From positions 1 through 35,001 of the forward strand of contig VGTG01000050.1 of NCBI GenBank assembly GCA_016874795.1: a stretch of 35,001 bases of DNA. Reading direction: 5' to 3'. Under the pieces are notes generated by a model. It was not told the origin of the DNA and made no database searches. It worked only from the letters and a program-made list of their open reading frames with translations. This document shows, piece by piece, positions 1 through 35,001 of the stretch. The stretch is from Deltaproteobacteria bacterium. Lineage in GTDB: Bacteria; Desulfobacterota; Binatia; UBA12015. Each line of letters begins with the position of its first letter. Within the stretch, counting starts at the first letter, position 1. A program made the position numbers and the translations under genes.

Positions 1-1165
1 CGCGCGGCTCGGCGAGACCCGAGATCGTCGCGATGGCGGGTGGGATCGGCCGCTGCTCGGAAAGGACGGGAGCGAAACGCGAGGGATGACGCGCCCAAGC
101 CGAGCCGAGCGAGCCCGCCGCGAGGACGATGGCGATCGAAGCGGCGACGACACCGCGGCGCGCCGGCGCGAGGCGGCCCAGGGAGCCGAGGCGAGCCAGC
201 CGATCCGCGATCTCGATCCAGCCCGCGGCGAGGACGACGAGCTGCGCGGGAAGCGAAGCGAGGAGATACCGCCCGACGGCCCAAATCGGAACCCTCGGAC
301 TCATCGCGGCGAACACGAGGCAGGGAAGGACGGCCCAAAGGACGATCAACCGCCCGCCGGCGCCCGCTTGCAGCACGCGCCAGAAGCCCGCCACGGCGAC
401 GAGCAGGAGAACGAGCGAAGCCGTCGGGTGAAGCGACGCGAGGCCGCCGAGGAGGGTCTCGTAGACGGGGCGGGTCGAGCCGCTCGCGCCGCGGGCGAAT
501 CGGTCCACGTCGGAGAGGATGGCCGCGTAGAAGGCGAACGCGAGAGCCGCCGCGACGAAGCCTGCGACGAACAGACCGGAGAAGAGCGCTCTCCGCCGCT
601 CGCGCTTCTCGAGGAGCGCCTCGACGAGCAGCCACGCGCTCTGCGTCGCCACCAGATAGACGGCGTTCATCGAGAAGGTGATCGCGACGGCGTTCCAGAA
701 GCCGAGCAAGACGAAGGCGGAGCCTCTCGGCGACGACCACGCGCGATGCGCCGCCCACATCGAGACGATCGCGAGGAGGAGGAGGAGCGCATACGTGCGC
801 GCGAGGCGCGAGCTCAGGACGAGCTGCGGATCGACGGCCGCGAGGAACGCCGCCACGAGCGCGGTGCGCTCGTCGAGAAGCCGCCTCGCGAGGAGGAACA
901 GCACCGGCACGAGGGCGATCCCGGCGATCAGCGAAGGAAGCTTGAAGGCGATCTCCGATCGTCCGAACCAGCCGCCCCACACCTTCATCAGGAGGACGTA
1001 GGCGTGCATCGTCAGGCCCGTCACGTAGTGCGTCAGGATCCAGGACGCCGGCATCTCCGAGTACCGGAGCGTATAGGCCTCGTCGCCGTGGAAGCTCAGG
1101 TACGGGAGCGTCGCGCACCGGAGCAGCGCTCCCGCGAGCACGACGAGGATGAGGAGCAACCGCAC
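1..1165 (-). CDS. GT39-like membrane glycosyltransferase, C-terminus beyond window
   Basis: An open frame on the minus strand starts at a GTG (1165) and runs without a stop through base 1, giving about 388 residues. It opens with a hydrophobic segment (RLLLILVVLAGALL) followed by LSFHGDEAYTLRY. The acidic pair after the first membrane helix is the position of the catalytic Asp-Glu in the GT39/PMT_2 and ArnT-like polyprenyl-phosphate sugar transferases. Several further hydrophobic helices follow (for example IAGIALVPVLFLLARRLL and LFVAGFVAAALAFAFYAAIL). These proteins move a sugar from a lipid carrier to an acceptor in the inner membrane. The start lies 9 bases after the stop of the phosphodiesterase gene upstream, so the two probably share a transcript. 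The donor and acceptor cannot be told from sequence. The family call is firm on topology and the HGDEA motif, but no C-terminal domain is visible. Confidence 0.75.
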   Translation of the reverse strand, partial: MRLLLILVVLAGALLRCATLPYLSFHGDEAYTLRYSEMPASWILTHYVTGLTMHAYVLLMKVWGGWFGRSEIAFKLPSLIAGIALVPVLFLLARRLLDERTALVAAFLAAVDPQLVLSSRLARTYALLLLLAIVSMWAAHRAWSSPRGSAFVLLGFWNAVAITFSMNAVYLVATQSAWLLVEALLEKRERRRALFSGLFVAGFVAAALAFAFYAAILSDVDRFARGASGSTRPVYETLLGGLASLHPTASLVLLLVAVAGFWRVLQAGAGGRLIVLWAVLPCLVFAAMSPRVPIWAVGRYLLASLPAQLVVLAAGWIEIADRLARLGSLGRLAPARRGVVAASIAIVLAAGSLGSAWARHPSRFAPVLSEQRPIPPAIATISGLAEPR

Positions 1166-1174
1166 GAAGCATGC

Positions 1175-2499
1175 CTAACGAATGTATCCGAGCGCGCGCA
1201 GCTCCTCGAGGATCTTGACGTCGAGGTCCTGCGCTTCGTGTCGGACTTCGTCTGGGCGCTCTCCCCCACGGCTTCCGGTGCATGGCTCGCGACGGAGCGG
1301 TCCGGGCGCTTCGCGACGAAGTCCTCGGTGAACAGCTCCACCAGCGGCTGCCCGGAGTTGTCGCGCGCGCGCGGTGCGTCGAGTGCAAACAGCAGCGTCG
1401 GCAGGACGTCGAGATGCGTGATCCGACGTTCGACCGAAGCGCCACGCCGGACCTGCGGTCCCGAGAGGATCAGCGTCGCCTTCTCCCGGTGGTTGCCGGA
1501 GAGGAAGCGTGCCTTCGACGACAGGTCGCGCGCGTTGCGCGCCTCCGGCCAGGCGCGGAAGCCGTGGTCCGAGAGGACGACGATCAGCGCGTCCTCGTCG
1601 ACGCGGGACACGAGCATCCCCACGAGCGAGTCGACGTAGCTGTAGTACGCGGGAATGATCGTGCCGAGCCGATCGACGTCGGCTTGCGGGACGTCGACGC
1701 CGGCCTGCCGGAACGGCTCGGGCTCGAACCACTTCCAGAAGCCGTGGCCGACGTAGTCGGGGCCCTGGAAGTACACGGCGAGGACGTCGAGGTCCTGCGT
1801 CTCCGCGATCTCGCGCGCCATGCTCGCATACATCGAGTCGCGCCGGAAGATCCCGAGCAGCCGCTTCTCGAGGAGATAGTTGATGGCGTAGCGCGGATCG
1901 TCCTCGCGAAGAAACTTCCAGTTCGGGTCGTACGGATAGGAGCTGAACCGCGGCACCACCTGGCGCACCGGATCGAGCCGGGGACGGTGCCGGCGCGGCT
2001 CGACGATGCCATCGGGCGCAACCTTGTCGTCGAAATCGCCCCACCACGCTCGATCCGACACGACGATGCCGGCGTCGGGCTCCGCGGGCCAGCTCACCAT
2101 CCAGCCGACCGTCGCGACGCGGAGCTTCTGCTCTGCGAGGATGTTCCAGAGCGCCGGACGCTTGCGATGGCTCGCGTTCACCGGATCGCCGTCGATCGTG
2201 AAGCCCGTGACGCCGTGCTCGTCGGGGACGAGGCCCGTAGCGACGGTCGTCCAGACGACCGGCGAGGACGTTCCGACGACGCAGTCGATCGTCGTCATCG
2301 TGCCCCGAGCGACGAGCCGCCCGAGATGCGGCAGGGCGCCGCTCCCGACCCACTTCGAGACCAGTCCCGGATCGAGCCCGTCGAGGCCGATCACGAGGAG
2401 CTTCGCGCGCTCCGGCTTCGGCGCCTCCGGCTCTGCGCCGCGGTCGCACGCGGCGACGACCAGGAAGCAGGCAAGGAGGCACGAGGCGAGAGCACGCAC
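1175..2499 (-). pseudogene. AP-superfamily lipoprotein phosphodiesterase, one-base frameshift
   Basis: Type I phosphodiesterase/nucleotide pyrophosphatase-like protein of the alkaline phosphatase superfamily. It starts at ATG 2499 with a lipoprotein signal ending LVVAAC (Cys18). Metal-site motifs are in order: D40 (IGLDGLD), the nucleophile segment VGTSSPVVW (Thr77/Ser78-79), D248 and H252 (GPDYVGH), D311-H312 (LSDHG), and H337 (SGNH). The main frame is coherent to about codon 412, then turns into Arg/Ser-rich nonsense that would overlap the next gene. The adjacent frame carries the family-type ending ILEELRALGYIR and a stop at 1175. Adding one G to the G5 run (plus-strand C5, 1263-1267) joins them into a 441-residue protein. 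So this is either a recent frameshift or a homopolymer error. The substrate is unknown. It would be anchored on the outer face of a membrane. It is probably transcribed with the glycosyltransferase 9 bases downstream. Confidence 0.8.
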
Positions 2500-2604
2500 G
2501 CGCCCGTGCTACTCGCCGCCGTCGCTCGGCGCAATCGCCGACTTCGCGACCTCGCTCGCGCGCTCGTTGACGACGCGGCGGACCGCGCCGATACTCCGCT
2601 TCGC

Positions 2605-2973
2605 GTGACCGAGACGCGCACGAACCACTGGAAGCTCGGCCTCTTCGTCGTCGTCTCGATCCTGGTCGTCGTCGTCGCGACGTTCTGGCTCGGCGCGCAG
2701 CGCTTCGAGCGCGACTCGTTCCAGGCGGTGACCTACTTCGACGAGTCCGTGCAGGGTCTCGAGGTCGGCTCACCGGTCAAGTGGCGCGGCGTCACGATCG
2801 GAACCGTCGCCGAGCTCACCGTCGCCCCCGATTCCGGTGAATCCATGAGTCGACACGCGAAGCGCCGGCCGCTCGAGCTTTCGAGCTCGAGCGTGCCGGC
2901 GCGCGATGCCTTCAGGAGCACACGGAGGCCGTCGGGTTGGTCACGCGGAACAGGAAGGGACCGGTGTTCTTGA
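2605..2973 (+). pseudogene. Truncated MCE/MlaD-type lipid transport protein, 5' fragment
   Basis: From GTG 2605 the product has a short cytoplasmic N-terminus, one membrane helix (LGLFVVVSILVVVVATFWLG, residues 11-30) and the start of an MCE domain (VTYFDESVQGLEVGSPVKWRGVTIGTV followed by AELTVAPD). Homology-like sequence stops near residue 76 (base about 2833). After this come about 45 unrelated residues to a stop at 2971-2973, running into the 3' end of the opposite-strand gene. MCE proteins of the MlaD/PqiB/YebT kind are usually about 150 to over 800 residues, so most of the domain is missing. The family forms periplasmic lipid-shuttling rings fed by an ABC transporter, and no such partner is nearby. 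The gene is divergent from the phosphodiesterase with 105 bases between starts. Most likely it is a deletion remnant; an assembly join is the alternative. Confidence 0.7.
2862..2902. terminator. Long GC hairpin between convergent gene ends
   Basis: Bases 2862-2879 (GCGCCGGCCGCTCGAGCT) pair perfectly with 2884-2902 around a TTCG loop (2880-2883), apart from one bulged T at 2894. This makes an 18-bp stem. It sits 9 bases beyond the stop (2912) of the minus-strand propeller gene and inside the nonsense tail of the truncated MCE frame. There is no T-run on either side, so it would be a U-less, possibly bidirectional terminator or mRNA 3'-end stabiliser. The structure is certain; its function is inferred from position. 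Confidence 0.55.
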
Positions 2974-4638
2974 CGGTCCCTCCAGCCGCACCGCCGAAGC
3001 CGACGCAGTAGGTACCGCCGCCGTTCACGGTGAACCGCACGTGCGCCTCGCTCCCCGGGGTGGGCGGCACGATCAGGAGCGCGACGTCGCTCTTCCCGAG
3101 GATCTTCACCTTGAGCTTCGTCACGCCCGAAGACGACTTCGAGAGGCTGACGCTGCTCACCGGACCGTTCGAGCCGGTCTTGTCGGCGTAGACCGCGCCC
3201 GTCGACCCGGCTCGCTTCCAGCTCGCCGCGGGCAGGAAGAACGACTGCGCCGAGTCCTGCGCGCCTTCGGCCGTCACGACGAGCGTCGCGCCGTTCACGA
3301 GGAGGGTGTCGACGTCGACCACCGCGCTCGAGCCCGACTCGCTCGCGTCGATCGTGACCTTCCGCCGCGACGAGTCGCTCGGCACCGGATTCTGGATCGC
3401 GATCGACTTCCCGCGGATCGCCTGCGGCGGAAGCCCGTCGGTCTCGGAGACGAACACGCCGTTCGCGCCCGTTCCCGCGTAGAGCCGGCCCGGCTCGACG
3501 GCGAGCTCGAGGACGAAGCCGTTGTAGAGGCCCGCGTTCGAAGCGGCCCACGAGGCGCCGCCGTTCGTGCTGACGAAGACGCCGTGGCCGCCCGTCGCCG
3601 CGTACACCGTCGTCGGAGATTCGGGATCGACCGCGAGCGATCGGACGTCGTAGCTCGTGAGGCCGACGTTCGCTTCCGCCCACGAAGCGCCGGCGTTGGT
3701 CGACTTGTAGATGCCCGCGCCCTCGAGGCTCGCGTACACGATCGACGAAGAAGCCGGATCGACGGCGATCGCCTGCACCGCTCTACCGGTCGCCGCCGGC
3801 AAACCGACGTTCATCGGCGTCCAGAGGTCGCCGCCGTTCGTCGATTTGAAGACGCCGGAGAACGGGCCGTTCGCCGGATCGGTGCCCGCCCAGAGCGTGC
3901 TCGACGAGGATGGGTCCATCACGAGGACGAGCGGGAAGCCCGACATCCCGTTCTGAAGGAACGTCCAGCTCGCACCACCCGTCGTGCTGCGCGAAACGGA
4001 CGGGAAGCCGCCCGCGTAGACCGTCTGCGGCGCATCGGGGCTCACGACGATCGAGCTGATCAGGATCGGGAGGTTCGTCGTGCCGAGCGAGGTCCAGCTC
4101 GCTCCGCCATTCACCGTCTTGTGGATGCCCGTCGTCTGCGCGCCGACGTAGACGGTTCCCGCCGCCGTCGGATCGGTCGCGATCGAGTAGAACTGGCCGA
4201 GCTCGTCGACGAACGCGGTCGGCGCCCACGACTCGCCGCCGTCCTCGCTCCGGTAGACGCCGTTGTATCCCGTCGCCGCGTAGACCGTGCCCGCCGCGGA
4301 AGGAGCCGTCGCGATCGCGCCGACGTCGTTGTTGCTCAGACCGTCGTTCGAGACGTCCCAGTCGTCGGCGCCGTTCGTCGTCGTCCAGAGGCCGATCCCG
4401 TCCTGCGCGCCGGCGAGGAGGGTCGACGGATCCGAGGCCGCGATCGAGATGGAGCGGACGATCTCTCCGATCGGCGTGGGGCTCCAGCTCTCGCCGCCGT
4501 TCGTCGTCTTGTACACGCCGGGATCCGGATCGATGCCGCTGACGTAGCCCGCGACGTAGACGACGTTCGGATCCTCGGGGTCGATCTCGATGTCCACGAC
4601 GGAGAACGGCTCCGGCTCGGTGGCGGAGAGAACGACGT
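2912..4638 (-). pseudogene. C-terminal part of secreted BNR-like propeller protein
   Basis: This stretch continues the propeller protein that begins at 5594, after an inserted element. It has no start signal or signal peptide of its own; the first ATG in frame (4597) lies inside a repeat. The repeats follow the pattern 'IAxDPxxxxxVYAGTxxxGVxKSTNGGASW', as in VPS10/sialidase/Ycf48-like propellers. They run to about base 3430, followed by a roughly 170-residue C-terminal region with a DVDTLLVNGATLVV segment and a VTKLKVKILGKSDVALL segment. It ends TNPTASVCS with a stop at 2912. That C-terminal region resembles ones I associate with Binatota-type secreted proteins. Without a start this half is probably not made. 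The spacing of the repeat across the insertion is preserved, which supports one ancestral gene. Confidence 0.75.
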
Positions 4639-4824
4639 CTAGCCTGCATTTCTCACCAGATCACGTCGCGAGGCGGTCGAGAGTGCCGAAGATTCGCGAG
4701 CCTCGGACCGGAGGGCGACGCAGGCGTACTTGAACAGTACGTCGAGGAGCCCGGAGGGAGAAGCTCGCGAAGATTCGGTGCTATCGGCCGCCGCAGTAGG
4801 GATCTGGTGAGAAATGCAGGCTAG
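4639..4824. mobile_element. 186-bp foldback MITE-like element inserted in propeller gene
   Basis: Perfect 24-bp terminal inverted repeats lie at 4639-4662 and 4801-4824 (outer end CTAGCCTGCATTTCTCACC). The outermost CTAG is itself a palindrome, so it could be a 4-bp target duplication flanking 20-bp repeats beginning CCTGC. Inside are a second inverted pair, 4686-4701 and 4763-4778 (16 of 16 bases, CCGAAGATTCGCGAGC), and a central 6-bp hairpin at 4725-4730/4736-4741. The spacers between these arms are nearly equal on both sides (21-23 bases), so the whole element folds back on itself. It has no convincing coding sequence. The size, ends and foldback form fit a non-autonomous MITE moved by a DDE transposase encoded elsewhere. 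A CTAG duplication would suit IS5- or IS1380-like groups, but I cannot assign a family. Confidence 0.8.
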
Positions 4825-5594
4825 GTCATGCCGCCGTCGAACGTCTCGTACACGCCGTAATCCTGGACGCCCGCGTAGAGGATGCTCGGGTTCGTCGGAT
4901 GAAAGACGAGCGCGTCGACGTGATCGCTCGGAAGTCCGGTCCCGGCGTACGTCCAGGTCGCGCCGCCGTCGGTCGACTTGGAGACCGCACCGAAGATGGT
5001 GCCGATGTAGACGACGTTCGGATTCGACGGATGGACCGCGACGCTCGAGTACGTGCTGCCCGACAGAATCTGCGTCCACGTCGTGCCGCCGTTCGTCGAC
5101 TTGTAGACGCGGTTGCCGACCGCGTAGAGCGTGCTCGGGCTCGACGGGCTGACCGCGACGTCGTCGAGGTTGCCGAGCGACTGGAGGGACCAGCTCGCGC
5201 CGCCGTTCGTCGAGCGGTAGATGCCGCCGTTCACCCCCGAGCTCACGGCCGCGTACACGCGCGACGGTGTCGCCGGATCGAGGGCGATCGCCCCCACGTG
5301 GTAGACGGACGGATCGACGCCGGCGTTGATCGCGCTCCAGCTCGCTCCGCCGTCGGTCGACTTGAAGAAGCCGCCGCCGTTCGTGCCGGCGTACATCGTC
5401 GCGGCATTCGTCGGGTCGATCGCGACGGCCATTCCGTGGCCGCCGGTCGGACCGTGGCTCGCCCACGGCGCGGCATCCACGTGCGCGGAGAAGAGGAGGA
5501 TGACCATCGCCAGCGCAGCGAGCGCGCCGACTGCTCTCCTCGTCGCCGCGAAAGCGACCGTTCCGTTCCCGTCGTGGGTCCTCGTCGTGCGCAT
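4821..5594 (-). pseudogene. N-terminal part of secreted BNR-like propeller protein
   Basis: The start is ATG 5594, chosen for the AAGGAG ribosome site (plus-strand CTCCTT, 5601-5606) six bases upstream. A signal peptide of about 41 residues (AVGALAALAMVILLFSAHVDA) leads into PWASHGPTGGHG and then propeller repeats. These carry the units GGGFFKSTDGGASW, GGIYRSTNGGASW, NRVYKSTNGGTTW, GAVSKSTDGGATW and YGVYETFDGGMT, each about 45-50 residues apart. The frame ends at a TAG formed by the CTAG edge of the inserted element (stop 4821-4823), leaving 257 residues. Such proteins are exported beta-propellers; their ligand is unknown. A half-propeller without its C-terminal region is unlikely to fold fully. 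The product was probably about 830 residues before insertion. Confidence 0.8.
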
Positions 5595-5830
5595 GGTCTT
5601 CTCCTTCGTCCGTCGTTCGAAGACGATGCGTTTGCCAGAACGATGTGATGGCTGGCGCACGACAAAACGCAGCGATCGCGGGGGCAGACGCGCGACACGT
5701 CCTGCGCGCATACCCCCGCGAGATATCCGCGCGAGCGAAGAGAGCCCTCGTCGCGGGCGGACGGCGACTGCGGAGGCGCCCGTTCAACGGTATCGCCTCG
5801 TTGCTGCGCAACGGCGGGTGAAGCGACCTT

Positions 5831-5853
5831 CGCGCGGCTCGATCAGCCGCGCG
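5831..5853 (-). terminator. Hairpin straddling the acyl-CoA dehydrogenase stop
   Basis: CGCGCGGCT (5831-5839) pairs perfectly with AGCCGCGCG (5845-5853) around a 5-base loop that holds most of the TGA stop of the minus-strand gene (5843-5845). No T-run follows on the minus strand. It is a candidate U-less terminator for the gene group above it. The inverted repeat is plain; the function is positional inference, and part of it lies in coding sequence. Confidence 0.4.
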
Positions 5854-7012
5854 GCAGGCCGAGACCCATCATCGCGACGATCTGCCGCTGGATCTCGTTC
5901 ACGCCGCCGCCGAAGGTGTTGATCTGGCAGGAGCGGTACTGCTGCTCGACCTCGCCGTGCAGCAGCGCGCCCGGCGAGCCGCGCCGCAGGAGCCCGACCG
6001 GCCCGAGCACGTCGAGCAGCAGGCGGTAGATCTCCATCAGCTCCTCGGTGCCGAACACCTTGACCGAGGAAGCGCGCGCCGACTCGAGCTTGCCGCCCTC
6101 GAGCTCCCACGCCATGCGCCAGTTCATCACCTTCGCGGCTTCGACGCGGGCGTACGCTTCGGCGAGCGCGACCTGGACCCAGCCCTTGGCCGCGACGGGC
6201 TCGCCGTCCTCGGCCTTCGTCTCGCGCGCCCAGCGAACCACGTCTTCCACGAGACGCTGAGCGACGCAGCCCCACGCACCGAGCCCGATACGCTCGTAGT
6301 TCAGCTGCGTCGTGATCAGCTTCCAGCCGTCGTTCTCCTCGCCGACGCGGTTCGCGACCGGCACGCGCACGTCCTCGTAGTAGGTCATGTTCGTGCGGCC
6401 CTCGCCGACGGTGAAGATCGGCGAGAGGCGGAAGCCGGGATCGGTCGTCGGCGTGATCAGGATCGAGATGCCCTTGTGCTTCGGCGCCTTCGGATCCGTG
6501 CGCGCGGCGAGCCACACGTAGTCGGCGTCGTTCGCGCCGCTCGTGAACATCTTCGTGCCGTTGACGACGTACTCGTCGCCGCGCCGCTCGGCACGCGTCG
6601 TGAGCGAAGCGAGGTCCGTGCCCGCGCCCGGCTCGGAGTAGCCGATCGCGAAGTGCACCTCGCCGCCGAGGATCGCGGGAAGCAACTTCCGCTTCTGATC
6701 CTCGGAGCCGTGCCGCATGATCGCCGGCCCGACGGTGTTGAGCGTCACGAACGGCAGCGGTGCTCCCGCGCGGCGGGCCTCGTCGAGGAAGATGAGCTGC
6801 TCGATGCCGGTGAAGCCCTGCCCGCCCCACTCCTTCGGCCAGCCGACGCCGAGCCATCCGTCCTTGCCGATCTGGCGGATGACCTCCTTGTAGACGGGGC
6901 CGCCGACCTCCTGCGAGAGACGGTCGCGCGTCGCCGGCGTCATCAGGGAGGTGAAGTAGTCGCGGATCTTGCCGCGAAGCTCCTGCTGCTCGGGCGTGAA
7001 GTCGACGTACAT
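5843..7012 (-). CDS. Acyl-CoA dehydrogenase (FadE-like)
   Basis: A 389-residue flavoprotein of usual family length that oxidises an acyl-CoA to the 2-enoyl-CoA, passing electrons to an electron-transfer flavoprotein in the cytoplasm. It starts FTPEQQELRGKIRDYF, typical of the FadE group. The signature GYSEPGAGTDLASL is at residues 124-137 and the FAD/C-terminal signature FGGGVNEIQRQ at 367-376. The usual medium-chain catalytic Glu next to the FGGG turn is absent. The likely base is instead Glu240 in LNYERIGLG, as in the isovaleryl/long-chain subgroup. The start ATG 7012 puts the conserved MYVDFTP at the N-terminus; a GAAGG lies just upstream. The gene is downstream of, and same-strand with, the toxin-antitoxin pair (58 bases apart). 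The acyl substrate cannot be fixed; polyketide, branched or steroid side chains are all possible for this subgroup. Confidence 0.92.
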   Translation of the reverse strand: MYVDFTPEQQELRGKIRDYFTSLMTPATRDRLSQEVGGPVYKEVIRQIGKDGWLGVGWPKEWGGQGFTGIEQLIFLDEARRAGAPLPFVTLNTVGPAIMRHGSEDQKRKLLPAILGGEVHFAIGYSEPGAGTDLASLTTRAERRGDEYVVNGTKMFTSGANDADYVWLAARTDPKAPKHKGISILITPTTDPGFRLSPIFTVGEGRTNMTYYEDVRVPVANRVGEENDGWKLITTQLNYERIGLGAWGCVAQRLVEDVVRWARETKAEDGEPVAAKGWVQVALAEAYARVEAAKVMNWRMAWELEGGKLESARASSVKVFGTEELMEIYRLLLDVLGPVGLLRRGSPGALLHGEVEQQYRSCQINTFGGGVNEIQRQIVAMMGLGLPRG

Positions 7013-7070
7013 GGCCTTCGAGGTTAAACGAACGCAGCGCAGCCGTTCAACGGGCGCATCCCGCGGACGC

Positions 7071-7493
7071 TCACGGCCGGGCCGAGCCCAGGACACGGAA
7101 ACCGACGGCCCGTGCGGCCGTGCCGAGCTCGGCATCGTGCGTCGCGAGCTGCAGCTCGTCGTACGTCGGTCGCAACAGGATCGCCGTCGCCAGATGGAGC
7201 GCGTCGAGCGACCCGAGCTGCGTCGGAAACGGGTCGGCCGCGCGAGCGAGCACGACGTCGTCCAGCCTCACGAGCTCGAAGGCATCCAGGTGCTCGAGGA
7301 CCCCCTCTCGTGAACGCGCAACGGCCGCGTCGCTCAGGGACAGCCGTAGCCGAGCCCGATCGATCGTTCGGAGGCATTCGACCCGGATCAGCTCGCTCGA
7401 GACGGGGTGCACGATGCGCCGCCATTCCCGCAGGCGGTCCGGCTCGCCGAGGACGACCCGAAGCAAGACCGACGAGTCGACGTAGACGATCAA
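7071..7493 (-). CDS. PIN-domain (VapC-like) toxin ribonuclease
   Basis: A 140-residue PIN domain, the usual VapC size. It begins IVYVDSSVLLRVVLGE with Asp6 as first metal ligand, followed by Glu34/Glu39 (SSELIRVEC), Asp97 (GSLDALHLATA) and Asp120 (LATHDAELGTAA). That gives the complete acidic set of the family, which cleaves RNA, often tRNA or rRNA. The start is a TTG (7491-7493) that shares TTGA with the antitoxin stop, so translation is probably coupled. A longer version to an upstream start would overlap the antitoxin by more and lacks family-like sequence. The cognate antitoxin lies directly upstream. No residue is visibly lost, so the toxin looks active. Confidence 0.85.
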   Translation of the reverse strand: MIVYVDSSVLLRVVLGEPDRLREWRRIVHPVSSELIRVECLRTIDRARLRLSLSDAAVARSREGVLEHLDAFELVRLDDVVLARAADPFPTQLGSLDALHLATAILLRPTYDELQLATHDAELGTAARAVGFRVLGSARP

Positions 7494-7747
7494 CGCCGAC
7501 CGCGTTCCTCGAGCAGGAGCTCCAGCGACGACTTCTTCCACCTGGCGGGCCGCGGACGCCGATCGCGGACCGCCGAGAAGGAGCGCTTTGGGGGAATGAC
7601 CCGGAGGATCCGCTCGCCGCGGACGACGGGAACGAGGCGGGCGATCGGCCGGTTTCGATCACGAACTTCGATCTCGGCTCCGCGCTCGACGGCTCGGAGG
7701 TGCTCCGAGAGCCGGTCCTTGAGCTCGGCGATCTTGACGCTCTTCAT
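7490..7747 (-). CDS. Phd/YefM-family antitoxin
   Basis: An 85-residue protein beginning MKSVKIAELKDRLSEHLRAVERG with a following EIEVRDRNRPIARLVPV, the classic Phd/YefM N-terminal DNA-binding fold. The C-terminal half is Arg/Lys-rich (RDRRPRPARWKKSSLELLLEERGRR) and is expected to wrap around and block the PIN toxin. The ATG at 7747 is preferred over an upstream start because the family begins almost exactly at KIAELK. Its stop overlaps the toxin's TTG start. Such antitoxins repress their own promoter; a paired 7-bp repeat lies immediately in front of the start. Pairing of a Phd-type antitoxin with a PIN toxin is common. Confidence 0.85.
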   Translation of the reverse strand: MKSVKIAELKDRLSEHLRAVERGAEIEVRDRNRPIARLVPVVRGERILRVIPPKRSFSAVRDRRPRPARWKKSSLELLLEERGRR

Positions 7748-7748
7748 G

Positions 7749-7765
7749 GCCACATCTAGCCACAT
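7749..7765 (-). promoter_or_regulatory. Candidate antitoxin operator: two 7-bp direct repeats
   Basis: GCCACAT occurs at 7749-7755 and again at 7759-7765, exactly 10 bp apart, one helical turn. It ends one base before the antitoxin start codon. Autoregulating Phd-type antitoxins bind repeats at this place. The Phd group usually uses palindromes, so a direct pair would be atypical. The repeat is certain; the operator role is inference. Confidence 0.35.
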
Positions 7766-7796
7766 GGGCTTCGCAGCCGCAAGGAACGGCGGCCAG

Positions 7797-8333
7797 CTAC
7801 GCAGGCGCCCGCCCCTGCCGCCAGCGGAGCAGCAGCCAGATGATCAGCCCGGACGCGCACTTGCTCGTGACGCCGATGAAGAAGAGCGGCCACGTGAAGA
7901 CGTGCGCCAGCGTCAAGAAGACGGAGCTGTCGATCGGCGCGCTCGCACACGTCGAGAGCAGCACGCGATCGTAGAACGGCCGCTTCGTCACCGTGTAGAC
8001 GAGCCAGTCCATCGTCTCGCTGACCGCGAACGCCGTCGCGCTCGCGAGGGCCACCGACGGGTCGCCGAGGACGTAGGAGAGCACCGCCGCGAGCGCCATC
8101 AGCGCGAGACACCAGTGTCCCCAGACGCGTTGCGCGAAGTCCCGCAGCACGAGGACGCCTCCGACGAGGAGCGAGAAGAACCAGTCGTCGTCCGGCGAGA
8201 TGCTGAACCCGACGTTGATCAGGACGACGATCGAGACGTAGGGAATCGCCGTCCGAGCGCGCGCCCAGGCGAGCGAGGAGGCTCCCGCGGCGGTGGAGCC
8301 GGCTTCGACGCCGGCGGCGCCGTCCGCGCTCAT
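7797..8333 (-). CDS. VUT-family membrane protein (YhhQ-like precursor transporter)
   Basis: A 178-residue integral membrane protein with about six hydrophobic segments, beginning near IPYVSIVVLINVGFSI and including LLVGGVLVLRDFAQRVWG, HWCLALMALAAVLSYVLG, VALASATAFAVSETMDWLVYTVTKRPFYDRVLLS and VFLTLAHVFTWPLFFIGVTSK. The order of an aromatic/Arg loop (RDFAQRVWG), a mid-protein SE(T/L)xDxLVYT helix and an APIDSSVFL segment matches the VUT family. That family includes the queuosine-precursor transporter YhhQ. It probably imports a 7-deazaguanine precursor or a vitamin; the substrate cannot be read from sequence. The N-terminal 27 residues are Ala/Gly-rich and may not be translated. It stands 49 bases upstream of the antitoxin on the same strand and is divergent from the sulfatase-like gene. 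Confidence 0.7.
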   Translation of the reverse strand: MSADGAAGVEAGSTAAGASSLAWARARTAIPYVSIVVLINVGFSISPDDDWFFSLLVGGVLVLRDFAQRVWGHWCLALMALAAVLSYVLGDPSVALASATAFAVSETMDWLVYTVTKRPFYDRVLLSTCASAPIDSSVFLTLAHVFTWPLFFIGVTSKCASGLIIWLLLRWRQGRAPA

Positions 8334-8596
8334 CCTGCCGTCCTCACAGCCGCGGCATCGGCGAAGCGCGTGGGCTCCTTTAGAGCGCCGGGACCACGCG
8401 AACGCCCTGGCGGTGCAGCCTCGCTCCCGTGCTCCGAGAATCGCCTCGACGGCCGCCGGAGAGAAGCGTACAACCGGGCCACGCTCGCGAGGTCCCCGCG
8501 GGTGCCTTCACACGAGACCTGCTGGTGACCGCCTTCGACTCGATCCTCCGCGCCCGAACGGGTTTCATCTTCGGCGCGCGTACCCTTCGCACGTGG

Positions 8597-9925
8597 ATGC
8601 TGGCGGCGACGATCCTCTGCGCGGGCTTCTGCTCCGGCGCGAAGCCCGTCGAGGGAAAGCAGGAGAAGCCCGACGTCGTCGTGTTCCTCGTCGACACTCT
8701 CCGTCCCGATCATCTCGGCTTCTACGGTCATCCGAAGGAGATGGCGCCCTTCCTCGCCAAGCTCGCCGCGAGCGGCGTCGTGTTCGAGCGCGCCTTCTCC
8801 ACGTCGTCGTGGACCGCGCCGAGCACGGCTTCGCTCTTCACGTCGCTCTACCCTCCGCAGCACGGGGTCGTCGAGGGCTTTCGCGTGCACACGGGCCACG
8901 CGAAGCGCATGCGTCAGAAGGCGCGCGAGGTCACGGAGCTGAACCGCCTGCCCTCGGACGTGAAGACCCTGCCGGAGACGTTCGACGAGATGGGATACGC
9001 GACGTTCGGGGTCGCCTCGAACGTCAACGTCGGCAGCGAGATCGGCTTCGATCGCGGGTTCGATCGCTTCTACCGTGACGCGAAGGCTCCCGCGAGCGCG
9101 CTCCTCGCGAAGGTGATGCAGTGGAAGTAAGAGATCCGCGGCTCGCGTCCGTTCTTCCTCTACGTCCACCTGAACGACGTGCACGAGCCCTACGACGAGA
9201 AGCCGCCGTACTACACGAAGCAGATGGATGACCTCGAGGACCGCCGCGCGCGCTACCTGAGCGAGATCGCCTACACCGACGAGCACATCCGCGAGATCTA
9301 CGAAGCGCTCGAGCTCGGCGACGATACGATCGTCGCCGTCGTCTCCGACCACGGCGAGGAGTTCCGCGACCACGGAGGGCTCGGTCATCGGAGCCGGCTC
9401 TACGTCGAGTTGAACCGCGTACTGATGCTGGTCCGCGCTCCGGCGCTCGGCCTCGATCCGAGACGCATCACCGCCAACGTGAGCCTGATCGACGTCCTGC
9501 CGACGCTCGTCGAGCTCGCCGGAGGAACGCCGCCCGCGAACGTGCGCGGAACCTCTCTCGCGCCTCTCCTCCGGGCGAGCGGCGAAGAGCGCCGCGCTCT
9601 CGCCGAGCGCCTGTCCGGGCGAACTCTCTTCGCGCACCGCCGCGGACAAGGCCAGGCCCGTCCGTACTGGGCGGCGATCCGCGGACCCTGGAAGCTGATC
9701 GAGACCCCGCGATCGAGGCTCGAGCTCTATGACCATCGCTCCGACCCGGGAGAAAAGCGCAACCTCCATCTCCACACGACGAATCTCGTCGGGCCTCCGT
9801 CCGAGATGCTCGTGGAGCTCCGGGCCTTCCAGGAGACGGCCCCCGACGAGAAACCGGAAGTCGTTCAGGTCGAGATCGACGAGGAGCTGCACGAGACGCT
9901 GCGCGCGCTCGGCTACGTCGAGTAG
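8597..9925 (+). pseudogene. Sulfatase-like AP-superfamily hydrolase with in-frame stop
   Basis: From ATG 8597 comes a short hydrophobic leader (MLAATILCAGFCSG), then PDVVVFLVDTLRPDHLGFYG with metal ligand Asp33. The nucleophile segment is SSWTAPSTASLFTSLYPPQHGV. A TAA at 9128-9130 interrupts the gene after MQWK. The same frame goes on with EIRGSRPFFLYVHLNDVHEPY and VVSDHGEEF, both core sulfatase motifs, to a stop at 9923-9925 after ETLRALGYVE. The whole is 441 sense codons, normal for the family. The nucleophile is Thr73 (T-x-P-S-T) and not Cys/Ser as in formylglycine sulfatases, so it may hydrolyse a phosphoester or phosphonate. The upstream ATG at 8429 is possible but adds 56 residues unlike a leader. 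A single base change (for example GAA to TAA) explains the break. Confidence 0.8.
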
Positions 9926-12340
9926 TCAGCGCGCCATCTTCTCGCCGACGATCTGCTCGCGCTCGAGTCGCGCGAAGTCGCCCGCCGAGAGCCCGAGCTC
10001 GCCGCAGAGGATCTCCCGGTTGTGCTGCCCGAGCGTCGGCGCCGGACCGCGGTAGTGCTGCGCCGGCCCGAACGAGAAGCGCACCGGCCAGACGGGATAG
10101 CGTCGCTCGCCGGAGCGCGGGTGCACGATCGCCTGGTAGTAGCCGCGCGCTTCGAGGTGCGGCTCGCCGTACATGCGCGTCGCGACGAGAGCCTCGGAGA
10201 CGGGGATCCGACGCTCGCGAAGCGCCGCGACGACGTCCTCCGAGGAGCGCTCGCGCGTCCATGCGGAGAGATGCTCGTCGATCTCGTCGTGCCGTCGGAG
10301 GCGCTCCTCGAGTCGTGCGAGAGCCGGCTCCGTTGCCCAGGCGGGGCTCCCGAGCGCTTCGACGAAGCGCTTCCACTCCGCGTCGTCGCGCACCGTGAGC
10401 GCGATCCAGCGGTCGTCGCGGCAGGGATACGCGCCCTGCGGCGCGACGTCCGGATCGCGGTTGCCATGACGGTCTTGCACGCGTCCGTTCAACGAGTGCT
10501 CGATGACCTGCTCTGCGGTGAGACACGCGCCCGTCTCGAGCTGGGCGAGCTCGATGAGCTGTCCCTCGCCGGTACGCTCGCGGTGCAGGAGCGCCGCCTG
10601 CAGCGCGGTTCCCGCGTGCATCGACACGGCGCAGTCGATGAAGCCGCCGGGATTGAGCGGCGGCCCGTCCGGATGGCCGGTGACCCAGGTCATGCCCGTC
10701 GCCTGCTCGATCACGGTCGCCCAGCCGACGTAGTCCCGCCACGGCCCCTCGAGACCGAAGCCCGGCATGCGGATCTGGATCAGGTCCGGCTTCACCTCGC
10801 GGAGGCGCTCGTACGAGAGGCCGAAGTTCTCCATCACGCGCGGCGAGAAGTTCTCGATCAGGATGTCCGTCGTCGCCAGGAGCCGGAAGAAGAGCTCGCG
10901 TGCCGCGTCCTTCCGGAGATCGAGCGTCAAGCCACGCTTTCCCTGGTTCGTTCCCTGATACGTCGCGCTGTGCTCGTAGTAGTCCTCGCCGAGCTGCGTG
11001 AACGTCTGGCTGAAGCGAAACCCGTCGGGGCGCTGCACCGACTCGATCTTGATGACGTCGGCGCCGTGCGAGGCGAAGTACATCCCGAAGAGCGGCCCCG
11101 CCCAGAACGTGCCGAGATCGAGGACGCGGAGGTCGCGGTACGGAAGGTCGGCGACCTCGCGCGCCGTCGGCCGCGTCGGGCCGATCGCGCTCTTCGGCTT
11201 CTCGCGATCGGGCCACGGCTTCGCCCTCGTCGACTCCGTGTCCGCACCGAGCCGCGGCGCGGGCTTGCGCAGCGAAGCCGGCGTCCTCGCGAGACGGTAC
11301 GGGAAGCCGGGACGCTCGAAGCTCCCTCCGGGATCCGAGACGAAGAAGGAACGCTCGCGAAGCTGCTCGAACTGCCGCAGCGTCTCGCCGTTCCCGACCC
11401 ACACCGTCGGGATGCGGAATGCCTGGCCGAGCGTGACGATCTCGTCCGCCGTGTGCTCGTCGAGCCACGGCTGGATCGCGGCGAAGAACTCGCCCGTGAC
11501 CGGACGGTTCGAGTGGATGTCCTGCTGGTGCGGGACGAACTGCGGCACCTCGAAGAGCGTGCAGGTGTCGCTCCACTGCTGCGAGGTGAGGACGTTGACG
11601 CCGACCCAGCCGTCCTTGCACTGCAGCACGCCGGGAAGCGGCGTCCGGCGCTTCTGCGGCGGCGGCATGTTCATCTTCTTCAGGATGTCCGCCCACAGCA
11701 TCGGGTACGGGAGCGTCCCGAGAAGGCATTCCATCATCGAGACGTCGACGTGAACGAGGTCGCCGCGGTCCCGCGCCGCGCGCACCGCGGTGAGCGACGC
11801 TGCCGCGGCGTAGCTCGCGACCAGATACTCCGGGATGCGTGCGCCGACGCGCACCGGATTCGCAGAAGGAAGGCCGTGGCTCGTCACCCAGCCACCCGCC
11901 GCCTGCACGACGAGCTCGCTCGGCTCGAGATCGCAGTACGGTCCGGTCTGCCCGAACGGCGAGATGCGTACCACCGCGAGCGTCGGAGAAGCTTCGCGCA
12001 GCGCGCTCTCGACGAGACCGAGCGCCTCGAGACGACCCGGGCGCCCGCTCTCGAGGAGGACGTCCGCACCGCGCAGAAGCGCCAGCAAGGAACCACCGGC
12101 GCCCTCCGATGCGAGGTCGAGGACGACGCTCCGCTTGTTCGCGTTGAGATACCGGAAGAGCCCGCTCGCCTCGGGATCACGCCGGCCGTTCGCGAACGGC
12201 CCCCACCTCCGCAGCGGATCGCCCTCCGGCGGCTCGATCTTGACGACGTCGGCACCGAGATCGGCGAGAAGCTTCGTCGCGTACGCGCAAGCGACGTCTC
12301 CCCCGATCTCGACCACACGAAGATCGCGCAGGGCTTCCAT
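9926..12340 (-). CDS. Tandem class III (CaiB/BaiF) CoA-transferase, two fused copies
   Basis: An 804-residue protein made of two family III CoA-transferase units. Residues 1-360 begin MEALRDLRVVEIGGDVACAYATKLLADLGADVVKIEPPEGD; residues 400-800 begin YRDLRVLDLGTFWAGPLFGMYFASHGADVIKIES. Single members are about 400 residues. The catalytic Asp that forms the acyl-aspartyl anhydride is visible in the second unit as Asp569 (NPGGFIDCAVSMHAG). The matching place in the first unit reads VGARIPEYLVASY and has no Asp. Residues 361-399 are a charged linker. These enzymes move CoA between carboxylic acids, often before beta-oxidation. The ATG at 12340 is chosen because the family starts at this point; a GTG 21 bases upstream is possible and neither has a clear ribosome site. 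Its stop directly abuts the stop of the sulfatase-like gene. Substrate unknown. Confidence 0.88.
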   Translation of the reverse strand: MEALRDLRVVEIGGDVACAYATKLLADLGADVVKIEPPEGDPLRRWGPFANGRRDPEASGLFRYLNANKRSVVLDLASEGAGGSLLALLRGADVLLESGRPGRLEALGLVESALREASPTLAVVRISPFGQTGPYCDLEPSELVVQAAGGWVTSHGLPSANPVRVGARIPEYLVASYAAAASLTAVRAARDRGDLVHVDVSMMECLLGTLPYPMLWADILKKMNMPPPQKRRTPLPGVLQCKDGWVGVNVLTSQQWSDTCTLFEVPQFVPHQQDIHSNRPVTGEFFAAIQPWLDEHTADEIVTLGQAFRIPTVWVGNGETLRQFEQLRERSFFVSDPGGSFERPGFPYRLARTPASLRKPAPRLGADTESTRAKPWPDREKPKSAIGPTRPTAREVADLPYRDLRVLDLGTFWAGPLFGMYFASHGADVIKIESVQRPDGFRFSQTFTQLGEDYYEHSATYQGTNQGKRGLTLDLRKDAARELFFRLLATTDILIENFSPRVMENFGLSYERLREVKPDLIQIRMPGFGLEGPWRDYVGWATVIEQATGMTWVTGHPDGPPLNPGGFIDCAVSMHAGTALQAALLHRERTGEGQLIELAQLETGACLTAEQVIEHSLNGRVQDRHGNRDPDVAPQGAYPCRDDRWIALTVRDDAEWKRFVEALGSPAWATEPALARLEERLRRHDEIDEHLSAWTRERSSEDVVAALRERRIPVSEALVATRMYGEPHLEARGYYQAIVHPRSGERRYPVWPVRFSFGPAQHYRGPAPTLGQHNREILCGELGLSAGDFARLEREQIVGEKMAR

Positions 12341-12477
12341 GGGGTTTCGGGCGAAGCGCACGCGCGCATCCGCAGCCCTCCCCTAGCGATGTGCCCTGGG
12401 GCGGGCAACGGTGCGGATGCCGGCGTGGTAGCCGCCGTCCGTTTGTTATAGCGCCGTCTCGCCATGAGGAAGGCCCC

Positions 12478-13623
12478 ATGAAGCTTGCCGTCCCGAGAGA
12501 AACCGCACCCGGCGAGCGTCGCGTCGCCTTGACGCCGGACGCCGTCGCGGCGCTCGTCAAATCCGGAATCGAGGTCATGGTCGAAGCCGGTGCCGGCGCC
12601 GGCGCGTTCCATTCCGACGCCGACTTCCAGACCGCCGGAGCGCGCATCGTCCCGGACGCGGCGACCCTCTATGGGGAAGCCGACGTCGTCGCGAAGGTGC
12701 AGCGTCCGACGGCCGACGAGGTGAACCGCTTCCGCGAAGGAACCGTCCTCGTCGCCTACCTCCAGGCGCTCTCGAGCCCCGATCTCGTGCAGCAGCTCGC
12801 TTCGCGCCGGATCACGAGCTTCGGAATGGAGGGCATTCCGCGCATCAGCCGCGCGCAGAAGATGGACGCGCTCTCGTCGCAAGCGAACATCGCCGGCTAC
12901 AAGGCGGTGCTGATCGCCTCCGAGTCGCTCGCGAAGTTCTTCCCGATGCTGATGACGGCCGCCGGCACGGTGTTCGCGGCGCGCGTCCTCGTGATCGGAG
13001 CCGGAGTCGCCGGACTGCAGGCGATCGCGACCGCGCGTCGCCTCGGCGCGCAGGTGTGGGGCTACGACGTGCGCGCCGCCGTGAAGGAGCAGGTCGAGAG
13101 CCTCGGAGCGAAGTTTCTCCAGTTCGATCTCGGCGTCGCCGACGCGGAGGACAAGGGCGGCTACGCGAAGGCGCTCACCGAGGAGCAGAGCCGCCGCCAG
13201 CAGGACATGCTCGCCGAGAAGACGAAGGAGTTCGACGTCGTCGTGACGACGGCGCTCGTTCCCGGACGGACCGCGCCGCGCCTGATCACGAAGGAGACCG
13301 TCGCGGGCATGCGCCCGGGCTCCGTGATCGTCGACCTCGCCGCCGAAGCGGGCGGCAATTGCGAGCTCACGCGCCCCGACGAGATCGTCGTCGAGCACGG
13401 CGTGACCATCCACGGACCCACCAACTTGCCGGCCACCATGCCCGTGCATGCGAGCCAGCTCTACGCCCGCAACGTGACGGAGCTCCTGCGCGAGCTCGTC
13501 AAGGACGGCGCGCTCGCGATCGACTTCGAGGACGAGATCGTTCGCGGCGCGTGCGTCACGCACGGCGGCGAGGTCGTGAGCGAAGCCGTCCGGACGGCGC
13601 TGGCGGCGAGGAACGCGTCATGA
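12478..13623 (+). CDS. pntA: Proton-translocating NAD(P) transhydrogenase, alpha-1 (NAD-binding) subunit
   Basis: A 381-residue PntA1/domain I protein, the length seen in bacteria with a split alpha subunit. It starts MKLAVPRETAPGERRVALTP, shared with alanine dehydrogenase-like folds. It has the signature segment FGMEGIPRISRAQKMDALSSQANIAGYKAV (written in two parts in the family), the Rossmann motif VLVIGAGVAGLQAIATARRLGA, and VVTTALVPGRTAPRLIT. It binds NAD(H) and passes hydride to the NADP-binding domain of the partner at the membrane, using the proton gradient to make NADPH. Start ATG 12478 follows GAGGAAGG (12466-12473) at good spacing. It overlaps the next gene by ATGA (13620-13623), so the two are translationally coupled. 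It is divergent from the CoA-transferase with 137 bases between the starts. Confidence 0.95.
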   Translation: MKLAVPRETAPGERRVALTPDAVAALVKSGIEVMVEAGAGAGAFHSDADFQTAGARIVPDAATLYGEADVVAKVQRPTADEVNRFREGTVLVAYLQALSSPDLVQQLASRRITSFGMEGIPRISRAQKMDALSSQANIAGYKAVLIASESLAKFFPMLMTAAGTVFAARVLVIGAGVAGLQAIATARRLGAQVWGYDVRAAVKEQVESLGAKFLQFDLGVADAEDKGGYAKALTEEQSRRQQDMLAEKTKEFDVVVTTALVPGRTAPRLITKETVAGMRPGSVIVDLAAEAGGNCELTRPDEIVVEHGVTIHGPTNLPATMPVHASQLYARNVTELLRELVKDGALAIDFEDEIVRGACVTHGGEVVSEAVRTALAARNAS

Positions 13624-15440
13624 CCTCCGAGCTCGAAGTCGGACTGTACATCTTCCTGCTGGCCGGATTCCTCGGCTACCACATCATCACCCGCGTTCCG
13701 CCGCTCCTGCACACGCCGCTGATGTCGGCGACGAACGCGATCGCCGCGATCTCGCTCGTCGGCTCCCTCGTCGTCGCGGGGAGCGACTACTCGGGCGTCG
13801 AGTACGGGTGGGTGTGCACGCTGCTCGGCTTCGTCGCGGTCACCTGCTCCGCGACGAACGCGGTCGGCGGATTCCTGATCACCGACCGCATGCTCAAGAT
13901 GTTCAAGACGAAGGAGCAGCGCGAGAGCGGCAAGAAGAGGCCGGTCGAAGCGCTGTTCTACGGCGGCGTCCTCGGGGGAACGCTTCTCATCGGGTGGCTC
14001 CTCTACAGGAGCACGCCCGAGGGCATGACGTTCGGCGAGTACCTGCACCGGCACGTCGCCGAGGAAGCGCTTCGCTACTGCTACATCGTCTCCGCCGCTC
14101 TCTTCGTGGTCGGCCTGAAGGGCCTGAGCTCACCGAAGCACGCGCGGCGCGGCATGGCCCTCGCGGCGCTCGGCATGTACATCGCCGTCGTCGGTACGCT
14201 CTTCCACCACCACGTCGTCAACTACACGTGGATCACGATCGGCCTCTTGATCGGCGCCGTCGTCGGCGGCTGGATGGGCTTGAGCATCCCGATGACCGCG
14301 GTACCGCAGCGGACCGCGCTCTCGCACTCGCTCGGCGCTCTCGCGGCCTGCCTCGTCGGCGTCTCCGAGTACTTCCGCTACCAGGGCGAGCTCTCCCGCG
14401 TGACGCTCGTCGCGCTCGACTTCGAGGTGATCGTCGGCGGCCTGACCTTCACCGGAAGCCTGATCGCCGCCGCGAAGCTGCAGGAGATGCTCCCCGGCCG
14501 CCCGATCACGTACCGCGGGCAGAACCTGATCAGCCTGACGCTCCTCGGAGTGATCCTGGCCTCCGCAGTGTACCTGGTCGTGACGCAGGCGGCGACGCCG
14601 TTCTTCTACTTGATGGTGCTGCTCGCGTTCGTCTTCGGTCTCCTCCTCGTGATCCCGATCGGCGCCGCGGACATGCCCGTCGTGATCGCGCTCTTGAACT
14701 CGTACGGAGGCCTCGCCGACGCCGCGATGGGCTTCGTCTTGATGAACAAGATCCAGATCGTCACGGGCTCGCTCGACGGGACGTCGGGCTTCCTCCTCTC
14801 GCTCCTCATGTGCCGTGCGATGAACCGCTCGGCGACGAACGTCCTCTTCGGCGCGTTCGGGAGCGTCTCCGAGGAGGAGGCGACCGCCGCGGCCGAAGCG
14901 AAGGGGACCGTGCGCAACATCACGGCGGAGGAGACGGCGGTCCTCTTCGAGACCGCGCGAAGCGTCGTCGTCGTGCCGGGCTACGGCATGGCGGTCGCGC
15001 AGGCGCAGCACGCGGTCGCGGAGCTCGCGAGCATCCTGCACGAGCGCGACATCGACGTGAAGTACGCGATCCATCCGGTCGCGGGCCGCATGCCGGGGCA
15101 CATGAACGTCCTCCTCGCCGAGGCGAACGTCCCCTACGAGCAGCTCCACGAGATGGAGGCGATCAACCCGTACTTCCCGGAGGCCGACATCGTCCTCGTC
15201 GTCGGTGCGAACGACGTCACGAACCCGGCCGCGAAGACCAACAAGTCGAGCCCGCTCTACGGGATGCCCATCCTCGAGGTCGAGCGCGCGAAATCGATCA
15301 TCGTGCTCAAGCGCAGCATGCGACCGGGCTTCGCCGGCGTCGACAACGACCTCTACTACAACGAGAAGTGCATGATGCTCTTCGGTGACGCGAAAGACAG
15401 CATCACGAAGCTCATCAGCGAGATGAAGTCGCTTCTTTGA
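13620..15440 (+). CDS. pntB: Fused transhydrogenase PntA2-PntB (membrane plus NADP-binding domains)
   Basis: One 606-residue frame carries what are usually two proteins. Residues 1-98 are PntA2 (membrane helices in LYIFLLAGFLGYHIITRVPPL, then HTPLMSATNAIAAISLVG, and VTCSATNAVGGFLITDRML). Residues 107-150 are a linker with one extra helix (LFYGGVLGGTLLIGWLLY). Residues from about 152 are PntB: LFVVGLKGLSSPKHARRG, further helices, then the NADP domain from 441 with VVVVPGYGMAVAQAQHAVAEL, VAGRMPGHMNVLLAEANVPY and KRSMRPGFAGVDNDLYY. All expected PntB motifs are present. Together with the preceding PntA1 it should form the whole enzyme, which uses the proton gradient to drive NADPH formation. The ATG overlaps the pntA stop. 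The PntA2-PntB joint without PntA1 is unusual. The 3' end overlaps the opposite-strand gene by 85 bases. Confidence 0.93.
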   Translation: MTSELEVGLYIFLLAGFLGYHIITRVPPLLHTPLMSATNAIAAISLVGSLVVAGSDYSGVEYGWVCTLLGFVAVTCSATNAVGGFLITDRMLKMFKTKEQRESGKKRPVEALFYGGVLGGTLLIGWLLYRSTPEGMTFGEYLHRHVAEEALRYCYIVSAALFVVGLKGLSSPKHARRGMALAALGMYIAVVGTLFHHHVVNYTWITIGLLIGAVVGGWMGLSIPMTAVPQRTALSHSLGALAACLVGVSEYFRYQGELSRVTLVALDFEVIVGGLTFTGSLIAAAKLQEMLPGRPITYRGQNLISLTLLGVILASAVYLVVTQAATPFFYLMVLLAFVFGLLLVIPIGAADMPVVIALLNSYGGLADAAMGFVLMNKIQIVTGSLDGTSGFLLSLLMCRAMNRSATNVLFGAFGSVSEEEATAAAEAKGTVRNITAEETAVLFETARSVVVVPGYGMAVAQAQHAVAELASILHERDIDVKYAIHPVAGRMPGHMNVLLAEANVPYEQLHEMEAINPYFPEADIVLVVGANDVTNPAAKTNKSSPLYGMPILEVERAKSIIVLKRSMRPGFAGVDNDLYYNEKCMMLFGDAKDSITKLISEMKSLL

Positions 15441-16738
15441 GCAGCCGAAAGGCGCTTGCCCTCCGCGTACTGCACGAACGCCACCAGAGCGCGCACGTCG
15501 TGGTAGCTCGCCTTCCAGGCGTGCGCCTTCGCGGTCTTCTTCGGCCGCCCATCCGCGCCGACCGACTCGATCCAGATCCCGTCCTTCGGATCGGCCATGT
15601 GGGCTCCGATGAAGTCGAGGAGCCGAGCGATCGACGTCTCGTAACGCTCGCTCGGCGCGTGCTCGAGCGCCGTGACGAGCGCGGCCAGCAGCTCGGCCTG
15701 TACCCACCAGATCTTGTCGGTGTCCGTCGGCGTGCCGTCGCTCGCGCGGCGCGCGTAGAGGCCGCCGCGCTCCTCGTCGAATCCTCGTGAGAGGGCGCGG
15801 TCGAGATACGCGTGGAAGTGCTGCCAATCAGGCGCGACGCCGAGCGCCTGCTGCGCTCGGATCATCAGCCAAGCGAACTCGACGTCGTGCCCGAACGAGC
15901 CCGGCTCAGCGCCGCCCTCGACGGGGCTCCAATCCTCATGGAAGTGGGAGCGGTAGGCACTCGGCTCCTTCGGGAAGAAGCGCGTGACACCGATGAGGAG
16001 CGTCTCCTCGAGTGAGGCTTTCACCTCGGGATCTCCCGTCGCGGCGTAGAGCTCCGTCAGCGCCTCCATCACGTGGAGCGTCGCGTTCGCGCTCTTCTGG
16101 CCGGGGATCTCGAGCGTGACGCCCGGCTCCGGCGCGCGGATCGGCGTCCAGTCGGGGCGCAAGATCCCGTGCCAGCCGCCGTGCTTCGCGTCGCGCGCGC
16201 GCTCCCGCAGGATGCGATGCAGCGCGAGCGCCTCGCGCATCGGCTCCTCTTCACCGCTCGCCCGCGCGTACTCGACGAGCGCGTACAGCGCGAACGTTTG
16301 GCCGTAGAGGACCTTGTTGCGATTGCGCGCGTTGCCGGCGAGGTCCGTCGTCCAGAAGTAGCCGCCGTGCTCGGCGTCGCGGAAGTGCCTCTGCAGGAAG
16401 CGGTAGCCGTGCGCGGCGGCCTCGAGGTAGCTCCGGCGCGCGTCGCCGAAGCCCGCGCGGTGCGCGTGCGAGAAGCCCCAGACGAGTCGGCTCTGCGAGA
16501 CGATCTGCTTCTCGGTCGCGACGCCGCGCCCACGCGCGAGATCGTCGGCGAGGACGTAGCCGCCGTGCTCGCGATCGAGCGTCGTGTCGTACCAGTACGG
16601 CAGCATCGTCCCCGCGAGCGTCGCTCGCGTGAAAGCGGCGCGGCTCGCGAGATCGCGCGCTTCGTCGGCGCCCGGGAGCGCGGCTCCCGCGCCGAGCGCG
16701 ACGAGCGCCAGCAGGAATGCGACTGCCGGGCCGCCCAC
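15356..16738 (-). CDS. Secreted AGE-family epimerase/isomerase-like protein
   Basis: A 460-residue (alpha/alpha)6-barrel protein of the N-acylglucosamine 2-epimerase / cellobiose 2-epimerase group. Motifs include WYDTTLDREHGGY, KQIVSQSRLVWGFSHAHR (the Arg-x-x-W of the family), GGYFWTTD, LYGQTFALYALVEYARA, NATLHVMEALTELYAATGD (His222), GHDVEFAWLM (His284) and a closing HAWKASYHDVRAL. The GTG at 16738 is chosen because it begins a good signal peptide (AVAFLLALVALGAGAALPGA); the frame upstream belongs to an unrelated remnant. Family members isomerise sugars at C2 or between aldose and ketose and are usually cytoplasmic, so the leader is a notable difference. It could instead be a glucan hydrolase-like relative, as the fold is shared. 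Its last 28 codons lie over the pntB 3' end in convergent orientation. Confidence 0.78.
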   Translation of the reverse strand: MGGPAVAFLLALVALGAGAALPGADEARDLASRAAFTRATLAGTMLPYWYDTTLDREHGGYVLADDLARGRGVATEKQIVSQSRLVWGFSHAHRAGFGDARRSYLEAAAHGYRFLQRHFRDAEHGGYFWTTDLAGNARNRNKVLYGQTFALYALVEYARASGEEEPMREALALHRILRERARDAKHGGWHGILRPDWTPIRAPEPGVTLEIPGQKSANATLHVMEALTELYAATGDPEVKASLEETLLIGVTRFFPKEPSAYRSHFHEDWSPVEGGAEPGSFGHDVEFAWLMIRAQQALGVAPDWQHFHAYLDRALSRGFDEERGGLYARRASDGTPTDTDKIWWVQAELLAALVTALEHAPSERYETSIARLLDFIGAHMADPKDGIWIESVGADGRPKKTAKAHAWKASYHDVRALVAFVQYAEGKRLSAAQRSDFISLMSFVMLSFASPKSIMHFSL

Positions 16739-16807
16739 GCAGTCGAGCGTCTCAGACGAGCGGCTGCGCTTCAACGAAGAACGGCCGCTCCTCGGCGCGA
16801 CGCTCGC

Positions 16808-16951
16808 ACCGGGCGAGGACTCGTACTCGTTCAGCTCGTCCTTGCCGGAGACGAGGTGAACGTCCTCGCTGCGCACGAGGGCACTCGAGCCGTAGAGCGT
16901 TCCGTGGATCTTCCGGCACGTCGCGCAGTGGCAGTGGATGAAGTCACCGAC
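16808..16951 (-). pseudogene. Remnant of a GFA/CENP-V-like zinc protein
   Basis: In the same frame as, and directly upstream of, the epimerase-like gene is VGDFIHCHCATCRKIHG followed by TLYGSSALVRSEDVHLVSGKDELNEYESSPG. This is the first half of a glutathione-dependent formaldehyde-activating (GFA) domain, with the CxCxxC zinc cysteines. The N-terminal GSCxCGAV strand and the second CxxC pair are missing, and the sequence beyond 16808 is unrelated. A possible ATG at 16990 overlaps the start of the divergent CoA-transferase by two bases, so a functional gene is unlikely. It is read as a fragment left by deletion on both sides. An open frame joins it to the epimerase, but a functional fusion seems improbable because the signal peptide would be internal. 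Confidence 0.6.
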
Positions 16952-16988
16952 TTGCGGAGGCACGGCGCAACCTCGATGGTTCCCCGCC

Positions 16989-18221
16989 ATGAGCCATTCC
17001 CGCCCTCCGCTCGCCGGACTCCGGGTCATCGAGAGCTCTCTCCTCGGACCCGGGGCGATCACCACGCACCTCGCCGACCTCGGCGCCGACGTCATCAAGG
17101 TGGAGTCGCCCGCCGGCGACTACATCCGCGAGATGACCTGGCCGATCGTCGAGGGAGTCTCGCTGCTGCACCTGCACGTGAGCCGCGGGAAAAAGAGCCT
17201 CACGCTCGATCTCAAGAACCCGAAGGCGGTCGAGATCTACCTCGAGCTCGTGAAGACCGCGGACGCCGTCGTCGAGGCGATGCGCCCCGGCTCGCTCGCG
17301 CGCCTCGGCCTCGGCTACGAGGAGCTGAAGCGCGTCAACCCGAAGATCGTCTACTGCAACATCTCCGGCTATGGGATGACCGGCCCCTACAAGGACATGC
17401 CGAGCCACGGCATCGCCTACGACACCTGGGCCGGGCTCGTCCCGCCGGCGTACGACGAGGAAGGCTTTTGCTACATCTCGGAGCACGCTTCGATGGGCAT
17501 ACACGCGGGGCCGGTCTTCGGCGCGCTCGGCATTCTCGCCGGCGTGATCCGCGCGCGCGAGACGGGCGAAGGTTGCCAGATGGAGATCGCGCAGTCCGAC
17601 GCCGCCGCCTACATGGACTGGTACCGCAGCGAGTCGTGGAAGGCGTACGAGCGACCCGAGTCCGAGGTCACCGGCAACAAATCGGACGACTACGTGCGCC
17701 GTGCGCCCGGCACCGCGGGCATGAAGGAAGGCGTCCGCTACCAGATGTACGATTCGAGCGACGGGCACGTCCTGTTCATGGCCTCGGAGAAGGAGTTCTG
17801 GAAGAACTTCTGCGAGGGCGTCGGGCGCCTGGACATGTTCGAGCGCTGGCCGGGCTCGAAGTTCGCCGATCACGCGCGCAACAACCGCGAGATGCAGCGC
17901 GAGCTCCGCGAGATCTTCAAGTCGAAGACGTCCGCCGAATGGATCGCGTTCTCGAACGAGAAGAACACCCCGATCGCGCCGGTGAACACGCCGAAGACGA
18001 TCGCCGACGACCCGCAGTTCCAGGAGCGGCTCCCGTGGTACCCGCGCGACAAGCACGGGATCGAGATGCTGCCGCTGCCGCTGAAGGTCATCGACGAGAA
18101 GCTGCCCGCGCCGTCGAAGGCGCCGACCGTCGGCGAACACACCGAGGAGGTGCTGCGGCGCGTCCTCGGCTGGGACGACGCGAAGATCAAGGCCGCGAAG
18201 GGGTCCGGCGCGCTCGGCTGA
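16989..18221 (+). CDS. Class III (CaiB/BaiF) CoA-transferase
   Basis: A 410-residue single-unit family III CoA-transferase. It begins with PPLAGLRVIESSLLGPGAI, continues TTHLADLGADVIKVESPAGDYIREM and VSRGKKSLTLDLKNPKAVEIY, then ISGYGMTGPYKDMPSHGIAYDTWAG. The region normally holding the catalytic Asp reads YISEHASMGIHAGPVFGALG, with Glu-His in place of Asp. Either Glu serves or the alignment shifts by a residue, so activity is probable but not proven. Start ATG 16989 precedes the conserved MSHSRPPLAGLRV; an upstream ATG at 16938 adds non-family residues. It leads a plus-strand group with an Asp-type hydrolase, a flavin split-barrel protein and a hydroxychromene-carboxylate-isomerase-like protein, which suggests activation of an aromatic or aliphatic acid. 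It is only distantly like the tandem enzyme at 9.9-12.3 kb. Confidence 0.88.
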   Translation: MSHSRPPLAGLRVIESSLLGPGAITTHLADLGADVIKVESPAGDYIREMTWPIVEGVSLLHLHVSRGKKSLTLDLKNPKAVEIYLELVKTADAVVEAMRPGSLARLGLGYEELKRVNPKIVYCNISGYGMTGPYKDMPSHGIAYDTWAGLVPPAYDEEGFCYISEHASMGIHAGPVFGALGILAGVIRARETGEGCQMEIAQSDAAAYMDWYRSESWKAYERPESEVTGNKSDDYVRRAPGTAGMKEGVRYQMYDSSDGHVLFMASEKEFWKNFCEGVGRLDMFERWPGSKFADHARNNREMQRELREIFKSKTSAEWIAFSNEKNTPIAPVNTPKTIADDPQFQERLPWYPRDKHGIEMLPLPLKVIDEKLPAPSKAPTVGEHTEEVLRRVLGWDDAKIKAAKGSGALG

Positions 18222-18253
18222 AGCGAGCCCGGAAGCGAGCGGCGTAGCGCGTT

Positions 18254-18270
18254 CGCCACCCCGCGTGGCG
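18254..18270 (+). terminator. Small hairpin after the CoA-transferase gene
   Basis: CGCCAC (18254-18259) pairs with GTGGCG (18265-18270) around a 5-base loop, with a possible GCG/CGC extension below a 2-base bulge. It lies 32 bases after the stop at 18221 in a 149-base gap before the hydrolase. No T-run follows. It is a weak terminator candidate, and short stems are frequent by chance at this GC content. Confidence 0.25.
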
Positions 18271-18370
18271 CGCCCGCCACTCTGCTCGCGCCTCGGTTGG
18301 GAGCTTCGTCGGTCCGACGTCACGCGCGGCGTGGCCGGCGGTTTGCTGTCGGAAGGGACGGGAGGAGCGC

Positions 18371-19207
18371 ATGGAAGGTCCCGTCGACGTCGATTCGTGC
18401 CGCATCGTCTGGAAGCGGGAGGGAAGCGGACCGCCGCTCCTCCTCGTGCACGGCTGGCCGCTGCACTCGTCCACCTGGGACGGCGTGCTGCCGCACCTCT
18501 CGCGGACGCACACCTGCTACGCGCCCGACCTGCCCGGCCTCGGCGAGACGCAGTGGTCCGACGACGCCGATCTGTCCTTCGCGGCGCAGGCGCGCCGCCT
18601 CGCGAAGCTCGTCGACACGCTCGGGCTCGATCGCTACTCGATGATCGCGCAGGACACGGGCGCCACGATCGCGCGCCTCGTCGCCGCGGAGCACGGCGAA
18701 CGGGTGGGCGCGCTCGTCCTCCTGAACACCGAGATCCCGGGGCATCGCCCCCCGTGGATTCCGCTCTTCCAGAAGACCGCGGCCCTTCCCGGCTCCGTCT
18801 CGAGCTTCTCGCTGAGCCTCCGCTCGCGGCTCTTCCTGCGCTCGCCGATGGGCTTCGGCGGCTGCTTCCACGATCGCGCGCGCATCGACGACGCGTTCGT
18901 CGCGCGCTACGTCGCGCCGCTGCTGCGCGACCGACGTCGCATGGAAGGCGCGCTCCGCTATCTCCGCGGGATCGACTGGTCGATCGTCGACGGCTTGTCC
19001 GCCGCACATCGGAGGATCACCGGTCGCGTGCGCCTCGTCTGGGGCACCGAGGATCCGACGTTCCCGCTCGAGCGCGCTCGTCCGATGGTCGATCAGTTTC
19101 GCAACGCCGACCTCGTCGAGGTTCCGCGCGCGCGGCTCCTTCTGCACGAGGAGCGCCCGGACGCGGTCGCTGCGGCCGTCTCCGAAGTGCTGACAGCGGC
19201 TTCGTAG
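18371..19207 (+). CDS. Alpha/beta hydrolase with Asp nucleophile (dehalogenase/epoxide hydrolase type)
   Basis: A 278-residue alpha/beta hydrolase. Motifs are the oxyanion segment LLLVHGWPLHSSTWDGV (27-30), nucleophile elbow MIAQDTGATIA with Asp95 where esterases have Ser, the acid Asp228 (VWGTEDPTFP) and the His259 of LLLHEERPDAV. Asp at the elbow marks haloalkane/haloacetate dehalogenases and epoxide hydrolases, which pass through an ester on Asp. The cap lies between about 130 and 205. The Arg pair of fluoroacetate dehalogenase is not evident to me, so I leave the reaction open. Start ATG 18371 follows GGGAGGAGCGC, a good ribosome site (18360-18365). It is 149 bases after the CoA-transferase and co-directional with the isomerase-like gene, fitting a small-molecule degradation role. 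Cytoplasmic; no signal peptide. Confidence 0.85.
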   Translation: MEGPVDVDSCRIVWKREGSGPPLLLVHGWPLHSSTWDGVLPHLSRTHTCYAPDLPGLGETQWSDDADLSFAAQARRLAKLVDTLGLDRYSMIAQDTGATIARLVAAEHGERVGALVLLNTEIPGHRPPWIPLFQKTAALPGSVSSFSLSLRSRLFLRSPMGFGGCFHDRARIDDAFVARYVAPLLRDRRRMEGALRYLRGIDWSIVDGLSAAHRRITGRVRLVWGTEDPTFPLERARPMVDQFRNADLVEVPRARLLLHEERPDAVAAAVSEVLTAAS

Positions 19208-19318
19208 CGCTCGCCAACGCGCGCGGCTCGGACTTCGCGTACGCGATCGCCCTTCTCCCGCGCCGGACCGAGGTACCGGGCTGGCTCGAGTCAGCGAGAC
19301 GTGGCATGGCGGCCTTAC

Positions 19319-19786
19319 ATGAAGCGCTGGAGCGACTTCGCCGCCGAGCGACCGGAGATGGCCGAGGCCGGCCGGGCTCTGCTCTACCAGCACACGGTCG
19401 GGCTCGGCTATCTCGCGACGATCCGGAAGGACGGCGGGCCGCGCCTGCATCCCGTCTGTCCGATCCTCGCGAACGGCGGGCTCTACGTGTTCATCGGGAA
19501 CCACTCGCCCAAGCTGCACGACCTCCGGCGCGACGCTCGCTACGCACTGCACGCGTTCCCGTGCGTCGACGTCGACGACGAGCTCGCGATATCGGGACGC
19601 GCGCTGCGGATCGACGATCCCGACGTCGACCGCATCGTGTACGAGACGTACACCGCGACCGGCGCCGTATCGAGCAACCACACGCTGTTCGAGCTGTCGC
19701 TCGAGCGCGTGCTGCACGCGAAGTACGGAGCACGCCCGAGCTGGCCGCCCGTTTACACGAAGTGGAGCGCGTCCTCCGACTCGTGA
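19319..19786 (+). CDS. Pyridoxamine-phosphate-oxidase-family flavin split-barrel protein
   Basis: A 155-residue protein that starts MKRWSDFAAERPEMAEAGRALLYQH. The split-barrel core follows: LGYLATIRKDGGPRLHPVCPI, LANGGLYVFIGNHSPKLHDLRRDARYALHAF, and DDELAISGRALRIDDP. The pattern LATxRxDGxPRxHPV is typical of the FMN- or F420-binding PNPOx-like superfamily, whose members bind or use reduced flavins or haem and are often stress-related. A cofactor cannot be assigned. A GTG 18 bases upstream (19301) would add six residues; the ATG is chosen because relatives begin at this tryptophan-containing segment. No clear ribosome site supports either start. The stop overlaps a GTGA start of a truncated acetyltransferase frame. 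The 111 bases before the gene hold nothing I can name. Confidence 0.78.
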   Translation: MKRWSDFAAERPEMAEAGRALLYQHTVGLGYLATIRKDGGPRLHPVCPILANGGLYVFIGNHSPKLHDLRRDARYALHAFPCVDVDDELAISGRALRIDDPDVDRIVYETYTATGAVSSNHTLFELSLERVLHAKYGARPSWPPVYTKWSASSDS

Positions 19787-19926
19787 GCGCCGCGACCGAT
19801 ACCGCGCTCGAGGTCCGTCGCGCCCGCACCGAGGAGCTCGGTCGCCGTCTCGCCATTCGGCGCGAGGTGTTCGTCGCGGCGCGGGTGCCTGAGCCGCCCG
19901 CTTGCTCGCGCGAGGTGTGGTGCTAG
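19783..19926 (+). pseudogene. 5' remnant of a GNAT acetyltransferase
   Basis: A GTG overlapping the previous stop (GTGA, 19783-19786) opens a 47-codon frame: ALEVRRARTEELGRRLAIRR followed by EVFVAARVPEPPA. This matches the N-terminus of GNAT N-acetyltransferases (pattern IRxATxxEL..ALxIRxxVFVxEQGVP). The acetyl-CoA loop and the rest of the domain are missing; the frame stops at 19926 just before the ribosome site of the isomerase-like gene. It is probably the stump of a gene once coupled to the flavin split-barrel gene, deleted from its middle onward. Short size limits certainty. Confidence 0.5.
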
Positions 19927-19952
19927 CGACCGGAGTCGAAGGAGCCGCAGCC

Positions 19953-20609
19953 ATGCCGCACGTCGACGTCTTCTGGTCGTTCCGAAGCCCGTACTCGTAC
20001 CTCGCGACGCGCCGCCTCGTCGCGCTCGAGCGAGACTGGGACGTCGAGGTGCGCGTCCGGCCGGTCCTGCCGATCGCGATCCGCACGCCGGACTTCTTCT
20101 CGCAGGTGAATCCGCTCTGGCCGCCGTATCTTCTGCGCGACACGTGGCGGATCGCCGAGCAGGCCGGAATTCCGTACGGCTGGCCGCGACCCGACCCCGT
20201 CGTGCAGGACATCGCGAACCGCGTGATCCCGAAGGAGCAGCCTTACATCCATCGCTTGACGCGTCTCGGCGTCGAGGCGGTGACGCGCGGCCGCGGCTTG
20301 CCGTTCATCGACGAGGTCTCGCAGGTGATCTGGAACGGCAAGATCGACGGCTGGCACGAGGGCACGCACCTCGCCGACGCCGCGACGCGCGCCGGCCTCG
20401 ACCTCGCCAGCATGGACGCGGCCATCGAAGCCGCCCCCGCGAGCCGCGACGCCGTCATCGAGCAGAACCAGAACGACCTGACCGCCGTCGGGCACTGGGG
20501 CGTGCCGACGATGGGGTTCGAGGGCGAGCCGTTCTTCGGCCAGGACCGGATCGACCTGCTGATCTGGCGCATGGAGCAAAAGGGCGTCCGGCGCCGCGGC
20601 GCGCGGTAG
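19953..20609 (+). CDS. 2-hydroxychromene-2-carboxylate isomerase-like DsbA/kappa-GST protein
   Basis: A 218-residue thioredoxin-fold protein of the kappa-GST / HCCA isomerase family. The N-terminus DVFWSFRSPYSYLATRRL carries the SPYSYL motif, with Ser12 in the place of the catalytic Ser of NahD. The C-terminus has HWGVPTMGFEGEPFFGQDRIDLLIWRM, matching the conserved GVPTFxxxGExFxGQDRxD block. There is no CxxC, so it is not a disulfide oxidoreductase. Family enzymes isomerise a chromene carboxylate to trans-o-hydroxybenzylidenepyruvate with glutathione in naphthalene-type pathways; relatives act on other thioesters or unknown substrates. Start ATG 19953 follows AAGGAG (19939-19944). The neighbours (CoA-transferase, Asp-type hydrolase) fit an aromatic or halogenated compound pathway, but no ring-cleaving enzyme is nearby. 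Confidence 0.85.
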   Translation: MPHVDVFWSFRSPYSYLATRRLVALERDWDVEVRVRPVLPIAIRTPDFFSQVNPLWPPYLLRDTWRIAEQAGIPYGWPRPDPVVQDIANRVIPKEQPYIHRLTRLGVEAVTRGRGLPFIDEVSQVIWNGKIDGWHEGTHLADAATRAGLDLASMDAAIEAAPASRDAVIEQNQNDLTAVGHWGVPTMGFEGEPFFGQDRIDLLIWRMEQKGVRRRGAR

Positions 20610-20627
20610 AGGGAACGACTCCGCGGC

Positions 20628-20661
20628 GGGTGCCGCAAGGGCGCGTCCCCACGCGGCACCC
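20628..20661 (+). terminator. Hairpin after the isomerase-like gene
   Basis: GGGTGCCGC (20628-20636) pairs perfectly with GCGGCACCC (20653-20661); within the 16-base loop, GGG and CCC can pair again. It begins 18 bases after the stop at 20609. No T-run follows. A likely transcript end of the plus-strand group, in the same U-less style as the hairpins at 2862 and 30167. Confidence 0.45.
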
Positions 20662-20676
20662 CATCGAGACGTGGGT

Positions 20677-20763
20677 GCCGGCTGCCAGCAAAGCGGTCAG
20701 CACGACACCGAGCACGACCGCCGCACGCGGGAAGGCGAGCGCGACCTTGGCGAGTCGGTTCAT
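20677..20763 (-). pseudogene. Possible N-terminal stump of an RND/MMPL-type transporter
   Basis: In the 368-base gap between the isomerase-like and M23 genes, the minus strand encodes MNRLAKVALAFPRAAVVLGV followed by VLTALLAAG. The pattern of a short basic start, PRAxxxLxxxLTAL and a first membrane helix is typical of RND/MMPL exporters, which go on for about 800 more residues. Here the frame continues only as unrelated Arg/Gly-rich sequence. No ribosome site is seen. If real it is a deletion stump. The rest of the gap (20610-20977) holds the hairpin at 20628-20661 and nothing else I can support. Confidence 0.3.
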
Positions 20764-20977
20764 GAGCTGGCGATCGGGGGCCAAATGGAGCGCGCCCCCA
20801 TCGCTACTACGCGAAGTCCGTCGAGCGACACGACACGGAGCGCGCGCGATCACGCGGATGTGCCGGGCCGCGATCCCGCACCTCCTCGCGACCAAGGGCA
20901 ACATCGAACGGGCGAGCCAGCTCCGCCGCCGGCGCGGGGGCTGGATCGGTGCTTCCGCTTCGGGCGATAACTGGAGG

Positions 20978-22448
20978 ATGCGAATCGTCGCCGCTGGAGC
21001 TGCCCTGGCTGTCTTCCTGTCTCGTGCCGCTGCGATGCCCCCGATCGTACTGGAGCACTTTCCGATCGGGCTTCCCGGGGTCGATGCGTCGAACGCCGCG
21101 CTGCTCGCGGCGTTGGACCACAAGGGCACGTTCTATACACAGTGCTGCGATACGACGATCGTCGTCTTTACCGGGGAAACCGCCGAGCGCGGGGGGACGA
21201 CGCTCTTCTGTCCCGCACCTCCCGACTTTCCGATCTGCTTCATCACGCCCGGATGCGTGTGCGGGTACGAGCATCCGACGGGCGCGTCCTACGTCGTCAA
21301 CGGCAACTATCTGGGCTCGCTCGTCGGCCCGTCGATCCTCTCGTACGACGGCCACGCCGGCTACGACTATGGGTACCCGGCCGCAACGCCGCTCGTCGCC
21401 ACCAAGGCCGGGATGCTGTGCAAGGCCGTGGAGGATTTCATCAACGGGCATCAGGGCTTTCCGACGGCGTGGGACAAGTTCCACACCTTCTACGTCGATC
21501 ATGGGACGGTAGCCGGCGCCGGCTTCGCGAGCTGGTATCTGCATGCGAGCGCGCTCGAAGGCGCGCTGGCGAGCCTGACGCCAGGCTCCTGCGCGCCGGT
21601 CGCGAGCGGTCAAGTGATCGCCCGCGTCGGCAACCAGGGGACGATCTTGCCCCACCTGCATTTCGAGGTGCGGCGATACGTGCCGGCCGACGGACCGGAA
21701 GCGGCGACGAGCCAGGTGGTCGATCCCTATGGCTGGACGGGGAGCACCCCTGATCCCTGGGAGGACCCGCAGGAGAATCCACAGGCGGCCTACAACCCGC
21801 CGTCGCTCTGGGGGGAGCGGAGGGCCACCACCGGCGTGTGCCCCCGCCCCGCTGGCCGGATGCACGGCCGGCAGCAAGAGCCGGCTCGTGGTGCGGGATC
21901 GGACGCCGGCGGGACAGGATCGGCTGTCGTGGAGCTTCCGGGGCGCGACGGTCGACCCGGCCGACCTCGGCGACCCGCGTGTCGATACCCGGTTCGCGCT
22001 GTGCCTCTACGCATCGACGCCCGCGTCGCTCGAGGTGCCGGCCGGCAGCCTCTGTGACGGGGACCCCTGCTGGCGCGGGCTTGGCGGGCCGCCGGCCAGC
22101 AAAGGGTTCCGCTATCTGGACCCGGCGGCTGCCACGGACGGCGTCAGTCGCATGCTGCTCCGTCCCGGCAACCTCCAACAGGGACGCATCAATCTCGACG
22201 GGCGCGGCGCTCAGCTGACCCTGCCCGCCCTGCCGATCGGTCTCCCGCTGCGCGTGCAGGTCCAAGGGAGCAACGGTTCGTGCTTCGAGGCCACGTTCTC
22301 AGCGGCCAGCGTGGCACGCAACGATGCGCGGCAGTTTCGTGGTCGCGCGGACGCTGCCGCCACGGAGCAGATGCGGCCGCTGCGGCCTCGCGGCGTCGAG
22401 GAGACACGCCGGCGCATCGGCCGCGCTCTGGGTACGGCTCATCGCTGA
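20978..22448 (+). pseudogene. Secreted M23-type peptidase with lineage-type C-terminal domain, frameshifted
   Basis: From ATG 20978 a signal peptide (MRIVAAGAALAVFLSRAAAM) precedes an LytM/M23 domain. It has His126 and Asp130 (SYDGHAGYDYG), His189 region (SWYLHAS), and His226/His228 (LPHLHFEVRR), the complete zinc and catalytic set. M23 enzymes cleave peptide cross-links in cell walls. The frame stays good to about NPPSLWGERRATTGVCP; the next frame then supplies APLAGCTAGSKSRLVVRDRT, a long stretch ending LPIGLPLRVQVQGSNGSCFEATFSAAS and a stop at 22446-22448. This second part looks like a C-terminal domain I associate with Binatota-type secreted proteins. Removing one C from the C5 run at 21841-21845 (or one G from G6 at 21810-21815) joins the two. 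A GGAGG touches the ATG with no spacer, so the true start is uncertain. Cys-rich segments (QCCDTT, PGCVCGYE) suggest disulfides. Confidence 0.72.
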
Positions 22449-22455
22449 ATCTCGC

Positions 22456-24036
22456 ATGAGCTTCATCGACAAACTCGATCGGGCACGCGCGGTGCTCGAG
22501 CGGCAGGGGCGACTTTCGGTGCGCGCGCTCGGGCGTGAGCTGGAGGTTGACGGCGACGAGCTCGAGGAGCTGATCGAGGAGCTCGTCGACGTGCAGCAGC
22601 TCGCGAACCGCGAGGGGAAGGTTCTGGTCTGGGTTGGTGGACCCGCAGCACCAATGCCCGCAGCTGGAAGCGAATCGACGTCTGCCATCCCCCCACCTCC
22701 TTCGCGTGTGCCCGCCGATGCACGCAAGGTCGTCACGATCGTGTTCGCAGACCTGATCGGTTCGACGTCCCTGCACGAGCACATCGACGCCGAATCCGTC
22801 ACACGCTTGATGGACCGCTACTACCGGGCGATGCGCGGCGCGATCGAGACCCACGGAGGAACGGTCGTCAAGCTGATGGGCGACGGGGTGATGGCGGCCT
22901 TCGGCGTCCCGCGGGTTGCCGAGGACGATGCACTGCGCGCCGTGCACGCCGGCATGGCCATGCAGGACGCGTTTCGCACACTCGCCCGCAAGGAGTTGGC
23001 CGCCCTGGACGACATCGGCCTGCGCGTCGGCATCAACACCGGAGAGGTCGTGGTCGCCGCCGACAACACCGATGTCGTCGGCGATCCCGTCAACGTCGCC
23101 GCGCGTCTGCAATCGGAGGCGCACGACGGCCAGGTGGTGATCGGCGAAGCTACCCGCCGCCTGGTCGCGGCGCGGGTGACACTGGCTCCGCTCGGCAGCT
23201 TCGCACTCAAGGGCCGAGCCGAAGCGATGAAGGCCTACCGCGTCGAGTCGCTCGACCCCGCCCTGGCCGCGAGCGCGACGGCCTTCGTCGGTCGCGACGA
23301 CGAGCTGGCGCGGCTCCTCGCGGTGTACGACGCGGCGATCGGCGCGCCCGCGTCCCGTCTCGCCGTCTTGCTGGGTTCACCCGGCCTCGGGAAATCGCGG
23401 CTCATCGACGAGGTCACCCATCGGCTCGGCGACGCGGCGAGCATCGTGACGGCGCACTGCGACGCCACGGGAGGCGCGACGTTCGCCCCCGTGGCGGCGG
23501 CGCTGCGCGAGTTCTTCCAAATCGAAGCCGGTGCGAGCCCGAAAGCCGTGCAGGCCACGATCGAAGCCGCGATCCCGGTTGCAGATACCGAACGCAGCCG
23601 CATCGCCACTGGCATCGCGGCCTTCTTGACCGGCTCGGTCGGCTCGCCCGAGGAGACCTTCTTCGTCATCCGCCGCCTGCTGGCCGGGCTCGCCACCGCG
23701 CGACCGGTGGTGCTGGTCATCGACGATCTGCACTGGGCGGAGCCCGATGACCGCGCCGCCGCGTTCGCCGAGCTCGCGTCTCGCTACTTCGCCACCGCCA
23801 GACCGTCGGTCCTCCCGTGGCACGAAGCGCTGCGCGACGCCCGGCACGATCTCGCCCGCGTTCGCGCGGCGCTCCCGGACGACTTCTTCCACGATCACCG
23901 CCGCACCGGGCTCGGTCGCGTGGATGGTGCCGATGCGTACCTCTCCTCGGTGGCCGCGCTCCTACGGTGGTGGTCCCGCCGCCTTTCCGGTTGCTCGGGA
24001 CGCCTACGCGGGATGGGAGGGACCTGGCTCGGCTGA
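22456..24036 (+). pseudogene. Class III nucleotide cyclase/AAA signalling protein, internally deleted
   Basis: Residues 1-60 form a helical leader. Residues 90-235 are a class III cyclase domain with metal residues Asp99 (VFADLIGST) and Asp143 (MGDGVMAAFG), and INTGEVV and VNVAARLQS motifs. Residues 275-430 are an AAA/MalT-like ATPase with Walker A GSPGLGKS (307-314) and Walker B VVLVIDDLHWAEP. Proteins of this design normally run 1,000 residues or more, with sensor and TPR repeats after DLHWAEP. Here codon 430 joins directly to DDRAAAFAELASRYF and HDHRRTGLGRVDGADAYLSSVAALL. This last part resembles the SnoaL/NTF2-like C-terminal domain of the same large proteins, and the frame then drifts to a stop at 24036. 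An in-frame internal deletion of several hundred codons plus a 3' break is the simplest reading. The cyclase domain alone could still work. The start lies 7 bases after the preceding stop. Confidence 0.75.
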
Positions 24037-24072
24037 CAGCCTCGACTTCCAGCTTCCGAGAAGAGGCATTCT

Positions 24073-24231
24073 GACGAATCGGCCGTTCATGGTGACTACG
24101 CTCTACTGCCGCGGATCTTCGAGGTCGCGCGCCAGCACGCGCAGGCGTCTTCGGTTACGGAGCTCCGGGAAGACGTCTCGCGCTTCGCGATGGAGCCCCT
24201 CTTCGTCCGCGGCGCCCGCGACACGATCTGA
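24073..24231 (+). other. Decayed 3' coding fragment of unknown family
   Basis: In the 351-base gap before the SDR gene, one frame reads DESAVHGDYALLPRIFEV followed by ARQHAQASSVTELREDVSRF and a short MEPLFVRGARDTI end at a TGA (24229-24231). The amphipathic, well-balanced composition differs from the Arg/Ser-rich shadows around it and looks like the C-terminus of a real protein. I see no start and no recognisable motif. It could be the displaced end of a gene whose body was lost in the deletion affecting the cyclase gene. The rest of 24037-24387 holds nothing I can name. Confidence 0.3.
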
Positions 24232-24387
24232 GCGAGGAATCCGCCGGGTCGCGCAGCGCGTACGACCGGTCGGGAGCCCGAAGTGGCAACGAGCGTGGCC
24301 GCGCCGGTACGTTCCCTGGCACGCTCGATGTCGAATCCCGAGCGAGCGAGCCGGGAAGGAACCCCTGCAGGGAAGCGGAGACCACCG

Positions 24388-25233
24388 ATGCCCGGAATCA
24401 CACCACGGAATGCCGTCGTGACCGGCGGTGCGAGCGGCCTCGGTCGCGCGCTCTGCCTCGAGCTCGCCGCCGTCGGCGCGCGGACGCTCGTCGTCGACCT
24501 GAACCAGGCGGGCGCCGAGGAGACGGTCGCGCTCGTACGCGAAGCCGGAGGTCACGCCGAAGCGACGACCGCCGACGTCACCGACATCGCCGCGATGCAA
24601 GCGCTCGCGGCGGAAGCCGAAGCGCGTCTCGGGCCGATCGACTTCCTCGCGAACAACGCGGGCGTGGTCGCCTCCGGTGCGATGGGCGAGCTGCCGATCG
24701 AGGACTGGAACTGGGTCCTCGCCGTCAACCTGCACGGCGTGATCAACGGCTGCCACGCGTTCGTGCCGAAGATGAAGGCGGCGCGCCGCGGCGCGATCTT
24801 GAACACCGCTTCGCTTGCGGGCCTCCTCGCGGTGCCGGAGCTCGGGCCCTACAACGTCAGCAAGGCCGGCGTCGTCGCGCTCTCCGAGACGATGTACGCC
24901 GAGCTGAAGTCGTTCGACGTCGGGGTGACGGTGCTGTGTCCGTCCTTCTTCAAGACGAACCTCCTCGCGACGCACCGCTCGACGAGCGCCGGCGCGGGAC
25001 AGGCTGCGCAGCGCGCCTTCGATCGCGCGCGCTTGACCGCGCGCGACGTCGCGAAGCGCGCTCTCTCGGCCGTGCGCCTCGGCCAGCTCTACTGTCTGCC
25101 GATGGCGGAGGGCCGCGTCGCGTGGTGGACGAAGCGCCTCTCGCCGAGCGGGCTCGCGCGGATCCTCGGGAGCAAGTGGGTGCGCGACGCCTACGAGAGG
25201 AGCCTCGAGAGGGAGGTGCCCCGGCAGTCGTAG
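24388..25233 (+). CDS. Short-chain dehydrogenase/reductase
   Basis: A 281-residue classical SDR. The coenzyme motif is VVTGGASGLGRALCLELA (T12-G19), with Asp37 (VVDLN) ending beta-2, which favours NAD(H). Next come NNAGVV (89-94), the catalytic Ser142, Tyr155 and Lys159 (NTASLAGLLAVPELGPYNVSK), and PSFFKTNL after beta-6. It interconverts an alcohol and a ketone; the C-terminal 70 residues, with WWTKRLSPSGLARILGSKWVRDAYE, are like those of SDRs from lipid or steroid metabolism, but the substrate is not readable. Start ATG 24388 follows GGAG (24377-24380) with good spacing; the frame upstream is not SDR-like. It is convergent with the CocE-like gene, 25 bases apart. Confidence 0.93.
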   Translation: MPGITPRNAVVTGGASGLGRALCLELAAVGARTLVVDLNQAGAEETVALVREAGGHAEATTADVTDIAAMQALAAEAEARLGPIDFLANNAGVVASGAMGELPIEDWNWVLAVNLHGVINGCHAFVPKMKAARRGAILNTASLAGLLAVPELGPYNVSKAGVVALSETMYAELKSFDVGVTVLCPSFFKTNLLATHRSTSAGAGQAAQRAFDRARLTARDVAKRALSAVRLGQLYCLPMAEGRVAWWTKRLSPSGLARILGSKWVRDAYERSLEREVPRQS

Positions 25234-25258
25234 CGTACTTCGCGCGCTCGGATCCCGC

Positions 25259-27643
25259 TCACCCCGGCTGGTTCACGAGCTCGACGTACGGCCGGCACGG
25301 CTGGCCGCGCAGCGCGCCGCAGATCGGGCGCTCCGCCGGGATCTCGACCGCACCCGCCGGCAGCACCGGCAGCACGATCGACGAAGCGACCGAGCCGCCG
25401 CGGCCGATGCGGTAGCCGACGTCCTCGCCGCCCGGATCGCGGTTCTCGAAGAACCAGAGCGGAAGATCGCCGCCCGGCGTGTTGATCTGCACGCGCAGGC
25501 GCGAGCCGGCGCGGAGCGGATGCGCGACGGGGAAGATCGGCACTTGCACGGGAATGTACTCCCCGGTCGGGACCTCGACGTAGTTCTCGGGACCGTAGAG
25601 GATCTGGATCGTCAGGTCGTCCGAGCGCGCCTCGTCGACCTCTCGAAAGCCGACGCGGAGGACACCGTTCTGGATGCGCACCTCGTCGCCTTCCGGGGTC
25701 ACCTCCGAGAGGAGGATCTCGACCGCCGCTTCCTCGCTCTCGCTCGCGATCCAGAGGTCCGCGTGGCCGGAGCCGGCGATCACGACGTCCTCGGCGAGCG
25801 GCTCCGTCAAGTACGACAACCCCTTGCCGTCCCGCGTCGGCTCCCAGCGGAAGTCGAGCGTCACGCTCGGCCGGATGAAGTCGTACGCGCTCTCCTGCGC
25901 GTAGCCGACCATGCCGATCTCGGCGTCGAACGTGAACCGATCGGCGCCCTCGCTCGCGGGAAGAGAGGCGTTCAGCAAGCCGCCCTCGTCGAGGTAGAGC
26001 CGCCACGGCACGACGCTCGCCGGCGGGAACTCGTCGAAGTGCGCCGTGAAGCGCGGCACCGGCGCACCGAGCGCTCCCTCGGGATCGCCCATGCCGACCT
26101 CGAAGTCGATGGTCACCGAGGGATCGGCTTCCCAGCGCGCGAGCGCCTCCTCGTACTGCGAGTCGTCGAGATCCGCGAAGCGATCGGGATCGAGCTCGAG
26201 CGGAGCGCCGAAATTCTTCTCCATCTCGCCCGGCAGCGCCGCGCGCACGACCTCGAGGAGTCGCGGGACGCGCTTCGCGACGTAGAGGCCGAGGAACTCG
26301 TACCAGCGGCTCAAGTTGTGCGCGGCATAGCCGTCGGGATGGTGACCGTTGAAGACGACGAAGCGCTTCTTCCCCGGACCGGTGAAGCTCTTCAGCATCG
26401 TGCCGAAGCGCGGGCCGGTCTGCTCGTCATGCCACGCGCCCGTCAAGAACACGGGACGATCGATCTTGCCGACGAGCTTCGAGAGGTCGCGGTCGTCGGC
26501 GTCCGCGGGACGATACTCGAGCGAGCGGACGAACGCCTCGAAGCCGACGCTCTGGTCGCGCAGCGCCTGGTTTTCCTCGCAGATCGTGTCGCCGGCGTTG
26601 ATGCGATCGAGCGTCCAACCCTGGCCGCCCGCGGACTGGCGCTCGCGCTCGAGGATCCACTGCCGCGTGAAGCCCGCGTTGTAGATGCCGCCGGGCCACG
26701 CCATCTGCCACGAGTCCTCGATCACCGAGAGCGCGGCGAGGCCCGCGAGGCTCGGCGGCTTCGTCGAGCCGACGTAGAGCTGCGCGTTGCCCGAGTAGCT
26801 GAGCCCGATCATGCCGACGTGCCCGTGGAGCACCCACGGCTGTCGCGCGACGATCTCGACCGCGTCGTAGCCGTCCGCCTGCTCGGCCGCGCTGAACACG
26901 TCGAAGACGCCGCCGGAGCATCCCGTGCCGCGCAGGTTCAAGCCGACCGTCGCGTAGCCGAACGCCTGCGCGATCATCGAGCCCGGCTCGGGGCTCGAGG
27001 GACGAGACGGCGCGTAGCCCGAGAGCTCGATGACCGTCGGATACGGCGGCGGGCCGTAGAAGCGCGGGTCGGGGAAGCGGACCATCGCCGACAGCGTCGT
27101 GCCGTCGCGCATCGTCAAGTAGTTGAAGCCCTCCTCCGGAACGTGCCCCTCGAGGACGCCGCCGATGATCTGCCAGGGAACGCCGTTCAACACCTGGCCC
27201 TCGTAGAACGACTCGGGCGGATGATCCTCGCGCGACAGCACGCGGAACGGCTCGGAGGCTTCGTACGGGGTCTTCGATTCGTCACGGATCACGTAGCCGT
27301 CGCCCGGCCGGAGCGTGTGGCCGCGCCCGCTCGGAGGCGGCGCGCCGGTTCCGGTCTCGTAGACGAGGTGCTCCTCCGGAATGTTCGCGAAGATCGCGTT
27401 GCCGCCCTCGTCGGTGACCAGCGTGATCAGGCGCCGACCGTCCCGGTCGACGAGCGTCAGAGCCTGCTTCGGCTCGGCCCCGGTCACCGTGACCTGGTAG
27501 ACGCCCGGATTCACGTCGAAGCTCGCGGGCGTCGTCGTTCCGCCGCCGACGGGATCGGAGGAGCCGCAGCCTGCGGCGGCGGAGAGCGAGAGGGTCGCGA
27601 GCAGCAGCACGCCGAGGCGGCGGGCGGGGATCGGGTCGGTCAT
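25259..27643 (-). CDS. CocE/NonD-family (S15-like) lipoprotein hydrolase
   Basis: A 794-residue protein with a lipoprotein signal (GVLLLATLSLSAAAGC, Cys26), an unmatched N-terminal region to about 170, then an alpha/beta hydrolase. Catalytic candidates are Ser282 (MIGLSYSGNAQLY), Asp406 (FLTGAWHDEQTG) and His434/435 (VVFNGHHPDG). A jelly-roll C-terminal domain of the PepX type follows (ADLWIASESEEAAVEILLSEV, and AHPLRAGSRLRVQINTPGGD). Family members cleave esters or amides such as cocaine, glutaryl-cephalosporin or X-Pro peptides. Usual length is 550-680, so this one carries about 130-170 extra N-terminal residues including VDRDGRRLITLVTDEGGN. Start ATG 27643 is backed by CAGGAG (27653-27658) nine bases upstream. 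Cell-envelope attached; likely scavenges an ester or peptide-like substrate. Divergent from the transporter/synthase gene. Confidence 0.9.
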   Translation of the reverse strand: MTDPIPARRLGVLLLATLSLSAAAGCGSSDPVGGGTTTPASFDVNPGVYQVTVTGAEPKQALTLVDRDGRRLITLVTDEGGNAIFANIPEEHLVYETGTGAPPPSGRGHTLRPGDGYVIRDESKTPYEASEPFRVLSREDHPPESFYEGQVLNGVPWQIIGGVLEGHVPEEGFNYLTMRDGTTLSAMVRFPDPRFYGPPPYPTVIELSGYAPSRPSSPEPGSMIAQAFGYATVGLNLRGTGCSGGVFDVFSAAEQADGYDAVEIVARQPWVLHGHVGMIGLSYSGNAQLYVGSTKPPSLAGLAALSVIEDSWQMAWPGGIYNAGFTRQWILERERQSAGGQGWTLDRINAGDTICEENQALRDQSVGFEAFVRSLEYRPADADDRDLSKLVGKIDRPVFLTGAWHDEQTGPRFGTMLKSFTGPGKKRFVVFNGHHPDGYAAHNLSRWYEFLGLYVAKRVPRLLEVVRAALPGEMEKNFGAPLELDPDRFADLDDSQYEEALARWEADPSVTIDFEVGMGDPEGALGAPVPRFTAHFDEFPPASVVPWRLYLDEGGLLNASLPASEGADRFTFDAEIGMVGYAQESAYDFIRPSVTLDFRWEPTRDGKGLSYLTEPLAEDVVIAGSGHADLWIASESEEAAVEILLSEVTPEGDEVRIQNGVLRVGFREVDEARSDDLTIQILYGPENYVEVPTGEYIPVQVPIFPVAHPLRAGSRLRVQINTPGGDLPLWFFENRDPGGEDVGYRIGRGGSVASSIVLPVLPAGAVEIPAERPICGALRGQPCRPYVELVNQPG

Positions 27644-27834
27644 CGGGCGGTCTCCTGGAGGATCGAGGTCGGTCCCGCGGCATGAAGGACCGACTGAGGG
27701 CGTCTCGCTTCCTACCGCACCGCACGCGGACTCGTCCACCTCCGTCGTCGACGAGGCGAACCGGCGCACGCGCGAGGCGTGGTCGCAGGGGTCGACCCTG
27801 CACTGACGTCCGCCGATCCTCTAAGCTCGGCGGG

Positions 27835-30156
27835 ATGCGCCGCGTCCCGCCGAGCCTGGTCCTCGCCGCTTCCTTCGGCTGGGGCGCTGCCGCGGCTCTT
27901 TGTGCCGCGGCCTGGGTGACCGTTCTCCAGGCGGCACGGCTCCTCGCGCCGGACGACGGGACGGCCGTCGCCGTGAGTCCGCTTCTCGGCGTCGCGCTCG
28001 GTGCCGCGCTCTCGGCGCGCTGGCGGACACCGCCGAGGAGCCGCATCGCCGACGGCCTCGAGGTCGCGTTCCTCGCGCTGGCGCTTTTGCTGCCCCCCGC
28101 GAGCCCTCGCCTCCCGGAAGTCCTGAGCACACCGATGGCGATCCTCGTGCTCCCGGGAATCGGCTTCGTCGTCGGGCGCGAGCTGCAAACGTTCGTCCAG
28201 CAGGACGCGACGTCGAGTCGACGGGTCCTCGCCGCGAGCGCGCTCGGAGCGAGCGTCGCGAGCTTCGTCGCGGCTCTCGCGTGGTCCACCCTGGGCGTCG
28301 CGCCGACGTCGCCGCTCGTCGTCGCGATCCTCGTCGCGGGCTGCGCCGCGATCGTGCTCGGGCGGAGATGGCGACGACCCGAGGTCACGCCGGCGGACGC
28401 GGCTCCCGCCGAGGGCGCGCGCCTGCCCGACGTCCGCGCGCACCTGCGCGACGTCCGCGCGCACCTGCGCGCCGCCGGCCTCGCGATCGTCAGCGCAAGC
28501 ATGGGCTTCGTCCTGACCGGCGCCGTCGTGCTCTTCGAGCGCGTCCTCCAGCCGTACGTGGGAGACTCGCTCCTTTCCGAAGGTGCTCTCGCGGCCGTAC
28601 CGCTCGCCGGAATCGCCGTCGGCGCGATGGCGGTCGGCGTCGTCGCTTCGAGGATCGGCCTCACCGTCGCCCTCGCGTGCGCGCCGCTCGCTCTCCTCGC
28701 GCCGCTGATCGCCTACGGCGGGCTCGAGTGGTTCGTGCCGGGAGCCGTGCGCGCGCTCGGCGGGATCGGCTCCGTGCCGCGCGCGGCGTTCCTCGTGCTC
28801 GGCGTCGCGAGCGCGATGCTGCTCCCGATCGCGATCGTCGCGGGAGCCGTGTTCGCGCTCGACCTAGAGCGGCGTCCGGCGGGAACCGAGCCGTTCGCTC
28901 GCATGCTGACCGCCTCCACGGCGGGCAGCCTCGTCGCGGGCGACCTCGTGCCCGCGCTGCTCGGGACGATCGGCGTCCGCACCGCGTTTCTCGTGTTGAT
29001 CGCGGGGAGCGCCGTGGTCACCGCCGTCGTCGCGCGGCTCGAGAGACCTTCCCAACGCAGAGCGAGGTTCGTCGCACCGGTCGCGGCGCTCGCGGTCGCG
29101 GCGCTCTCGTTCTGGATCGTTCCCTCCGACGTCTTCCGCCGCCCGTACGAGGCCCGCTACGGAGTGCTCCTCGCGTTCGACGAGGAGCAGCACGACACGA
29201 TCCTCGTCACGGACGATCCCGAGCAAGGACGCATGATCCGCTACGGCGACGGTCGCCCGGCGGGCAGCGCCGGCGCCGATCCGGAGGACCGCTTCGACGC
29301 GCAGCTGCCGATGCTGCTGCACCCGAAGCCGCTGCGCGTGCTGCAGATCGGGCTCGGGGCGGGAAGCGCGATCTCGTCCGTGCTGCAGCACCCGGTCGAG
29401 TCCGCCGACGTGATCGAGCCGAGCGCCGCGATCGCGGAGAGCGCGAGCCTCTTCGAGGAGTCGAACCAGGGCGTCCTCGGCGACGACCGGCTTCACGTCC
29501 ACGCCGGCGACTCGCGCCAGTGGCTCGCGGAGAACCCGGGGACCTGGGACGTGATCCGCATCGACCTCCCCGACCTGCACGTCGCGGGCTCCGCGGGCCT
29601 CTACACGCGGGAGCTTCTCGAGCTCGCTCGGGATCGCCTCGCGCCCGGCGGCATCCTGAGTCTCCGCCTGAATCTCGTGTCGACGCCGGAAGCGGCCCTG
29701 CCCTCGATCCTGCGCACGGTGCTCGACGTCTTCCCGCACGTGACGGTCTGGCACGGACCGCTTCGCTACGCGTGGGTGATCAACGCGAGCCTCGAGCGGC
29801 GCGAGCCCGACCCCGGTCTCCTCGCCGCGAAGCTCGAGGATCCGGACGTCGAGGCGGAGCTCGCCTCGCTGCAGGCGGGCGATGCGGCGGCGATCCTCGG
29901 CTTCTTCGTGATGGGCACGGAAGACGCCCGCGCGCTTGCGGGCGAGGCGCCGGCGATCACGATCGAACGTCCGCGCGTCGACGCGATCGCGTCGCTCTCG
30001 CCGGACTCGTTCTACGGGCTCGGCAGCGCCGCGAGCGACACGGCCCTCGCGAACCTCACGGATCCCACTGCCGCGGAAAGCGTCTCGGTGCGCCTCCTCT
30101 TTGAAAAGATCCAGGCGGCGATGGCGCAAAAGAAGCCTCTCTCCCGACCCCAGTGA
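27835..30156 (+). CDS. Fused membrane protein with spermidine-synthase-like domain
   Basis: A 773-residue protein. The first two-thirds are membrane helices in two sets (for example LVLAASFGWGAAAALCAAAW, and from about 225 LAIVSASMGFVLTGAVVLFE), as in fused MFS/spermidine-synthase proteins. From about 440 follows a Rossmann methyltransferase-like domain: DTILVTDDPEQGRMIRYGDG, RVLQIGLGAGSAISSVL (SAM/dcSAM loop), VIEPSAAIAESASLF, and DVIRIDLPDLHVAGSAGLYTREL. The DxPD...LYT block aligns with the polyamine-synthase active site, but the first Asp is separated by one residue from the usual DxxDP form. So aminopropyl transfer is possible, not proven. These proteins are common and mostly uncharacterised. 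Start ATG 27835 gives a membrane helix at once; no strong ribosome site. A GC hairpin follows the stop. A 21-bp tandem duplication lies in the linker between helix sets. Confidence 0.8.
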   Translation: MRRVPPSLVLAASFGWGAAAALCAAAWVTVLQAARLLAPDDGTAVAVSPLLGVALGAALSARWRTPPRSRIADGLEVAFLALALLLPPASPRLPEVLSTPMAILVLPGIGFVVGRELQTFVQQDATSSRRVLAASALGASVASFVAALAWSTLGVAPTSPLVVAILVAGCAAIVLGRRWRRPEVTPADAAPAEGARLPDVRAHLRDVRAHLRAAGLAIVSASMGFVLTGAVVLFERVLQPYVGDSLLSEGALAAVPLAGIAVGAMAVGVVASRIGLTVALACAPLALLAPLIAYGGLEWFVPGAVRALGGIGSVPRAAFLVLGVASAMLLPIAIVAGAVFALDLERRPAGTEPFARMLTASTAGSLVAGDLVPALLGTIGVRTAFLVLIAGSAVVTAVVARLERPSQRRARFVAPVAALAVAALSFWIVPSDVFRRPYEARYGVLLAFDEEQHDTILVTDDPEQGRMIRYGDGRPAGSAGADPEDRFDAQLPMLLHPKPLRVLQIGLGAGSAISSVLQHPVESADVIEPSAAIAESASLFEESNQGVLGDDRLHVHAGDSRQWLAENPGTWDVIRIDLPDLHVAGSAGLYTRELLELARDRLAPGGILSLRLNLVSTPEAALPSILRTVLDVFPHVTVWHGPLRYAWVINASLERREPDPGLLAAKLEDPDVEAELASLQAGDAAAILGFFVMGTEDARALAGEAPAITIERPRVDAIASLSPDSFYGLGSAASDTALANLTDPTAAESVSVRLLFEKIQAAMAQKKPLSRPQ
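28429..28470 (+). repeat. 21-bp perfect tandem duplication inside a gene
   Basis: Bases 28429-28449 and 28450-28470 are identical (each begins GACGTCCGCGCGCACCTG). They encode DVRAHLR twice in the cytoplasmic linker of the membrane/spermidine-synthase-like protein. Being a multiple of three, the unit keeps frame. A copy-number change by slippage would lengthen or shorten a linker without harm. No further copies are adjacent. Confidence 0.9.
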
Positions 30157-30166
30157 GCGCCGTACT

Positions 30167-30216
30167 CGGGCGGGCGGACGGTCCTCCTCCGCGGAAGGAC
30201 CGTCCGCCTCCGCCCG
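30167..30216 (+). terminator. Long GC hairpin after the membrane/synthase-like gene
   Basis: GGCGGACGGTCCT (30173-30185) pairs perfectly with AGGACCGTCCGCC (30196-30208). Below a 2-base bulge (30209-30210), CGGGCG (30167-30172) pairs with CGCCCG (30211-30216), giving 19 bp in all with a 10-base loop. It begins 11 bases after the stop at 30156 and ends 44 bases before the response regulator. There is no T-run. A strong candidate for a U-less terminator. Confidence 0.6.
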
Positions 30217-30259
30217 ACGGTGATTGCGCCGCGAGCGGGATTGCGGTTCGCTCGGCTGC

Positions 30260-30934
30260 GTGGCGCGCGAGAAGCCGAAGGTCCTGATCGTCGACGACCA
30301 CCCGGTCCTCCGCGAGGGCCTGCGCCAGCTCCTCGAGGCGTCGAAGACGCTGCGTGTCGTCGCCGCGGTCGGCGACGGCGAGGAGATGTGGAAGGCGATC
30401 GAGAAGCACGGGAAGCCGAACGTCGTGCTGATGGACGTCGAGATCCCCGGCCAGGACGGCATCGCGCTCACCGCGACGCTGCACGAGCGCGCGCCCGAGG
30501 TGCGCGTCGTGATGCTGAGCGCCTTCTCCGACTCCGAGCGGATCTTCTCGGCGCTGAAGGCCGGCGCCGTCGGCTATCTCTTGAAGAACGTCGCGCCGGA
30601 CGAGCTGCGCGCGACGGTCGAGCGCGCCGCGGAGGGCGAGCCGATCCTCTCCGGCGAGATCGCCGGCCGCGTGCTGCGCGAGTTCGAGCGCGAGCGCGAA
30701 GAGGACACGCTCCGCGAGGAGCTGACAGGCTTGACGCCGCGCGAGGAGGAGGTGCTGAAGCTGCTCGCGACCGGCGAGAGCAATCGCGAGATCGCGAAGC
30801 GCCTCTTTCTCAGCGAGCAGACCGTCAAGAACCACGTCGCGAGCATCTTCCGGAAGCTGCACGTCAACGATCGCACGAAGGCGGCACTCCTCGCGGTGAA
30901 GATGGGGCTCGGCGGCGAGCGCGAGAAGCGATGA
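30260..30934 (+). CDS. LuxR/NarL-family response regulator
   Basis: A 224-residue two-domain regulator. Receiver (about 5-125): Asp12/Asp13 (VLIVDDHP), phosphoacceptor Asp59 ([13 protein letters not shown]), Lys109 (GYLLKN). Output (about 155-215): a LuxR-type helix-turn-helix, [36 protein letters not shown]. On phosphorylation it should bind DNA and control transcription; its targets are unknown. The GTG at 30260 is chosen since the receiver begins a few residues later; a TTG at 30224 would add 12 unlikely residues. No clear ribosome site is visible. Its stop overlaps the ATG of the histidine kinase (ATGA, 30931-30934), so the pair is coupled. The hairpin at 30167 separates it from the gene before. 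Confidence 0.93.
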
Positions 30935-32496
30935 GCCCGGACGGCGCGCAGGAGAGAGATCCGGAAGCGGGCCGACGCCTCGTCCGCGTGGCGATCGGCG
31001 GCGCGGCGATCGCCGTTCTCCTGACCGGCTTCTTCCAGATGCGCGCTGCGGACTGGCCGATCTATGCGATCGTCGCCGCGCTGACCGTCGTCCTGACGGC
31101 CCCGCCGGTGCGCATCTTGCCGGACCTCTCTCTGCCCGTGCCCCTGATGGCCGCGATGTCCGGCTTTCTCTACATCGGCGGGCTGCCGATCCTCGTGGTG
31201 AACTTCGCCGTCGACCTCGTGATGAGCGTCCTCGTGCGGGTTCTGCCGCCGGAAGTGGTCGGGCGGGTACGGCCGCTGCGGCTGCTTCGCGACTTCCGCT
31301 CGAGCCCGTCCGGCTCGCGTTTCGGGCCGATGCGCGTCGTCAACGTCGAGCACGCGGTCTTCATCGTCGGGCTCGCCGCGCGCTGGTGGGTCGCGACGGC
31401 GGTGACGGGCGGCGAGCCGATCTGGACGAGCGTCGTTGCGATCGCGATCGCGGAGGTCGTCGGCTACTCCGTCTGGGGCGGGCTTTCGTTCCTACCGGTC
31501 TTTCCGGATCGACCTCTCTTTCCGCTCGCCGGCTCGCAGGAGCAGATCCGCCCGCTCATCGGCGACATCGCGTTGACCCTGCAGATCGTCGTCACCGCGT
31601 TCATCTACTTGATCGTCTACAGCTACGCGGAGACGGGGCTGCTCGGCGCGGGCACGTTCGCGGTCGCTTCGCTCGCCGTCCTTCTCGTGCTCGAGAGGTT
31701 GAACGATCGGCGACTGCAGCTCGAGGAGCAGAATCGAACGCTCGCGCGCCTGAACCGCGAGCTGGAGCATCGCGAGCGCCTTTCCGCGATCGGCAAGATG
31801 GCGTCGGTCGTGTCGCATCAGATCCTGCAGCAGCTCGGCGTGATCGGGATCTACGCGAATCTCGTGCGTACGGCCTCGACGGACGGCTCGGCGCCCGAGT
31901 CGGCGCTCGCGCGCACGCGGCTCCACGGCGCGGCGATCGAGGGAGCGCTCGAGGACGTGAACCGTGTCCTCCGCGACCTTCTCGTATTCAGCCGCGACCT
32001 GCGGGTGAATCCGTACCACCACGAGGTCGTGAGCCTGCTGGAGGAAGCGGCGGCCGCGGCGCGTCCCACGGCGGAGGAGCACGGAGTCCGGCTTCGGGTC
32101 GAGTGTCCGGGCGACCTCGGCGCGGAGCTCGACAAGCTCAAGATGAAGCAGGCCCTCGAGAACGTCCTCCGGAACGCGATCGACGCTTCTCCGGCGGGAG
32201 GCGAGGTCGTCGTCGGAGCGAGGCGCGACGGCGACGTCCTCGAGGTGTTCGTCACGGACGAGGGAGCCGGCGTTCCGCTCGAAAATCGAGAGGCGATCTT
32301 CACGCCGTTCTTCACGACGAAGGAGAACGGCAGCGGCCTCGGCCTCGCGATCGCGCGGGAGTTCACGCGCGCGCACGGTGGGGACGTCGACGTCGTGCCG
32401 GGGGCGGGGGGACGCGGGGCTCGGTTCCGGCTGCGGCTCCCGGTGGGCGGGGACGCTGGCTCTTCTCGCGCGGGGGTGCCGACGCCGTCGCGATGA
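30931..32496 (+). CDS. Membrane histidine kinase with atypical H-box
   Basis: A 521-residue sensor kinase. Residues 20-255 hold about seven to eight membrane helices (from [19 protein letters not shown] to [14 protein letters not shown]), with no recognisable extracellular sensor. They are followed by a short coiled coil ([22 protein letters not shown]). The phosphoacceptor segment is [23 protein letters not shown] with His296. Kinases normally have an acid (H-E/D-x-x-N/T-P) next to His; here Gln297 follows. The ATPase is complete: N-box [12 protein letters not shown] (Asn411/415), G1 DEGAGVP (443-449), F-box FTPFFTT, G2 NGSGLGLAI. It should sense a signal in or near the membrane and phosphorylate the co-encoded regulator. 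The start overlaps the regulator's stop. The response-regulator-first order is less usual than kinase-first but common enough. Confidence 0.9.
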
Positions 32497-32580
32497 CGAG
32501 CCTCTCAGCCGGCATATCTCCCCGTGGAGGGAAGAGGAACGCGGTAGAGTGAGGCCGTTGAACGCATCGGTCTCGTCCAC

Positions 32581-32599
32581 GGCATGGCCTCGCCATGCC
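32581..32599. repeat. Perfect short hairpin upstream of the RAYT gene
   Basis: GGCATGGC (32581-32588) and GCCATGCC (32592-32599) form an 8-bp stem with a CTC loop. It lies in the 262-base gap between the kinase stop (32496) and the RAYT start. RAYT transposases handle short REP hairpins near their own genes, so this is a candidate. I did not find a second copy in the window, and no GTAG-like foot motif is evident. The rest of the gap is AT-richer than its surroundings (32660-32760) and holds the promoter listed next. Confidence 0.45.
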
Positions 32600-32724
32600 C
32601 AACGCGCAGAAGAGTGTCAGCGATGTATCCGGTTCGGACCTCCACCTTCTCTCGTGAGCGCGACCGGCTGCACTCCGGATCAGAAGAACATCGTCCCATT
32701 CAAACCCCTATTTCGTTATTAGGC

Positions 32725-32753
32725 TTGACACCGACTCACCAGCTTGGTACATT
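32725..32753 (+). promoter_or_regulatory. Sigma-70-type promoter, apparently leaderless
   Basis: TTGACA (32725-32730) is a perfect -35 box; 17 bases later TACATT (32748-32753) fits the -10 box at 4 of 6 positions. Transcription would begin about 7 bases on, at 32760, which is at the GTG start of the RAYT (32759-32761). The message would therefore have no leader. It lies in an AT-rich pocket (CCTATTTCGTTATTAGG just upstream) that stands out in this GC-rich window. The boxes are plain; use in the cell is inference. Confidence 0.6.
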
Positions 32754-32758
32754 ACGAC

Positions 32759-33466
32759 GTGGCCAAGCGGCTGCCGCCTTCTCGCCAGTTATCCTTCGAC
32801 GAGCTTCGTAGCCGAAGTCGTCGCGGCGGAGCTCGAGTCGGAGCCGGCCGACCGCGCGGAGCGGGAGCGCGTGTTCCGCACCGCGAACGCGGCGAGCTGA
32901 AGGGGCCTTGCCCGGCGCACGTGACGATCCGGATCCGGCGAGGCTTGCCGAGCCTGCGCTGTCGCGCCCTCGTGCGAGAGTTTCAGCGAAGCTTGCGCGC
33001 GTCCTGCGAGCGCGGGGACTTCCGCGTCCTGCAGTACTCCCTGCAGCGCGACCATGCTCACCTGTTGTTCGAGGCGGATTCGGTGGCGAGCCTCGCCTGC
33101 GGCATGAAGTCGATCGGCGCACGGCTCGCCCGTGCCGTGAATCGCACGTTCGGACACACCGGCGCAGTTTTCGACGGACGATTTCATCTCCACGCCCTGA
33201 GGACTCCGCGGGAAGTTCACGCAGCGCTCGCGTACGTGCTTCTCAATGCTCGTCGCCATTGGACGAAAAGGTTCGGGAACCCGCCGCCCGTCCGGCTCGA
33301 CGAGGCGTCCTCCTCGAGGTGGTTCACGGGTTGGGCGAAACTCCCTTTCGAGAATGCCGCGCCGCCGGACATACCCGAGGTCGCAGCTCCTCATACCCGG
33401 CTCGCCCGCGTAGGCTGGAGACGTCACGGTCCGATCGATCCGGCGGCCGTACCGGGGTGCAGATGA
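32759..33466 (+). CDS. REP-associated tyrosine transposase (RAYT, IS200-like Y1)
   Basis: A 235-residue Y1 transposase of the TnpA_REP group. After a short MAKRLPPSRQLSFD leader comes RRGGARVGAGRP, then HVTIRIRRGLPSLR. The HUH motif is RDHAHLLFEA (His99, His101). MKSIGARLARAVNRTFGHTG follows, then AVFDGRFHLHALRTPREVHA and the catalytic Tyr159 in ALAYVLLNARRH. All expected active-site residues are present, so it looks intact. Such proteins cut and join single-stranded REP hairpins and are usually single-copy domesticated relatives of IS200/IS605. The GTG 32759 is chosen because relatives begin MAKR; a TTG 15 bases upstream is inside the promoter. Its stop overlaps the next gene's ATG. Confidence 0.9.
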   Translation: MAKRLPPSRQLSFDELRSRSRRGGARVGAGRPRGAGARVPHRERGELKGPCPAHVTIRIRRGLPSLRCRALVREFQRSLRASCERGDFRVLQYSLQRDHAHLLFEADSVASLACGMKSIGARLARAVNRTFGHTGAVFDGRFHLHALRTPREVHAALAYVLLNARRHWTKRFGNPPPVRLDEASSSRWFTGWAKLPFENAAPPDIPEVAAPHTRLARVGWRRHGPIDPAAVPGCR

Positions 33467-34275
33467 CGGCACCGCGCGCTCTCGCGGCCGCGCAGATCGT
33501 CCCGATCCGCGGCGACGTCGGGGCAAACCTCGCCGCGCACGTCCGTGCGATCCACGCCGCGGCGAGCGAGGGCGCACGCGTCCTCGTCTTTCCCGAGCTC
33601 TCCTTGACGGGATACGAGCTCGATCTCGGCGAGCGGCTCGCGTTCACGGCAGACGACGCGCGCCTCGCCCCACTGCGAGATCTCGCGACCGCGAAGCAGA
33701 TCACGCTCGTCGTCGGCGCGCCCGTTCGGCTCGGCGAGAAGCTGCACATCGGCGCCTTCCTCCTCTCCGCCGACGGCGCGATCGACGTCTACACGAAGCA
33801 TCACCTCGGCGCGTTTTCGGCCGACGCGAATCTCGGCGGACCGATCCCGCCTCCCGAAAGCGACGCCTTTGTCCCGGGCGATCGAAACCCGCTCGTTCAC
33901 TTCGACGGACACACCGCAGCCGTCGCAGTCTGCGCCGACATCCACGGAGCGCCGCACGCGGGCAACGCCGCACGAAGAGGTGCTTCGACCTACCTCGCCG
34001 GCATGTTCGTGATCCCGGCGCACCTCGAATTCGACCTCCTCCGCCTCCGCGACATCGCCACGAAGCACGCGATGGCCGTCGTGTTCGCGAACTTCGGCGG
34101 CCCGACCGGTGGGCTCCCCGCCGCGGGCGGGAGCGCGATCCTCTCCCCGTCGGGCGAAGTTCTCGTGCAGCTTCCACCGAGCGGCTCGGGCATCGCCATC
34201 GCGACCGACACGACCGAGACCGTCGAAACGGAAGCAGGCTGGCGCGCGAAAACCATCCTCCTCGACGCCCCTTGA
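33463..34275 (+). CDS. Carbon-nitrogen hydrolase (nitrilase superfamily)
   Basis: A 270-residue C-N hydrolase of usual length. The Glu-Lys-Cys triad is clear: Glu45 (VLVFPELSLTGYEL), Lys112 (VYTKHHLGAF) and Cys157 (AVAVCADIHGAPH). It cleaves an amide, carbamoyl or nitrile bond in the cytoplasm; the subfamily (omega-amidase, N-carbamoyl amino-acid or other) is not fixed. Start ATG 33463 overlaps the stop of the RAYT (ATGA, 33463-33466) and is followed at once by the family-type ALAAAQIVPIRGDVGANLAAH. Its upstream ribosome site would lie in the RAYT; GGGG (33454-33457) is the only hint. It is co-directional with the GMC oxidoreductase 31 bases on. Confidence 0.9.
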   Translation: MTAPRALAAAQIVPIRGDVGANLAAHVRAIHAAASEGARVLVFPELSLTGYELDLGERLAFTADDARLAPLRDLATAKQITLVVGAPVRLGEKLHIGAFLLSADGAIDVYTKHHLGAFSADANLGGPIPPPESDAFVPGDRNPLVHFDGHTAAVAVCADIHGAPHAGNAARRGASTYLAGMFVIPAHLEFDLLRLRDIATKHAMAVVFANFGGPTGGLPAAGGSAILSPSGEVLVQLPPSGSGIAIATDTTETVETEAGWRAKTILLDAP

Positions 34276-34306
34276 TCCGACGCCTCCGTACCGGGAGAGA
34301 AGCCCC

Positions 34307-35001
34307 ATGTCCGAAGAGCCGGTCGACGTCCTGATCATCGGCGCCGGAGCCTCCGGCGCGGCCTTCGCCTGGAGCCTCGCGGAGACGCGCATGCGGATCG
34401 TCTGCCTCGAGCAGGGCGGCTGGATGGACCCCGCGCAGTACCCGGGCATGCGCACCGACTGGGAGTCGGCGCAGTTCGGCGCGTTCGCCTTCAGCCCGAA
34501 CGTGCGGAAGCGCCCCGAGGACTATCCGATCAACGACGGCGAGTCGCCGATCTCGATCGCGATGTTCAACGCGGTCGGCGGCAGCACGATCCTCTACGCG
34601 GCGCACTTCCCGCGCTTCCATCCGTCCGATTTTCGCGTGCGCTCGCTCGACGGCGTCGCGGACGACTGGCCGCTCGACTACGCGCGCCTCGAGCCGTTCT
34701 ACGACGTCAACGCCAGAATGATGGGCGTCTCCGGGCTGGCGGGCGATCCGGCGTATCCGCCGAAGGACGTCCCGCTGCCGCCCGTCGCACTCGGCAAGCT
34801 CGGCGAGACGCTCGCGCACGGCTTCAACCGCCTCGGCTGGCACTGGTGGCCGTCCGACAGCGCGATCACGACCGTCGAGCACGAAGGACGCGCGCCCTGC
34901 ATCAACGCCGGCACGTGCCTCCTCGGCTGCGCGCAGGGCGCCAAGGGCAGCACCGACATCACCTACTGGCCGGCGGCCATTCGCGCCGGCGTCGAGGTGC
35001 G
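34307..35001 (+). CDS. GMC-family FAD oxidoreductase, 5' part
   Basis: The first 231 residues of a glucose-methanol-choline oxidoreductase, cut by the window edge. The FAD motif is VLIIGAGASGAAFAWSLAE (Gly12-Gly17), with Glu35 (CLEQGG) at the end of beta-2. The family block NAVGGSTILYAAHFPRFHPSDF follows (near 88-109), then DWPLDYARLEPFYD, and GTCLLGCAQGAKGSTDITYW near the end. Members oxidise alcohols with FAD; bacterial ones often act on sugars, sterols or polyols as dehydrogenases with a small subunit. No signal peptide is seen. Start ATG 34307 has GGGAG (34293-34297) upstream. The catalytic His/Asn lie beyond the window. Confidence 0.92.
   Translation, partial: MSEEPVDVLIIGAGASGAAFAWSLAETRMRIVCLEQGGWMDPAQYPGMRTDWESAQFGAFAFSPNVRKRPEDYPINDGESPISIAMFNAVGGSTILYAAHFPRFHPSDFRVRSLDGVADDWPLDYARLEPFYDVNARMMGVSGLAGDPAYPPKDVPLPPVALGKLGETLAHGFNRLGWHWWPSDSAITTVEHEGRAPCINAGTCLLGCAQGAKGSTDITYWPAAIRAGVEV

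Follow-up and report, generated by a model that had tools for sequence, protein, structure and literature searches.

A gene-free, CTAG-flanked hairpin element at a propeller gene, likely moved by an IS1380-family transposase

Introduction

The window, the whole stretch of 35,001 nucleotides analysed here, contains at positions 4639-4824 a palindromic segment that stands at the end of an open reading frame for a propeller protein. What is this segment, which enzyme could have brought it there, and does its folded interior carry anything of its own? A sequence-only reading had described it as a foldback MITE without a known family. We conclude that the segment holds a non-autonomous (MITE-like) transposon which very probably borrows an IS1380-family transposase, its mobilisation being inferred from comparison of sequences. 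Neither the IS1380 identity, nor the spread across phyla, nor the placement at stop codons and between convergent genes, nor the covarying core of the hairpin was foreseen by that first reading, and the surprise lies in the conserved core with its exchangeable ends.

Boundaries, fold and copies of the element

The whole of 4639-4824 had been taken as the element. Because the outer CTAG on either side is a target duplication, the element proper is shorter: 178 bp at 4643-4820, gene-free inside, without an assigned strand and delimited by the genome copies described below. The left CTAG (4639-4642, no strand assigned) is recognised as one copy of the duplication from the full-length alignments, all 62 of which show it, and from non-palindromic duplications in relatives; the right CTAG (4821-4824, no strand assigned) contains on its minus strand the TAG that terminates the 296-aa propeller reading frame. 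Between them, the terminal inverted repeats occupy 4643-4662 (plus strand, an IS1380-type end beginning with CCTGCATTTCTCACC) and 4801-4820 (minus strand). Counted with its CTAG, the left repeat has 21 bases identical to the left end of an insertion sequence (IS) in locus L261.

The perfect 24-bp inverted ends described before were found again: the outer arms 4639-4662 and 4801-4824, each a 20-bp terminal repeat plus CTAG, are complementary at 24 of 24 bases. A symmetric inner pair is present as well, not as the 16-bp pair that had been claimed but as two longer and less perfect arms of 33 nt each (4672-4704 and 4760-4792, no strand assigned), which are 79% complementary and rest on covariation in addition. 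On the plus strand, the conserved core ACGCAG-GCGTACT-loop-AGTACGT-CGAGGA (4718-4748, with a G-U pair 4724/4742) encloses the central 6-bp hairpin that had also been noticed, CGTACT-TGAAC-AGTACG with a 5-nt loop at 4725-4741 (plus strand); the sequence of this apical stem differs among relatives through paired changes. One long imperfect hairpin describes the whole better than the three-tier cruciform that had been envisaged. The reading as a foldback MITE is supported, the element being short and non-coding, bounded by terminal inverted repeats and a target duplication, and present in high copy number.

That many copies might exist in the genome had been suspected, and about 120 were indeed found by counts of the ends and of an interior pattern. 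A count of the exact 15-bp end CCTGCATTTCTCACC in the 6.27-Mb assembly gave 239 places, 119 and 120 on the two strands, and its reversed control none in the same assembly, so the inverted ends are not due to chance. A pattern of 30 bases taken from the right interior, three mismatches at most being allowed, gave 120 matches in the genome (control: 0), and the 100 places listed for it all match without mismatch. BLAST in the loci examined returned 76 rows, at least two of which are second, partial views of copies already counted. Full-length alignments make up 62 of these rows, and all 62 have CTAG on both sides, which had been proposed as a check on the family. Identity to the window copy is complete in 45 of the 62; the remaining 17 carry one to five substitutions, two of them also a one-base indel. 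Three further copies (L012, L080, L087) have one altered edge. The copy number is only approximate, since contigs often break inside a copy (for example L013, L016, L017 and L025).

Another repeat family, about 165 bp long and ending in TGCACCGCCGTCGAGATAGCGTCA, was noted at L086:9133-9300 and also at flanks in L005, L008 and L032. On its right side it borders directly on the CTAG that the element uses, and genomes G002 and G006 contain many matches to it.

Target duplication and the propeller gene

Judged by the flanks, insertion of the family duplicates 4 bp of the target, which is CTAG in this GC-rich genome and also TTAA, TTAG or CTAA elsewhere, so far as can be read from these flanks with CTAG as this genome's version of a YTAR target. 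The CTAG duplication proposed earlier is borne out by relatives: we regard it as a true target duplication because non-palindromic identical flanks (TTAG, TTTA, CTAA) occur. In genome G296, the 4-bp flanks agree on the two sides in 8 of 10 element copies (four with TTAA, two with CTAG, one with TTAG and one with TTTA), and in G167 the flanks are CTAG/CTAG in 8 of 9 copies, one of ten regions being without an end pair. Many copies in the named genomes are flanked unequally, for instance by TTAG/CTAG or CTAG/CTGG. The TTAG/CTAG flanks had prompted the idea of an IS630-like duplication of TA only, which was dropped given the CTAA/CTAA, TTAG/TTAG and TTTA/TTTA pairs. A frame test on 18 well-typed copies does not decide the duplication, because 13 have genes on different strands and the 5 same-strand cases show mixed phases.

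In the window, the element interrupts the reading of a Sortilin-Vps10/BNR propeller gene on the minus strand. The 5' part (4821-5711, minus strand, 296 aa) closes with the residues GGMT and the TAG at 4821-4823 read on the minus strand; it is the right edge of the element that supplies this stop, as had been noticed earlier. The 3' part (2912-4636, minus strand, 574 open codons) lies in another frame, and a 390-aa reading frame ending at 4639, in a different frame, reads through the element. When a single CTAG replaces the element, an in-frame TAG results and the downstream part is out of frame, the codon model requiring 2 mod 3 bases. The earlier remark that one CTAG fails to restore the frame stands, but the almost clean landing that had been described with it is not shown: as the frame is not restored, a clean insertion into an intact gene is insufficient and a small change, earlier or later, is needed. 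No propeller orthologue was found among 13 relatives, in which the long matches belong to the neighbouring gene, and with no orthologue present no empty site for the window copy was obtained from them. For one other, intergenic copy a comparison with genus relatives was made for an empty site, with an alignment that was too loose.

Placement at gene ends

CTAG is scarce in the window's genome by nearly five-fold, with 63 sites seen versus 298 expected in 400 kb chosen away from the listed element copies. By extrapolation, about 990 free sites stand against about 120 occupied ones. Roughly 11% would carry the element, which puts a gene-less element on about a tenth of one genome's estimated target sites.

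With a codon-usage model and thresholds of our own choice, 135 distinct element flanks were typed as 75 incoming genes, 28 outgoing genes, 30 unclear and 2 ambiguous cases. Among the 75 incoming genes, 41 use the TAG of the element edge as stop and 34 stop before the edge, and by this typing none of the 75 enters the element in a different frame. The two orientations are balanced, with 31 incoming genes on the left and 38 on the right. The same typing of 61 occupied and 56 free sites, 7 free sites near region ends having been dropped, found an edge stop on one or both sides in 33 of the occupied versus 16 of the free sites (p = 0.008), convergent gene pairs in 21 versus 2 (p = 1.6e-5) and genes diverging away on both sides in 2 versus 11 (p = 0.007). 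Four copies have a gene ending at each of the two element edges; because CTAG is palindromic and contains TAG on both strands, the duplication can serve both sides. Copies lie preferentially at gene ends, with the CTAG duplication able to hand a stop codon to each side and to rebuild stop codons on which the element lands. Insertion just after stop codons is known from the YPAL repeats.

On balance, we take the likeliest cause of this placement to be the occurrence of CTAG combined with the survival of insertions, without any targeting of stop codons. CTAG is scarce, the 16 free sites with an edge stop are stops already without an element, and edge stops are less frequent in other genomes (2 of 5 incoming genes in G167, 3 of 9 in G296). 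The excess of occupied over free sites, both for stops and for convergent pairs, speaks against this explanation, although survival alone could produce that excess as well.

An IS1380-family partner

IS1380 was first set aside, as it is missing, but for a fragment, from the window's genome and also from most class relatives. It was reconsidered because an end-like sequence adjoined an IS1380 gene in L062, and then confirmed by ends of the L233 type. The exact 14-bp end CCYGCATTTCTCAC lies at the end of an IS in four of the 30 loci fetched (L233, L234, L235, L261). L233 has CCCGCATTTCTCAC on both sides, with CTAG/CTAG flanks, around a 485-aa protein identified as an IS1380 family transposase (NCBIfam NF033539, 405.6 bits, cut-off 180). 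L261, whose protein is likewise an IS1380 family transposase (NCBIfam, 385.1 bits, cut-off 180), has the window's own end variant CCTGCATTTCTCAC on one side and CTAG/CTAG flanks. A matching end on one side and CTAA/CTAA flanks were seen in L235; in L234 the right end alone was located, with the exact 14-bp end, and L236 has a related end and CTAG/CTAG flanks. Five of the six ISs with both ends located have identical 4-bp flanks, those of L232 being unequal. An IS with the element's own ends had been named earlier as evidence that would establish the family; the IS1380-family ISs provide it, L233 with a match on both sides. Apart from short weak extensions, the IS copies compared share with the elements only the terminal 20-odd bases, and to the extent of this comparison the element interior is not left-over DNA of these copies.

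Partner and element were also found together. Genome G113 has the L233 IS and at least 11 copies of the structured interior (11 scored), and its copy L368 shares 22 bases, CTAGCCCGCATTTCTCACCACC, with the right end of that IS. The one-contig genome G167 has an intact IS1380, L332, with CTAG/CTAG flanks and ends resembling that genome's own element ends, CCCGCATTATTCATGA. PF13701 was matched in 29 of 50 named carriers (27 over the cut-off) versus 3 of 14 control genomes (1 over the cut-off), in 3 of the 11 class relatives having related sequence, and in 14 of the 35 core-bearing phylum genomes tested out of 51 (7 over the cut-off). In the window's genome no intact IS1380 was found; the lone trace is a 276-bp fragment with one stop, at G000:C153:2559-2834 (L039), beside unrelated genes. 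Eight IS-sized intervals between ends in named loci contained no recognised transposase reading frame, and eight single ends followed inward had no transposase adjoining the end. A reading frame about 1 kb inward of the single end in L151 is presumably IS110-like.

Mobility by an IS1380-type transposase is likely, movement itself being inferred. The transposase would have acted on the element in trans, and recently, and the partner may now be lost from the genome, diverged, or missing in the assembly. A widespread anonymous MITE would in this way gain a transposase family and a defined target. According to the part of PMC3281130 available to us, IS1247, a listed IS1380 member, makes a 5-bp duplication, which we counted against the IS1380 reading, together with the lack of an intact IS1380 in the window's genome, the limited share of PF13701 matches among class relatives and core-bearing phylum genomes, the unequal flanks of L232 and of many element copies, and the want of a clean empty site. 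The element has the same terminal sequence and 4-bp duplication as IS1380 ISs (NF033539 / PF13701) but no transposase gene, and an interior unrelated to that of the IS copies compared.

Could another YTAR-targeting transposase move the element, for instance one of the IS5 group, to which we assume ISPsy2 to belong, the likeness to IS1380 ends being accidental? MITEPsy1 of Pseudomonas syringae lends this some support: as described in the available part of PMC3189936, it is likewise short and gene-less, is derived from ISPsy2 and inserts at CTAG or YTAA with a 4-nt duplication. It differs in its length of 100 nt and in its ends GGAAGGTCTGAAAAAGCC, unrelated to those of the element, and IS5-type ends were not met when the MITEPsy1 ends given in that part of the paper were compared by eye with the element ends. 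As the exact element ends were found around IS1380 genes, we regard such an accident as hardly credible. Very unlikely, too, is that the element spreads like a REP palindrome with the help of a RAYT-type (HUH tyrosine) transposase, even if palindromic shape and gene-end placement would suit it. GTAG REPs (RAYT/TIRYT elements), in what is accessible of PMC3733652, are like the element palindromes between convergent and unidirectional genes that often supply TAG stops to flanking ORFs. They differ as single hairpins of 20-40 bp with a GTAG tag and an HUH transposase, and no 4-bp duplication is claimed in that text. The 4-bp target duplications and the IS partners bounded by terminal inverted repeats fit a DDE enzyme rather than a RAYT, and the GTAG tag is absent: the CTAG flanks are a duplication, not a one-sided tag beside a 20-40 bp palindrome.

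Other known systems share single traits with the putative IS1380-moved element. ERIC, YPAL/RU-2 and Correia/NEMIS, as far as the available portions of PMC2229807 and PMC10969869 describe them, are likewise hairpin-forming repeats of 100-200 bp, intergenic and transcribed, and have no ends in common with the element; ERIC and Correia differ by TA at their termini, YPAL by duplications of 3-26 bp. For piggyBac, the accessible part of PMC10813416 gives a palindromic 4-bp target, TTAA, and frequent CCC-type ends, with IS1380 used as outgroup. It differs in being eukaryotic and autonomous, and kinship runs through IS1380 alone.

A conserved hairpin between different ends

All 23 elements of the 184-bp class align to the window element in one orientation, two copies from the window's genome and the non-fitting L168 and L208 having been excluded beforehand. 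After removal of near-duplicates, 19 sequences and the window copy formed alignment A1 (20 sequences), on which RNAalifold gave 62 pairs, 42 of them changing on both sides. In this structure, which was derived from the same sequences, 91.4% of cells pair versus 72.7% in shuffles and 231 cells show compensatory change versus 83.6, and the pairing signal collapses when partners are slid. The mean energy z-score of 77 foldable interiors was -3.5; 40 of them had more symmetric pairs than nearly all shuffles, and 37, among them nearly all of the 248-bp class, had no such excess. The interior model R1 matched in 51 of 297 phylum genomes, the window's genome included. In the class to which G102 belongs it matched in 20 of 274 genomes, with G102, G113 and G141 already known as carriers. 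From 36 of 37 loci, 40 matches could be aligned; in this alignment, which is fitted to R1, both sides change in 39 of 42 pairs.

The terminal repeats around the core differ: IS1380-type ends of several subtypes, CAGGCTGTTSAAAAA-like ends and GC-rich ends were found, and in some core loci no clear terminal repeat. A central stem met the criteria of our script, which favour this motif, in 41 of 60 sequences, and 19 gave none. Among these 41 the stem sequence varies and its flanks stay: CAG precedes the stem in 28 and CGAG follows it in 27, and 32 have a G-U pair at the stem base and 39 a preceding A.

Whether one strand is the folded one was less clear. The plus-strand fold is better in 20 of 20 A1 sequences, which are related to each other. 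G-U cells outnumber A-C cells 119:16 overall, in part because the plus strand was folded, and 31:16 on pairs common to both foldings. As inferred events, 26 G-U stand against 12 A-C on the common pairs (p = 0.03) and 59 against 25 on the union. The test is not decisive because the common-pair cells come to 17 G-U versus 11 A-C once the ends and the conserved G-U pair are removed.

From these alignments, the interior is a conserved hairpin whose fold is kept and whose effect is unproven; the pattern in the core looks like selection on a folded molecule. The hairpin perhaps works within read-through transcripts, at the RNA level, or else as DNA folded in one strand. Tentatively, and short of conviction, we propose an undescribed mobile structured RNA (or one-strand DNA hairpin): the core, about 120-145 nt long with an apical GCAGG-stem-TCGAG, would be under selection for its fold and would travel between the ends of transposons of several types (IS1380 subtypes, CAGGCTGTTSAAAAA-type, GC-rich). 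Different transposases would then spread one non-coding cargo across phyla and, in the genome examined in most detail, to gene 3' ends. Long inverted repeats can also convert one arm from the other, which likewise gives paired changes. The covariation might then stem from template-switch correction between the palindrome arms, without selection on a folded molecule and with a functionless interior, and the weakness of the strand test leaves room for this possibility, doubtful but a serious one. It is opposed by the excess of G-U over A-C events, by the better plus-strand fold and by the unpaired A and the stem-base G-U pair, which persist between different ends and which correction should have erased. 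In either case, a conserved covarying core common to different transposon ends is now exposed. Should it function as RNA, several transposase families would be distributing a non-coding cargo, whose effect on the transcripts it ends is directly testable.

No match to Rfam 15 was obtained up to E 10 in window positions 4500-5000, and none at gathering score in 15 core loci. The element-end sequence, in four spellings, was not found in the literature text searched, and for core strings the titles among the matches listed point to primer-like coincidences. Core hairpins between CAGGCTGTTSAAAAA-type ends were seen in L317, L320, L323, L325, L329 and L330; L307:382-998 has three core-model matches within about 620 bp, in both orientations.

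Spread across genomes and size classes

Related sequence was found in 12 of 98 genomes searched, the window's genome included, three of them (G014, G076, G094) with a match to the core only. A scan of named genomes for CTAGCCYGCATTTCTCACC found at least 106 stretches, and those listed belong to Gammaproteobacteria, Acidobacteria, Verrucomicrobia, Planctomycetes, Gemmatimonadetes, Nitrospira, Alphaproteobacteria and others, although some of the single ends may have matched by chance. Paired ends lie between 60 and about 400 bp apart and cluster near 176 and 240 bp. Loci L041-L059 and L104-L211 yielded 87 end pairs, two of which are copies from the window's genome (G000).

L104 and L105 are contigs of a viral collection from one metagenome with element ends near the contig ends, and they may be stretches of bacterial genome between copies rather than viruses. 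A class of 244-251 bp (L122, L125, L148, L159, L160, L173, L180, L186, L187 and others), among those listed mainly from Gammaproteobacteria, has the same ends and a different, non-symmetric fold with its own GCGTAGC-loop-GCTACG-like hairpin. In L112, L127, L131, L135, L152, L176, L202 and L207 there are very short forms, measuring 42-60 bp with the 4-bp flanks counted in; they consist of two IS1380-type ends with next to nothing between.
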